Below, one piece after another: positions 1 through 44,619 of a stretch of DNA of 44,619 nucleotides. Made by a program: the position numbers and the translations under genes. Positions within the stretch are counted from its first letter, which is position 1. Each line of letters opens with the position of its first letter. Location of the stretch: positions 1-44,619 of IMG/VR virus record IMGVR_UViG_3300031251_000043; one strand, written 5' to 3'. Source of the stretch: a virus. The notes under the pieces were generated by a model. That model was not told where the DNA came from and made no database searches. It saw nothing but the letters and a program-made list of their open reading frames with translations.

Positions 1-127
1 ATAAGCGACATTTGCCGCGCTACGCCGCATATTCAACACTGGCTTCCTACGCGGGAAATTATGATTGTTAAGGCTTGCGTTGCGCGCTTAGCGGCGTTCG
101 GCCGGGAACTGCCTAGCAATTTATGTG
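1..127. repeat. Terminal direct repeat (contig-end overlap), left copy
   Basis: Bases 1-127 are identical, base for base, to 44493-44619. The repeat lies inside one open reading frame that continues in phase across the join. A length of exactly 127 is a common maximum k-mer size of de Bruijn assemblers, so I read this as the overlap of a circular contig rather than a physical terminal repeat. A true short terminal redundancy of the virion DNA cannot be excluded from sequence alone. Confidence 0.9.
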
Positions 128-312
128 TTCGCGTTAGCGCGACCATGATTGACGGGAAGGCAACCAAAGTGTGGGACACGACTAGCGGCGTTCACACGGA
201 ACCCACAGCCGCCATGCGCGTCTGCCCAGCGCCGACACAAGGAAACAAATGCGGCGATTGCCGCGCTTGCTGGGATAAGAGCGTATCGCACGTTTCTTAC
301 CATAAACATTAG
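1..312 (+). CDS. Gp88-like Cys-rich phage protein, C-terminal part (gene spans the contig ends)
   Basis: This is the 3' part of the gene that starts at 44166. Joining 44166..44492 to 1..312 gives a 212-aa protein with no frame break. This part holds about 103 residues and ends with a second Cys cluster (VCPAP, then CGDCRAC) before YHKH and the stop. The cysteines resemble a metal or Fe-S ligand set, but the activity is unknown. The family resemblance (Gene product 88 domain) is judged from motifs in the N-terminal part. An ATG at 61 is internal and is not a credible start. A TTGACA promoter follows the stop, so the next gene is probably transcribed separately. Confidence 0.7.
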   Translation: MSDICRATPHIQHWLPTREIMIVKACVARLAAFGRELPSNLCVRVSATMIDGKATKVWDTTSGVHTEPTAAMRVCPAPTQGNKCGDCRACWDKSVSHVSYHKH

Positions 313-320
313 AATACCAC

Positions 321-349
321 TTGACACCTTATGCAATTCAGCGTAGGGT
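321..349 (+). promoter_or_regulatory. Sigma-70-like promoter (TTGACA, 17-nt spacer, TAGGGT)
   Basis: TTGACA at 321-326 and TAGGGT at 344-349 are 17 nt apart. The upstream flank ATACCAC is shared with the promoters at 6932 (+), 42711 (-) and 43034 (-). It sits just after the gp88-like gene and upstream of the gene at 389, which it probably transcribes. The -10 match is moderate. Confidence 0.55.
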
Positions 350-388
350 GTCTACATCAACCAAGCGAAATAGAGGAGTGCTGCACAC

Positions 389-787
389 ATGACAATCTTC
401 AAAGCGGACGACAAGGTGATCTGTGTTAACGAGAGCTTGTACGGCTACGTTCAAGGCCTTACGAATGGCAAGGAGTACACGGTCGAGGGAAGGAACGAGC
501 GCAATGGGGATATCATGATTAAGGGATTCTCCTTCAGCCTTTCACCCCTGCGCTTCGCACCGGCCACGGCCGCCCCTAAAAAGGCTCTTCAACCGCTTCC
601 GGCTCGCATCCTGAAGCACTTGGAAAAGAAGAGAACCATCAGCCCTGTCGAGGCCTTCGCGGCTTACGGCACCACGCGGCTCGCAGCGGCCATCTTCCAG
701 CTTCGGAAGGCCGGTTATGCCATCAATACCGAGCTTAAGAACGACAACGTAGGCCACCCCTACGCTCGTTACTGGCTCGCCGCGTAA
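389..787 (+). CDS. Helix-turn-helix (HTH_39-type) phage protein
   Basis: A 132-aa protein in two parts. Residues 1-55 look like a small beta-rich domain (KADDKVICVNES...GYVQGLTNGKEYTVEG). Residues 66-132 match the pattern of the phage winged-helix family HTH_39 (PF14090): ARILKHLEKKRTISPVEA, then TTRLAAAIFQLRKAGY and a final ARYWL. Proteins with this C-terminal domain are common in the early or replication regions of phages and are presumed DNA-binding. GGAG at about 374-377 lies 11 nt before the ATG. The gene is the first of the rightward set after the 321 promoter. The target is unknown. Confidence 0.65.
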   Translation: MTIFKADDKVICVNESLYGYVQGLTNGKEYTVEGRNERNGDIMIKGFSFSLSPLRFAPATAAPKKALQPLPARILKHLEKKRTISPVEAFAAYGTTRLAAAIFQLRKAGYAINTELKNDNVGHPYARYWLAA

Positions 788-972
788 CTAAGGGAGGACT
801 AGAGGCTACCTTAGGATTGCTCGCAAGCTACGCGGGAAACCTAGGGTAGCTCACTAGACCAGCTTGAAACGAACTGCCGCCCTAATGGGCTGAGCCGCAA
901 GGCGAACGAGCAGCACCCTGGGTTTCGTGCAGCTTTTCCAGGGCACCATTCATTCACATAAGGAGGGCACAC
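788..972 (+). other. Non-coding, highly foldable interval (possible structured RNA)
   Basis: No convincing gene is seen in these 185 bases. An 11-bp stem with one G-U pair forms between 805-815 (GCTACCTTAGG) and 840-850 (CCTAGGGTAGC). Downstream, GCCCTAATGGGC near 882-893 and a CCCTGG/CCAGGG pair near 917-943 can also fold. An AAGGAGGG ribosome-binding site at 960-967 follows for the next small gene. It could be a leader RNA, a regulatory small RNA or a processing site. It has no T-run typical of a terminator. Confidence 0.4.
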
Positions 973-1053
973 ATGGCCAAGATGACACTTAAGGAACTCC
1001 AGATTACCGGCAAGGTGAACTACAATCAACTCATCGCGGACTTCGGGGAGTAA
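973..1053 (+). CDS. Small hypothetical protein (26 aa)
   Basis: A short open frame encoding MAKMTLKELQITGKVNYNQ and ending in LIADFGE. It is supported mainly by a very strong Shine-Dalgarno sequence (AAGGAGGG at 960-967, 5 nt before ATG) and by its position 3 nt before the next small gene. The sequence KELQITGKVNYNQL could form a short helix. No family is recognised. Function is unknown, and it may act as a leader peptide for the downstream small genes. Confidence 0.5.
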   Translation: MAKMTLKELQITGKVNYNQLIADFGE

Positions 1054-1056
1054 GTG

Positions 1057-1233
1057 ATGACATTTCTGGAAGCACTTGATCCGCTATTGGTCGCCGCGCA
1101 GGAGTACGCACGGCTGACCGAGCTACGGGAGGCAAGCCCTCCATGTTTAGGAACCATAATCCTCCAACAAAGCGAAGCAGCAAAGGCTCTCCTACAGGCC
1201 GCTGTGGAGTTCAACAAATGGGGGCGCGTGTGA
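1057..1233 (+). CDS. Small hypothetical protein (58 aa)
   Basis: Reads MTFLEALDPLLVAAQEYARL and continues to FNKWGRV. The N-terminal 30 residues are predicted helical and amphipathic, with no membrane segment. The ATG at 1057 lies 3 nt after the previous stop, and a GTG at 1054 is an alternative start. The stop overlaps the start region of the next gene, so the run of tiny genes 973-1349 looks translationally coupled. No family is recognised. Confidence 0.5.
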   Translation: MTFLEALDPLLVAAQEYARLTELREASPPCLGTIILQQSEAAKALLQAAVEFNKWGRV

Positions 1234-1349
1234 TCCGAGGCGACTTCGAGACACTCATAGGTGAAGCTTTGATAGTATTCATCATATTCCTATTTGTCCG
1301 GGGTGCAAATGCCCTGTCGGATTACGGGAAGGAGAAAGACTCAAAGTGA
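1230..1349 (+). CDS. Small membrane protein (about 39 aa)
   Basis: Starting at GTG 1230, which overlaps the TGA of the previous gene, the product has one hydrophobic stretch (EALIVFIIFLFVRGANAL, about residues 12-29) followed by a charged tail (SDYGKEKDSK). This fits a single-pass inner membrane peptide. An in-frame ATG at 1218 is an alternative start. Small single-span proteins are frequent in phage early regions and some modulate host membrane functions, but no specific role can be assigned here. Confidence 0.5.
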   Translation: MIRGDFETLIGEALIVFIIFLFVRGANALSDYGKEKDSK

Positions 1350-1420
1350 GCATTAATATCCTGTGACGCAGTATAAATGTGACAAAATGACTCTCGACTA
1401 ACAAAATAGTGTAATATGAC

Positions 1421-1450
1421 TTGACGTGTTAGCGTCATAGCTCATAGGTA
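1421..1450 (+). promoter_or_regulatory. Candidate sigma-70-like promoter with overlapping inverted repeat
   Basis: TTGACG at 1421-1426 and TAGGTA at 1445-1450 are 18 nt apart. The -35 overlaps the short inverted repeat TGACG-tgttag-CGTCA, which could be an operator. The interval 1350-1487 has no gene, is AT-rich, and repeats TGAC several times. It would drive the 1488 gene, the MarR-like regulator and the integrase. Confidence 0.4.
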
Positions 1451-1487
1451 CATCATTGCCTTCTGGAATGGACTGGAGAGTGAAGTT

Positions 1488-1691
1488 ATGGTGCCTATTG
1501 ACATTTTAATCAGACCGTGCTTAACATCCATCACGGTACAAGGGTGTACGGAGGCAGGGATTAAATTGGTGGATAATCTACCTATGATATGGTTAACCTA
1601 CAAAGGCTTTAAGAAGGCGGCGGGGGACAGTCAGATACAAGAGGTATTTGATGCTATCGACGCAGCCGGATTGGTATCCCTAATGACTTAA
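1488..1691 (+). CDS. Hypothetical protein (67 aa)
   Basis: A 67-aa protein (start MVPIDILIRP; end DAIDAAGLVSLMT) with no recognised domain and no clear signal peptide or membrane segment. GGAGAG at about 1474 precedes the ATG. The C-terminal third is helical. It lies between the promoter candidate at 1421 and the MarR-like regulator at 1717, so it is probably the first gene of the lysogeny-associated operon. Function is unknown. Confidence 0.5.
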   Translation: MVPIDILIRPCLTSITVQGCTEAGIKLVDNLPMIWLTYKGFKKAAGDSQIQEVFDAIDAAGLVSLMT

Positions 1692-1716
1692 GGGACACCA
1701 AAGAAAGGTGGAATAA

Positions 1717-2088
1717 ATGCAAATGAGCGCACATTCAGATGACCCTAAAAGTAAGAATTTACTGGATAGGTCGGCAGCTGCACTGAGGGCCATTCGTGAC
1801 CTTGACCCTGAGTTGCCTAGCAGCAAGGTGGCGCTTCTACTGGAAGTCGCGCGTGCTCCAGGGTTAGGCCCAAGTGAGTATGCGCGACGGCTAGGGTCTA
1901 CACAAGCCGTGGTCTCACGCTCCCTTAATGACTTGGGGGAGATCGACCGCAACCGCCAGCCTGGGTTATCCCTGGTGAAAGCTGAGCGGGACGTAATGGA
2001 CCGCAGGCAACTCCACTACTACCTGACGCCTAAGGGCGAGGAGCTACTTGACGAGTATCTTATGCACCTTCGTGGAGGCATATCTTGA
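1717..2088 (+). CDS. MarR-like winged-helix transcriptional regulator
   Basis: A 123-aa protein. Residues about 38-115 show the winged-helix order of MarR-type regulators: a helix (SKVALLLEVARAP), an HTH (SEYARRLGSTQAVVSRSLNDL), a wing containing DRRQLHYYLT, then TPKGEELLDEYL. No ligand-binding extension is seen, and the protein is shorter than typical MarR proteins (about 140-150 aa). AAGGTGG precedes the start. It lies in the same direction as, and two genes before, the integrase, with no lambda cI-like gene elsewhere in the genome. It is therefore the best candidate for a lysis-lysogeny regulator, which is inference. Confidence 0.65.
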   Translation: MQMSAHSDDPKSKNLLDRSAAALRAIRDLDPELPSSKVALLLEVARAPGLGPSEYARRLGSTQAVVSRSLNDLGEIDRNRQPGLSLVKAERDVMDRRQLHYYLTPKGEELLDEYLMHLRGGIS

Positions 2089-2225
2089 AGCTACTAGGTA
2101 TAGCGTGGCGAGAGTTCGTTAAGCGCAGTGGTGAAACCAATAAGACCGTAGGTGCCCTAAGTGGGTTCCTACAGGTACCACTGATTGTGTTATGTCTAAT
2201 CATACTTTGGGAGATGACAGGATGA
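2085..2225 (+). CDS. Small single-span membrane protein (46 aa)
   Basis: TTG at 2085 overlaps the TGA of the MarR-like gene. The product begins MKLLGIAWREFVKRSGETNK and ends with a hydrophobic helix (SGFLQVPLIVLCLIILWEMTG, about residues 26-46). The stop overlaps the ATG of the next gene (ATGA), which suggests translational coupling. No family is recognised. Together with the secreted protein that follows, it may form an envelope-associated pair. Confidence 0.5.
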   Translation: MKLLGIAWREFVKRSGETNKTVGALSGFLQVPLIVLCLIILWEMTG

Positions 2226-2536
2226 AACGTCTATTGCTGGTAGGTAGCCTACTGATACCTAATGTAGCCTACGCGGTCAACATTGACAACCACACGGACG
2301 CGCAGGTATGTGAGGCCTTAGGTGATGCCCACACTCAAGCGGCTTGGGATGACTGCCTTCAATGGGTCGCTCATATGCGTGTGGTTCGCCAGGAGCGCCT
2401 AGAGCAAAAGCGTATGGAGACCATCGAGGACATTGGGACAGCCCTACAGTCTCAAGGTGGCCAACAGTACCCTCAGCCACCATTGAATTGCCAGAGCTAT
2501 CGCTTTGGTAACACTGTGAACACCACCTGTAACTAG
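2222..2536 (+). CDS. Small exported protein with signal peptide
   Basis: A 104-aa product starting at the ATG that overlaps the previous stop. It has a classic signal peptide (MKRLLLVGSLLIPNVAYA, cleavage after AYA), then a mature region with four cysteines (QVCEALG, DDCLQW, NCQSY, NTTCN) that could form two disulfides in the periplasm. An upstream in-frame ATG at 2192 would place the signal peptide internally and is less likely. No family is recognised. Exported phage proteins of this kind can be superinfection-exclusion or lysogenic-conversion factors, but that is a guess. Confidence 0.6.
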   Translation: MKRLLLVGSLLIPNVAYAVNIDNHTDAQVCEALGDAHTQAAWDDCLQWVAHMRVVRQERLEQKRMETIEDIGTALQSQGGQQYPQPPLNCQSYRFGNTVNTTCN

Positions 2537-2552
2537 GGGAGGCCGGTGACCC

Positions 2553-3698
2553 ATGAGCATCTATGCTGAACGAAACAAGGCCGGTAAACCTACCGGAACA
2601 TGGGTCATCGAGATACGGCGTGAAGGCAAGATAGTTCGTAAGCGGGATAAGGACCTCAAGCGCGCCAGACAGATCGAGGCCGACCTTCGCGCTGGGGTTC
2701 ATGTAGACACTAAGCCTCAGCGCAACAGCCTGTTCACCTTGGCCGATCTATTGGATGGCTCCAGGTCCGTCTACAGGGGCACCAAGGACGAGCGGCAATC
2801 CACACAGCGGCTCGAGGCTTCCCTGGGCCTCCTTGGGCTCTCTGTGGACATACGGACCATTCGGACACAGCAGCTGGATGGGCTTGTGGACACCTTGCGC
2901 TCCCGCTCGCTAGACAACAAGACCATCAACCGACACCTATACGCGGTAAGTGCAGCCTTCAAGTGGGCTCTCGAGCGTGACCTGATTGACCGGCCGCTTA
3001 AAGTCCCTAGGCAACCTGAGAGCGTCGGGCGCATCGCGTTCCTGAGCCTCGAGGATGAGCCTAGGTTCCTGGAGTGGCTTGTGTCTCACAAGTACGAGGA
3101 CGTGGCCTTCGTCTCCAATGTTCTAATAAAGACCGGCTTCCGCATCACTGAGCTACTCGGCCTGCACCACGAGGCGGTCACTCGTGACGGCTGGGTCCAC
3201 CTGTACGAGGGGGAGACCAAGAACGACAAGGGGCGCGCCGCCTACGTTGGGCCTGAGCTTGCCAAGATTATCCAATATCGGCTGGCTTATGGGTGTTGGC
3301 CTGAGTACCATCGTATCCTCAAGGCAATGGGAGAGGCCTCAGAGGCCTTAGGTCTCGATCCGGCTATCACCCCACACGTCCTGCGCCACACGACTGCCAC
3401 CCGCCTCAACAGCGCCAATGTGCCCACAGCTACCATAGCGAAGCTCCTTGGGCACCGCACGCTCGTGACGACACTCAAGTACGCTCACGTCGAGGATAGT
3501 GCCCTCCAGGATGCTGCGGCACACCTCGGGGTCCCACGGAAGGCCTCCCCCGGAGCCGAGGGAAAGCGTGAGGAAGCAAATATTGTACCATTGCGTAACC
3601 CACTGGATTACATGGAGAAACCGCCCGAGGCCGAACAGGTGAAGTGGATTTGCAGTCCTCTGCGTAACCATTCCGCCACGAGGCCTAAGCTTAAGTAA
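2553..3698 (+). CDS. int: Tyrosine-recombinase integrase
   Basis: A 381-aa tyrosine recombinase for site-specific integration into the host chromosome. The catalytic set is visible: Arg in TGFRITELLGL (about residue 196), HVLRHTTATRL (about 273-283), the second His in LLGHRTLVTTL (about 300) and Tyr in KYAHVED (about 309). Residues 1-60 look like the arm-binding domain and 75-150 the core-binding SAM-like domain (INRHLYAVSAAFKWAL). About 55 residues follow the catalytic domain, and their coding DNA contains the tRNA-Cys-like attP candidate. GGGGAGG lies upstream of the ATG. An integrase beside a T7-like RNA polymerase implies a temperate lifestyle. Confidence 0.93.
   Translation: MSIYAERNKAGKPTGTWVIEIRREGKIVRKRDKDLKRARQIEADLRAGVHVDTKPQRNSLFTLADLLDGSRSVYRGTKDERQSTQRLEASLGLLGLSVDIRTIRTQQLDGLVDTLRSRSLDNKTINRHLYAVSAAFKWALERDLIDRPLKVPRQPESVGRIAFLSLEDEPRFLEWLVSHKYEDVAFVSNVLIKTGFRITELLGLHHEAVTRDGWVHLYEGETKNDKGRAAYVGPELAKIIQYRLAYGCWPEYHRILKAMGEASEALGLDPAITPHVLRHTTATRLNSANVPTATIAKLLGHRTLVTTLKYAHVEDSALQDAAAHLGVPRKASPGAEGKREEANIVPLRNPLDYMEKPPEAEQVKWICSPLRNHSATRPKLK
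3646..3685 (-). other. attP: Candidate attP core: 5' half of a tRNA-Cys gene
   Basis: Read on the minus strand, 3685 to 3646 spells positions 1 to about 41 of a tRNA. It has a 7-nt acceptor strand, T8 G9, a D-arm (GCGGAATGGTTACGC) with the invariant GG and A14/A21, A26, and an anticodon arm GAGGA-CTGCAAA-TCC. The anticodon is GCA (Cys) with T33 and A37. After TCC the sequence diverges and no T-arm or 3' acceptor strand follows. tRNA genes are the commonest attB sites of tyrosine integrases, and this segment lies within the int 3' end. I infer that the host attB is a tRNA-Cys gene. Confidence 0.7.
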
Positions 3699-3701
3699 AC
3701 T

Positions 3702-3716
3702 CAGGGTTTTCCCCTG
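3702..3716 (+). other. Small hairpin after int
   Basis: CAGGG-ttttc-CCCTG forms a 5-bp stem just after the int stop codon. There is no T-run after it, so termination would be weak. The right arm overlaps the -10 element of the minus-strand promoter candidate. Confidence 0.3.
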
Positions 3717-3741
3717 TAGCACTAGGTTCAATATGTGTCAA
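3713..3741 (-). promoter_or_regulatory. Minus-strand promoter reading into the tRNA-Cys half
   Basis: On the minus strand TTGACA (3741-3736) and TACAGG (3718-3713) are 17 nt apart, with a TG-n extended -10. Expected initiation is about 20 nt before the first base of the tRNA-Cys half at 3685. No phage gene lies downstream on this strand for a long distance. I infer that the promoter serves the tRNA that would be restored after integration. Confidence 0.5.
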
Positions 3742-3791
3742 TAGGCGCGCAGTGCCGGGGCGACACATTCCAAGTGGCGTGTAGATAATGC

Positions 3792-3849
3792 TTGACAGCC
3801 CGATTAGAATGCCATAAGACATCTAAGATCAACTGGTTATGACATCTAA
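3792..3849 (+). promoter_or_regulatory. Promoter and direct repeats upstream of RNA polymerase
   Basis: TTGACA at 3792-3797 and TAAGAC at 3815-3820 are 17 nt apart. The 9-mer GACATCTAA occurs twice, at 3818-3826 and 3841-3849 (period 23 bp, about two helical turns), around the expected start site. This suggests operator half-sites controlling the RNA polymerase gene. The same 9-mer or close variants occur in several other promoters of this genome. Confidence 0.45.
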
Positions 3850-3887
3850 CGTGGTGAGGGTTGTTCTTCTTGCTAGGAGGCTCTTGA

Positions 3888-6284
3888 ATGGACTTTAACA
3901 TAGACACAATCAATGCCGAAAGATACGAGAGGTCACATAGTCGGGCAGTTAAGAGTCATGGCTTTGGTCTATCAACCCCAGCCATTGGAATAGCCACCCA
4001 CTATTTTAACCAAGCCGAGGATGTGGTAAAAAGGAAGATGTCTGAGCCAAGAGGACCTGGGATACCCAAGGAGTTCTTTTCTGTGTCACATGAGAAACTG
4101 ACTCTCATTGGCATTCAGGGTATATTAACTTCAGCCATTGGAAAAGATTTGTACCTTAACACCGTGGTGGCCCACCTTGGTAACCTTGCGATGATCGAGG
4201 CGCGCGTTGCCGCGATGCAGGAGTATTCCAAGAGTGGATATAATAAGGCACTGAAGGCTGCTAAAAAGAAGTTTCCAAGGGACCGCAAGAAGCAACTCCG
4301 CTCTCTCAATCAAACCAAGGGTTTCCCTGAGTGGATTCCATGGTCTGTGCCTCAGAGATTTCATGCGGGCGGCTGGATTGTATCGGCTATGTCTGAGACA
4401 CCAATGTTTGTACGTGTTCCTGGTGTGGGTCAGAACAAGCTGAACCGTGAGAGGATTGCCCTCACTGAGGAGGCTCTCAATATAGGCCTATCATGTGTGG
4501 ACAGAGCCATTGCCCGCGATAGTATGTTTGTACCCATCACCAGGGGGCCAGAGCCCTGGGTTAGTGGGAAGCTGAACTTGAATGATACGAGCATGAGGCT
4601 AGTTCGTAGTTATAGTCCGGTGGTAAGGAAGGCTGTTGAAGACACCATCAAAGGCGGAGGTATGCCTAAGGTACTTAGTGCAATAAACTCAGCACAGGAG
4701 GTAGCTTACTCCATTAATAAATTCATACTTGATGTGGTTGAGAGGTGTTATGAGAACAACATCCGAGTCGAGGGGATGCCTCCTAAAGAGAACATTCCGC
4801 TTCCAGAGAAGGAAATAAAATGGGAGGACATGACGCCGGAACAGGTGAAGCTTTGGAAGGCTAGGGCTTCTCTTGTTTACAGAAGCAATGCTTCCTTCAC
4901 AGGACAGCGGATTGGTCTATCACTGGACTTGAGAACAGCAAAGCACCTAGCAGGTAATCCATTTTGGACACCGTTGAATGTGGACTATCGTGGACGTGTG
5001 GTTCCTATACCTAACTTCAACTTTCAAGGTCCTGACTACGTACGCGCCATGTTCCAATTCGAGAAGGGGCAGGAGCTTACGACCGAGGGTCTCTACTGGC
5101 TCAAGGTACATGTGGCTTCAACCGGCGACTTCAAGCTGGCCGATGCCCGGAAGGTTTCTAAGGCCCCATTTGCCGAGCGAGCATCCTGGGTGGATGACAA
5201 TTGGGATGACCTGATGGACTACGCACAGGACCCAATTCAGTACCTAGGGTGGACTGAGGCGGACAACCCATTCATGTTCCTGGCCGGTTGTCGGGCGCTC
5301 CTCGATTGGCGTGATGGGTTTCGATGCCATCTACCGATAGCCTTCGATGGCTCGTGTAGTGGCCTACAGCACCTCTGCGCCATGACGCGGGACCCTAGTG
5401 GCTCCCTGGTAAACTTGACGCCCTCAGAGGACCCCCAGGACATTTATTCAATGGTCGCTACTGAAACCTTACGCCTTGTTCAGGAGGATACCAAGGACCC
5501 GGAGTTGGCCGCAGAGTGGATGGCGGAAGGAATTACTCGGTCCACATCAAAGAGGCAGACCATGACGCTTCCTTATGGTGTTACCAGCCGAGGCGCACGT
5601 AAGCAAAAGCTTAAGGACATAATGCAAAAGATAACCATAGAGGTTCTGGAAGGCAAAAGGGATAAACACCCATTCGCTGACGAATTTCTAGCTGCAAGCT
5701 ACATCACCAATAAGATTGAGGAGGCCCTTAAAGGCATCGTCCAGAAGCCGCTAGATACTATGGATTTCCTAAAGAAGCTCACTAAGGTGACATCCCACGA
5801 ACAGAAGCCACTAAGGTATCACACCCCACTAGGGTTCCCGGTGGTTGTACACTACACCCCTAAGGAATGTGGTCAAATCAAGCTAACCTTATTTGACAAA
5901 GGGGTTAAGCGCCTATTCTACCCTCTTGTACAGCAAGATACTACAGGCATCAACAAATCTAAGACTGAGCGCGCCATAGCACCAAGCTTCGTGCACTCGA
6001 TGGACGCTTGCCACTTGATGATGACTGTTAACGCATGTGCTGAGGAGGGCATAGAACTGGCCTTGGTACACGATAGCTTCTCATGCCTCCCCAATGAGGC
6101 CCCGCGCCTACGCTCGATCCTTGTGGAGCAGTTCTACAAGCTATATTCCGAGAATGATGTACTGGCAAACATTAGGAATGAAGTGATAGCTCAGATGGAC
6201 GACTCATCCAAGGTTCCTCCGGTGCCCACATACGGCACACTGGACCTTAGCTTAATCAAGCAGTCGGAATATGCTTTTTCTTAA
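3888..6284 (+). CDS. T7-like single-subunit DNA-dependent RNA polymerase
   Basis: A 798-aa polymerase expected to transcribe phage genes from its own promoters (T7 gp1 is 883 aa). Conserved blocks with T7 equivalents: DYRGRVVPIP (about 365); AFDGSCSGLQH with catalytic Asp (T7 D537); RSTSKRQTMTLPYG with the K631 and Y639 equivalents (about 550-565); GINKSKTERAIAPSFVHSMD; and LVHDSF with the second catalytic Asp (T7 D812, about 727). The C-terminus ends AFS, like the T7 FAFA foot. AGGAGG precedes the ATG. The N-terminal third is less conserved. It stands immediately after int and its own promoter region. Confidence 0.97.
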   Translation: MDFNIDTINAERYERSHSRAVKSHGFGLSTPAIGIATHYFNQAEDVVKRKMSEPRGPGIPKEFFSVSHEKLTLIGIQGILTSAIGKDLYLNTVVAHLGNLAMIEARVAAMQEYSKSGYNKALKAAKKKFPRDRKKQLRSLNQTKGFPEWIPWSVPQRFHAGGWIVSAMSETPMFVRVPGVGQNKLNRERIALTEEALNIGLSCVDRAIARDSMFVPITRGPEPWVSGKLNLNDTSMRLVRSYSPVVRKAVEDTIKGGGMPKVLSAINSAQEVAYSINKFILDVVERCYENNIRVEGMPPKENIPLPEKEIKWEDMTPEQVKLWKARASLVYRSNASFTGQRIGLSLDLRTAKHLAGNPFWTPLNVDYRGRVVPIPNFNFQGPDYVRAMFQFEKGQELTTEGLYWLKVHVASTGDFKLADARKVSKAPFAERASWVDDNWDDLMDYAQDPIQYLGWTEADNPFMFLAGCRALLDWRDGFRCHLPIAFDGSCSGLQHLCAMTRDPSGSLVNLTPSEDPQDIYSMVATETLRLVQEDTKDPELAAEWMAEGITRSTSKRQTMTLPYGVTSRGARKQKLKDIMQKITIEVLEGKRDKHPFADEFLAASYITNKIEEALKGIVQKPLDTMDFLKKLTKVTSHEQKPLRYHTPLGFPVVVHYTPKECGQIKLTLFDKGVKRLFYPLVQQDTTGINKSKTERAIAPSFVHSMDACHLMMTVNACAEEGIELALVHDSFSCLPNEAPRLRSILVEQFYKLYSENDVLANIRNEVIAQMDDSSKVPPVPTYGTLDLSLIKQSEYAFS

Positions 6285-6294
6285 TGAATGCCTA

Positions 6295-6323
6295 TTGACA
6301 CACAATGTGTCTAGGAGTACAAC
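6295..6323 (+). promoter_or_regulatory. Sigma-70-like promoter (TTGACA, 17 nt, TACAAC)
   Basis: TTGACA at 6295-6300 and TACAAC at 6318-6323 have ideal spacing. The flank CCTA before TTGACA is shared with the promoters at 26330 (-) and 3741 (-). It lies in the 82-bp gap between the RNA polymerase gene and the next gene. Confidence 0.55.
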
Positions 6324-6366
6324 TGTTGCGTACCTGAAACACGAGATAGTTAGAAAAGGAGAACCA

Positions 6367-6654
6367 ATGTTTGACAAAGCGTTAGACCACATGACTGACG
6401 ACGAACTACGCGAGGAGCTTAAATACTGGCAACGCAACCGAGTGGACCAAGAGTGGTGGCGAGACATCACTAATGACATCATCAATCAACTCAAGATCAA
6501 CGACAACGTGCGTGTTGTGATGGCACACGCTCAGGCATCTAAGGCTAAGCAGGTCGTCCGAGACTTCGATTGGAAGTCCACCGCCGACATTATGGTCGTC
6601 ACGGTCTTCGTGTTCACAATGTACCTCTACATGGCCCATGTGGTGCTCAATTGA
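6367..6654 (+). CDS. Hypothetical protein with C-terminal membrane segment
   Basis: A 95-aa protein starting at ATG 6367 behind AAAAGGAG. Residues 1-70 are charged and helical (DHMTDDELREELKYWQRNR; DQEWWRDITNDI), and residues about 75-92 form one transmembrane helix (IMVVTVFVFTMYLYMAHVV). An earlier in-frame ATG at 6271 would overlap the RNA polymerase gene and read through the promoter, so it is not preferred. It sits where T7 carries small host-takeover genes. No family is recognised. Confidence 0.6.
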   Translation: MFDKALDHMTDDELREELKYWQRNRVDQEWWRDITNDIINQLKINDNVRVVMAHAQASKAKQVVRDFDWKSTADIMVVTVFVFTMYLYMAHVVLN

Positions 6655-6923
6655 GGACCCTCCAGGACGCCGGTGGCGAATTTGGAACTTACGCCTACTT
6701 GAGCTACTGCTTGGAAAATGGCATTCCACTTCCAGTGGACCTACTGGCGCACCTTGCGGCTCGCGGGTGGGTCATTCAGGACCAGGGAGAAATCAAGCCT
6801 GCCGAAGTGGCGGCTATCAACGAAATCGTGGAGGAAGAACAACTCGACCTCCTCGACGGTGCCGACAGGGACTACCTCGGGTATATCTTCGAGGACGCAG
6901 AGCGCCCTTGCGATACCGAATAA
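6651..6923 (+). CDS. Hypothetical acidic protein
   Basis: TTG at 6651 overlaps the previous TGA and gives a 90-aa acidic protein with no membrane segment. It has an EFGTYAYLSYCLENGIPLPVDLL stretch near the N-terminus (split here by residues 10-32) and a Glu/Asp-rich C-terminal half (INEIVEEEQLDLLDGADRDY). The coupling overlap and lack of another start favour TTG. No family is recognised. It directly precedes the ssDNA-binding protein gene. Confidence 0.55.
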   Translation: MRTLQDAGGEFGTYAYLSYCLENGIPLPVDLLAHLAARGWVIQDQGEIKPAEVAAINEIVEEEQLDLLDGADRDYLGYIFEDAERPCDTE

Positions 6924-6931
6924 CATACCAC

Positions 6932-6960
6932 TTGACACTAAACATAGGAGAGCATACATT
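6932..6960 (+). promoter_or_regulatory. Promoter-like element overlapping the ssb start
   Basis: TTGACA at 6932-6937 and TACATT at 6955-6960 are 17 nt apart and carry the ATACCAC flank shared with 321. The AGGAG ribosome-binding site lies inside the spacer and the TTG start codon overlaps the -10. If the element works as a promoter, the transcript would begin inside the ssb gene, so it may serve downstream genes or be a composite signal. Confidence 0.4.
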
Positions 6961-7522
6961 GACAAAAGAGGTTTCATTCGTTTCCCCCATTGGTATCGCG
7001 GTGTACCCGAAGATCACCAAGCCGGACACAAAGGGCGAGTACGCCGACAATAAGTACAAGACGGAACTGGAGTTGTCATCGGCCGACCTTGAGAAGGTAC
7101 GCGCGGAAATCAAGTCCAAAATGAAGGGCATGAAGTTCAAGGTCTCGCAGCCCAAGATGCCCATCAAGACCGGGAAAGATGGCATCGAGCGCCTCATCGC
7201 GAAGTCCAAGTTCCTCCCAACCATCATCGACGCTCGCAAGGTGAAACTGTTCGACGCCAACGCGGCACGGACGGACCCGGATGAGTTCAAGAAGATTGGG
7301 GACCTCTGGATTGGTGGCGGCTCGCGCATCAAGATTGGATGCACCCTCTACAACTACGAGAAGGGCGTCAGTCTCCAATTGAACATCGTCCAGATCATTG
7401 AGCTGGTCGGTAGCTCACTCGATGACTTCAGTGACGAGAGTGGCACCGAGGAAGGCGAGACCCTTAACGACCTCTATCAACCCGAAGAAGGGGACGATGG
7501 CGAAGACGCGCTCGACATTTAA
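6959..7522 (+). CDS. Single-stranded DNA-binding protein (T7 gp2.5 type)
   Basis: A 187-aa protein in the genomic place of T7 gp2.5, before endonuclease I and primase-helicase. It has an N-terminal beta-rich region (SFVSPIGIAVYPKITKPDT; GEYADNKYKTELEL), a central Lys-rich DNA-contact region (RAEIKSKMKGMKFKVSQPKM) and a strongly acidic C-terminal tail (SDESGTEEGETLNDL, EEGDDGEDALDI). That tail is the hallmark of phage ssDNA-binding proteins that recruit polymerase and helicase. The TTG start at 6959 is chosen because AGGAG lies 8 nt upstream and no ATG fits. Confidence 0.8.
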   Translation: MTKEVSFVSPIGIAVYPKITKPDTKGEYADNKYKTELELSSADLEKVRAEIKSKMKGMKFKVSQPKMPIKTGKDGIERLIAKSKFLPTIIDARKVKLFDANAARTDPDEFKKIGDLWIGGGSRIKIGCTLYNYEKGVSLQLNIVQIIELVGSSLDDFSDESGTEEGETLNDLYQPEEGDDGEDALDI

Positions 7523-7925
7523 AGGTAGGCCTAAGCTCAGGGCCCACTCGTTCCGCTCAGGTCTGGAGGAAAAGGTCTCTAAGCAGCTGGAGGATGCCAA
7601 CGTACCATTCGAGTACGAGTTCCTTAAGCTACGGTATGTGGTCCCTGAGAAGGAACACACGTACACGCCAGACTTCAGGCTTCACAATGGCATCATAGTG
7701 GAGACAAAAGGACTCTTCGATACGGACGACCGCAAGAAAATGGTATTGGTCAAGGAGCAACACCCGAACCTTGACATACGTATGGTCTTCCAGAACGCAT
7801 CATCGAAGATACGCAAGGGTAGTAGGACATCCTACGCAGACTGGTCCATAAAGGAAGGCTTCAAATGGGCCGACCACGGACGTATCCCTGAGGCTTGGCT
7901 CATCGAGGCCAGTAAGAAACGATAG
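7497..7925 (+). CDS. Endonuclease I / Holliday junction resolvase (T7 gp3-like)
   Basis: A 142-aa nuclease (T7 gp3 is 149 aa) that resolves branched DNA and helps degrade host DNA. The PD-(D/E)xK-type active site is visible: Glu in FRSGLEEKVSKQL (about 24), Asp in YTPDFRL (about 58) and Glu-x-Lys in IIVETKG (about 67-69). The basic C-terminal half (SSKIRKGSRTSYADW) resembles the family's DNA-contact region. The start at ATG 7497 overlaps the end of ssb by 26 nt, as in compact T7-like genomes. Confidence 0.88.
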   Translation: MAKTRSTFKGRPKLRAHSFRSGLEEKVSKQLEDANVPFEYEFLKLRYVVPEKEHTYTPDFRLHNGIIVETKGLFDTDDRKKMVLVKEQHPNLDIRMVFQNASSKIRKGSRTSYADWSIKEGFKWADHGRIPEAWLIEASKKR

Positions 7926-7935
7926 AGGAGTACAA

Positions 7936-8157
7936 ATGGCAGAACATATGGACTTTGGGTATTCCGATGAGGAGCGTGGTCTTGATGTTGGTGTCCACTT
8001 TGAAGAAACCGACATGCTGACCCTCGATACAGTCTTAGAGAAGTTCCAGCAGTTCCTCTACGCAGCCGGATGGAACTACGTGTGGATCGACGAGGTTGGT
8101 GACGAGTCATTTAATCGGTCCTGGGTGATCACTAAAGACAGCCAGCGGAGCAACTAA
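7936..8157 (+). CDS. Hypothetical protein (73 aa)
   Basis: A 73-aa acidic protein (MAEHMDFGYSDEERGLDVG at the N-terminus) preceded by GAGGAG 5 nt from the ATG. It has no recognised domain and no membrane segment. The middle (LTLDTVLEKFQQFLYAAGW) is helical. It is sandwiched between endonuclease I and primase-helicase in the same operon, so a role in replication or recombination is possible but not shown. Confidence 0.6.
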   Translation: MAEHMDFGYSDEERGLDVGVHFEETDMLTLDTVLEKFQQFLYAAGWNYVWIDEVGDESFNRSWVITKDSQRSN

Positions 8158-8161
8158 GAAC

Positions 8162-9769
8162 ATGGGGACCATAGTTCAAGCGCATATCCCTTGCGACTCT
8201 TGCGGGTCAAGTGACGCTGCGGCCTTATATGATGATGGTAGCACATTCTGTCACGCGTGCGAGACCTATGGTCCCCCTTTAGATGGATCGAATGAAAGGA
8301 AGCGTCGTAGTATGGATCATTCAAATGAGAACTTCCTAAATGGCTCGTACAGCGACATTCCGAAGCGCGGGCTACGTGAAGATACCTGCCGCAAGTATGG
8401 GTATCAGATTGGCGATGGGTGCCAGATTGCAAACTACCGGGATACCAACCATACCCTAGTGGCTCAGAAGATACGCAAGCCGGGGAAAGACTTCAGCATC
8501 ACAGGCAACGGAAAGGACATGGGGCTCTATGGGCAACAATTATTTGGGACCGGAAAGTCTGTCGTCATTACGGAAGGTGAGCTTGATTGTCTCTCAGTTG
8601 CACAGGCTTTCGATTGCAAGTGGCCGGTGGTATCTCTGCCTAACGGTGCCCCAGCCGCAGTTAAAGCCATTAAGAAGGCTTACGAGTGGCTCCAAGGATT
8701 CGAGAAGATTGTCCTATGTTTCGACAATGACGAGCCTGGACAGACTGCTACTCTTGAAGTCGCTGAACTACTCCCTCCGGGTAAAGTCTTCATTATGTCC
8801 CTTGGCGACCGCAAGGATGCCAATGAAGTCCTCATCAAGGACGGAACGGCCCCTTTGGTCAAGGCGTATTGGAACGCTAAGCCGTGGCGCCCTGACGGCA
8901 TTGTGGCTGGCGAAGACATCACCGTCGAACGCCTCATGCAAGCCACCGCGAGAGGCTATAGCCTACCATACCCCAAGCTCGATAACATGCTCCGAGGTCT
9001 ACGTGAAGGAGAGCTGGTGGTCCTCTGTGCCGGGAGTGGGATTGGTAAGTCTACTATGGCTAGGGAGATCACCTACCATCTTCATGAGAAGCATGGCCTT
9101 ACGATGGGATGTATATATCTCGAAGAAAGCATCGACAAGACCGCGCAAGGCTTCGTAGCCATCGACAACAATGTGCCTCTCTGGAAGCTCAGGGAGGACC
9201 CTAAAGTCATCACGGAGGAACAATGGGCACAGTCAGTCACGAAAGTCGTGAACACCAGGATGCACTTCTTCGATCACTTTGGCTCGCTAGACTCGGAGAG
9301 GCTGCTATCCAAGATACGTTATATGCGGGTAGTCCTTGGATGTCACTTCGTAATTCTCGACCACCTCTCGATTGTCATCAGTGGGCAAGATGGGAAGCAG
9401 GAGAACGAGCGAATACGGATCGACAGTCTTATGACCAATCTGCGCTCGCTAATAGCGGAAACAGGGGTTGGTATATTGGCTGTGAGCCACCTGAGCAAAC
9501 CAGACGGCAAGAGCCACGAGGAAGGTGGTCGCGTTTCCTTGAACGAGCTGCGCGGCTCTGGTTCGATAAAGCAATTATCGGATGTTTGCGTCGGCTTGGA
9601 GCGTGACCAACAGGACGAGGAAGCGGCCAATGAGTGTGTAGTTCGTGTCCTTAAGTCTCGAGAAGTAGGCGACCTGGGCGTTGCGGATACCCTGGAGTAC
9701 AATAAGGCCACAGGACGCCTGCTGGCTCAGATCAATCCACTTGAAGAAGAAATGCAAACTAACTGTTGA
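8162..9769 (+). CDS. Primase-helicase (T7 gp4-like)
   Basis: A 535-aa bifunctional replication protein. The N-terminal zinc-binding domain has Cys11, Cys14, Cys30 and Cys33. The TOPRIM primase domain shows VVITEGELDCLSVAQ (about 137-151) and VLCFDNDEPGQ (about 181-191). A DnaB/RecA-type helicase domain carries Walker A AGSGIGKSTMAREI (about 287-300) and Walker B FVILDHLSIV (about 398-407). It would unwind DNA at the fork and prime lagging-strand synthesis for the polymerase encoded just downstream. The acidic C-terminus (NPLEEEMQTNC) is shorter than in T7 gp4 (566 aa). Confidence 0.95.
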   Translation: MGTIVQAHIPCDSCGSSDAAALYDDGSTFCHACETYGPPLDGSNERKRRSMDHSNENFLNGSYSDIPKRGLREDTCRKYGYQIGDGCQIANYRDTNHTLVAQKIRKPGKDFSITGNGKDMGLYGQQLFGTGKSVVITEGELDCLSVAQAFDCKWPVVSLPNGAPAAVKAIKKAYEWLQGFEKIVLCFDNDEPGQTATLEVAELLPPGKVFIMSLGDRKDANEVLIKDGTAPLVKAYWNAKPWRPDGIVAGEDITVERLMQATARGYSLPYPKLDNMLRGLREGELVVLCAGSGIGKSTMAREITYHLHEKHGLTMGCIYLEESIDKTAQGFVAIDNNVPLWKLREDPKVITEEQWAQSVTKVVNTRMHFFDHFGSLDSERLLSKIRYMRVVLGCHFVILDHLSIVISGQDGKQENERIRIDSLMTNLRSLIAETGVGILAVSHLSKPDGKSHEEGGRVSLNELRGSGSIKQLSDVCVGLERDQQDEEAANECVVRVLKSREVGDLGVADTLEYNKATGRLLAQINPLEEEMQTNC

Positions 9770-9796
9770 CCTAATGGATGCCATGTGGCATACGAT
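9766..9796 (+). promoter_or_regulatory. Promoter-like element with palindrome
   Basis: TTGACC (9766-9771) and TACGAT (9791-9796) are 19 nt apart around a perfect palindrome, ATGCCATGTGGCAT (9778-9791). The copy at 15178 has the same layout. A 19-nt spacer is long for sigma-70, so it may instead be a regulator-binding element. It lies just before the HNH gene and DNA polymerase. Confidence 0.4.
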
Positions 9797-9817
9797 ACCT
9801 ATAGACAAGGAGAACAC

Positions 9818-10219
9818 ATGGCTGAGTGCGTAACCTGCGGTACAGCGTTTGAGCCAACACGCGCGTGGAACAAATACTGCTCACGCAAGTGTATGAATAA
9901 CGCACCAAGCAAAAGGTTAAGAACTAACAGCCACCAGCGTCAGAGAAGGGAAATACTTAATGAAATAAAACTTCACGCTGGATGTGCTGAGTGTGGGTTT
10001 AACGCACACCCTGCGGCACTTCATTTCCACCACGCATATGGGGATAAGTCATTCAACATAAGCCAAGACCCAAAGGTAGCTAGGGACCTACTCATAGCTG
10101 AGATTTGTAAGTGTATAATTTTGTGTGCCAACTGCCACTCAATCCACACCTACGAAGAAAGACATTGGCACACCAAGAGAAAGGATCACAAGCATGACTC
10201 GGCTAATATGGGACATTGA
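9818..10219 (+). CDS. HNH homing endonuclease
   Basis: A 133-aa free-standing nuclease. An N-terminal zinc-ribbon-like part (AECVTCGTAFEP, YCSRKCMNN) is followed by an HNH core (CAECGFNAHPAALHFHHA...CIILCANCHS) with paired Cys ligands. The ATG at 9818 has AAGGAG in front. The 3' end overlaps the first 26 nt of the DNA polymerase gene in another frame, typical of a mobile endonuclease inserted at a gene boundary. The DNA is more AT-rich than the neighbouring genes. It cuts DNA to spread itself and has no expected role in virion production. Confidence 0.85.
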   Translation: MAECVTCGTAFEPTRAWNKYCSRKCMNNAPSKRLRTNSHQRQRREILNEIKLHAGCAECGFNAHPAALHFHHAYGDKSFNISQDPKVARDLLIAEICKCIILCANCHSIHTYEERHWHTKRKDHKHDSANMGH

Positions 10220-11978
10220 GGCGAACGGATTGCTACGTGAAGTTACTAAGGTGTGGTGCCTTGTGACTAGGGATGCCGACACAGACGAAGTGGTTGAGTA
10301 TGGGCCGGATGATATTGAGAAGGCCCTAGAACCTCTATACGAAGCTGACGAGTTGGTTGGACATAATCTCATTGGATATGATCTCCCAGTACTCAAGAAG
10401 TTATACAACTGGAATTATCGCCCCGGAACCAAGATAACGGATACGCTTGTTGTAGCTAGACTCTTGAGGCCAAATCTTAAAGAGGAGGATCACAAGGGAG
10501 GCATTCACTTAGGGAAAATGACCGGCAATCATAGCCTTCGTGCGTGGGGGATGCGCCTCGGCGTCCTTAAGGATGACTACCAGGGAGGATGGGATGCGTG
10601 GTCAGAGGAGATGCAAAGCTACTGCGTGAAGGACACGCTGGTTACTGCTAGGCTCCTTCGCCATCTCAAGCCAGAAGGATACCCCCAGGCCCCTTTAGCC
10701 CTTGAGCACCGGAAGGCCTGGGTCTGTGCTCACATCGAACAATCAGGCTGGCCATTCGACATTAAGGCTGCTGGTGAACTCGCTGGGGTTCTTACGGAGC
10801 GCAGGGATGCCCTCGAGAAACACCTGGTCGAGAAGTTTGGCTCCTGGCAGGAAGTGGACAAGATACTGATACCTAAGAGGGACAACAAGACCCGAGGGTA
10901 CATTAAGGGTCAAGCGGTCACAAAGTACAAGACCGTTGTGTTCAATCCAGGGTCTCGAGTGCATATCGAAAAGAAGCTCAAGGAGATGGGCTGGAAGCCT
11001 GAGGAGTTCACCGAAGGAGGCAGAGCGAAACTAGATGAAGACATTCTGGACAAGATTGACATCCCCGAGGCTAAACTCTTGGTTGAGTACCTTCTGGTCG
11101 AGAAGCGGCTCAGCCAGTTGCAGGATGGGGACCAAGCGTGGCTCAAAGTGGTCGCCAGTGACGGACGTATTCACGGGTCGTATAATCCATGTGGAACCGT
11201 CACGGGTCGCTGTACGCACTATAGTCCGAACGTCTCCCAAGTCCCGGCAGTTAGAGCTATATATGGGCCTGAGTGCCGCCGACTGTTTGTATGTCCTCCG
11301 GGATGGAAACTTGTATCGGCTGACCAATCTGGGCTTGAGCTTCGTACATTCTCCCACTACCTTGACTTTATTGGAAAAGATGGTGGAGCTTATGCGAAGC
11401 TAGTTACGGACGGAGACGTTCATACCGCCAACCAACTAGCCGCCGAGTTAGACTCCAGAGACAACGCGAAAACCTTTATTTATGCACTAATCTATGGAGC
11501 AGGGGATGGCAAGCTAGGCAAGATTGTCAAAGGGAGTGCTATTCGTGGCCGAAAGCTTCGAGAGAAGTTCCTAGCGAATATCCCAGGGATGGCCCTTCTG
11601 ATCAAGACAGTGAAACAAGCTTGCGCAAGAGGATACCTAAAGGGATTGGATGGCAGGAGGCTCCACATAAGGAGCAGCCACAGTGCTCTCAATACGCTCC
11701 TCCAAGGGGCTGGAGCAACCATCTGTGCCGAGTGGGTTTGCTCAGTGTACGAGCACCTTAAGTGGGTCTTCAAGGAAGGAGAGGACTTCCAGATTGTAGG
11801 CTGGGTCCACGATGACATGACAATCATGTGTCCTGAGCACCTAGCTGACGAGATAGGGAAGATAATGGTCCACTACGCAAAGATAGCAGGCGACAAGTTT
11901 GGCTTCAAGGTGCGCCTCGATGCAGGCAAGCCGGGGCAGGAGTATCAAGTAGGCAACAATTGGGCGGAGGTACACTGA
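10194..11978 (+). CDS. Family A DNA polymerase (T7 gp5-like)
   Basis: A 594-aa replicative polymerase with an N-terminal 3'-5' exonuclease domain (IWDIEANGL near residue 5; HNLIGYDLPVL; YCVKDTLVTARLL). Polymerase motifs are A, ADQSGLELRTFSHYL (about 374); B, RDNAKTFIYALIYGAGD (about 422); and C, GWVHDDMTIM (about 537). T7 has HDE in motif C and this protein has HDD. ATG 10194 is preferred because the protein then begins MTRLIWDIEANG, aligning with the T7 start (MIVSDIEANA). It follows primase-helicase and an inserted HNH gene. Confidence 0.96.
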   Translation: MTRLIWDIEANGLLREVTKVWCLVTRDADTDEVVEYGPDDIEKALEPLYEADELVGHNLIGYDLPVLKKLYNWNYRPGTKITDTLVVARLLRPNLKEEDHKGGIHLGKMTGNHSLRAWGMRLGVLKDDYQGGWDAWSEEMQSYCVKDTLVTARLLRHLKPEGYPQAPLALEHRKAWVCAHIEQSGWPFDIKAAGELAGVLTERRDALEKHLVEKFGSWQEVDKILIPKRDNKTRGYIKGQAVTKYKTVVFNPGSRVHIEKKLKEMGWKPEEFTEGGRAKLDEDILDKIDIPEAKLLVEYLLVEKRLSQLQDGDQAWLKVVASDGRIHGSYNPCGTVTGRCTHYSPNVSQVPAVRAIYGPECRRLFVCPPGWKLVSADQSGLELRTFSHYLDFIGKDGGAYAKLVTDGDVHTANQLAAELDSRDNAKTFIYALIYGAGDGKLGKIVKGSAIRGRKLREKFLANIPGMALLIKTVKQACARGYLKGLDGRRLHIRSSHSALNTLLQGAGATICAEWVCSVYEHLKWVFKEGEDFQIVGWVHDDMTIMCPEHLADEIGKIMVHYAKIAGDKFGFKVRLDAGKPGQEYQVGNNWAEVH

Positions 11979-12250
11979 TGGACATCGAGTTATACGAAAA
12001 GTACGGCATTGACATGCTGAACCCTACGGATGCTGGGCTCACCATAGTGGTGCATGAGGCCCACAAGCGGGGCTTCAGTATCGCATCGAACTTCTCTCGT
12101 GAGTATGTTGCCTACGTTGCGATGGCCGCTTCGATGCAACTGATTACCACCAAGGTCACCAAGGATGTCTACTCACGCGAGTGGCGTCCTACCGTAATGG
12201 GCTTAGCCCTTCTCAATGAAATGGAACTGGAGGACGACAATGACGAATAG
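11978..12250 (+). CDS. Hypothetical protein (90 aa)
   Basis: Starts at ATG 11978 overlapping the polymerase TGA (ATGA), so it is probably translationally coupled. It is a 90-aa helical protein (LYEKYGIDMLNPTDAGLTIV near the N-terminus) with an acidic C-terminal end (NEMELEDDNDE). It has no recognised family, signal peptide or membrane segment. It is the first of four small genes between DNA polymerase and the exonuclease. Confidence 0.6.
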   Translation: MDIELYEKYGIDMLNPTDAGLTIVVHEAHKRGFSIASNFSREYVAYVAMAASMQLITTKVTKDVYSREWRPTVMGLALLNEMELEDDNDE

Positions 12251-12533
12251 CATGTTTTCAAATGAAGCCACCAATGCGGTTCACCAAGTGCTCATGCTGG
12301 GTGGGGAGACGAACCACTCCATCAGCTACATTCAGCAGCGCCTACAGGACGCTTATAACCTCGGCACTCAGAACCCTGTGGTCGCTCCTTATGTGGCTAT
12401 CCCAGCCACCCCCCCGGTGGATCAACCCGTGGCTCCAGTGGCTCCAGCCGCTATTTCGCAGCCTGTGGCAGTAGAGACCCCAACGGAACTCGTCGCTGAG
12501 ATGGCCGCATTCGCCAAGAAAGGGAAGAAGTAA
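12240..12533 (+). CDS. Hypothetical Ala/Pro-rich protein (97 aa)
   Basis: Starts at ATG 12240 inside the end of the previous gene. Residues 1-45 are helical (NEATNAVHQVLMLGGE, SYIQQRLQDAYN), the middle is a Pro/Ala/Val-rich linker (TPPVDQPVAPVAPAAISQP), and the end is basic (FAKKGKK). This suggests a small domain with a flexible tail. No family is recognised. Confidence 0.55.
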   Translation: MTNSMFSNEATNAVHQVLMLGGETNHSISYIQQRLQDAYNLGTQNPVVAPYVAIPATPPVDQPVAPVAPAAISQPVAVETPTELVAEMAAFAKKGKK

Positions 12534-12779
12534 ATGAACCCTATGGACACCGATAGGCTGAAGCGCCAGTACGCACGCATCTTTAGCCTTATGATGGATG
12601 GTCGGTGGAGAACCTTAGGTCAAATATCCGGTACCACCCAAGACCCACCTGCATCCGTTTCCGCCCAACTTCGGCATATGCGCAAGCCTGAGTTTGGATC
12701 ACATACTGTGGGTAAGCGGTGCCTTGGTAGAGGCCTTTATGAGTATCAGCTCCAAGTGAACCAAATGGAGAACGCATGA
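12534..12779 (+). CDS. Small winged-helix-like protein (81 aa)
   Basis: An 81-aa protein starting directly after the previous stop (TAA ATG). Residues about 14-60 (ARIFSLMMDGRWRTLGQI, then DPPASVSAQLRHMRKPEFG) look like a winged helix of the kind seen in phage and restriction-associated DNA-binding proteins. The following GLYEYQL is typical of the last wing strand. Its target is unknown. The gene end overlaps the next start (ATGA). Confidence 0.55.
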   Translation: MNPMDTDRLKRQYARIFSLMMDGRWRTLGQISGTTQDPPASVSAQLRHMRKPEFGSHTVGKRCLGRGLYEYQLQVNQMENA

Positions 12780-13081
12780 CCCCAATCGAACACGCGGCAA
12801 TCGAGATTGTCAACATGGCGCACACCCGAGGGTTCTGTGGTGTCGCCTTAGAGCACACCAGGGACATCCTTACGCGGGTCAAAGAGGGCACCTACGAAGT
12901 CCCCGAGGAGCTTAGCCCCTTGGCCTTCGAGATGGAGCTACAGGCCATCCATGAGGCTACGGACCATGAGGCCCTGCCGCCACCTTGGAACTCCAAGCTC
13001 CTTGCGGAAGCCGCGGCTGAGGATGAGATCGACAACGGCCTTGCGAAGACCCAAGGGGCCTACAAGGGGAGACGTAAGTGA
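12776..13081 (+). CDS. Hypothetical protein (101 aa)
   Basis: A 101-aa, mostly helical acidic protein (IEHAAIEIVNMAHTRGF at the start; LAEAAAEDEIDNGLAKTQG near the end). The ATG overlaps the previous TGA, and the last codons overlap the GTG start of the HNH gene. Before the HNH insertion this gene was probably adjacent to the exonuclease. No family is recognised. Confidence 0.55.
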   Translation: MTPIEHAAIEIVNMAHTRGFCGVALEHTRDILTRVKEGTYEVPEELSPLAFEMELQAIHEATDHEALPPPWNSKLLAEAAAEDEIDNGLAKTQGAYKGRRK

Positions 13082-13494
13082 CGCCTTGTGTTGAGTGGCC
13101 TTTGTCCAGAAACCGTAAGGGCTACGGGCAAGCATGGTCCACTACAAGGAAGACCATGTGTGGAGCACATATCAAAGCCTGGGAGGATAGAAACGGTCCT
13201 GTTCCCCCAGGACTTCAAGTTCTTCATGAGTGTGATAATCCACCATGTACAAATGTTGATCACCTGTTCCTGGGGACTCATTCTGACAACATGCGAGACA
13301 GGCATACCAAAGGTAGATATGTGGGGCTAAAAGGAGAAAAGAGTTCACACTCTAAACTTACATGGTCTGAAGTACGGAGCATTAGAATTGCCTACCCCTC
13401 AACTAGCCAAAGAAAACTAGCTAAGGCGTATGGTGTGTCATTAAGGACTATACAATTCATAGTCACAGACAAACATTGGAAGGAGGCAGCGTGA
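13078..13494 (+). CDS. HNH homing endonuclease with C-terminal HTH
   Basis: A 138-aa protein starting at GTG 13078, overlapping the previous stop. The HNH_3-type core reads VLHECDNPPCTNVDHLFLGT followed by HSDNMRDRH, with His, two Cys ligands, Asn and His in the usual order. A C-terminal helix-turn-helix (STSQRKLAKAYGVSLRTIQF) probably gives site recognition. The last bases supply the ribosome-binding site (GGAGG) and overlap the GTG of the exonuclease gene. The DNA is more AT-rich than its neighbours, consistent with recent insertion between two coupled genes. Confidence 0.88.
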   Translation: MTPCVEWPLSRNRKGYGQAWSTTRKTMCGAHIKAWEDRNGPVPPGLQVLHECDNPPCTNVDHLFLGTHSDNMRDRHTKGRYVGLKGEKSSHSKLTWSEVRSIRIAYPSTSQRKLAKAYGVSLRTIQFIVTDKHWKEAA

Positions 13495-14219
13495 CACTAC
13501 TTATAGATGGCGATATGTGCCTGTACCAAGCCACCGCCGCTGTCGAACGAGAAGTGCGTTGGGATGATTTCAACCATGTATTATTCTCTAACTCAGAGGA
13601 AGCATGGGTAGCCTTCGAGCACATTCTAACTGGGTACCGTGAGTCTCTAAAGCAAGATGACATAAAGATTATCTTCAGCGGCTCTGGTAACTTCCGAAAG
13701 GAACTATCACCTACCTACAAATCTAAGCGCGCTGAACGCAAGCCACTGGCATACCAACGCACAATGGAGCGCGCTAGAGACACCTACAAATGTCTGTCGG
13801 TTGATGGGCTGGAAGGTGATGATGTGTTAGGCATCCTAGCTACAAATGGAAAGGTCAAGGACCCTATAGTCGTATCGTTCGACAAGGATATGCAAACGGT
13901 CCCTGGGAAACTGTACCGACAGGGGCAATTAGTTACCATTTCGGAGCAAGAGGCTAACTACTTCTGGATGCTCCAGACACTCACAGGTGACCCTACCGAC
14001 GGGTACCCTGGGTTGCCTGGGTGTGGTCCTGTGAAGGCTGCGAAGATACTTGGTCCCTACATCGGCCTACCGGCACTATGGGCCGCTGTAGTCCACGCCT
14101 ACGAAGCTGTGGGCCTCGACGAAAGTGACGCCCTTATCCAAGCACGGCTCGCACGTATCCTGCGGGCATCCGATTGGGACAGCAAACGAAAGGAGGTTAT
14201 CTTATGGGAACCAAAATGA
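13491..14219 (+). CDS. 5'-3' exonuclease (T7 gp6-like, FEN family)
   Basis: A 242-aa exonuclease that removes primers and helps degrade host DNA. The GTG start follows GGAGG by 5 nt. FEN-type acidic residues are visible: LLIDGDMCLYQA (residues 3-14), KIIFSGSGNFRKEL with SPTYKSKR (the helical arch), GLEGDDVLGILA (about 108-119) and VVSFDKDMQTVPG (about 129-141). A helix-hairpin-helix-like region (LTGDPTDGYPGLPGCGPVKAAKIL) is visible near 163-186, here quoted in part. T7 gp6 is 300 aa, so the C-terminus is shorter. Confidence 0.88.
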   Translation: MTLLIDGDMCLYQATAAVEREVRWDDFNHVLFSNSEEAWVAFEHILTGYRESLKQDDIKIIFSGSGNFRKELSPTYKSKRAERKPLAYQRTMERARDTYKCLSVDGLEGDDVLGILATNGKVKDPIVVSFDKDMQTVPGKLYRQGQLVTISEQEANYFWMLQTLTGDPTDGYPGLPGCGPVKAAKILGPYIGLPALWAAVVHAYEAVGLDESDALIQARLARILRASDWDSKRKEVILWEPK

Positions 14220-14449
14220 TCTTTGAGGAGGACACAACGGACGTAAGCCAACAGCCACACTATGCCCGCTTCGCCATCCAGCCCATCACGTTCATCCGCG
14301 AGAACAACCTTCCGTTCTGGGTAGGCAACGTCATCAAGTATGTGTGTCGCCAGGATGCTAAGGATGGCCTCAAGGACCTACGGAAGGCCCGTGACTACCT
14401 CGATAAGGAAATCGCTAAGCAGGAGGGCAAAGTCGAATGGTGGACCTAA
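14204..14449 (+). CDS. DUF3310-family phage protein
   Basis: An 81-aa protein matching the DUF3310 (PF11753) pattern: PHYARFAIQPITFIRENNLP, FWVGNVIKYVCRQDAKDG and LKDLRKARDYLDKEI, with the family's HY...GN.IKY..R...KDG..DL.KA..YL signature. Members are found in many phages, sometimes fused to nucleotide kinases, and are thought to act around nucleotide metabolism, although the biochemistry is unsettled. The ATG at 14204 follows AAAGGAGG and overlaps the exonuclease end. Confidence 0.85.
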   Translation: MGTKMIFEEDTTDVSQQPHYARFAIQPITFIRENNLPFWVGNVIKYVCRQDAKDGLKDLRKARDYLDKEIAKQEGKVEWWT

Positions 14450-14736
14450 TGGACGCAATGCAACCAGAGTACCCCAAGAGGGGCCGCAAGATGATCCACA
14501 GCGACACCCTGGTCGAGGACTACAGTGCCCGCGATGGCTACCAGTGGACCATCTCGCCTGACACGGCGTTCCGTGAGGTCGAAGTGTGGACCAGCGAGCG
14601 CGGGGAGACGGTACACCTACGGCAGGAGCTTAATGCGTCCCCGCAGCACCCTGGGGGCTCTGTGGACATTCTGACTATCACCGTCGGTCAGGCTTACGAC
14701 CTGATCAAGGCACTCTCACGCGCACTGGAGGTGTAA
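14437..14736 (+). CDS. Hypothetical protein (99 aa)
   Basis: A 99-aa protein with alternating beta-like segments (DGYQWTISPDTAFREVEVWT; GETVHLRQEL) and a C-terminal helix (VGQAYDLIKALSRALEV). ATG 14437 is chosen because AGGAGGG lies 9 nt upstream. ATG 14449, overlapping the previous stop, is an alternative. No family is recognised. It sits between the DUF3310 gene and the pyrophosphohydrolase gene. Confidence 0.55.
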   Translation: MVDLMDAMQPEYPKRGRKMIHSDTLVEDYSARDGYQWTISPDTAFREVEVWTSERGETVHLRQELNASPQHPGGSVDILTITVGQAYDLIKALSRALEV

Positions 14737-14737
14737 C

Positions 14738-15181
14738 TTGGGCGACGTAATTGACCTCAAGAGGAAGGTGGTTATCGCCGGGCCAACCTACGATAAGGCC
14801 GAGATGGTCAAGGAGTTCGGCGCGAAGTTTGGGGCACCCACGGACCTCGATACGTGCCTCACACTGATCCACGAGGAGGTAGCCGAGGTCGCGGAAGCTG
14901 CCGAACATCTGATCAAAGAACTCATGGACCTGGAGTACGTCATCATATGGGGGACACAGTGTGGCCTCGACATGATCGACGAGACCACGGTGAATAACAT
15001 TGAGCACCTGGAGAAGTGGCGCACGGCGCTCAGTGAGAATGTGCAGCTCGAGGCCTTCCGGCGGGTTCACGAGAGCAACATGAGCAAGCTGTGGGATGAT
15101 GGCAAGCCTCATTATCGGGCTGATGGGAAGGTACTCAAGGGGCCAAATTACAAGCTGCCGGAAATGAGCGATTTAGTTTGA
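14738..15181 (+). CDS. PRA-PH/MazG-like nucleotide pyrophosphohydrolase
   Basis: A 147-aa all-alpha NTP pyrophosphatase. The metal-binding EExxE pattern is seen in LIHEEVAEVAEAAE (about 44-57), followed by the second acidic helix LIKELMDLEYVIIWG (about 59-73). The C-terminal block VHESNMSKLWDDGKPHYR with DGKVLKGPNY matches phage proteins annotated phosphoribosyl-ATP pyrophosphohydrolase-like. It probably hydrolyses noncanonical or excess nucleotides and works beside the ribonucleotide reductase that follows. TTG 14738 is the likely start, 1 nt after the previous stop. Confidence 0.8.
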   Translation: MGDVIDLKRKVVIAGPTYDKAEMVKEFGAKFGAPTDLDTCLTLIHEEVAEVAEAAEHLIKELMDLEYVIIWGTQCGLDMIDETTVNNIEHLEKWRTALSENVQLEAFRRVHESNMSKLWDDGKPHYRADGKVLKGPNYKLPEMSDLV

Positions 15182-15208
15182 CCTGATAGATGCCAGGAGG
15201 CATACATT
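15178..15208 (+). promoter_or_regulatory. Promoter-like element overlapping the nrdJ start
   Basis: TTGACC (15178-15183) and TACATT (15203-15208) are 19 nt apart, with ATGCCAGGAGGCAT (15190-15203) as an interrupted palindrome. The layout repeats that at 9766. The AGGAGG in the palindrome also serves as ribosome-binding site for the TTG at 15207. Confidence 0.4.
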
Positions 15209-17189
15209 GAAGAAACGAAAGATAATGCCGGAAGTGAGGGCCTCCCTGAACAACATGTCCACCAGGGCCAAGGTCGTCTATGCGAGAACTTACAGCAGGC
15301 CCTCAACTAAGCATGGAATTGGATGGGGAGCATTCGAGACATTCCAACAAACAGTGGATCGAGTCATTGAGCATCAAAGATGGCTATGGGTACGTGCCCG
15401 TGGATCGGAACTCGGTAAAGAGCAAGAGCAGGAGCTTGAGGACCTTAGGACCCTCATGTACGAGCGCAAAGTCATGCTCAGTGGGCGCACTCTCTGGCTT
15501 GGAGGCACGGAGGTCTCCAAACGTCGAGAAGCCTCGCAGTTTAACTGTGCTTTCCTACGGGCGGAAAGTATCCACGACATTGTTGATGCCTATTGGCTGC
15601 TCCTACAAGGTTGTGGTGTCGGCTTCGAGCCGGTCGTCGGGACCCTCAGCGGGTTTACGAAGCCTCTCCGCGTTGAGATCATAAGGTCAAAGAAGACGGA
15701 CCCCAAGGACAAAGGGCGCGAAGGTAACTACGAGCACGAGTTCAATGGCGAGTGGTACATCTCTGTGGGTGACAGTGCGGAAGCCTGGGCTAAGCTCCCA
15801 GGGAAGCTCCTGGCCAACAAGAAGCCCTGCAAGAAGCTCACTATCGACTTCTCTGAGATACGCCCAGCCGGTACGCGCCTAGCGAACTACGGATGGATCA
15901 GCTCAGGGGACAACCAGCTTGCTGACGCCATCCTGAAGATCACTGACATATTGAACACTCGCGCCGACATGCTGCTCACGCGGCTGGACATCATGGACAT
16001 CTTGAACCTCCTTGGGTCCACGTTGTCCTCGAGACGCAGCGCAGAGATCACCTTGGTGCCTTATGGTGACCCTGAGTGGGCAGCGTTCGCCACAGCCAAG
16101 ATGGACCTCGAGAAGACACCTTGGCGTACCCAAAGCAACAATAGCCTCGTGTTCTGGCACAAGCCGACACGTCATGAGCTAGAGAACATCTTCCAGGTCA
16201 TGATTGGTGCTGGCGGTAGTGAGCCTGGGTTCATTAATGGTGTTGCCGCGAAGCTCAGAGCACCGTGGTTCAAGGGTGTAAATCCGTGCGGAGAGATTCT
16301 CTTGGGCTCCCATTGCTTCTGTAATCTCGTGACGACGGACTTGGCCAAATTCAATGGAGACTTTGAGGGGCTTCAGGAGGCCATCCGATTGGTCTCTCGG
16401 GCCAACTATCGGCAGACTTGCGTAAACCTAGACGATGGCATTTTGCAAAGGAGATGGCATGAGCTTAATGAATTTCTCAGACTGCAAGGGGTTAGCCTTA
16501 CTGGCATTGCTCGCTGGGAATTCCGTGAGAATGGTTCGCGGATTAGGCAGGTTAGAAATACTGCTGGTATTGCATCCTATAATATGGCTGACGAACTTGG
16601 TCTGCCGCGTTCTAAGGCCATCACAACAATTAAACCTGAAGGAACCCTCAGCAAGCTTATGGACACCACCGAAGGACTCCATAGCCCCAAAGGTGCCTAC
16701 GTTTTTAATAACATCAACTTCGGAGCCAGTGACCCACTACTGCCTGCGCTGCGGGACGCCAATTACCATCTATTCCCAAACCCCTACAACCCCGAAGCCA
16801 CTATCGCCAGACTCCCGGTCGCTTTCCCTGAGTGTTCAGGAGACCCAGAATCTGCGGTGGATCAACTAGACCGCTACAAGCTGTTCATGGAGAACTATGT
16901 GGAGCACAACGCTTCCATCACGGTGACCTATGATCTGGAGGAGGTGTCTCAAATTATTGACTGGTTGGATACCAACTGGCATGTATTCGTCGGGGTTACG
17001 TTCATCCTTAGGAAGGACTCCGGGTATGCCTATCTGCCGCAGGAAGCTGTGAGCAAGGAGTTCTATGAGGCCTATGTTTCAACCTTGAAGCCATTGGTTA
17101 TTGCTGGGTCTTCTGCGGATCACGACGAGCCAACCATAGAGGAACTAGGCCTTGAAGACTGTGCGGGGGGACAATGCCCAATCCGATAA
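15207..17189 (+). CDS. nrdJ: Class II (B12-dependent) ribonucleotide reductase
   Basis: A 660-aa monomeric, adenosylcobalamin-dependent ribonucleoside-triphosphate reductase that makes dNTPs for phage replication. Key features: the N-terminal Cys of the redox pair in QFNCAFLRAES (about 112), GCGVGFEPVVG, the NPCGEILLGSHCFCNL finger-loop region (about 357-372) with the thiyl-radical cysteine, and a C-terminal CAGGQCPIR tail with the reducing Cys pair. The Lactobacillus enzyme is about 740 aa, so this is a compact phage version. The TTG start is used because AGGAGG lies 8 nt upstream. It indicates a host able to make or import cobalamin. Confidence 0.92.
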   Translation: MKKRKIMPEVRASLNNMSTRAKVVYARTYSRPSTKHGIGWGAFETFQQTVDRVIEHQRWLWVRARGSELGKEQEQELEDLRTLMYERKVMLSGRTLWLGGTEVSKRREASQFNCAFLRAESIHDIVDAYWLLLQGCGVGFEPVVGTLSGFTKPLRVEIIRSKKTDPKDKGREGNYEHEFNGEWYISVGDSAEAWAKLPGKLLANKKPCKKLTIDFSEIRPAGTRLANYGWISSGDNQLADAILKITDILNTRADMLLTRLDIMDILNLLGSTLSSRRSAEITLVPYGDPEWAAFATAKMDLEKTPWRTQSNNSLVFWHKPTRHELENIFQVMIGAGGSEPGFINGVAAKLRAPWFKGVNPCGEILLGSHCFCNLVTTDLAKFNGDFEGLQEAIRLVSRANYRQTCVNLDDGILQRRWHELNEFLRLQGVSLTGIARWEFRENGSRIRQVRNTAGIASYNMADELGLPRSKAITTIKPEGTLSKLMDTTEGLHSPKGAYVFNNINFGASDPLLPALRDANYHLFPNPYNPEATIARLPVAFPECSGDPESAVDQLDRYKLFMENYVEHNASITVTYDLEEVSQIIDWLDTNWHVFVGVTFILRKDSGYAYLPQEAVSKEFYEAYVSTLKPLVIAGSSADHDEPTIEELGLEDCAGGQCPIR

Positions 17190-17401
17190 GAGAACCCAAG
17201 GTAGGCATCACGTCCATCGAGCGTCCCTTCAGTATCGGCTATTTGAACCCCAGGCTCAATAAGCCACTTGACAATGATACGTATGCTGAGTATGTGGGGT
17301 TCCTAGATACCACAGACCACTGGTCTTCAGTGGACGATGAACTAGAGGAGTTCCCAGATGGTCGCCGCAAAGGCAAGACGAGCATTCGACGAAGACTTTA
17401 A
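17174..17401 (+). CDS. Hypothetical protein (75 aa)
   Basis: A 75-aa protein overlapping the end of nrdJ by 16 nt. It starts MPNPIREPKVGITSIERPFS and ends with a basic tail (GRRKGKTSIRRRL). Tyr and Asp residues are frequent in the middle. No family is recognised. Its end overlaps the start of the OrfA-like gene by 44 nt, so both starts are somewhat uncertain. Confidence 0.55.
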   Translation: MPNPIREPKVGITSIERPFSIGYLNPRLNKPLDNDTYAEYVGFLDTTDHWSSVDDELEEFPDGRRKGKTSIRRRL

Positions 17402-17621
17402 GAGCAAGGCAGTCCAAAGGGTCATCGACGGGGAGACACTACAAGCCGTCGCTGACGATGTTGGGGTCCATGTGAATGTCCTTAGGGGCTGGAGGCAGAA
17501 GGGTGGCCCCGAGGTTCCCGCAGCTGCCCCTAGGGACACCGAGGACCTAGCGAGGGAGAACTTGCTCCTGAGGGCCGAGATTGATTACCTGAGGAAGCGT
17601 GAGGCTATCTTCAGGCGCTAA
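17358..17621 (+). CDS. Orphan IS3-OrfA-like DNA-binding protein
   Basis: An 87-aa protein with the complete layout of an IS3-family OrfA. An N-terminal RRAFDEDFKSKAVQRVIDGE leads into an HTH (LQAVADDVGVHVNVLRGWRQ), followed by a Pro/Ala linker and a leucine-zipper-like helix (LARENLLLRAEIDYLRKR) ending EAIFRR. No OrfB (DDE integrase) follows; a strong terminator does. No inverted repeats are seen around it. I infer that it was taken over from an insertion sequence as a DNA-binding regulator. It is the last gene of the rightward transcription unit. Confidence 0.7.
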   Translation: MVAAKARRAFDEDFKSKAVQRVIDGETLQAVADDVGVHVNVLRGWRQKGGPEVPAAAPRDTEDLARENLLLRAEIDYLRKREAIFRR

Positions 17622-17628
17622 GAGAACG

Positions 17629-17680
17629 AAAAAAACAGATCGAGCCAAAGGGAAATCCCAAGGTGTTCGATCTGTTTTTT
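17629..17680. terminator. Bidirectional rho-independent terminator
   Basis: A perfect inverted repeat pairs AAAAAACAGATCGA (from about 17630) with TCGATCTGTTTTTT (17667-17680). It has an A-run on one side and a T-run on the other, so it can stop RNA polymerase from both directions. The loop contains a smaller GGG-aaat-CCC fold. It lies exactly where the rightward replication unit and the leftward late unit converge. Confidence 0.93.
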
Positions 17681-17685
17681 GTGCT

Positions 17686-17736
17686 TGCTATACGCGATAC
17701 CGTATATCTCCGAATTATACGCGAATGCGTATCACT
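17686..17736. repeat. Two short palindromes beside the terminator
   Basis: TATACG-cgatac-CGTATA (about 17689-17706) and ATACGC-gaat-GCGTAT (about 17718-17733) lie side by side and share the ATACG core. A related CGATACG/CGTATCG pair occurs at 39902-39931. They may be protein-binding sites or add-on hairpins for termination of late transcripts. Confidence 0.4.
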
Positions 17737-17818
17737 TAGCTTTGAACAATATGTAGCCTAAGAGCCACAAGGGCGCAAAGACACAGACGCTCATGAACTT
17801 AACGATATTGCTTTCCAT
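17732..17818 (-). CDS. Putative 28-aa membrane peptide
   Basis: A very short open frame, MESNIVKFMSVCVFAPLWLL ending GYILFKAK, forming one membrane helix with a basic tail. It lies 9 nt after the previous gene, in the lysis cluster and before the terminator. The ribosome-binding site is weak (GGATAA). Support comes only from the convincing membrane topology and position. A lysis accessory role is possible. Confidence 0.4.
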   Translation of the reverse strand: MESNIVKFMSVCVFAPLWLLGYILFKAK

Positions 17819-17827
17819 GTGTGTGTG

Positions 17828-18067
17828 TTATCCGATGTGAAATAGGTGAGCCATATCGCGCCATTGGCCACCAAAGGCCCACAGGGCAATAGGCGTCACC
17901 ACGAAGCCAATCTTGACGAGCTTAGCGACAGCCTTATCGTACCCACGGTTCATAAGAATGCTCTCGTGGATCGTTGTGAGCTTGCTGTCTATCTTGCCGA
18001 CAGTCTCAATGATGTCGTCAATGCGTGTCTCTAGGCGCGCAATGCGCTCCAGTTCGGAAGCGGTCAT
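17828..18067 (-). CDS. Membrane-anchored coiled-coil lysis-region protein
   Basis: A 79-aa protein starting at the ATG that overlaps the holin stop. Residues 1-45 form a heptad-like helix (ASELERIARLETRIDDIIET, then VGKIDSKLTTIHESI), followed by one hydrophobic segment (LVKIGFVVTPIALWAFGG, about 53-70). This layout resembles XhlA-like or holin-accessory proteins found next to phage holins. It is probably transcribed with the muramidase and holin. Confidence 0.6.
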   Translation of the reverse strand: MTASELERIARLETRIDDIIETVGKIDSKLTTIHESILMNRGYDKAVAKLVKIGFVVTPIALWAFGGQWRDMAHLFHIG

Positions 18068-18609
18068 TTGCGCCTCACGATACGCTTGAGGACGCCTTCG
18101 GCTTCCGTGAGGGTACTCCGAGCCACACCTGCCCACTTCTCGACAGTCCTAAGGCCCATCATGCCTCCGAAGAGCATCCAGGCGGGATTGAAGAGTTCGG
18201 GAGGCAGCTGGGGTGCCCAAGGGACTTGAGCCACATAGCTCAGGAAATTGTAGTTCATCCAGAACATGACGCACCAAGCGAAGGCCGGTCGCCACGCTGA
18301 GATAAACGGATTGGTACTCTTAGCTTCCTCTTGGTTTGTGGCTGATTGGGCCTTAAGGACCTCCATGTCAGCCGTGACTTGAGCCTCGATGGCCTGGAGC
18401 TTCAAAGCGGCCCCGTCAGGGTCACCGTCGATAGCAGCTTGGATACTGGCCGGATCATTCGGGACCCCTAGAGCCCCAGCGACCGCATTGAGGGCACTGG
18501 AGGCCACAAGGTTGAAGGGGAACGGGAGGACCTTACCGAGGACCTCGCCTAGCATCGGAGCGCCAGCCTTAATGAGGCTAGAGGCCAGCCCTCCTAATTC
18601 GATAGACAT
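18064..18609 (-). CDS. Holin (three-transmembrane, GTA-type holin family)
   Basis: A 181-aa protein matching the 3TM holin family (PF11351). The conserved block STNPFISAWRPAFAWCVMFW is followed by NYNFLSYVAQV, a hydrophobic stretch (PAWMLFGGMMGLRTVEKWAG) and a basic C-terminus. The N-terminal part is Gly/Ala-rich with a long helix (LKLQAIEAQVTADMEVLKAQ). It would permeabilise the inner membrane at the end of infection. It directly follows the muramidase gene, forming the lysis cassette. Confidence 0.88.
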   Translation of the reverse strand: MSIELGGLASSLIKAGAPMLGEVLGKVLPFPFNLVASSALNAVAGALGVPNDPASIQAAIDGDPDGAALKLQAIEAQVTADMEVLKAQSATNQEEAKSTNPFISAWRPAFAWCVMFWMNYNFLSYVAQVPWAPQLPPELFNPAWMLFGGMMGLRTVEKWAGVARSTLTEAEGVLKRIVRRK

Positions 18610-19329
18610 CTATAGTGGCTCCTTCGCCGCTTGCTCAAAGGCTGAAGCCCTGACAGTGTGGATGTGGTAGAAGTAGATCGAGATGGTGATGATCAGGAGC
18701 CCTATGGAGCCCATAGCTACCCAGGCCTCCCATGGAACCTGATGGGCTCCAGTAGCCACAGGGATGGCTGCTGAGCCACTTGTAGTCGCTACGGTACCAG
18801 CGTGGCTCTGAGCCTTCTTAGTGGCCTCCTGGGCCTCTTTATGAAGCACTACAGGAGCATTGGCCCCAGTTGCCAGCCGGATACCAGCAGCCTCCATTTC
18901 GGCAACCCTGGGAGCCCAGCCCTTCCCAAAGGTTCTCCATGTCCTGAGACTATGGAGGAACCCTAGGCGCTTCGAGCTGAAACGCTTGACGGTCACCACA
19001 TAATCACCAGTTTGGGAGGCTTGGAGCCACGAGAGTGATCTGCGGACCCCTGAGTTCACAGCGGCATCGAAGGTGACCAAATCGACACCTGGGGGAAGCC
19101 TGGAGCACCCAGCGGCATCCCAGTATTCCGGCTGGTAGATGGCCTGTATCTCGAGAGGGCTGATCTCACGGACATCACGAATGGGAAGACCATTGCGGTG
19201 GCGGAAGGCATCATAGACACGCTTGGTCACCCCACGCATCGTAGCGCCCCCAGGGTCCTTGGGGTTATTCGAGTAGCCCCCTTCCCACTTGAGGGTGCGT
19301 TGGAGGCTTTGGGTGTAATTTATGAGCAT
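18610..19329 (-). CDS. Endolysin: GH108-type N-acetylmuramidase with C-terminal membrane segment
   Basis: A 239-aa peptidoglycan hydrolase. The glycoside hydrolase family 108 signature is at the N-terminus: LKWEGGYSNNPKDPGGATMR with catalytic Glu16, then GVTKRVYDAFR. A peptidoglycan-binding-like region (VDLVTFDAAVNSGVRRSLSW) follows. After an Ala/Thr-rich linker, residues about 208-226 form a hydrophobic helix (AWVAMGSIGLLIITISIYFY), so the enzyme is probably membrane-tethered at its C-terminus, unlike most GH108 endolysins. ATG 19329 with AAAGG upstream is the likely start. An upstream in-frame extension to 19479 would overlap the tail fibre gene. Confidence 0.85.
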   Translation of the reverse strand: MLINYTQSLQRTLKWEGGYSNNPKDPGGATMRGVTKRVYDAFRHRNGLPIRDVREISPLEIQAIYQPEYWDAAGCSRLPPGVDLVTFDAAVNSGVRRSLSWLQASQTGDYVVTVKRFSSKRLGFLHSLRTWRTFGKGWAPRVAEMEAAGIRLATGANAPVVLHKEAQEATKKAQSHAGTVATTSGSAAIPVATGAHQVPWEAWVAMGSIGLLIITISIYFYHIHTVRASAFEQAAKEPL

Positions 19330-19355
19330 AGGCAGACCTTTCGGGCTGACGCCCT

Positions 19356-20600
19356 TTATCTGACCCTCCGCGCTCCAATGAAGCCATACGCTTTCAGGGT
19401 AGATGTTGCAAATTGGGCTTGTGTAGTTAGGTAGACAACTGTGGTGCTGGAAACAGATATACGTACAGGGCCTACACATACACCTGTGGCAATACCTGCC
19501 GTTGCTGGGGTGGAAAACTTAGAGTATCCACCACCGGCCGGAAGTGTTGGTATCGTCGCACTAACGGTATTGATCCAAGTTTCAACCTTCGTCGTAACTG
19601 TGGTACCGGCGGCATCAGTGACAACATTCCCTGAGACTTCCCAGTCTCCTGCCGTAAGGGAAATAGAAGTTACGTCCGCCGCGACGGTCGTGGTGAGAGA
19701 CACCTCAGCACCAATGAGCACCGTCGCGCTGATGTACTCCCCAACCTGACCAGCACCAGCGTTAGAGCCGTCTGTAACACCTGTGTTTACATAGGCTGTC
19801 GTAGCGAGCTTGGTTGAGTTATCGTTGTGGGTCTGCGTAGGTGCCGTTGGGGAACCTGTGAACGCGGGGGATTGCATGGTCTGCGCGAAGGCCGTAGTGG
19901 CGAGCTTGGTTGAGCTATCCCCTAAGGCTTGGGTAACCCCTGTGGCACCAGTAGGGATAACCGGGGTTCCGGTGAATGTTGGGGAGGCTAGAGGAGCCTT
20001 AAGCGCCTCAGCTGTTGTAGCTCTCGTGGTCTCAACGCCGACCGCTTGATCCACATAGGACGTGGTGGACAGCTGAGTGCTATTAGTCAGTGCGGAAGCG
20101 GTAGGTGCCGTAGGGGTGCCGGTGAGCGCAGGGGAGGCGAGAGGAGCCTTCAGAGCGAGAGCCGAGTTCACTGTAGCCGATACGGCCAATGGTGCTATAG
20201 CAGCCTGCACGAACTGCGTGGTGGACACTTGGGTCGTATTGGTACCGAAGGTGGCCGTAGCGACCGAGACAACACCCGCCGTGGTGATGGTGAGGGCATC
20301 CACCCAGGAGCTACCGTTACCGCTGGTTTGTATGTGGAACGAATCGTCTCCAATGAGACCACAACGGGCGCGGCCTGACGTGGTGTCTTGAAACACCGTC
20401 ATTGCATTGGAGGATGCACCGGTCTTATTAATGACCACAGAGATGCTACCACCACCGGACACAATGAGGCCAGCGACCGCAGCCGCAGCCATAGAAGCCG
20501 AAGCAGCCGCAGCGGCCTCAGCAGCCACCGCTTGGTCTACCAGTGATTGTATGGAAGCAATGCTGGGGTTCGTATCTTGATAAAATGATGCGCCAGACAT
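19356..20600 (-). CDS. Tail fibre protein with repeated motifs
   Basis: A 414-aa Ala/Thr-rich fibre protein. The N-terminus has a long Ala-rich helix (VDQAVAAEAAAAASASMAAA). The middle carries four or more imperfect repeats of the type (F/L)TGTPTAPT...(S)TQLSTT or STKLATTAYV, common in phage tail fibre shafts. The C-terminus is beta-rich (TTVAADVTSISLTAGDWEVS) and ends in a GARRVR tail, probably the receptor-facing domain. TTAAGGAAG and a CATATG start precede it. It is a probable host-recognition component. Confidence 0.75.
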   Translation of the reverse strand: MSGASFYQDTNPSIASIQSLVDQAVAAEAAAAASASMAAAAVAGLIVSGGGSISVVINKTGASSNAMTVFQDTTSGRARCGLIGDDSFHIQTSGNGSSWVDALTITTAGVVSVATATFGTNTTQVSTTQFVQAAIAPLAVSATVNSALALKAPLASPALTGTPTAPTASALTNSTQLSTTSYVDQAVGVETTRATTAEALKAPLASPTFTGTPVIPTGATGVTQALGDSSTKLATTAFAQTMQSPAFTGSPTAPTQTHNDNSTKLATTAYVNTGVTDGSNAGAGQVGEYISATVLIGAEVSLTTTVAADVTSISLTAGDWEVSGNVVTDAAGTTVTTKVETWINTVSATIPTLPAGGGYSKFSTPATAGIATGVCVGPVRISVSSTTVVYLTTQAQFATSTLKAYGFIGARRVR

Positions 20601-20609
20601 ATGGCTTCC

Positions 20610-21251
20610 TTAACAGTATGGGTAGTAGTCAATGGGTTCAGTGTTGTACGCGGGGCTTATGCTCCCATCATGCAACTCATCGTCATCAGCCAGAGCCTGG
20701 ATGGATGCAGCAATCTGGTTGTAGCGAGCCTCCCACTTGTCAGCGCGGTCGTCCAAGAAGAAGTCGGCGGCATACGTGAGTGCAGCATACGCAAACAGGT
20801 CTGGAGCAGCGTCAGTGAGCCAATTGGTATCCGTGTCATTCACGAGACCAGCGGCGTCCCTGTAGTAGTCAAGGAAGACAATCTGCGTCAGGGAAGGCGT
20901 TGGGCCGAGGATGTATGTGGCCCCTTCGCGATAATAGTAGCTTGGGGTAGCCACAGTGTTCGCTGCGACCATCACGGTGGCCTTGTCCTTCTTGATCAAC
21001 GTGCGCTGGTTGGAGCTATCGTTGAGATAGATGCTGATGACCTGGAGTAGGTCCCCAGGCACCAATAAGCGCCCAGGGTATAACTCAGTGCCATCGAAGG
21101 TGTGGCTTACAGTGTCCTCCTGGGCAGGGCATTTGATCTCGCGGTTAATCCGACGAGCACCCTTGTCCAGGAAGCTATTTAGTTGGGTAGGCGTAAGGTC
21201 CCGGCGATTCAGGATGGTCTGTACGTCGTTCTTAACATCGATGAATGCCAT
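20610..21251 (-). CDS. Head-tail adaptor / connector protein
   Basis: A 213-aa protein with the general pattern of phage adaptor (connector) proteins that bind under the portal. It has an N-terminal helical part (FIDVKNDVQTILNRRDLTPT, QLNSFLDKGARRINREI), a beta-rich middle (GTELYPGRLLVPGDLLQV) and the block DYYRDAAGL...NWLTDAAPDLFAYAALTYAA with KWEARYNQ near the C-terminus. Its place in the late operon, between capsid-associated proteins and the tail fibre, fits. Exact family assignment (gpA-like or SU10-type adaptor) is uncertain. Confidence 0.7.
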   Translation of the reverse strand: MAFIDVKNDVQTILNRRDLTPTQLNSFLDKGARRINREIKCPAQEDTVSHTFDGTELYPGRLLVPGDLLQVISIYLNDSSNQRTLIKKDKATVMVAANTVATPSYYYREGATYILGPTPSLTQIVFLDYYRDAAGLVNDTDTNWLTDAAPDLFAYAALTYAADFFLDDRADKWEARYNQIAASIQALADDDELHDGSISPAYNTEPIDYYPYC

Positions 21252-21272
21252 GAGGTATCCTTACATGCGAAC

Positions 21273-21590
21273 TTATGGGGTAAAGGTAGGGTCAATTGTG
21301 ATGAGACCATTAGCCGCCGTGATAGCCACGGATTTGGGCATGCTCGGGTATGCTTCTAGTAGCGCATTGGCTGCTGAGGTCACAGTCGAACTTGGAAGAC
21401 CCATTGCTGTCCTAGCAGCGTCCTCCGTATCATACCAAGACCATCCATCTATAGGAAACACATATGCTGATGGATTATTGATGTGCGTCTTGGCAACCAA
21501 GGAGTACCCGGGGGAGTAGACATAGTTAGAGGCATATGTGACATTGAGCCCATCGCCAACACTTTTATAAAAACCGGGTCCATTACTCAT
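21273..21590 (-). CDS. Hypothetical structural-region protein (105 aa)
   Basis: A 105-aa protein starting at the ATG overlapping the stop of the BspA-repeat gene (ATGA). The sequence is rich in Tyr, Ser and Pro (GFYKSVGDGLNVTYASNYVY; IDGWSWYDTEDAARTAMG) and its second half is helical with a short beta end (VAITAANGLITIDP). It is probably a minor virion protein translated with the surface-repeat protein. No family is recognised. Confidence 0.5.
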   Translation of the reverse strand: MSNGPGFYKSVGDGLNVTYASNYVYSPGYSLVAKTHINNPSAYVFPIDGWSWYDTEDAARTAMGLPSSTVTSAANALLEAYPSMPKSVAITAANGLITIDPTFTP

Positions 21591-22837
21591 GATACCACCG
21601 TCCAACCTTTACCTTGAGCTGTTGTAATAGCTGCTAGTACTGGAGCACTTCCGTCATCACCAAAATTACCTGTTACAGTAACTGTCTGTGTTACGGCGGT
21701 TCCAAGGCCATTCAGCGTGTTGACTAAATCCGCCTCCGATAGATTAAGTGTTACGAATGATATTGTCTTCGTGGCCCCAGCAAACGGAGCGGCACTCAAC
21801 ATGGGGCAGCTATTGAGCATGGTAGTGAAGGTTGTGCCTGCCGCGAGATTAAAAGCCGGAAGAGTTATTAATGCTGTGCAACCGTTGAACATGCTCGTAA
21901 ATGTAACACCAGAGGCGGTGTTAAGTAGCGGAACAGATCGAAGCGCAAGACACGTCTGGAACATGCTCGTAAATGTAACACCAGAGGCGGTGTTAAGTAG
22001 CGGAACATATTGAAGGGCGGAACAAAGCTGAAACATGGCGGTGAAGGTAACACCAGCGGAGGTATTGAACAGCGGAACGGATTGAAGGGCGGAACAAAGC
22101 TGAAACATGCCGCTGAAGGTAACACCAGCGGAGGTATTGAACAGCGGAACGGATTGAAGGGCGGAGCACCCACTTAACATACTCGTAAATGTAATACCGG
22201 CGGAGGTATCGAATAGTGGAATAACCACAATAGAAATACATCCATTGAACATATTTGTAAAATCAGTACCTGTTGAAGTGCTAAACAGTGGTACTGATTG
22301 AAGTGCGCGGCAGCCCGCGAACATATTTGCAAAACTTAGCACTGTCCCTAAAATACCGACCGTAGCCCTCTGTAACGACGCCAAACTTACTACTCCCCCA
22401 CCAAATATAACAGAGGTGAGGTTGGGTCCATTGATGCTAACATCCAACCACGGGGGTGTTTGTGCATTAAGACCGGCCGTTGCATTCTTGGATTGGAGAG
22501 TAAAGGTAAGCAAATTTGCTGTCGTCGGGGTAACAGTAACAATAGCGGTCTTATAGCCTTCAGCCAAGAGGGAACTAAGGCCAGAAGCTGCATAGGAATA
22601 CTGGTGATTAATCTGCACATTTGATGTCACAACATCAGGTGTAGTGCCGTCCCCCCAATCAACGGTGTAGGTACCAGACGATGTGGTGGCTTTTAGGGCT
22701 ACAAAGTTGGCCCCGTTGTTGTAGACAGCAAATAGCCCTACGAATTTTTGGTCAGAGGCACCTAGGGCCGGGAGTGTAGGCCAATCTGCTGGAGGAGAAT
22801 ATGCGGGTGGTGTTGGAGGAAACTTAGGACCAGACAT
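21587..22837 (-). CDS. Surface protein with PKD-like domain and BspA/DUF285-type repeats
   Basis: A 416-aa predicted virion surface protein. Residues 1-25 are Pro-rich (PKFPPTPPAYSPPADWPTLP). A PKD-like segment follows (TYTVDWGDGTTPDV, about 65-80), then about nine tandem repeats of roughly 24 residues of the BspA/DUF285 type (FTSMFNGCTALITLPAFN; SGVTFTAMFQLCSALQYVPL). These are known from bacterial adhesins and mycoplasma surface lipoproteins. The C-terminal block (LNLSEADLVNTLNGLG) resembles the cap seen after such repeats. The near-identical DNA repeats suggest expansion by recombination. A role in attachment or decoration is inferred. Confidence 0.75.
   Translation of the reverse strand: MSGPKFPPTPPAYSPPADWPTLPALGASDQKFVGLFAVYNNGANFVALKATTSSGTYTVDWGDGTTPDVVTSNVQINHQYSYAASGLSSLLAEGYKTAIVTVTPTTANLLTFTLQSKNATAGLNAQTPPWLDVSINGPNLTSVIFGGGVVSLASLQRATVGILGTVLSFANMFAGCRALQSVPLFSTSTGTDFTNMFNGCISIVVIPLFDTSAGITFTSMLSGCSALQSVPLFNTSAGVTFSGMFQLCSALQSVPLFNTSAGVTFTAMFQLCSALQYVPLLNTASGVTFTSMFQTCLALRSVPLLNTASGVTFTSMFNGCTALITLPAFNLAAGTTFTTMLNSCPMLSAAPFAGATKTISFVTLNLSEADLVNTLNGLGTAVTQTVTVTGNFGDDGSAPVLAAITTAQGKGWTVVS
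21890..22260 (-). repeat. 72-bp tandem repeats in the BspA-type gene
   Basis: Units of 72 bp (24 codons) with nearly identical blocks, such as AACACCAG(A/C)GG(A/C)GGT followed by (G)TTGAACAGCGGAAC or GTTAAGTAGCGGAAC, and AGGGCGGAACAAAGCTGAAACATG shared by two adjacent units in part. The best-conserved copies start near 21987, 22058 and 22130. They encode the repeat FxxMFxxCSALQxVPLFNTSA. Confidence 0.8.
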
Positions 22838-23409
22838 TATACGCCTTCCCAAACTATGGCAGTAGTTCCCAATGTTGAAATGGCAGAGAACTGTTGGGTG
22901 GATATTTCCCCAGTGAAGTCATCTGAACCTCCCTGAAATCCAGAGGCAGATGACCCATTATAATTAAATCCGGCGTTCGCTGTGACAGGTCCTGCTCCGG
23001 GGGCAACAGTCATCGGGTTACTACCAACTACCATCCACCGTAGTGCTTTCCTCGACGCGTTTGATGCAATAAGAGTTGCCGAAGTTGCTGCCGTAAGTGC
23101 TACGGAAGTCTGTGTCCAAGTGAGTGTTGGAAGCGACACGGGCTGCGTTGCTTGCCAGAATGTACCGGTTACGGCTATTGATCCCGCTAGTTTCGCATAT
23201 ATTCCTTTTAGGATAGAGACTAGCGAGGCGTTTCCTGATCCAGCATAGGCCACGTCGGCTAGGGCACCGATGGTGATAATAGCACCATCAACGAAGTCCC
23301 CAGAAGCGGCCTTAGTAGGCTGCTTGTTGGTCATCACTGTATCAAGAGTACTGACAGTGACGTTTCCGGCTACGGGGTCTGTGTAGGTAACCGTAGTTGC
23401 GTTAGACAT
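22837..23409 (-). CDS. Putative virion decoration/surface protein (190 aa)
   Basis: A 190-aa Thr/Ala/Gly-rich protein. The N-terminus (VTYTDPVAGNVTVSTLDTV) is beta-like. The middle segment (ASLVSILKGIYAKLAGSIAV, then TGTFWQATQPVSLPTL) is a pattern seen repeatedly in phage head- or tail-associated proteins. The C-terminus is beta-rich (TSVALTAATSATLIASNASR). Its stop overlaps the start of the BspA-repeat gene (TAATG). Function in the virion is inferred from position. Confidence 0.55.
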   Translation of the reverse strand: MSNATTVTYTDPVAGNVTVSTLDTVMTNKQPTKAASGDFVDGAIITIGALADVAYAGSGNASLVSILKGIYAKLAGSIAVTGTFWQATQPVSLPTLTWTQTSVALTAATSATLIASNASRKALRWMVVGSNPMTVAPGAGPVTANAGFNYNGSSASGFQGGSDDFTGEISTQQFSAISTLGTTAIVWEGV

Positions 23410-23410
23410 A

Positions 23411-23617
23411 TTATAGTATTCCTATCGCCACTAAGGCTGAGTTTGAGGGACCGGTGATCACCACATTGAATGAGGTTTGGGAACCCACGGTGCTTGTGAA
23501 GGTTGGTGTGGTGGCCCCCGGTGTTCCCGTTCTTCGTACTTTGCTTCCCGGTCCTAGTGTACCAATCTCATAGGTTTGAGAACCTACGGAAGTCATTTCT
23601 ATGGATGTTTGTGACAT
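23411..23617 (-). CDS. Small beta-repeat protein, paralogue of 23627..23803
   Basis: A 68-aa protein with two copies of the motif VGSQT: one opening VGSQTYEIGTLGPGSKV and one near the end, VGSQTSFNVVI. It aligns with the product of the neighbouring upstream gene (VGSQTKEIGSPGPGSK...VGSQTSLL). Both are Gly/Ser/Thr-rich and probably beta-structured. It sits 1 nt before the next gene. No known family. A virion surface role is inferred. Confidence 0.55.
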   Translation of the reverse strand: MSQTSIEMTSVGSQTYEIGTLGPGSKVRRTGTPGATTPTFTSTVGSQTSFNVVITGPSNSALVAIGIL

Positions 23618-23626
23618 TGGATTATC

Positions 23627-23803
23627 TTACGGGAACTGAAGTAGGGATGTTTGGCTACCCACGGCGCTCGTCACAACCTTTGTTGTGGAACCTGGAGTGT
23701 CCTTACCGGTCACCGCCGTCTTCGAGCCGGGGCCGGGGGACCCTATTTCTTTCGTCTGTGAGCCCACGGTCGTAGGGGCTGCTGGTACGGCGGTTTGAGC
23801 CAT
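23627..23803 (-). CDS. Small beta-repeat protein, paralogue of 23411..23617
   Basis: A 58-aa product, MAQTAVPAAPTTVGSQTKEI and onward to VGSQTSLLQFP. It shares the VGSQT-x-EIG-x-x-GPGSK block and a second VGSQTS motif with the downstream gene at 23411..23617, separated by 9 nt. The pair looks like a tandem gene duplication. No strong ribosome-binding site is seen (AATTTAA precedes the ATG). The similarity to its neighbour is the main support that the frame is real. Confidence 0.55.
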   Translation of the reverse strand: MAQTAVPAAPTTVGSQTKEIGSPGPGSKTAVTGKDTPGSTTKVVTSAVGSQTSLLQFP

Positions 23804-23822
23804 TTAAATTCTCTCAGTGACG

Positions 23823-24125
23823 TTAGACACGTCGGGTAGTCGTAAGGAACGCTGAGAGGTCCTCAGCACGTAGGCGCGCTACGGTAGCCTTCACGGGTTC
23901 CTTATTGATGTCGAAGCCCTCACGTAGCCACTTCTCGACTATCACTGTAGGGATCGAGGCGACCTTCATGAAGTTGCCAATGGGTGCGTGTGTACTGGCG
24001 AGGCGCTCGGCTCTACACATATCAAGGAAGTCATCGGGGATTTCCTGATTGCGTTGGATCACCAGCTTGCGGTGTTCACTGTCGCCTTCGTGAAGCTTGT
24101 AGGTAGGATCAATGAGTTGTGTCAT
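23823..24125 (-). CDS. Conserved-looking virion-region protein (100 aa)
   Basis: A 100-aa soluble, mainly helical protein (LHEGDSEHRKLVIQRNQEIP; DDFLDMCRAERLASTHAPIG; VEKWLREGFDINKEPVKATV). It resembles small proteins encoded near capsid genes in several podoviruses, but I cannot name a family. The start codon lies in CATATG with AGG upstream. The position between decoration-type proteins and small beta proteins suggests assembly or a minor head component. Confidence 0.55.
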   Translation of the reverse strand: MTQLIDPTYKLHEGDSEHRKLVIQRNQEIPDDFLDMCRAERLASTHAPIGNFMKVASIPTVIVEKWLREGFDINKEPVKATVARLRAEDLSAFLTTTRRV

Positions 24126-24144
24126 ATGTACCTGATGTGTATGT

Positions 24145-24168
24145 GGCCCCCAGGCGTCCCCAGGGGCC
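24145..24168. terminator. GC-rich intergenic hairpin
   Basis: GGCCCC (24145-24150) pairs with GGGGCC (24163-24168), with two more inner G-C pairs. TTTTG follows on the plus strand, so if it terminates it would stop rightward (antisense) transcription. On the late, minus-strand transcript it is a stable intercistronic hairpin. Confidence 0.4.
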
Positions 24169-24175
24169 TTTTGTA

Positions 24176-24625
24176 TTAGCGATTGACCCAGTTGGTTCCA
24201 TCACAGAACACCGGACAAGCCAGCGTACCGGAACCCGCCGCAGTCGCATTGTAGACCGGGGTTGCCGCATGATCCGTGACCATAGCCCACGAACCCTTGA
24301 GAGCGGCCGAAGCAGCCGGGAGGGTCGCTACCGTGTAGCTCGGGAGAGTGAAGCCATCGAAGGCAGACATCGTGAGGATGACCGTGGCGCCCACCAAGGA
24401 GCCACCAGTGACCGGCTCAGCCTGGGGAAGCGTCGGGCCGACAGAGTATGCGCCTGGATCAACCGGCACGATAGCCGTAAGCTGACCGGCCGCATTGATG
24501 GTGCCAGTGAAAGTAGCCACGCGGCCAGTGCCGGTCGTGCCGGAAATAGTAGCGGAACCGGGAGTACCACCGGAGCCAGCGTCACCAACGTAAGCATTGA
24601 CGACGCGAAGAATGGGAATAGCCAT
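24176..24625 (-). CDS. Putative capsid decoration / head protein (149 aa)
   Basis: A 149-aa Gly/Ala/Thr/Val-rich protein predicted to be beta-structured (AYVGDAGSGGTPGSATISGT; GRVATFTGTINAAGQLTAIV). It is the first gene after the major capsid gene, a frequent place for decoration proteins or head fibres. It begins at a CATATG start behind CTTAAGG. The last 40 residues (STWAM-like GSWAMVTDHAATPVYNATAA and CDGTNWVNR) resemble C-termini of phage surface beta domains. Confidence 0.5.
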   Translation of the reverse strand: MAIPILRVVNAYVGDAGSGGTPGSATISGTTGTGRVATFTGTINAAGQLTAIVPVDPGAYSVGPTLPQAEPVTGGSLVGATVILTMSAFDGFTLPSYTVATLPAASAALKGSWAMVTDHAATPVYNATAAGSGTLACPVFCDGTNWVNR

Positions 24626-24663
24626 ATGTATATGCCTTAAGGTATGTAATTGAACAAGGGTGA

Positions 24664-24685
24664 CCCCTGAGTGTTACCTCAGGAG
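24664..24685 (-). terminator. Hairpin between capsid gene and next gene
   Basis: On the minus strand CTCCTGAG-gtaaca-CTCAGGGG forms an 8-bp stem with one G-U pair, about 16 nt after the capsid stop. The following sequence (TCACCCTTGTTC) is only weakly T-rich. It may partially terminate or protect the 3' end of the capsid mRNA, giving capsid protein in excess over downstream products. Confidence 0.5.
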
Positions 24686-24700
24686 CCTAGTGGTGCGAAA

Positions 24701-25827
24701 TTACGCAACCTTACGGACGTACATCGACGCAGCGAAGTTCTTATGCTTCAAGCTGAACTCGCCGACAATCATCTGGCGGGTCGAGTCGCCAACCTTCGCG
24801 AGCGTCTCACGGCTCCACGGGCGAAGCACTTGCTGCTTCCACATCGCGGTCTCGAAGATCAGGTAGTCGGTGGCAAGCTGGAAGCGGTTCAGGACCACCT
24901 TAACTTCACCGAACGGCGACACATAGAGGTCAACCACGTTGACAATCTTCTGCGAAGCCGACCTGTCTTCGGTCGGGATGGTACGATAGCGACCAGCCGC
25001 CGACGCATAGCCAGCAATGGCCGTGCTTTCCGCCGGGGGGATCATGAGGATGTCCGGGTCCACACCGTTCGTATAGAGGGTCTGGAGAGCCGTCAGGAGC
25101 TGGGCTTCCGTCATGGCAGTCGAGGAGCCACCCGTGTGGATGAACGCCGGGCTACACATGGCCTGGAAGGACGCCATGTTACGAGCGGCACCCGTCGAGC
25201 CAGCAGCCGAAGACTGACCGTTGAGCATGATGCCTTCAAGGTCGCGCTTGACTTCCTTCGAGGCCTTCATGATCTGATACGCCGTTTCCTTGGCGCGGCC
25301 ATAGCGCGTCACCGCGTCCGTGGTCTCAGCAATCTTGATGGTCTTCGAGAGAATCTGCGTGTAGTTCGAGCGCATGACAGTCGCGACCGGAGCGGTTTCC
25401 GAAGCGTCGAAGCCATCAACCTGAGCGTTCGAGAGGTTCACCGCAGCGAGGGAATCTTCCTGCCACTGGAACAGCGTATTGTGGATCTTCTCGTCGCTGG
25501 TCGCGGACGTGAAGGGGGTCTTCGTGGGGCTGATGTTGCTGATGACATCACTGATGTCTTCTTTTTTCGATGTGTTCACCGTAGGTCGTTAAACTACGGC
25601 CGCTATTAAGCAGCCCTATGTTACCATAGGGGCCAGACTATATCTTCACGGCTTGCGCCGGTCTCCCGTTTCGAGCCACTTGGCCCTACACTTAGTCGTT
25701 ACACGTTCAACCCCAAAGGGAAGCTTCGCTCGGTATTGTCCACTAGGGGTGTCCACCGAATTAGAGAGATTTTACGTGAGCCTAAAAGAGGTTAACCCAC
25801 GACATCGTAAGAGGTGAAAGCTGCCAT
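24701..25827 (-). CDS. Major capsid protein, interrupted by a group I intron
   Basis: Join 25827..25795 with 25576..24701 to give 302 aa. Exon 1 encodes MAAFTSYDVVG and exon 2 begins NTSKKEDISDVISNISPTKT. Together they rebuild the N-terminus typical of SU10/DUF5309-like major capsid proteins (TxxxVGNREDLSDVIxNISPTDTPF in relatives). Downstream, ETTDAVTRYGRAKETAYQIM and KEVKRDLEGIMLNGQSSAAG (the linker into the HK97-like domain), a central LMIPPAESTAIAGY and LVVLNRFQ-type strand, and the C-terminal AMWKQQVLRPWSRETLAK also fit. Without splicing the first in-frame intron codon is TAA, so no full-length protein can be made. AAGGA in the upstream HNH gene serves as ribosome-binding site. Confidence 0.88.
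25577..25794 (-). ncRNA. Group I self-splicing intron in the major capsid gene
   Basis: A 218-nt intron without an internal ORF. The 5' exon end GTGGGT pairs with the internal guide GCTCAC (25781-25776), with the conserved U-G wobble at the splice site. The core carries CCTAGTGGACAATACCGAGC (P4-P6 region, very like the T4 td intron), GTAACGACTAAG and GAAGATATAGTCT, whose GACTA/TAGTC pair forms P7. The last intron base is G (25577). The exons join in frame. Subgroup IA is likely from the T4 td resemblance. Confidence 0.9.
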
Positions 25828-25829
25828 AA

Positions 25830-26270
25830 CTAATTGAAATCCTTATTATTTTCTAAATATTTAATTGCTTCAGCTAAGAACACTACGTTTTCCTTTAGGT
25901 GTCCTATGCCTCTGTTACAGTTACTACACAGCAATCCTCTGACCTTACTCGTCGCGTGGTCATGGTCTACGTGAAGTGTTTTATCTGTAGGTGTCTTACA
26001 TATAGCACACACACCTCCTTGGAACTCCTTAAGGAATTCAAATTCAAAATGTGTTATGCCAAACTTGTTTTTCAAATGAGCTTCGCGGGCCGACATTCTG
26101 TTGTCCTTGCGCCACTCATTGACCGCATTAGGGTTTTTCTTGCGATACTCTTTTTGATACTCTTTATTATAGTCGGGATTTTTCGCCACCCAAGAGTCCT
26201 TAGAAGCCTTATCCCTATCAGGATGCTTCTTGCGATACCGCATATTAATCTCAGATTTCGTAAGTGACAT
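25830..26270 (-). CDS. Endonuclease VII-type HNH homing endonuclease upstream of the capsid gene
   Basis: A 146-aa protein. The C-terminal half is a recombination endonuclease VII-like HNH domain: GVCAICKTPTDKTLHVDHDH, then GLLCSNCNRGIGHLKEN, with two CxxC zinc ligands and HVDHDH catalytic residues. The N-terminal half is very basic (MRYRKKHPDRDKASKDSW; YNKEYQKEYRKKNPNAVNEW) and probably binds DNA. GGAGGG precedes the ATG. The stop codon lies 2 nt before the capsid ATG. The gene is more AT-rich than its neighbours. It lies outside the intron, so it probably promotes its own and the intron's spread by cutting nearby. Confidence 0.88.
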   Translation of the reverse strand: MSLTKSEINMRYRKKHPDRDKASKDSWVAKNPDYNKEYQKEYRKKNPNAVNEWRKDNRMSAREAHLKNKFGITHFEFEFLKEFQGGVCAICKTPTDKTLHVDHDHATSKVRGLLCSNCNRGIGHLKENVVFLAEAIKYLENNKDFN

Positions 26271-26301
26271 ATGACCCTCCTGTACTAAATATCATTAGGC
26301 A

Positions 26302-26330
26302 CACATAACACTTACGAATATAGATGTCAA
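26302..26330 (-). promoter_or_regulatory. Sigma-70-like promoter before the HNH-capsid pair
   Basis: On the minus strand TTGACA (26330-26325) and TATGTG (26307-26302) are 17 nt apart, with the CCTA flank seen at 6291 and 3745. It lies between the scaffold stop and the HNH start. It would give extra capsid transcription independent of the long late transcript. Confidence 0.55.
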
Positions 26331-26341
26331 TAGGTACGTAT

Positions 26342-27325
26342 TTACTCAACAGCCATACGGGCCAGCAAGGCCTCAACGGCGTCGTCATCTGATCCCGTTT
26401 GCTTAAGCTTCTGGAAAGCCTTGTCACCGGGTTTTGGGCGGGCTTTTTGTGTCACCGTTTCCTGTGAACCCTTAAGAATTTTCTTAGGGGTCTTATCAAT
26501 TTTATTAGTGACACTTTTTGCGGCTTGGCCCTTTTGATAGAGCATAGCCATGTGGAGCAGCTTGATTGCATTGGGGTCCACAAGCTGATCAATCACACGC
26601 TTGTCGATACCTTGGCTAATAGCGAACGCCGAGACTTCCTTGTACTTGTCTTCATTCCAGCCCTTGATGCCCTTCTCGGGATCAGCCAGAGCTTTCCAGG
26701 CCTCTTGGCCCTGCTTCACCAGCTCATTGTGGCGAGCGGTGTGTATCTCGTTGACGGTGCCATCAAGGCTTGTCTTGAGATACTCTACGTCAGCGAAAGC
26801 CCTCTGGGCTTCGTTGTGTAAGGCCGTCAGCTCCTCAGCGGAGACGTTCGGGTCCTTGGATAGCGCGAGGAAATTGATCTTCGCGTAGGGCTCAGCGCGC
26901 GCAGTGGCACGTTGGAGCATTGCTTCGAGACCGGCCACATACTTCGTGGCTTTGTCTTCGGTAGCTTGTTTGATGGTATCAATTTCGGCGGTACGAGTGG
27001 TAAGCTCAGCATCCTTGCCGAACACAGCCGCCAACTCGGATACTTTAATCTCCTTACCATTGATCGTCACATAGGCATCAGCCTCAGGATCAATGACAAC
27101 TTTCTTGCTGGAAGTTTCCTCTTCGTCACCTTCGGCTTCGTTATCGTCGCCTTCAGTTTCGTCTTCAGGAGCCTGCTCGTCACCCTCTTGGGGTTCGTCA
27201 GTCCCAGTATCCTCATTGTCCTCAGGCTCAGGAGCAGCTAGTTTCTTCTTGTCTTCTTCGATACCTGCCGCTTTCAGGAGGGCCTCAACGCCACTATCTT
27301 CGTCGTCGAAATCTTCAATATCCAA
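26342..27325 (-). CDS. Capsid scaffold / assembly protein
   Basis: A 327-aa highly charged protein between portal and capsid genes, the usual place for scaffolds. The N-terminal third is extremely acidic (EPEDNEDTGTDEPQEGDEQA; PEDETEGDDNEAEGDEEETS). The middle is helical and coiled-coil-like (AELTTRTAEIDTIKQATEDK; ARAEPYAKINFLALSKDPNV). The C-terminus is basic (KIDKTPKKILKGSQETVTQK), as in scaffolds that bind coat protein through a basic helix-turn-helix. TTG 27325 with GAGGA upstream is preferred; GTG 27355 is an alternative giving 337 aa. Confidence 0.8.
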   Translation of the reverse strand: MDIEDFDDEDSGVEALLKAAGIEEDKKKLAAPEPEDNEDTGTDEPQEGDEQAPEDETEGDDNEAEGDEEETSSKKVVIDPEADAYVTINGKEIKVSELAAVFGKDAELTTRTAEIDTIKQATEDKATKYVAGLEAMLQRATARAEPYAKINFLALSKDPNVSAEELTALHNEAQRAFADVEYLKTSLDGTVNEIHTARHNELVKQGQEAWKALADPEKGIKGWNEDKYKEVSAFAISQGIDKRVIDQLVDPNAIKLLHMAMLYQKGQAAKSVTNKIDKTPKKILKGSQETVTQKARPKPGDKAFQKLKQTGSDDDAVEALLARMAVE

Positions 27326-27602
27326 TGTCTGTTTCCTCTGTTTCGCCTTCGTCACTCTCGGCGATGTCTTTGGCTTTAGCTATGGCCTCTGCGGCCCTTA
27401 CATATTGATGGAGACCGTCAACCAAGTCTTTCATGCCCCTATATTGAAAATAGAGGCTCTCCCTGGTCTTCGTTTCGTGGGGTTGTGTGTTGGAGAGGGC
27501 CTCAAGTATTCTACTTTGCATGTCCTCGACGAACAGCATGATGTCACTTGAGAGCACCTCACCAGCACGGATACCCATTTTGAGGATGTCCTCCTGGGTC
27601 AC
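27315..27602 (-). CDS. Small helical protein between portal and scaffold (95 aa)
   Basis: A 95-aa helical acidic protein (MTQEDILKMGIRAGEVLSSD; LYFQYRGMKDLVDGLHQYVR; AEAIAKAKDIAESDEG) starting at GTG with AAGGA 6 nt upstream. Its end overlaps the scaffold start. Small proteins of this kind are common between portal and scaffold genes of podoviruses. No specific family or function can be given. Confidence 0.55.
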   Translation of the reverse strand: MTQEDILKMGIRAGEVLSSDIMLFVEDMQSRILEALSNTQPHETKTRESLYFQYRGMKDLVDGLHQYVRAAEAIAKAKDIAESDEGETEETDIGY

Positions 27603-27617
27603 TTGTTTCCTTTTAGG

Positions 27618-29642
27618 TTACTTAGGGCTGATCATGACCGTCTCGGTACCCATAGGTGCCGCTTCGGCTATGGTCATCTCACGTTGCGAAATGTCTATCT
27701 TGTTGCGAATGTCAGCATCCTTGCGGTCGGCATCACGAGACGCTAATTGGTCCTTAAATTGCTGCTGGATTTGCTGTAGTTTCGCCTTCATCTCCTCGAT
27801 AGCTCCGTGCATCTTGACCTTCTCATCGGCAGATTGTGCCTGCATGGTGAGGGCTTGAGCCTTCTGCTGTTCGATTTGCATCTCCTGGACCTTCATCGGG
27901 TCAGGCTGCGGAGGCGGTATTTGGTCTGGAGGCGTAAGGTAGTCAGCGATGTTCTTGATGCCGCGCATATTGAGGACATCTGAGGCCATCTTGTAGCGGC
28001 CCTTGGCTTGGAACATTGTGCCGAGTTGTGGGTCTTGAGCCATCATGGCACCGGCCGCAGCCAGCTTGTCTGCCTCACGATCCATCTCGCCATACCCAAG
28101 GTGAACTGAGCACGAGGCTCTCTTGCGCTCACCCCATTGACGAGGATCGACAGGTTGCCAATTACCAGCTACCTCAATGATACTTTGCTTGTCCTCTTTA
28201 GCGATGATTAAGGCGTAGACCTTGAGCCACAGTGGGATGATGAACTGGTTGGCGAAGTTGCGAGCGATGACCTTCTGACGGGTCTGGCTCATGTTCACCA
28301 AATCATTGACCATGCCTTGTGAGTTCTGGTTGCTAACCGCATCCTTATTCAAGCCCTGTGAGAGGCTGGAGATACCAGTGGTCTCCTCATTCTGTTGCTG
28401 CAAGAGCCCGAGCGTCTGGAAGACGAAGGGGTTCAAATTGGCATACTGAATGGGCGTAACGGCATCAGGGCGCGTCACGTTGACGATACCACCTAGGCGG
28501 TTGTCGAGAAGCTCCTTGGGGTTCGTGAGACCACCCTTGAGCACCTGGAACCTTGGGTTCACTGTGATGCTTGTGTGATCCACAATAGCGCGAACGAGCA
28601 CAGAGCGAATGTTCTGGATAGGGATGACTCTAGCCGCGAAGTTGTCACCATAGAAGCTGTGTGGGATGGGGATGGGAGCCCACGCTATGAACGGGTGGTC
28701 ATCAACCTCATCAATGTCCAGTGTGACGTTGCCACAGCGGAGCACTTTGTATAGCTTCGGGTACTGGTCGCCATCACGAGAACACTCGACATATGCCTCG
28801 TTTACTACAAGCCAGCGTGTGTCGTCTTCAGTGTCATTCGAGTTCGTGCGGAAGCCGCTGTCGATCTGTTGAAATCTCGCGAGCATCTCAGGGCTTGAGT
28901 TTAGGTCTAGGTCACTATCAGCATTACATTGCTCAATAAGCTTCCTAGGGTAACCTTCCTTAATAAGGTCACCTTGCTGCTTCAGTTCCCTATGGACGAC
29001 GAAGTATTTCTTCGACATCTTAGGGGTCTGAGGTTCAACAGCGAGGTCCTCAGGGTTGATAATTTTGATGCGTACCTGACCACCCTTCGTCTTACGGGTC
29101 AGTTTACCACTATAGGAACCGTCGGGGTCCTGTGTAGCGTTGAGGTCAGAGATTTCATCCTGAGCAGCTAGACCATGTACCGAGTCCTCATCGAGGCCTT
29201 GGAACTCATGATCCACACAGTCTTCGCAGTCTTCCCACCATACCTTAGCGACACCCACGCGGGCTGTTAGACCATCGTGGATTGCGGAGCCGATGATTTC
29301 ATAACCATCGTTCTGAGAGAACACATTGTACTTGGTGTACTCAGTGGCAATGCGTGCGGGCTCAACGTCTTGTGGGCTGGTTGGATCAAAGCGAACGATG
29401 TCCTTTCCGCCAGCGAATGTCTCGAGCAGCTGGGCCTTCATGGCCTCTACGCTGTTGTAGACTTCAGGGCTCACATATGAGCTACTGCCTGGGCCTTGGC
29501 GCTTGGGGTACTCACCATTGAAGTATCTAGTTACACGCTCGCGCTCAGTACTCAGCTTACTCCCGTACCAACTTTGTGCCTGCTTGATCTTATTATCAAC
29601 GAGGGTGCCAACCTCCTCATCATTTAATGTCTTATTTGCCAT
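27618..29642 (-). CDS. Portal protein
   Basis: A 674-aa portal that forms the dodecameric ring at the capsid vertex. The N-terminus (ADNKIKQAQSWYGSK-like VDNKIKQAQSWYGSKLSTER, RYFNGEYPKRQGPGSSSYVS) is typical of podovirus portals. The central part has PHPFIAWAPIPIPHSFYGDN-like VDDHPFIAWAPIPIPHSFYG, then ENTTGISSLSQ-like EETTGISSLSQGLNKDAVSN. A long C-terminal helical region (MKVQEMQIEQQKAQALTMQA) matches the portal barrel or crown. Its size is close to P22 gp1 (725 aa) rather than T7 gp8 (536 aa). It follows terminase, separated only by an inserted HNH gene. Confidence 0.88.
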   Translation of the reverse strand: MANKTLNDEEVGTLVDNKIKQAQSWYGSKLSTERERVTRYFNGEYPKRQGPGSSSYVSPEVYNSVEAMKAQLLETFAGGKDIVRFDPTSPQDVEPARIATEYTKYNVFSQNDGYEIIGSAIHDGLTARVGVAKVWWEDCEDCVDHEFQGLDEDSVHGLAAQDEISDLNATQDPDGSYSGKLTRKTKGGQVRIKIINPEDLAVEPQTPKMSKKYFVVHRELKQQGDLIKEGYPRKLIEQCNADSDLDLNSSPEMLARFQQIDSGFRTNSNDTEDDTRWLVVNEAYVECSRDGDQYPKLYKVLRCGNVTLDIDEVDDHPFIAWAPIPIPHSFYGDNFAARVIPIQNIRSVLVRAIVDHTSITVNPRFQVLKGGLTNPKELLDNRLGGIVNVTRPDAVTPIQYANLNPFVFQTLGLLQQQNEETTGISSLSQGLNKDAVSNQNSQGMVNDLVNMSQTRQKVIARNFANQFIIPLWLKVYALIIAKEDKQSIIEVAGNWQPVDPRQWGERKRASCSVHLGYGEMDREADKLAAAGAMMAQDPQLGTMFQAKGRYKMASDVLNMRGIKNIADYLTPPDQIPPPQPDPMKVQEMQIEQQKAQALTMQAQSADEKVKMHGAIEEMKAKLQQIQQQFKDQLASRDADRKDADIRNKIDISQREMTIAEAAPMGTETVMISPK

Positions 29643-29662
29643 GTATCATGTTCCATTGAGTG

Positions 29663-30040
29663 TCACATGGCATGCATCGCGGCAAGCCTTTTGGACGTAG
29701 GTGTGTGATGATATGCTACGAGATTTTGTAGGACCTTTGGGTCGTCGTTTAGAAGACCAAGAGCCATGTTACATGCCCCACATAGAAGTCCTCTGACTTC
29801 TTCGGTATCGTGGTTGTGATCAACATGGAAGGTATTATGGTGCCCTCCAGGTTCTGTAGTACCACATCCGGCACACATTCCATTCTGTGCGTTGAACAAT
29901 AGGTCCCAATATTCAGGTGTTATATCATACACACGCTTCAGGTGTTTGCGCCTCGCAGCGGCCTTACCCTTTGGGGTCTGCGCATACTTTGATGCACGAG
30001 ACTTGCCCTTAGGTGATTTATTATATTCAGCCTGTGTCAT
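29663..30040 (-). CDS. Endonuclease VII-type HNH homing endonuclease between terminase and portal
   Basis: A 125-aa protein with a basic N-terminus (KSPKGKSRASKYAQTPKGKA) and an endonuclease VII domain: GMCAGCGTTEPGG, TFHVDHNHDTEEVRGLLCGA and CNMALGLLNDDP. It thus has two CxxC pairs and the HVDHNH catalytic motif. The ATG overlaps the terminase TGA. It is homologous in layout to the protein at 25830..26270 and is a mobile gene inserted between terL and portal. Confidence 0.88.
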   Translation of the reverse strand: MTQAEYNKSPKGKSRASKYAQTPKGKAAARRKHLKRVYDITPEYWDLLFNAQNGMCAGCGTTEPGGHHNTFHVDHNHDTEEVRGLLCGACNMALGLLNDDPKVLQNLVAYHHTPTSKRLAAMHAM

Positions 30041-31602
30041 ATCGCTTCAACGTAAAAGTCATCGGTGACGCGGATTGGCGTGAAGCGCCCAATGTGGATG
30101 TGGTTAGCTAGTGCGAGAGCCATCACACGGTCGTCGTGGTTGCCCTCCTCAGCCTGCATACGTCCCGTTTCGGTCACGATGTAGCTAAGCATTTCCTTGA
30201 GGGTACCTTCGTCCTCGATGTCCATTTCGTTCTCACGCATGGATGCTCTAAGGCGATCAATGACAAGTGGCTTGGATTTTTCCGTGGTTCTGAAGCCGAT
30301 GGTGATTGTCTCACGGTCATTGAGTTGACCTTCAGCAATCTCGGTGTAACAGTTTGGATACGCTAGGTCTCGTCCGAGTCTGACTGCGGTGAGGATGCCG
30401 TGGTTATTGTTCTCGACAATGATACGGGCCTCATTAAAATACATTCCAAGGGCATACAGTACATCTGAAAAATAGTCCGGGTGTACATGTCCATGCCACG
30501 ACGCAACAAGTCTTTTCTGTCCGTCGAGTACTTGTGCAACGGAGTAGTCGCCATCTCGTAAACCCATGGCAACGTCAGCTCCCACATAATACTCTCCTCC
30601 TAATTCAAGCTCGCGCCATACTGATAGCTCACCCCTAGGGTGCTTAGCGAATGATTGGCCTTCATGGGCCATCCGATATAGAGGCTGTGTTGAAACCTTT
30701 AACATCGTGTGTAACTGTTCAGGATTAAACACCGGACGCCCTGAGGCAATGAAGGCCTCGTCGGCATTACTAGGGTATTCCTGCCAGAACTGTTCGGTTC
30801 CTGACTTGGCTATTTCGATCCTACGGAACATAAGCTGTTCGTCGGTAAGCCCATAGAGTGCAACGAGGTCTTGCTCCTCGTAGGTTTTCTCAAAGTTCGC
30901 AGGTACCTCAGCGACATACTCAGGGCTGTCAAACCAAGGGCTAAAGAACGGGATGAACCCATTGGTGCCCTCGACTGCCCCGCGCCACATTTCGTAGAAT
31001 GGTCCTGACATGCCGTTGGCTGTGGACTCAATGTACACGTCAGTGTCGGGGGTGTTTGGGACGGCCTTTAGAAGGCCTGATAGGTTGTCGGCGGCGCTGA
31101 TCTTTGGCCAGAAGGCGACCTCTGATAGATGAACGTCTGTAAGGGTCTCACCACGGGCCACTGTGTCAGAGCCTGCGGTAGCCACCATAAGACCTGTATC
31201 AAGCTCACTAAAGACAAGCTCGCGACGACTGGAATAAGAAGTAGCAGGCTTAAGTAGCTCAACGGTTGCGTTGTGTGTTCGCTTATACATATCCCACAGA
31301 GCGCGTGAGCTGTCTGCCACATGGGCCACAACCATTCCTTTACGAGCCCTGCGTTGACTCAGTTTCCAATAGAGACGACCGTGTACGTATGTACTGAAGC
31401 CCTGCTGACGAGCCTTCAAGATGATGACGCGCACGTTGCCTTTTGTGGCGCGCATATTCTCAATGGCTTTGTGTAGCTTTGTTTGTGGAGCATTCAGCGC
31501 CAGGGGCTTCAGTTCGCCGGTCTTAGTACGTATCTTGATGCTGGACTTGGCGTAGAACCTATAGTCGTCGTAAAGTTTCTTACGTATCGCTTTCGGGTCC
31601 AC
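30037..31602 (-). CDS. terL: Terminase large subunit
   Basis: A 521-aa DNA-packaging motor. The ATPase domain has the Walker A-like VIILKARQQGFSTYVHGRLY (about 60-75), Walker B with catalytic Glu in TDVHLSEVAFW (about 155-166) and a coupling motif ESTANGMSG. The RNase H-like nuclease domain shows YYVGADVAMGLRDGDYSVAQ with the first Asp, IIVENNNHGI and a late HDDRVMALALA with the last Asp pair. GTG 31602 is preferred, with GGAGG 6 nt upstream inside the small subunit gene. TTG 31605 is possible. Confidence 0.93.
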   Translation of the reverse strand: MDPKAIRKKLYDDYRFYAKSSIKIRTKTGELKPLALNAPQTKLHKAIENMRATKGNVRVIILKARQQGFSTYVHGRLYWKLSQRRARKGMVVAHVADSSRALWDMYKRTHNATVELLKPATSYSSRRELVFSELDTGLMVATAGSDTVARGETLTDVHLSEVAFWPKISAADNLSGLLKAVPNTPDTDVYIESTANGMSGPFYEMWRGAVEGTNGFIPFFSPWFDSPEYVAEVPANFEKTYEEQDLVALYGLTDEQLMFRRIEIAKSGTEQFWQEYPSNADEAFIASGRPVFNPEQLHTMLKVSTQPLYRMAHEGQSFAKHPRGELSVWRELELGGEYYVGADVAMGLRDGDYSVAQVLDGQKRLVASWHGHVHPDYFSDVLYALGMYFNEARIIVENNNHGILTAVRLGRDLAYPNCYTEIAEGQLNDRETITIGFRTTEKSKPLVIDRLRASMRENEMDIEDEGTLKEMLSYIVTETGRMQAEEGNHDDRVMALALANHIHIGRFTPIRVTDDFYVEAI

Positions 31603-31909
31603 CAAGCTCCTCCATGTCGTCGTGTTCGATTGTCTTGAGCCATTCTTCGGCCTGACTGATAGTCACTTTGGTCTTAGCTTCTGGCTTGGACATCGTGTAC
31701 GACAGGATGAGACTAGCAGCGGACAACTTGTCTTTTTGGCTTGTAGGTCCACGTAGGACCTCTAAAGTCCCGAGGAGTGCCTCTTGGGCCATCGCATCAA
31801 GCGTAGGTATTTCCCTCTTGATGTTCTCGAGGTCTTTAGCTGCCATAATTTTTGCTTTCTTTGTTCGGTTGAGCCACACACGTCTAGTCATGGTTTTACC
31901 ATTGGACAT
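31580..31909 (-). CDS. terS: Terminase small subunit (probable)
   Basis: Up to 109 aa, ending 23 nt inside terL. The core (LENIKREIPTLDAMAQEALL, GTLEVLRGPTSQKDKLSAAS, LILSYTMSKPEAKTKVTISQ) has the helical oligomerisation pattern of podovirus small terminases that recognise the packaging site. The C-terminus is acidic (EEWLKTIEHDDMEELGG). The start is uncertain: ATG 31909 gives a basic N-terminus (MSNGKTMTRRVWLNRTKKAK), and ATG 31846 gives an 88-aa protein. Neither has a strong ribosome-binding site. Confidence 0.7.
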   Translation of the reverse strand: MSNGKTMTRRVWLNRTKKAKIMAAKDLENIKREIPTLDAMAQEALLGTLEVLRGPTSQKDKLSAASLILSYTMSKPEAKTKVTISQAEEWLKTIEHDDMEELGGPESDT

Positions 31910-32206
31910 CTTTAGCTTTTGACAACGCCCAGTGTTCCTAATGGAGTGTGTGCTACCATATTTGTTCTTGTCACGCTGGCGGCGTCCGAACCACTCAGCG
32001 TACCCTGGTACCTCATTGCACATCAGGGTGTGGGGATTGGCATCGCCACTCGGGAGATGGCCGCGCCTTTTGCGCCTTATGTTGCGGACTTGCCCCAGGC
32101 GGGGGGCCTTAGACGTGCGTTGGGCCAACAGGCTTACTGGCTGATCTAAGGCCCCAGGGTCGTAGCTAACAATGCCACCGTCCCCCAAGTGTGTAAGGTA
32201 TTGCAA
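31910..32206 (-). other. Open frame upstream of terS, coding status unclear
   Basis: The terS frame stays open for 99 further codons up to a TTG at 32206, with no ribosome-binding site at that TTG. Part of the translation looks protein-like (EVPGYAEWFGRRQRDKNKYG), part is Arg/Pro-rich and less convincing. It could be an N-terminal extension of TerS, a separate small gene, or an untranslated interval containing the packaging signal. No gene on the plus strand is credible here. Confidence 0.35.
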
Positions 32207-32209
32207 GTG

Positions 32210-32521
32210 TTACGCGGCAGGAGCCGGTGCGGGAACAACCGGATCAGCGGCGACAACTTCAGCTTTGAGGGCCGCAATCTCAGTAACAATACCATCGAGA
32301 GCCGCAGCCCAGGTGGACGTAGCAGCCGCAGTGGCGGTGGCAGTAGAAGTAGCCGCAGTCTGCGCCTTAACGTCCGCAAGTTGCTTCTCGAAAGTCGTCC
32401 TTAGGTCCGCGAGGGCCGCTGCGACATCGGTAATATGAGCCATATGTTTGTCCTTAAGTCTCTTGATTTCCCCTAGCGCTGCTAAGGAGAATAGTGTGGG
32501 AATGATCAGGAGCCAGTACAT
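32210..32521 (-). CDS. Small Ala/Thr-rich helical protein with N-terminal membrane segment
   Basis: ATG 32521 overlaps the previous TAA and gives 103 aa. It has an N-terminal hydrophobic helix (MYWLLIIPTLFSLAALGEIK), a coiled-coil-like part (ITDVAAALADLRTTFEKQLA) and a low-complexity Ala/Thr/Val/Pro end (TAATSTATATAAATSTWAAA; VPAPAPAA). A second start at 32443 (CATATG with AAGGAC upstream) would give a 77-aa protein without the membrane helix, so two products are possible. Function is unknown. Confidence 0.5.
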   Translation of the reverse strand: MYWLLIIPTLFSLAALGEIKRLKDKHMAHITDVAAALADLRTTFEKQLADVKAQTAATSTATATAAATSTWAAALDGIVTEIAALKAEVVAADPVVPAPAPAA

Positions 32522-34536
32522 TAGGCCTCCTTATGAAAAGCGAGTAGGTGATGCCGACGCAACGCGGCCTTAGCGAGAGCCCTATGAGCCGGTGATATGC
32601 GGTGAATAGCACTATCAATCTCCGCGCGAGCGGTGGACTTTGAGCCCATCCCGGACCCATGATTGAGTTGAGAGTGAAGCTCATCGAGTACCTCGTGGTC
32701 CTTGGCTGGAGCATCAGCAAACGCCAAGGCTTTGTGAGCGGCACTGACTGCGGCTGCGCGAGCCTCTAAGGCTGCACCAATCTTTGAGGCTACTGCCGGT
32801 TGATTGCGTGTCCCTTCGAGGGGCCGAGTTACAGTCTGCTCTCCACGAGTAACTTTGAATGTGGCTGGATCAGTTGGTTGCGGAGTGGGCGGCGGTGTAG
32901 GCTCTATGGGAGCAGCTTTCGCTAGAGCCCTTTGAGCCACAATATGCTCAGGAGGAGCCGCAGGAGCTTGTGGTGCCTCAGAGGATTGCTGTTTGGATAC
33001 TTGAGCTTGTGCCTTAGCGGCAGCTTTAGCCTTCACAAGTTCATCACGGAAGTTAGGTAGCGATGATCCAGGCTGTGCTGAAGGTGAATCACTGGCCATA
33101 CGGCTAGTGAACTCAGGGAGCGGATTGCGATTACCTAGGAGGCTATCGACGCCCCTAGTGGCCGACCTGAGGCCATATTGAAGCGCAGGGATACCTAATA
33201 CGCCAGCGCCAATGTGTCCCATTCCACCAATGCCGAGTAGTGTGTGAGCAGCGATAGCACCACCACCAACCGGAATGACACCCAAGTGTGGTGTGAGGAT
33301 ACCTTTGGCTCCAGGAGCCTCAGCGATACCTCCAGCGAACGACTTGGTGCCTGGGTTGAAGTTGCCAATCTCTTTCATACGATTGAGATTGTTGTAGTCA
33401 GTCAGTGATTGCGTTAGATCAGCGCCTTGGCGGAAGCCACCTAATTGATCCTTGATGTCAGAGATGTTCTGAGGGTCTACAACTTCACCAGCGCGAAGCT
33501 TGCCTCTAACACTGTCTAGTGCTTGACGTATATCACTATCATAGCCGGGTTGTTTCTCTAGGGACGATATGTGGGCCGCTGTATCTGATTGTGTCTTGAT
33601 CTCGTTCTGGAGGTCACGCTCGACAGACTTAACGGCCTCGAATGAAGTCGCTGGGGTGCTAGTGTCTTTCCCGTCGAAGCGGTCGGCAACCGGAGCGAAC
33701 TCAGGGCCGAAGTCAGAGAACTTGTAAGCCTGCGCTAGTTCGCCTGGAGCCTTTAAGGTCCTCAGGCCTGCACCAATAGCACCACCTGTGAGGGCGTCTG
33801 TGGCTACTGAGTCAACAGTCGGTAGCTGACCGTTAATGAGGCCAGAGTGCTGTATCGTTTGAGCGCCAGCGAGAGCCGCGTTCTCAGCGGCCGACTTGGT
33901 GATGGCACTGGCGACTGCGGGGATTGCTTCAGCACCAATGGCCTTCTCAGCCGTCCCCAGGCCGCTTGTGAGCCCAAGTCTACTGAGGGCACCTCCAGCC
34001 AATTGGCTTGCGATGACCTTGGCTTTCGTCCAGGTGCTAGGGGCATTAGGGTCTTCTCCAGCTGCTTTAGAGGCATCTTCGAGGTCCTGACCATAGTTGC
34101 TTAGACCATAGGAGCCAGCTGCGCCCGCGAGGCCACCTAGTGTAGCTCCGACAGGCCCACCCATAGCACCACCTAAGGCACCTGAAGCGGCCCCAGCGAG
34201 GGCATGTTGAACACCTTGGGGTGCTCCCTCGAGGATAGCGCGCGGGAGGTAACTTGCGCGGTCCATGTAGCCTTTGGAAGTGTCGTGTAGTCCTTGGCTT
34301 GCCGGTGTGTAGTCAGAGGCACCCAAGGGGGCTTGTGGTCCCCCAAGGGTCTTAGAGATACCGCTTGCGTCCTGTTGGGCACCATAGCGGAGAGCATCGA
34401 GGGCTTTCTCAACAATACCTTTGTTGGCTTCGGTATCAGGCGAGGCTTGTGATACCTCAGGGTCATTGAGCCACGGGGCGTCCTGTGCGCTCGCTATAGG
34501 GTCATTGAGCCACGGGGCGTCCTGTGGGTTGTCCAT
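32521..34536 (-). CDS. Internal virion (ejection) protein, 671 aa
   Basis: A 671-aa protein whose N-terminus repeats QDAPWLNDP twice (residues 4-12 and 17-25), a motif common at the start of podovirus internal virion proteins. It continues with Gly/Ala-rich segments able to insert in membranes (ALAGAASGALGGAMGGPVGA; TLGGLAGAAGSYGLSNYGQD), a helical middle (VERDLQNEIKTQSDTAAHIS) and a Gln/Ala/Pro-rich C-terminal region. It is encoded next to the transglycosylase-containing internal protein and probably forms part of the DNA-ejection channel. Confidence 0.65.
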   Translation of the reverse strand: MDNPQDAPWLNDPIASAQDAPWLNDPEVSQASPDTEANKGIVEKALDALRYGAQQDASGISKTLGGPQAPLGASDYTPASQGLHDTSKGYMDRASYLPRAILEGAPQGVQHALAGAASGALGGAMGGPVGATLGGLAGAAGSYGLSNYGQDLEDASKAAGEDPNAPSTWTKAKVIASQLAGGALSRLGLTSGLGTAEKAIGAEAIPAVASAITKSAAENAALAGAQTIQHSGLINGQLPTVDSVATDALTGGAIGAGLRTLKAPGELAQAYKFSDFGPEFAPVADRFDGKDTSTPATSFEAVKSVERDLQNEIKTQSDTAAHISSLEKQPGYDSDIRQALDSVRGKLRAGEVVDPQNISDIKDQLGGFRQGADLTQSLTDYNNLNRMKEIGNFNPGTKSFAGGIAEAPGAKGILTPHLGVIPVGGGAIAAHTLLGIGGMGHIGAGVLGIPALQYGLRSATRGVDSLLGNRNPLPEFTSRMASDSPSAQPGSSLPNFRDELVKAKAAAKAQAQVSKQQSSEAPQAPAAPPEHIVAQRALAKAAPIEPTPPPTPQPTDPATFKVTRGEQTVTRPLEGTRNQPAVASKIGAALEARAAAVSAAHKALAFADAPAKDHEVLDELHSQLNHGSGMGSKSTARAEIDSAIHRISPAHRALAKAALRRHHLLAFHKEA
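34459..34526 (-). repeat. 29-bp direct repeat in the internal virion gene
   Basis: The 29 bases at 34459-34487 recur at 34498-34526 (period 39). They encode the duplicated QDAPWLNDP motif at the N-terminus of the internal virion protein. The identity at DNA level points to a recent duplication. Confidence 0.8.
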
Positions 34537-36662
34537 TACTGTTTGGTCCTTATCTTTCCATCAGGTCCCACATATTGAGTACCTTTGGGGATATTGGCGT
34601 AGTCTGAGGCATTCTGTACGGTAGTCATACCACCTTGAGGCTGAGAGGCAGCTTGTGATACTCTAGGAGTATCCTCAGCATCTTGTCCCTTATCCTGAAG
34701 GCGGTCGAGGATGGCTTGCCTATCGGTATCAAACAGAGGGTTGTCGGCGGCTCGTGCCTTACCAACACCTCGTGAGTATTGCCTATCGTTGGCATCCACT
34801 TTGGACTGAAGCATTTCAGCGAATGTGCCGACTGATGCCTTAAGCTGTTGAGGAGCCATACTTGGGTCCATCAGCTTCTGGAACTCAGCGGCTTCCTTCT
34901 CACTCGGAGCACCACCGCCTCTATAGGTCTTCATCATTTCGTCCGAGAGACCTTGGCGGATTGTGTTGAACACAGCTTGTGGAGTTGAGCCTGTTGCGAG
35001 ACCATACTTGTTCGCAATGGTGTTCAGCATACTGATGTTACCATTACCTAAGGCATCAGCCGCTGAACTAAGGTCATCCAAGTGGCCTGTGGCGGTCTCA
35101 AGTGCATTGTTAGCGACACCGAGCTTGCCAGAGGTAGCATCCTGCATCATCTTCTGAGCAGTTTGATAATTCTGCGCTTGGAAGTCAGGGTACTGCGTAG
35201 CTAAGATGCCTCTCATACGAACAGCCTCAGGAGACCTGGAGCTATAGGCGGCGGGCATAGGTGTCTGATAGGCAGCAATTTGCTTCGCTATCGCTTGCTC
35301 TTGTTCGGTCGCAGGGTTCTTCTTGAGGTCCGTAGCATCCTGAGTTGCTTGGGCCGAGGAAATCTTCTGGCCGTTCTTACCTACCGTGAAGCCGCCATCA
35401 ATTGGCTTGCTAGTGATTTCACCAGTGTCCGGGTCGAACACACGAATAGCTGTGCCATCCTGGTTCATGCCAATGTATTGTTGCTTGGAACCATCCTTAG
35501 CCATTAAGCCTTTGAGGGCCGCAGAGCCGGTCGGGTTATCACGGGCCATGAGTGCCGAACCAACACCGATGAGACCATCAGCAAAACCGCCGCCCTTGGT
35601 GTTCTTCGAGGAGTCACCATTTAGGAACGTGGCGAGCTTGGCGTACATCGATGGGTTAGCGTCTGGCGTGGAGCCTGACGTTGACGGAATGGTACCTGTG
35701 GCATCTGGAGTGTTACTAGGGTCACCACCGGCTACCTGAGGAGCACCAGCAGCGCCCCCCTTGGAATACTGAGCCCACTTGTCATTCCATTGGGACACGA
35801 AGTCAGCCGCAGGAGCGTTAGGGTCACCACCGTTCACCTTGACGTTATTTCCTAGCCCCAATTCTGTCGGGGTCTTGTCAGGGTTCGAGAGGAGCTTGAT
35901 GGCACCACCGGCACCTTGTTGGTGCGCGAGGTACAACTCGGCATCCGTGGGTGGCCTTCCGAGGGCCTTGGTGAGTTTGGCGCTATCGTCTGCCGTAAGA
36001 GACTGCATGGCAGCTTCTTGGGCATTTGGGTCCATCCGGCTACCTGTGCCATACTGATCCCAAGTTCCCTTGGTGAACTGATAGCGGCCACTAGCCCCTG
36101 TCGGGCTTACGGCCTGATCATTCCCACCGGACTCAATCTGGCGCACCGTGGCAGCATATGTGCTGTAGGGAGCATTCGCAGCTGGGGCCGGGGGAGTTGT
36201 GGCCGGGTCCTGGGCTTGGTAGGTGCTAGGAGCAGCCTGAGGAGCCTGGGGAGGCTGGTAGGTGCTAGGAGCCCCTAGGGAGGCGTCAGACGGCCTTGGA
36301 GGGGGAGTTGGCACACTGGTAGCCTGAGGAGCCTGTTGGGGCTGCTGTGGCTGCTGTGGGGCATCCTGAGCCATATCCTGCGCCATGTCTTGATGGTGCT
36401 GAATGTATTCCCCTACGGTACCATTGGGATCAAACCCGGCTGCCTTCACTTCGTTGGCAGGGAGGATACTGGAGACCTTGGCCGCAGGGTCACCCTCGTA
36501 TAGCTTGAGGGCCGCAGGGACACCATGAGTGTCCGCAACGCTAAGCTGGTCGGGGGTTGGCTGGGTGCCAAGGTAGTCTTGGAGTTGGGCCTGGAGTAAC
36601 GTATTGTCGGTCGGAGCCGTTGGGTTACTCATTAGGCCTGAGAATAGATCAAATAGCGACAT
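34536..36662 (-). CDS. Internal virion protein with lytic transglycosylase domain
   Basis: A 708-aa virion protein. Residues about 170-275 form a lysozyme/SLT-like domain: TYAATVRQIESGGNDQAVSP with the catalytic Glu, then GASGRYQFTKGTWDQYG and LYLAHQQGAGGAIKLLSNP. It would cut peptidoglycan during DNA entry, like the domain in T7 gp16. The N-terminal 170 residues contain a Pro/Gln-rich linker (DAPQQPQQPQQAPQATSVPT). The C-terminal half is helical. Translation is coupled to the next gene (TAATG). Confidence 0.8.
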   Translation of the reverse strand: MSLFDLFSGLMSNPTAPTDNTLLQAQLQDYLGTQPTPDQLSVADTHGVPAALKLYEGDPAAKVSSILPANEVKAAGFDPNGTVGEYIQHHQDMAQDMAQDAPQQPQQPQQAPQATSVPTPPPRPSDASLGAPSTYQPPQAPQAAPSTYQAQDPATTPPAPAANAPYSTYAATVRQIESGGNDQAVSPTGASGRYQFTKGTWDQYGTGSRMDPNAQEAAMQSLTADDSAKLTKALGRPPTDAELYLAHQQGAGGAIKLLSNPDKTPTELGLGNNVKVNGGDPNAPAADFVSQWNDKWAQYSKGGAAGAPQVAGGDPSNTPDATGTIPSTSGSTPDANPSMYAKLATFLNGDSSKNTKGGGFADGLIGVGSALMARDNPTGSAALKGLMAKDGSKQQYIGMNQDGTAIRVFDPDTGEITSKPIDGGFTVGKNGQKISSAQATQDATDLKKNPATEQEQAIAKQIAAYQTPMPAAYSSRSPEAVRMRGILATQYPDFQAQNYQTAQKMMQDATSGKLGVANNALETATGHLDDLSSAADALGNGNISMLNTIANKYGLATGSTPQAVFNTIRQGLSDEMMKTYRGGGAPSEKEAAEFQKLMDPSMAPQQLKASVGTFAEMLQSKVDANDRQYSRGVGKARAADNPLFDTDRQAILDRLQDKGQDAEDTPRVSQAASQPQGGMTTVQNASDYANIPKGTQYVGPDGKIRTKQ

Positions 36663-36665
36663 GAG

Positions 36666-37664
36666 TTATCCCTTAGGGCTGACGAGCTTCCCAGCCGATC
36701 CAGCGGCTCCGAGGAGGGAACCAATGGAACTCATGAGGCTAGGGTCCTGTTGTGTAGTTGAGTTGCTGGAAGTGTTACCTACTGTCGTTCCACCCCAACT
36801 CTTGCCACCGACGATACCCATGAGGTTCTGTAGCTGGCTCCAACCGAAGTTCTGGTTGCCGTTGTACTGATCCATAGTGTTATTCAAGTTGCTCTGATCG
36901 AGCGCCTGAGTACCTTGTGAACCAGCGTTCGCTTGGTTGTTAATCGAGCCCTGGTTGTTAATTCCGGTGCTCAGATCATTCGTGCCTTGCTGGGTCATGT
37001 TGGACCCGAGGGAGCCAAGCTGACTCAAGCCTTGGAGCTTCTGAGCGTTGTCATTAGAGGCCTGACCGAGGCCATTCTGGTAGTTCGAGTTGTTCAAGGA
37101 AGCCGTGAGTCCAGCCGCTTGCTGCGCGAGGCCTTGACGAACCACACCATCAGAGACCGCTGTACGGTCAGAGTTGATGTTGCCACCAGCAGCCGCACCA
37201 CGATATAGTGAGGGGAGGGTGCTATCAGCCGCCGTCTGGAGGCCCTGCTGCATCGCCCCTTGAACCTGCCCAGGGACATTGAAGCCGCTGGCATACCTTT
37301 GGGCACTATTGATGTTATTGCCGGTCTGGTCACTGTTACTGAAGTTGTTGAGACCGTTGGCGGCACCATACGTAGACTGAAGGCCTCCTGGGATTAGGCT
37401 TGATCCGGTGCCCATAACGCCATTGTTAGCGTCAGTAGACGAGCCCATCGCGGTGGCATACTGATTGTTTGCCGCGTTGTATTCGTTTTGGTTCGTCGGA
37501 GCCACATAGTTCCCTGAGTAGGGACCTTGGGCCATGTTCTGATTGTATTGGTTCTGTGCGTCAGCGAAGGCAGACTTGAGGTAGGGGGTCTGTACGCTCC
37601 ACGGAGAAGAAGTCTGGACTTGAGTACCTTGTTGCTGCTGCTGTGTGGAGCTACCGGAGCCCAT
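36666..37664 (-). CDS. Gln/Asn/Ser-rich internal virion protein
   Basis: A 332-aa low-complexity protein (start GSGSSTQQQQQGTQVQTSSP; later LSTGINNQGSINNQANAGSQ) with helical stretches (YLKSAFADAQNQYNQNMAQG; RQGLAQQAAGLTASLNNSNY). It resembles Gln/Asn-rich DNA-transfer or internal core proteins of podoviruses in composition and position, directly before the transglycosylase-containing protein. AAGGAC precedes the ATG. No sequence family is certain. Confidence 0.6.
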   Translation of the reverse strand: MGSGSSTQQQQQGTQVQTSSPWSVQTPYLKSAFADAQNQYNQNMAQGPYSGNYVAPTNQNEYNAANNQYATAMGSSTDANNGVMGTGSSLIPGGLQSTYGAANGLNNFSNSDQTGNNINSAQRYASGFNVPGQVQGAMQQGLQTAADSTLPSLYRGAAAGGNINSDRTAVSDGVVRQGLAQQAAGLTASLNNSNYQNGLGQASNDNAQKLQGLSQLGSLGSNMTQQGTNDLSTGINNQGSINNQANAGSQGTQALDQSNLNNTMDQYNGNQNFGWSQLQNLMGIVGGKSWGGTTVGNTSSNSTTQQDPSLMSSIGSLLGAAGSAGKLVSPKG

Positions 37665-37687
37665 ATTATCGGTCCTTACGAGCCCTC

Positions 37688-38020
37688 CTATCTGAAGTGT
37701 GCATAAATCGTTCGCACGTTACCATCAGTACATGGGGCGTCATTGAGTGGTCTAAAGCCTAGGAGGCTTACAAATTTGTGGAACTTAGGTCCTGGGTTCT
37801 GTCCCATCGTAAACACAATAGATGGCAACAGAGGGCGGACTTCAGCCCATCGGCGTAATAGGTCTTTTCGGACACTTGGTGCCCAATAATATACATCTAT
37901 GTGACCAAACGTCATAGGTTCGGCAGGCCCCAACTCGATTACATTTGTGGAGCAATCAAAGTCTGGAGTAGACACAAGAAGCTTTCGAGGATGCTCGATT
38001 GGATAGTCTGTGTCACTCAT
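37688..38020 (-). CDS. GNAT-like or unknown small protein (110 aa)
   Basis: A 110-aa protein. The end (FHKFVSLLGFRPLNDAPCTD, then GNVRTIYAHFR) resembles the last helix and strand of GNAT acyltransferases, which several podoviruses encode beside internal virion proteins. The front half has no clear acetyl-CoA-binding R/QxxGxG loop, so catalytic activity is doubtful. It overlaps the preceding gene by 4 nt. It may be a degenerate structural GNAT-like protein. Confidence 0.45.
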   Translation of the reverse strand: MSDTDYPIEHPRKLLVSTPDFDCSTNVIELGPAEPMTFGHIDVYYWAPSVRKDLLRRWAEVRPLLPSIVFTMGQNPGPKFHKFVSLLGFRPLNDAPCTDGNVRTIYAHFR

Positions 38021-38214
38021 GGTAGCACTATTGGGAAGGCAGAAGCCGTCGTAACGGCCAGCTGGAGTTGCGCAACGGCATTCTGAATGGACGTAAGGGT
38101 CTTCTGAATGTTACTCAGCTGTTGATCGTAGTAGAGGCGCTCGTCATCGGAAAGCTTGGCGTCCAATGTGGGAACCTGAGCCTTCCGATATGGAATTATC
38201 TGCTTAGCTGTCAT
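38017..38214 (-). CDS. Small coiled-coil protein (65 aa)
   Basis: A 65-aa protein with a heptad-like helix (DERLYYDQQLSNIQKTLTSI, then QNAVAQLQLAV) after a basic start (MTAKQIIPYRKAQVPTLDAK). Its start and stop overlap both neighbours (TAATG and ATGA), so translation is tightly coupled. Short coiled-coil proteins are often found at this place, between the tail or stabilization protein and internal proteins. Function is unknown. Confidence 0.55.
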   Translation of the reverse strand: MTAKQIIPYRKAQVPTLDAKLSDDERLYYDQQLSNIQKTLTSIQNAVAQLQLAVTTASAFPIVLP

Positions 38215-39872
38215 TAGCGACTACCTGTCACGAGTACGTCGAAGTCGAACCCATTGAGGCTGAAGTTCTTCACATCATTGTATGTAATTTTGATGGATAG
38301 ATACCTACCGGCACACAAATAGTCGAGCTTATAGTTCGTGTAGCCATCATAGCTCATGGGGGTACCATAGGCCGGTGGTGGAGCATTGGCGTAGTCAGTG
38401 GACCCGAAGCTAAATATGAGGGGCTGTGAGCCACTATCGAAGCGAGCCTCTGGATATACAGTCTTGATGACCTTGTATTGCGTGAGGTTCACACCTAGAT
38501 TATCAAAATCGAGCCCTTGGTTCTCTAGGTACACCGGAGCACTCGCAATGAGGTCAGTGTTGCCTAGGGAGTAGGGGCTGTTTGGAATATCAAAGGTACG
38601 CACAGCTGGCTGTAGTGTCCCGAAGGCACCTGAGCCACCAAGGCCCAACGTGAGGAGCGTTAGTGGCGCGGAGTCACCCAAGGTTGACCATGAGGCATCT
38701 AAGCTTGACCATGTGGTACCAGATAAGTCAGCCCATGTAGCTCCAGCGACCGCGTTGCCTAAGGTGGCGAATGTCACATAGGGAAGGTCGTAGAAGTACC
38801 ACAGGCCCGAGAAGTAATTGTAGACGGCAGCTCGATTGCACCCAGGGTAGCCTACAGCACCTCCGACCGGGAAGTTGCAATAGGAATCACTCGATGGGTA
38901 ACAAAAGAGGATTTCATTAAGCCTGGGGTGATGCGCTACGAAACATTGGGAACTCTGGTTACGCACGAGGTTCTGGAAGACGAAGTTACGGATCATACCA
39001 GTGGCTATGGTCTTCCTTTGGAAGCCATCATGGAGCCATAGGTCATCCATACCAAACACGTAGTGCGTGTTGTTTCTCTCGGTAACACAATTCTGGTTGA
39101 CGATGCCAGCATTCGTGAATAGCTTGCTATACGAGAACACAAAGGTGTCGAACGTAGGCTGCATGAGCCACGTCTCGTTGTTCGTGTAGAGGATCATTCG
39201 GTCTCTAAGAACACACCCATCAATCAGGGGTTCCTTGAGGTCCGGGATTATGTTCTCAGTGGCACTATTCGTCGGATCAGCTGTCCATGTGCCCGGATAG
39301 GAGCCAAAGGTCATGTAGTCTGAGGTCTTGACCATCGTAGGGTACGAGGTGGCTCCCTTGGTGACATTGATGGCCACTAGGACACCAGCGACACTCCTGA
39401 AGGCCTGACAGCGCCATGTGGAGTCCCACACGGGAAGCGCTTGAAACTGAGTGCCACCGGTCTTCGCGATGTACCACGGAACCCTATCGGGGCGATTGAG
39501 ATACACTAGGTCATTGATCTGGGTGCCAGTGAATGGCGAAGTGGTGGTGACAGGGGTGTACCCTGGGATGCTAATGTTGACCTCAGAGGAAACCCCTGAG
39601 TAGCCGCTGACAGACCAATCGGTCACTGTGCCATCGAGGTTACACAGGAAGAACTTGGTGGTCCCTGCTAACTGTGCGTAGCTGATGGCATACTTGGGTG
39701 ACGTGTTGTTCACGAGGACACCGGCAGTCTTGCTGATAGGTCCTCTAGTGATGATCTTGTTCTCGAAGCGGGCATTGAAGCCACTGGAGAAGGCTTGGGT
39801 AGGCAAACTGTAGGCGTCGATGTCCGTGTTGACGCCGAGGGACCCGATGTCACGGATTGGAACTATGGGCAT
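38214..39872 (-). CDS. Tail/stabilization protein (beta-propeller-like)
   Basis: A 552-aa protein with repeated beta-rich segments and Trp/Tyr-rich loops (YISYAQLAGTTKFFLCNLDG-type ISYAQLAGTTKFFLCNLDGT; VYLNRPDRVPWYIAKTGGTQ; LHDGFQRKTIATGMIRNFVF; HPRLNEILFCYPSSDSYCNF). The start, IRDIGSLGVNTDIDAYSLPT and SSGFNARFENKIITRG, is the pattern of podovirus proteins annotated as P22 gp10-like stabilization or T7 gp12-like nozzle proteins. It is the likely tail hub below the adaptor. GAGGA precedes the ATG. Confidence 0.6.
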   Translation of the reverse strand: MPIVPIRDIGSLGVNTDIDAYSLPTQAFSSGFNARFENKIITRGPISKTAGVLVNNTSPKYAISYAQLAGTTKFFLCNLDGTVTDWSVSGYSGVSSEVNISIPGYTPVTTTSPFTGTQINDLVYLNRPDRVPWYIAKTGGTQFQALPVWDSTWRCQAFRSVAGVLVAINVTKGATSYPTMVKTSDYMTFGSYPGTWTADPTNSATENIIPDLKEPLIDGCVLRDRMILYTNNETWLMQPTFDTFVFSYSKLFTNAGIVNQNCVTERNNTHYVFGMDDLWLHDGFQRKTIATGMIRNFVFQNLVRNQSSQCFVAHHPRLNEILFCYPSSDSYCNFPVGGAVGYPGCNRAAVYNYFSGLWYFYDLPYVTFATLGNAVAGATWADLSGTTWSSLDASWSTLGDSAPLTLLTLGLGGSGAFGTLQPAVRTFDIPNSPYSLGNTDLIASAPVYLENQGLDFDNLGVNLTQYKVIKTVYPEARFDSGSQPLIFSFGSTDYANAPPPAYGTPMSYDGYTNYKLDYLCAGRYLSIKITYNDVKNFSLNGFDFDVLVTGSR

Positions 39873-40251
39873 CTATGGTCCTCTAGGAGTGCGTTGTGTT
39901 ACGATACGTGTTCTTGCAAGTGTTCGTATCGAGCCCACAACGTGGCCTTCGGGAACACATCAATGATAATATGATTATAATCATTAGAAGGCTTAGAGTA
40001 GCTTTAGGACTCTTAAGATACATAATGTAGCTAAGAGTACACTTAGAGTACCTTAAGGGATATGATAAGAATGATAACTAAAGTAGGCTTAAGTGTACCT
40101 ATTGTTACACCTTGGTAGCAGTGAGCACATTCGGACACATAATGTATATCGAATAGGTCCCCCTTACCCAACACACCATCGAACTACCGCCCCCCTGAGT
40201 TCCCTCACGGTAGCCGACTGCCCACTAAAGGGCCGATGTGTTGAGCACCAA
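39873..40251. other. AT-rich non-coding region; candidate replication origin
   Basis: No gene is seen in these 379 bases. They hold an imperfect dyad, CGATACG (39902-39908) with CGTATCG (39925-39931), around TGTT-CTTGCAAG-TGTT. There is also a perfect 14-bp palindrome ATGATTATAATCAT near 39970, and three iteron-like 9-mers (CTTAGAGTA at 39992 and 40042, CTAAGAGTA at 40031) in an AT-rich stretch up to about 40110. This fits an origin or a late control region, but no experiment supports it. Confidence 0.4.
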
Positions 40252-40425
40252 CTATGACTGGTTGGACAGTACGATTTCAGTTTTGATTTGCTTAAGCTTC
40301 AAGGCCTCTAATAGGCCACTGTCTCTAAGCGTAACGATGTCAATTCCTAAGGCTCTTGGATTAATACCTAAAGCTCTGGGGTTCTCTCCACGCTTACGAA
40401 GGTTTGTTCCTTTAGCCCTAGACAT
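40252..40425 (-). CDS. Small protein with duplicated NPRALGI motif (57 aa)
   Basis: The ATG overlaps the TAA of the previous gene (TAATG). The product starts MSRAKGTNLRKRGENPRALG and repeats NPRALGI twice in a row, then continues with a helix (LRDSGLLEALKLKQIKTEIV). The basic N-terminus suggests nucleic-acid or membrane contact. The coupled start and the repeat at protein level support a real gene. No family is recognised. Confidence 0.5.
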   Translation of the reverse strand: MSRAKGTNLRKRGENPRALGINPRALGIDIVTLRDSGLLEALKLKQIKTEIVLSNQS

Positions 40426-40916
40426 TATTGGGACGCCTTGGGTTTCTTAACGAACCAATGTTTCACGGGAGCAGGCGTAAAGTCCACCTTAGCTTCCGGC
40501 ACCGGGACCCGAGCGAACCTAGCGGTCAACTCCTCGATCTCACCGAGCTTCTCATTTGTGACATCGAGCTTCTCGCCGATGCCCCTGAGTTCCTGAGAGA
40601 CCTGAGTGAACTCCCGAGTGATGCTCGAGACACGCTCCGACTTCAGGAGCAAATGGCCACCATAGAGGCCACCGAGGACCACACCAATGATAACCACACG
40701 CTTGACCGTAACGAGGCTAGCAGCCCCACCGGCCACAGCCGTAACCCCGGAGCTAACGAGCCCTGAGAAGAATGTGACGAACGCAACGAGGAACGCTGGG
40801 ACCGCAATGGATACCTTAGGCGCAACCACAGGTGCGGCTGGAGTAGGCGTGGGGGTCATAAGGACCGTAGTGGAACTAGGGACGACCACTGGGGTCGTAA
40901 CGGGTACATCGACCAT
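40425..40916 (-). CDS. Membrane protein with coiled-coil tail (163 aa)
   Basis: ATG 40916 with TAGGAG upstream is the start. The N-terminus is a Val/Thr/Pro-rich stretch (VPVTTPVVVPSSTTVLMTPT). Two hydrophobic segments follow (VSIAVPAFLVAFVTFFSGLV; VVIIGVVLGGLYGGHLLL), then a coiled coil (VSSITREFTQVSQELRGIGE; KLDVTNEKLGEIEELTARFA) and a basic end. It could be a spanin-like, holin-like or ejection-related protein. The order of signals does not match a single known family. It lies after the tail collar gene. Confidence 0.55.
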   Translation of the reverse strand: MVDVPVTTPVVVPSSTTVLMTPTPTPAAPVVAPKVSIAVPAFLVAFVTFFSGLVSSGVTAVAGGAASLVTVKRVVIIGVVLGGLYGGHLLLKSERVSSITREFTQVSQELRGIGEKLDVTNEKLGEIEELTARFARVPVPEAKVDFTPAPVKHWFVKKPKASQ

Positions 40917-40945
40917 GAGTGGTCTCCTAAGAGTGAGAGGTTTAT

Positions 40946-40967
40946 CCCCTGCCTCGCAAGACAGGGG
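40946..40967 (-). terminator. Stable hairpin after the tail collar gene
   Basis: On the minus strand CCCCTGTCT-TGCG-AGGCAGGGG forms a 9-bp stem with one G-U pair and a tetraloop. There is no T-run after it, so it is more likely an mRNA-stability or processing hairpin than an efficient terminator. The ribosome-binding site of the next gene follows about 20 nt later. Confidence 0.45.
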
Positions 40968-40987
40968 GCGCACGAGGCGCGTCAAGC

Positions 40988-41713
40988 TTAGAGCTTGATG
41001 ATTGGGTAAAGGGCGAGATAGGGCGTAATGGTACCGAAGGTGGCGCATGTGGCCGCAACGGTAATAGCGGTACCCGAGCCCCCAGAGTTCACTGTGACAC
41101 CAGTGGTCGTCGAGGCAATGGTGATGCCGGTGAACTCAGTGGTCGTTAGTGCGTTACCAGCGCTGTGTGACGTAGAGTTACCACCAGGAGACGCAGCGAT
41201 ACCTGCGGTGGTGTTATTATACGTATGGGAGTGCCCAGGGTCCGTAAGTGTATGGTTATGCCCAGGGTCAGTGACCGTCAGCGCATAGTTCGGAAGGTTC
41301 CCCTTGGTAATCGTAAAGGGAGAACAAGTGATACCTGGGGTGGCACTAACGGCACCACCAGTGGACCCTTGAGTATAGAGGTTCCCAGCGCCTATACGAA
41401 CCCTGTCGATGAGGTTCGGAGACACAATGTTCCCTGAGCCATCAGCTAGAGCATAAGTGGACCCGTTGCACAGAGCCCAGCCCGCAGGGATACTCAAGGA
41501 ACTCCCATACCAATCAACTATGATTCCGGCCGGGAGGCTAGTGTTCAACTGGAGTGCCGTAGAGGTGACCGGATTGTCACCAATGTTCGGGAATGTGTTC
41601 TGGAGGACCTGCTTGATCATCCTGATGTGGTCATCACCGACACCGGCTGAATCACCAGTGGTCGGATAGGCGGGATTGAGGTCAGCAATATAGGCTGCGG
41701 ATTCTAAAGGCAT
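40988..41713 (-). CDS. Tail collar domain protein
   Basis: A 241-aa protein with a phage tail collar domain (PF07484-type): LPAGIIVDWYGSSLSIPAGW, then ALCNGSTYALADGSGNIVSP, NLIDRVRIGAGNLYTQGSTG. The C-terminal part has two NHTL or SHTY histidine motifs (DPGHNHTLTDPGHSHTYNNT) that bind metal in trimeric fibre tips, and a beta-rich end (AITVAATCATFGTITPYLAL). It is probably a short fibre or receptor-binding tip and is the first gene of the late leftward operon. Confidence 0.82.
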   Translation of the reverse strand: MPLESAAYIADLNPAYPTTGDSAGVGDDHIRMIKQVLQNTFPNIGDNPVTSTALQLNTSLPAGIIVDWYGSSLSIPAGWALCNGSTYALADGSGNIVSPNLIDRVRIGAGNLYTQGSTGGAVSATPGITCSPFTITKGNLPNYALTVTDPGHNHTLTDPGHSHTYNNTTAGIAASPGGNSTSHSAGNALTTTEFTGITIASTTTGVTVNSGGSGTAITVAATCATFGTITPYLALYPIIKL

Positions 41714-42296
41714 ATGGAAAACGTCCTAGTGTATTGGTGCCCACTAGGAGGCACAATCGGCCCCCATCTGTGTGTCTCGGGGGGCATCTATATCAAGAAG
41801 AACAACCTGGAGAGCCATACTGACGATAACGTGTTGATATATATAGACCTACGGGCATATGATACCTACAGGCACACTTTGTGTAATAATAGTACACTAA
41901 AATGGTAGACTAATGGGAGGATGGGACCCGCCGGTCGCCCTATGGGACCCAAGTGGGTAGAAAATAACCGGTAGAAAAACCCACACCAAAGATGAACAAC
42001 AACGCGGCCTTTAGGTGGCAAATTTTGAACCGGGTCCCCCTAGGAAACTCTAGCATTTCTGGGACCTGCGAGGGACCCTATCGCCCCCCTAGTGCTACGT
42101 TATATTCGCTACGCTCTAGCGTAACACATTGTTATCATTGCGGTTGCGTAGGATCATGTATCCTATTTGTATTCCACATGTTCATCGTGTAGTATAGATG
42201 GTCAGCATGGTTGACCTATGTGTTACATTATTGCAACATGCAGAGCCAATTTATACTACACGTTTCTTTTGTAATATAGCGCCATATTCGGTAGGT
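41714..42296. other. 583-bp non-coding region upstream of the late operon
   Basis: No credible gene. The leader of the tail collar gene holds two mutually exclusive hairpins (CCTAGTG 41725-41731 with CACTAGG 41742-41748; GTGCC 41737-41741 with GGCAC 41750-41754). A GCCCCC/GGGGGC stem lies at 41760-41785. GGGACCC recurs near 41924, 41944 and 42072. An inverted repeat GTGTAGTATA (42187-42196) pairs with TATACTACAC (42252-42261). No TTGACA-type promoter points leftward here, so the late promoter is probably one for the phage RNA polymerase. Confidence 0.45.
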
Positions 42297-42575
42297 TTAC
42301 CGATAGTAAGCCTTGAGTTCCCATTGTGCTTTAGCTAGCTCATCGACACTTTGCGCGGCCGCTACGTTAATCCAATGGTGCAATTTGGCAAGCCTTGCGT
42401 TCGCTAGATCAGCGCGCGCATGACACAAATATCTCTCGTCGCTCTCGCTTGGTTGCTCGCCATGTTCCTCGAGGCGTTCACAATGTGCAAGCGCATCTTC
42501 CATGTTCTCAATAGCCACGGCTAGCACGTCACGCTCAAGCGTGTCTTCACGCGCCACTAATGTATCATGTGTCAT
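42297..42575 (-). CDS. Hypothetical helical protein (92 aa)
   Basis: Mostly helical and acidic (LVAREDTLERDVLAVAIENM; DALAHCERLEEHGEQPSESD; YLCHARADLANARLAKLHHW). The ATG at 42575 is chosen because ATAGGA lies 9 nt upstream. ATGs at 42593, 42584 and 42581 are also in frame. It is transcribed leftward from the TTGACA promoter at 42711. No family is recognised. It belongs to the cluster of small leftward genes at the right end, which are probably early. Confidence 0.55.
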   Translation of the reverse strand: MTHDTLVAREDTLERDVLAVAIENMEDALAHCERLEEHGEQPSESDERYLCHARADLANARLAKLHHWINVAAAQSVDELAKAQWELKAYYR

Positions 42576-42682
42576 TGTCATCATTCCTATCATGGCAGCG
42601 TCTAGCGCCGCTTGTGTGACTTATTAGCTACAACGTCCGGGTCCCAGCCTCGTTTGGCTCTCCCTCGTCCCAACGTGTAACT

Positions 42683-42711
42683 AATGTAAGCCTAGTCGCG
42701 TTAGATGTCAA
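42683..42711 (-). promoter_or_regulatory. Sigma-70-like promoter (TTGACA, 17 nt, TACATT)
   Basis: On the minus strand TTGACA (42711-42706) and TACATT (42688-42683) are 17 nt apart. The upstream flank GAATACCAC is the same as at 321 and 43034. It lies 108 nt before the gene at 42575. Confidence 0.65.
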
Positions 42712-42740
42712 GTGGTATTCTTCACGCCACCATAATTATT

Positions 42741-42947
42741 TCAAGCGTAGCGCTCAGCATCAAGTTCAGGCGCGAGAACCCTAACGAGTTCGTGGCGGTT
42801 CATTGCGTAAGCCATTGTTCTCTGGTCAAAACCAAAGTAGTGAGCATATAGGCCACGCAATTCACTCATGGTAAGCCGATGCAAGCGCATGGCTTGTGTA
42901 TCCTTTGGGGCATCATAGTTCGCCCGCCGCAGTGTTTGTGTGCTCAT
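42741..42947 (-). CDS. Hypothetical small protein (68 aa)
   Basis: A 68-aa basic helical protein starting MSTQTLRRANYDAPKDTQAM. The ATG at 42947 follows GGAG by 8 nt within the leader GGAGTTGAGACA, closely similar to the leader of the DUF2786 gene (GGAATTGAGACC). Helices LHRLTMSELRGLYAHYFGF and NRHELVRVLAPELDA suggest a small SAP-like or helical domain. A longer frame to 43049 would start inside the promoter and is rejected. Confidence 0.55.
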   Translation of the reverse strand: MSTQTLRRANYDAPKDTQAMRLHRLTMSELRGLYAHYFGFDQRTMAYAMNRHELVRVLAPELDAERYA

Positions 42948-43005
42948 TGTCTCAACTCCGTGTGTGTGTGTGTTAGTGCACCAAGCGTCATCTTGACGAT
43001 GACTT

Positions 43006-43034
43006 AACATAAGCCAAGCGCACTCTAGTGTCAA
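43006..43034 (-). promoter_or_regulatory. Sigma-70-like promoter (TTGACA, 17 nt, TATGTT)
   Basis: On the minus strand TTGACA (43034-43029) and TATGTT (43011-43006) are 17 nt apart with the GAATACCAC flank. Just downstream GTCATC-gtcaa-GATGAC forms an inverted repeat that may be an operator. It drives the gene at 42947 and begins right at the end of the DUF2786 gene. Confidence 0.65.
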
Positions 43035-43045
43035 GTGGTATTCAA

Positions 43046-43708
43046 TCAACCAAGCAACAATTGTTTGCGTGAGCTACCGGCTTGCATGTTCAATCCCACG
43101 CCTTGCGCCCATTGCCTATCCGCCACATTTGCGCTTAGGCTTCGCGAGCGTACTGCGCGCAGTTTCATATGCTCACGCATGTATGCGCTTGCCTCGTCTA
43201 GTGGTACAAGACACGCGCCAATGTGTTCTAGTGGCTTACTTTTGTTTAATTCCCTCAAGCGTTCGGCCAGCATCGCGCCCTTGCTCTCGCGTGACACATT
43301 GCGCGCCCTTTCATCTTTGTATTGCTCGCGGCTAGCTTTCATAATGGTATCAATTAGATACTCAAACATAAGTTTGGCCGTCACCCGATTGCTCTCGCGC
43401 CCCACAAGCGTATAGGTGAACTTTGGCGCGCCCCTACGGCTCACATACTGGCAACCGTAATACTTAGCCACTTGCACGCCTAAAGGATGTTTCCAAGCGC
43501 GGCTAGTTCCGCCCTCGTGTATTTCGAGGCCAAGCGGGTCACCATCGCGCGCATTGTTCACGTCGGCCATGCTTATCTGATAGTCGCGCATCAGCTGATC
43601 AGCTTTCGCCATGAATGCGTCACGTTCCGCTTCAAACTCGCTTGAGTTAGCCTTGGCGAGCAAAGCGGCAATCTTCGCGGCCAATGTGTCTTTGTTTTGT
43701 GTGGTCAT
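43046..43708 (-). CDS. DUF2786-family protein
   Basis: A 220-aa protein. Residues 1-50 match DUF2786 (PF10979): TLAAKIAALLAKANSSEFEA with ERDAFMAKADQLMRDYQI. Residues about 75-180 resemble the domain usually following it (KHPLGVQVAKYYGCQYVSRR; TYTLVGRESNRVTAKLMFEY). The biochemical role is unknown; such proteins are common in phages and plasmids. It has a GGAATTGAGACC leader and is the first leftward gene from the divergent control region at 43.75-43.85 kb. Confidence 0.75.
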   Translation of the reverse strand: MTTQNKDTLAAKIAALLAKANSSEFEAERDAFMAKADQLMRDYQISMADVNNARDGDPLGLEIHEGGTSRAWKHPLGVQVAKYYGCQYVSRRGAPKFTYTLVGRESNRVTAKLMFEYLIDTIMKASREQYKDERARNVSRESKGAMLAERLRELNKSKPLEHIGACLVPLDEASAYMREHMKLRAVRSRSLSANVADRQWAQGVGLNMQAGSSRKQLLLG

Positions 43709-43745
43709 GGTCTCAATTCCCTATGTGTCATCATTGACGCTTACT

Positions 43746-43774
43746 AATGTATCCCTAATGGCATCTAATGGCAA
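43746..43774 (-). promoter_or_regulatory. Promoter-like element (TTGCCA, 17 nt, TACATT) for the DUF2786 gene
   Basis: On the minus strand TTGCCA (43774-43769) and TACATT (43751-43746) are 17 nt apart. The spacer contains AGATGCCA, as in the elements at 9766 and 15178, and the TAGG(n)nTACATTAG end is shared with the promoter at 42711. Confidence 0.55.
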
Positions 43775-43820
43775 GTCACGAATTGTTACAAAGATAATTC
43801 CTTTTGTGATTAAATACCGT

Positions 43821-43848
43821 TTGACATCTAATCCCATTGGCGTAAGGT
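43821..43848 (+). promoter_or_regulatory. Sigma-70-like promoter (TTGACA, 16 nt, TAAGGT)
   Basis: TTGACA at 43821-43826 and TAAGGT at 43843-43848 are 16 nt apart. GACATCTAA follows the -35, as upstream of the RNA polymerase gene. It is divergent from the promoter at 43774 and drives the gene at 43877 and probably the gp88-like gene. Confidence 0.55.
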
Positions 43849-43876
43849 GTTCATACCGAAACACGGAGCAATCCAA

Positions 43877-44071
43877 ATGCAAGTCACTAAAGGCAACGAA
43901 ACATACTCCATATTCACTAACGAGGAACACGTTAGGAACGTAGTCGAGCAATTGAAACGCGATGACCCAGACTGGTCATATAATACGGTCGAGAGCAAGG
44001 GGACCATGGGCGGGAAAACGTGGACCATTATGGTTTACGACGAAAACGACAAGTTCTTAGGGTTCCTATAG
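43877..44071 (+). CDS. Hypothetical small protein (64 aa)
   Basis: A 64-aa protein (MQVTKGNETYSIFTNEEHVR; WSYNTVESKGTMGGKTWTIM; ending DENDKFLGFL) with an alternating beta-helix-beta-beta layout. The ATG at 43877 has GGAG 8 nt upstream. A longer in-frame start at 43847 lies in the promoter. It is the first rightward gene after the divergent control region. No family is recognised. Confidence 0.6.
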   Translation: MQVTKGNETYSIFTNEEHVRNVVEQLKRDDPDWSYNTVESKGTMGGKTWTIMVYDENDKFLGFL

Positions 44072-44165
44072 CGCAAGGTGACATCTAGTTAGGCGCATGA
44101 CCACACAAGGGATACGTGCGCCTGCATGGATGCCAAATGGTGTTCAATAGCAAAGGGTTACTAAC

Positions 44166-44619
44166 ATGCAAATAGGTGAAGCAAAGCGCATAACAGGGGG
44201 AGGCTTAGGCAAACCCTCGAAAATGCCAGGGACTAGCTACGGCTTGCCCGCGAAGGCCTGCCATGTGGGAGCTAAGCTTGCGAAGGTCGAGGGGTCAGTT
44301 TGCCATGGGTGCTATGCGCTCAAAGGCAATTACCTATACCCTAGCGTTCAAACGGCTCAGGAACGGCGCTTAGCGTCAATTACTGACCCGCAATGGGTTG
44401 ATGCGATGGTTACGCTCTTGAACCATAGCGGAACCGGCTGGCACCGCTGGCACGATAGCGGCGATTTGCAATCGGTTGATCATTTGCTTGCTATAAGCGA
44501 CATTTGCCGCGCTACGCCGCATATTCAACACTGGCTTCCTACGCGGGAAATTATGATTGTTAAGGCTTGCGTTGCGCGCTTAGCGGCGTTCGGCCGGGAA
44601 CTGCCTAGCAATTTATGTG
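44166..44619 (+). CDS. Gp88-like Cys-rich phage protein, N-terminal part (continues at 1..312)
   Basis: Starts at ATG 44166 with AAAGGG upstream. The translation is read directly across the circle join: GEAKRITGGGLGKPSKMPGT, SYGLPAKACHVGAKLAKVEG, SVCHGCYALKGNYLYPSVQT, then a helical region with WHRWHDSGDLQSVDHL. The order K-M-P-G-TSY-LPA-C, CxxCYALKG and W-HDSGD resembles the Gene product 88 (Gp88) family known from actinophages and other phages. The full product is 212 aa with Cys clusters at both ends, suggesting a metal-binding enzyme. Activity is unknown. Confidence 0.65.
   Translation, partial: MQIGEAKRITGGGLGKPSKMPGTSYGLPAKACHVGAKLAKVEGSVCHGCYALKGNYLYPSVQTAQERRLASITDPQWVDAMVTLLNHSGTGWHRWHDSGDLQSVDHLLAISDICRATPHIQHWLPTREIMIVKACVARLAAFGRELPSNLC
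44493..44619. repeat. Terminal direct repeat (contig-end overlap), right copy
   Basis: Identical to bases 1-127. See the left copy: it marks circular closure of the assembly and should be counted once when the genome length or gene list is used. Confidence 0.9.

Follow-up and report, generated by a model that had tools for sequence, protein, structure and literature searches.

How does a phage that recombines with a tRNA gene keep that tRNA expressed if the piece it carries is the 5′ half? A review notes that bacterial tRNA genes, once rebuilt, almost always retain their promoter, exceptions being very few, and that the pTN3-like integrases of archaea employ the 5′ half (PMC8371274). We addressed this question in an uncultured virus whose DNA was analyzed as one stretch (IMG/VR record IMGVR_UViG_3300031251_000043, positions 1-44,619; hereafter the window). 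The initial annotation had placed an attP candidate with the 5′ half of a tRNA-Cys antisense in the end of the integrase gene, and that assignment held throughout the analysis described below.

The attP core is the 5′ half of a tRNA-Cys gene

The genes surrounding the core, and the core itself, are as follows.

1717 to 2088, plus strand: MarR-like regulator gene upstream of int (phrog_9665 transcriptional regulator, 1.6e-21; the match of its product to MarR_2 falls below the MarR_2 cut-off)
2553 to 3698, plus strand: tyrosine integrase gene int (PF00589, 5.8e-18; phrog_1 integrase, 1.2e-43)
3646 to 3685, minus strand: attP core, identical (40/40) to nt 1-40 of tRNA-Cys(GCA), with sharp identity borders
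3888 to 6284, plus strand: gene for a T7-like single-subunit RNA polymerase (PF00940, 8e-88), about 30% identical to those of T7-like phages

The core lies antisense within the end of int, whose C-terminal codons run through it, and 202 bp ahead of the RNA polymerase (RNAP) gene. Its 40-mer was found with 40/40 identity in 59 genome contigs, nearly all from Hyphomicrobiales and including the genera Kaistia, Mesorhizobium, Bartonella, Nitratireductor, and Hoeflea; the initial annotation had proposed looking for a host tRNA-Cys with at least 35 nt of identity. At every locus among the matches listed, ARAGORN called a tRNA-Cys(GCA) at the core match. The borders of identity were equally exact: in the 59 contigs, 0 or 1 extra base matched beyond tRNA nt 1, and no extra base matched after nt 40, just past the anticodon arm (59/59). 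The fragment was thus indeed from tRNA-Cys but spans nt 1-40, running from 3685 down to 3646, rather than the nt 1-41 originally given. None of the 12-mers of the core recurs elsewhere in the window. Like the attP of other tyrosine integrases that use tRNA genes, the core adjoins int and consists of an exact tRNA fragment able to rebuild the gene; as in the 5′-half class of att sites, identity covers the 5′ part of the gene up to the anticodon region, here nt 1-40 only. These data support 3646-3685 as a real attP core carrying the tRNA-Cys 5′ half. The exact match also suggests a host for this uncultured phage, probably a member of the Hyphomicrobiales.

Predicted consequences of integration

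When integration was simulated, the junction of phage 5′ half and host 3′ half formed a complete tRNA-Cys and the reciprocal junction formed none; with the host used in the simulation, the last residues of Int changed from KLK to SR. With up to 3 mismatches allowed, the core region occurred no more than once in any of 398 Hyphomicrobiales genomes, and the tRNA-Cys target therefore looks single-copy. The window phage is very probably an integrating phage with a T7-like RNAP, whose core recombines at the anticodon loop of a Hyphomicrobiales tRNA-Cys and rebuilds the gene from its 5′ side. The tyrosine integrase would recombine the attP core with the anticodon loop of the host gene and, because the stretch of identity begins in the anticodon loop and reaches the first base of the gene, integration would join the 5′ half from the phage to the 3′ half from the host. 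At the RNAP end of the prophage there would then be a rebuilt tRNA-Cys preceded by phage DNA, and the host promoter would be left driving only a 5′ half, running antisense into int. Transcription of the rebuilt tRNA would come from phage DNA, possibly from a site at 3742-3714 described below. Exact identity, exact borders, a layout common to other phages, and the integrated topology of a relative carry this explanation; we infer that the window phage itself integrates, which host it uses, where crossover occurs, and that the rebuilt tRNA is expressed from phage DNA.

A search for lysogens of the window phage, recognized by two cores per genome, returned none among the 398 Hyphomicrobiales genomes and none among 385 Alphaproteobacteria genomes. 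Likewise, no tRNA-Cys junction was found at the matches to T7-like RNAP in Hyphomicrobiales genomes.

A related phage appears to be integrated at tRNA-Cys

Searching viral contigs directly with int or portal returned no relatives, and the exact 43-bp core was found in none of these contigs, but a degenerate pattern gave matches. The viral contig G793 (IMGVR_UViG_3300047160_001694; 44,560 bp) is homologous and syntenic to the window across much of its extent, with 62% identity in TerL, 60% in primase, 49% in polymerase, 50-55% in portal, 35% in Int, and 36% in RNAP. Its ends are arranged as follows.

G793 98-27, minus strand: complete tRNA-Cys at the contig start, followed by phage DNA, with RNAP at 850
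G793 43345-44352: int, then a second, exact copy (38 bp) of the 5′ half of this tRNA

The terminal ~60 bp of G793, past this 5′ half, align upstream of uninterrupted tRNA-Cys genes in three bacterial contigs (G911, G832, and G889). G793 thus appears to be the integrated form, with phage DNA upstream of the complete tRNA and, at the int end, sequence from upstream of a bacterial tRNA-Cys, although its left flank is just 26 bp of unassigned sequence and its tRNA lacks an encoded CCA. With these ends, it is phage DNA that precedes the complete tRNA, which is what the initial annotation had predicted for the rebuilt gene. Prophage junctions at tRNA-Cys, which it had proposed to look for in the anticodon arm, were seen in G793; the genomes sampled contained no lysogen of the window phage.

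Phages can pick up tRNA fragments, and the half in the window might accordingly be a remnant of gene capture with no att role. This is very improbable: the fragment lies after int, has sharp borders, and belongs to a layout conserved in other phages, and the same half is duplicated at both ends of integrated G793, which contradicts capture without att function and led us to reject it. A different possibility is that the window phage integrates just transiently during lytic infection, such that expression of the rebuilt tRNA hardly matters. The empty lysogen searches would fit, as would the T7-like cyanophages, which carry the first half of a tRNA-Leu and integrate during infection as detected by PCR, with no stable lysogeny found (PMC8776855). 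However, G793 was assembled in what appears to be an integrated form, and the tRNA half of the window is exact as far as nt 1, suggesting that a functional rebuilt tRNA is under selection; we regard purely transient integration as rather unlikely.

The lineage seems to switch between tRNA halves

Two close relatives of the window phage, contigs L192 and L193 (primase 63%), carry the opposite half: 44 bp corresponding to nt 31-74 of tRNA-Cys, between int and RNAP.

L192 4433-4476 and L193 4169-4212: 3′ half of tRNA-Cys, at the attP position as in the window
3648 to 3655 of the window, minus strand: anticodon-loop segment, tRNA nt 31-38, the sole part common to the cores of the window, G793, and L192

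Judging from these sequences, the lineage of the window phage appears to switch tRNA-Cys halves, with the 5′ half in the window and G793 and the 3′ half in L192. Because the three cores have only nt 31-38 in common, the anticodon loop is the likely point of crossover. Another contig, L183, carries an apparent tRNA-Phe 3′ half, as read from its sequence. G793 and the sister phages with the opposite half provide a natural comparison for what promoter and arm-site arrangements are needed to keep a normally single-copy tRNA working.

A candidate promoter overlaps possible integrase arm-type sites

The initial annotation had also proposed that the rebuilt tRNA is driven by a phage promoter, TTGACA-N17-TACAGG with an extended -10. 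The string is present on the minus strand, with TTGACA at 3741-3736, a spacer of 17 nt, TACAGG at 3718-3713, and the preceding TG. The features between the core and the RNAP gene, together with one repeat on the int side, are listed here.

3714 to 3742, minus strand: ATTGAC-N17-CTACAG, a candidate promoter-like site directed toward the tRNA half, 12.0 bits
3725 to 3743, minus strand: tandem repeats TATTGACAC / TATTGAACC, 10 bp apart, candidate Int arm-type sites (pattern chosen post hoc)
3581 to 3589, plus strand: TATTGTACC, the arm-like repeat again, inverted and to the int side of the core
3791 to 3818, plus strand: CTTGAC-N16-CATAAG, 16.6 bits, the best plus-strand match in the window to our first host promoter model and the probable (predicted) early promoter of RNAP

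That first model was built from 33 tRNA-Cys upstream regions dominated by Bartonella and gave the minus-strand site a p of 0.30. A second model was built from 65 de-replicated tRNA upstream regions without Bartonella. Under this model ATTGAC-N17-CTACAG was the best site upstream of the core, at 12.0 bits (native lower quartile, 12.3) and p about 0.02, a value that carries the choice of model because the second model was built after the result of the first had been seen; 25 bootstrap resamples gave p of 0.005-0.14. TTGAC with TGnTA at about that spacing occurs only twice in the window, both times on the minus strand, for a pattern that was likewise chosen post hoc. A generic sigma-70 scan of the window did not list the 3742-3714 site. 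No host-like promoter was found upstream of the complete tRNA of G793 (p 0.54), and no promoter-like site was found in the 3′-half relatives (p 0.57-0.65). The predicted topology, with the rebuilt tRNA behind phage DNA, is supported by the simulated junction and by G793; transcription from a phage promoter is possible, with p of 0.02 against 0.30 for the window and no comparable promoter in G793. We consider it about an even chance that 3742-3714, a candidate from sequence, promotes the rebuilt tRNA.

The -35 of this candidate falls inside the tandem TATTGACAC/TATTGAACC repeats, and TTGACA at 3741 may instead be an integrase arm-type site, with the rebuilt tRNA transcribed from another phage start or by read-through. 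The tandem copies 10 bp apart and the inverted TATTGTACC across the core argue for such a site, as does G793, which has no promoter-like site and whose core is flanked by a 15-bp inverted repeat, CCGCTAAGTCATTGA, the RNAP-side copy of which runs into TTGACAC. L183 has TTGACACATGTTGA on the same side and needs no promoter, because it carries a 3′ half. Yet in the window a matching -10 follows after 17 nt, the native spacing, and the site scores in the native range; promoter and arm sites may overlap; an arm site in place of a promoter is a serious contender that falls a little short of an even chance. It is a good deal less probable, and on present evidence speculative, that in a lineage switching its tRNA-Cys halves the phage promoter of the 5′-half form overlaps integrase arm-type sites, possibly coupling Int binding with tRNA expression.

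The 5′-half layout in other elements

The initial annotation called this arrangement an unusual solution, which overstates its novelty: the 5′-half layout is already known from T7-like cyanophages, pelagiphages, and pTN3, though few of all tRNA-integrating elements have it. The window phage, with its Hyphomicrobiales tRNA-Cys site, joins this rare class, whose members occupy the promoter side of the host tRNA gene. The tRNA-Cys 5′ half occurs in the orientation of the window in eleven phage records, nine from pelagiphages and two labeled Synechococcus. The pelagiphage records read have the order MarR-int-half-RNAP, and in the Synechococcus-labeled pair the half follows int. Among the viral contigs matching the half pattern (n=62), a pelagiphage-like int lies beside the 5′ half in 33.

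The closest parallel is with the Pelagivirus pelagiphages (HTVC022P, HTVC131P, and relatives): the window has the same module, in which a MarR-like gene precedes int and an antisense tRNA-Cys 5′ half at attP is followed by RNAP. HTVC022P is reported to integrate at tRNA-Cys (PMC12753301, citing Zhao 2019). Unlike theirs, the core of the window matches Hyphomicrobiales exactly and overlaps int rather than following it, and a large part of the window genome is on the minus strand. Between 18064 and 43708 most of the large open reading frames, including portal, terminase, and tail fibre, lie on that strand and, unlike in T7, this block opposes RNAP and the replication genes.

The T7-like cyanophages P-SSP7 and S-TIP37, whose integration was detected by PCR (PMC8776855), also carry a 5′ half but differ in its identity, tRNA-Leu, and in their cyanobacterial hosts. 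For the integrase of plasmid pTN3, attB is the 5′ half of a tRNA-Leu with 41 bp shared, and the rebuilt tRNA is cut from its original promoter (PMC5495485, PMC8371274); in contrast to the window, pTN3 is archaeal, its integration disrupts the integrase gene, and the integrase promoter reportedly drives the tRNA that it rebuilds. In the tRNA-dependent lysogeny of actinobacteriophage Fionnbharth, a phage-borne promoter secures the tRNA hit by integration (PMC10865867), but there the phage carries a complete tRNA gene and the host gene is not rebuilt; ARAGORN found no complete tRNA in the window.

Clear, host-like promoter matches occur in other 5′-half elements. Yong-M2-251 (5′ half) has CTTGAC-N17-CTATTG (p 0.0003), and integrated L151 has CTTGCG-N17-CTAAAC upstream of a complete tRNA, adjoining a duplicate of the host leader; the score of the L151 site was reached by no background window. 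These predicted promoters indicate that elements in Alphaproteobacteria do supply a tRNA-Cys promoter of their own, a real strategy for which the window phage is a candidate only. L155, whose genes are unlike those of a phage, and L157 were left out of the comparison as unclear.

Several of these elements had further features. Yong-M2-251 and Ssp-JY39 (L002 4001-4041; L077 2501-2541) are labeled Synechococcus, but their attP matches alphaproteobacterial tRNA-Cys (97.6% to the window) and has a host-like promoter, and the host label may be wrong. L151 1-10315 is a 10-kb integrated element in which the element-borne promoter and leader of the complete tRNA-Cys both copy those of the host. L152 436-10550, also 10 kb long, has genes for capsid, portal, and AAA ATPase and a weak match to integrase; flanked by a 5′ half and a complete tRNA-Cys, it resembles an integrated satellite-like element using the 5′ half. 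Finally, two phage-like contigs (L159 4500-4580; L078 14661-14749) have int, a complete same-sense tRNA (Cys or Leu), and a T7-like RNAP, and are perhaps phages with a whole tRNA at the att position.

Follow-up and report, generated by a model that had tools for sequence, protein, structure and literature searches.

The DNA analysed here, IMG/VR record IMGVR_UViG_3300031251_000043 (positions 1-44,619, referred to below as the window), is a virus record of metagenomic origin and has a mosaic layout. Genes for an integrase, a T7-type RNA polymerase, a primase-helicase, polymerase A, endonuclease I and a ribonucleotide reductase domain are found on the plus strand between positions 2553 and 17189, and SU10-type portal, scaffold and capsid genes are located on the opposite strand between positions 18064 and 39872. 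The T7-type endonuclease I (7398-7925, plus strand; Pfam Phage_endo_I, E = 1.3e-54) represents the phage's own Holliday-junction resolvase. On the minus strand, the scaffolding protein gene (26342-27355; phrog_3927, E = 5.2e-21) is followed by a gene for a 146 aa protein with an Endonuclease VII motif (25830-26270; Pfam Endonuclease_7, E = 1.9e-23) and then by the major capsid gene, which is present in two parts. The first of these (25795-25827, minus strand) encodes MAAFTSYDVVG, an N-terminus conserved in 82 relatives, and ends in CGUGGGU; the second (24701-25567, minus strand) starts with KKEDISDVISNISPTKTPF and encodes 288 aa with a match to the SU10-type major capsid protein (Pfam SU10_MCP, E = 8.9e-77) and to the major head protein (phrog_1328, E = 2.9e-78).

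Reading from the ATG at position 25827, the capsid frame yields MAAFTSYDVVG and then runs into TAA, the first codon of an insert (GGT|TAA, 25797-25792, minus strand), as expected from the initial annotation, in which the frame was described as broken after 11 codons. The same annotation regarded the inserted segment as devoid of an ORF and, indeed, it contains stops in every frame. Once the insert is removed, a capsid protein of 299 aa is obtained, reading MAAFTSYDVVG-KKEDISDVI. Automated ORF calling places the start at a GTG at position 25579 and reports an ORF of 292 aa, an error that had been correctly foreseen. A capsid gene of this kind, when annotated automatically, thus receives a false GTG start and loses exon 1, so that the principal virion protein is deprived of its actual N-terminus in the annotation.

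The initial annotation proposed that the insert is a group I intron, to be checked on the minus strand with the Rfam model Intron_gpI (RF00028). This model produced a match of 59.9 bits (E = 7.8e-13), above its gathering score of 50, and it is the sole Rfam match in the window. The matched range, 25888-25614, overshoots on the 5' side and ends short of the P9.1 and P9.2 stems. The overshoot arises because the model fits a P2 stem, which is absent from this intron; the 5' boundary at 25888, which extends into the endonuclease gene, was consequently rejected. Minimum-free-energy folding was also dropped as a line of support, as the value obtained for the intron (z = -0.71) was not separable from that of shuffled sequences, although such folds cannot contain the P3/P7 pseudoknot.

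The segment (25568-25794, minus strand, as are all of the elements below) opens with UAACC, which carries the in-frame stop, and ends in UGAACACAUCG with a terminal omega-G at position 25568. P1 (25775-25801) is formed by the exon sequence CGUGGGU and the first intron U (25801-25794), which pair with the guide GGCUCACG (25782-25775) to give CGUGGGUU/GGCUCACG, with a U.G pair (U25795.G25781) at the 5' splice site. The guide pairing with GTGGGT that had been noticed earlier, including its U-G at the splice site, is therefore present. The intron side of P10, UCUUUU, is located at 25784-25789, and its partner is AAAAGA of exon 2 (25565-25560). The 5' strand of P3, UCUCUC (25764-25769), pairs with 25667-25662; it is followed by P4 (25730-25759; 25759-25754 with 25735-25730), which surrounds P5, and by P6/P6a (25703-25729; 25729-25728 with 25704-25703). 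P5 and P6a are short and imperfect. A td-like P4-P6 block had been reported, and a td-like block spanning P3-P6 is indeed real. P7 (25636-25697) pairs GACUA (25697-25693) with UAGUC (25640-25636), the very GACTA/TAGTC pair that was originally recognized, and encloses P7.2 (25686-25682 with 25677-25673), the 3' strand of P3, and P8 (25660-25657 with 25652-25649, with a GCAA loop). Finally, the P9-P9.1-P9.2 region (25579-25631) comprises P9 (25631-25625 with 25620-25614, with a GUAA loop), P9.1 (25613-25610 with 25603-25600) and P9.2 (25599-25594 with 25584-25579), a layout that is common to related introns.

A fixed-length DNA pattern of the intron core gave zero matches, and a core pattern of P4-P6 with a variable P5 loop retrieved 60 IMG/VR contigs. 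The window was aligned with 25 related cores that lack an ORF between P4 and P7, giving a set of 26 introns. Across P3, P4, P6, P7, P7.2 and P9, 98.6% of the cells in this alignment are paired, as opposed to 28-45% after sliding of the 3' strands. Double-sided changes are seen in 17 pairs (shuffled mean 11.8, with none of 500 shuffles as high), and 144 cells are double-changed, compared to a shuffled mean of 36. The covarying stems are P3, in which all six pairs are double-changed and 100% of the cells are paired, P7.2 and P9; P4 (100% paired), P6 and P7 are invariant and hence uninformative on their own. A conserved catalytic P3-P8 core with P7, as found in group I introns, is thereby indicated by both the RF00028 match and the covariation. 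The covarying P7.2 is an extra stem between P7 and P3, a trait of subgroup IA, and its presence places the intron with the IA (td-like) introns. The proposal of a group I intron in the major capsid gene therefore stands: the segment following codon 11 of this SU10-family gene is, judging from its sequence, almost certainly such an intron, and it is predicted to splice. An SU10-like capsid gene (19-717) also occurs on one of the 60 contigs (L206), but the related group I core of this contig is not within that gene and lies approximately 3 kb further downstream.

Where the earlier proposal did not hold is at the 3' end of the intron, which had been set at position 25577 for a length of 218 nt, with MAAFTSYDVVG-NTSKKEDISDVI taken as the canonical N-terminus of the capsid family. 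An intron that ends at 25577 would also leave the frame open and would likewise terminate in a G, and the capsid would then carry an additional NTS at the junction. The resulting VG-NTSKKED, however, requires a gap against 82 of 82 relatives, while an end at 25568 (ACAUCG|AAAAAAGAAG) gives VG-KKED, to which all 82 align gaplessly around the junction, each with a higher score. Removal of the intron up to 25568 thus restores the host gene. The residues NTS are absent from the junction in the capsid relatives inspected, which read YDxVG-KKED, and are foreign to the family. Furthermore, the joined N-terminus (54 aa) matches the intact capsid of Cronobacter phage A24 as a single piece over residues 1-54, with 61.1% identity.

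The pairing at the 3' splice site points in the same direction. A P10 of 6 bp arises only with an end at 25568, where AAAAGA constitutes bases 3-8 of exon 2 and pairs with UCUUUU just 5' of the guide; an exon 2 starting with AACACAUCG, as dictated by an end at 25577, makes no such 6-bp P10. In addition, the 3' layout P9-P9.1-P9.2-(U/C)GAACA..CG recurs among related introns and is matched by the tail of the window intron; the related introns continue through the UGAACACA tail before ending. For the related polymerase and helicase introns, the boundaries, set by intronless homologues, fall after the matching UGAACACA..CG: the polymerase peptide of Vibrio phage S4-7, joined after GAACACAAACG, is 90% identical in one piece to the intronless homologue of Vibrio phage 193E37-1, and the helicase peptide of Klebsiella phage Asterion, joined after GAACAUAACG, is 100% identical in one piece over 42 residues to the intronless homologue of Klebsiella phage Klyazma, with the GKS of its Walker A motif restored. 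The KZY1 helicase (L010), for which joining at the annotated ORF end produced a wrong junction, was left out. Three independent lines, namely the gapless relatives, the 6-bp P10 and the tails of related introns, thus place the 3' splice site at 25568, and give an intron of 227 nt rather than 218 nt; we hold this corrected end to be highly probable and consider one at 25577 improbable. With this boundary, the locus very probably contains a 227-nt, ORF-less group I intron of the IA type (25794-25568) that would be spliced in cells.

It may be asked whether the intron is still functional, since the GTG at 25579 opens an ORF of 292 aa from which a capsid could be made from exon 2 alone, with the intron dead or unspliced. 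However, no Shine-Dalgarno-like sequence was seen by inspection ahead of this GTG, and the N-terminal YDxVG segment, which such a protein would lack, is conserved throughout the capsid family. The splice sites, P1, P10 and the core are all intact, and exon 1 still fits the capsid family well, a fit that decay would have erased. We regard a dead intron as very unlikely. Even less credence is given to an assembly artefact by which the intron or the endonuclease gene was joined in from another phage: the window is a metagenomic record of which a close copy was not found, but an artefact would not yield exact splice signals, with a P1 and a P10 tied to this capsid's own exon bases.

In the proposed splicing pathway, the 227-nt ribozyme would splice itself out of the late transcript. 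A guanosine would attack after U25795, which the U.G pair of P1 keeps in place; exon 1 would next attack behind omega-G 25568, while P10 holds exon 2. The spliced RNA would encode the full-length capsid protein of 299 aa, while translation of unspliced RNA should halt at the stop codon that opens the intron.

The initial annotation did not mention the Endonuclease VII-like gene adjacent to the intron. It is the sole ORF between the scaffold gene and the capsid start, stops 2 nt ahead of the capsid ATG and lies 35 bp from the intron, and its GC content is 40%, against 52.7% for the window. Its 146 aa product contains CAIC...HVDHDH...R...CSNCN, all within the C-terminal half, in agreement with the residues (CX2-4C, D-H-H, R, CX2C-N) listed for F-CphI and the DHHRN family (PMC6083498). 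In podoviruses that possess endonuclease I, it has been argued that an Endonuclease VII-motif protein is unlikely to act as the resolvase (PMC6083498). As this phage does encode endonuclease I, in addition to a protein with a C-terminal Endonuclease VII motif as seen for F-CphI, a resolvase role for the latter is less likely. Based on these features, the 146 aa protein is probably a free-standing homing endonuclease of the DHHRN type, resembling F-CphI.

Both the gene and the intron appear as insertions. In relatives with a checked upstream region, the capsid gene directly follows the scaffold gene with nothing between them. An RF00028 match was not detected on any of 80 contigs with related capsids, nor an Endonuclease VII relative at any of the 80 capsid loci; many of these contigs are short, so that absence refers to the stretch covered. 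The lack of RF00028 matches agrees with the earlier remark that capsid genes are rarer intron hosts, although introns in capsid genes have already been published (PMC3706429). An ORF-less intron with a free-standing endonuclease gene nearby, both of them insertions, is the layout of collaborative homing, as described for psbA of S-PM2, for T7-like phages and for the terminase of ICP1 (PMC6083498, PMC3984707, PMC10448857). In such a scheme, the Endonuclease VII-like protein would cut intronless capsid alleles at or near the insertion site, repair would then copy the endonuclease gene and the intron together, and the intron would shield its own allele from cutting.

This scheme has to be weighed against the possibility that the intron splices but is not mobilized by the endonuclease, whose gene would then be adjacent without being related to it and would encode either a free-standing enzyme directed at some other target or a resolvase. 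Endonuclease VII-like genes usually occur without a nearby intron: when 49 records encoding Endonuclease VII relatives of the 146 aa protein were examined, a recognizable group I intron was present in only one, and this type of gene alone is therefore no predictor of an intron. Similarly, a second Endonuclease VII-like gene in the window (29663-30040, minus strand) stands away from any intron. Against an unrelated neighbour, on the other hand, are the position of the gene as the only insertion between scaffold and capsid, so close to the intron, the absence of both elements from the relatives checked, a layout matching that of F-CphI and psbA (PMC6083498), and, as regards a resolvase, the endonuclease I that the phage already has. 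We therefore give an unrelated neighbour a substantial chance, albeit one clearly short of even, and lean slightly towards collaborative homing by the intron and the adjacent endonuclease, with cleavage and homing predicted from the gene arrangement. More specifically, the pair might form an active collaborative-homing unit directed at the conserved YDxVG|KKED codons of SU10-type capsid genes, and would then be a second DHHRN example after F-CphI/psbA; to this fuller proposal we accord somewhat less than an even chance.

The second Endonuclease VII-like gene (Pfam E = 1.3e-21) is situated between the portal and terminase genes, and its product shares 35% identity over 106 aa with the capsid-adjacent protein; it is possibly another homing endonuclease. 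An ORF with an HNH_3 endonuclease domain, located amid the replication genes (13078-13494, plus strand; E = 1.3e-13), is possibly a third. Among the records with an Endonuclease VII relative, G023 (the contig of L034) also displays sub-threshold group I matches at 6810-7042 and 7689-7924, of 35.4 and 28.5 bits, respectively.

A close parallel for the arrangement is that of F-CphI and the psbA intron of cyanophage S-PM2 (PMC6083498), in which a conserved gene likewise hosts a group I intron next to a free-standing endonuclease, and in which the endonuclease, like the window protein, has an Endonuclease VII motif with its catalytic motif at the C-terminal end. The host gene in that system is psbA and cleavage has been demonstrated, whereas in the window the host is a capsid gene and cleavage is predicted. 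The terminase intron of ICP1 (PMC10448857) similarly has its endonuclease outside the intron, beside the N-terminal exon of a virion-assembly gene; the endonuclease there is of the T5orf172 type and the host a terminase, in contrast to the Endonuclease VII-like protein and capsid described here. As regards the host gene, the major capsid gene of mycobacteriophage LittleE also contains an intron, the removal of which at the RNA level was established by RT-PCR and protein sequencing (PMC3706429). That intron is approximately 819 bp long, carries its own endonuclease ORF and resides in another capsid family, unlike the 227-nt, ORF-less intron of the window. A capsid intron of lactococcal phage Tuc2009, removed at the RNA level, is cited in the same report (PMC3706429). 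Introns in capsid genes have thus been published, as have ORF-less introns accompanied by a free-standing endonuclease; for capsid genes of the SU10 family, our literature search did not retrieve any publication describing an intron. What is new here is the host gene family, by which SU10-family capsid genes join the list of group I intron hosts, and the combination of a capsid intron with an endonuclease neighbour. The latter also provides a compact pair for testing the published collaborative-homing idea, requiring one protein and two DNA substrates.

With respect to the intron itself, those in the Asterion primase/helicase gene, the S4-7 DNA polymerase gene and the terminase genes of Escherichia phage K1E and Lelliottia phage phD2B resemble the window intron in their P3-P9 core and in an exon 1 ending in GGU, and the Asterion and S4-7 introns additionally share the P9.1/P9.2 layout and a GAACA-type tail before omega-G. 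They differ in that they reside in replication or packaging genes, none in a capsid gene, and most contain or adjoin an ORF. The exon junction of the Asterion helicase, AUGGGU|AAG, is similar to that of the capsid, GUGGGU|AAA, and the guides are also close (AGCUCAUC and GGCUCACG, respectively). The intron may have reached the capsid gene from the Walker A site of a helicase gene, where the exon junction is much alike. A route for introns to jump among unrelated essential genes, and one open to testing, is suggested by this likeness of the exon ends (GGU|AA) in helicase and capsid. By inspection, the K1E (L171) and phD2B (L007) terminase introns and the Asterion (L173) helicase intron pass straight from the P1 guide to P3, and seemingly lack P2.
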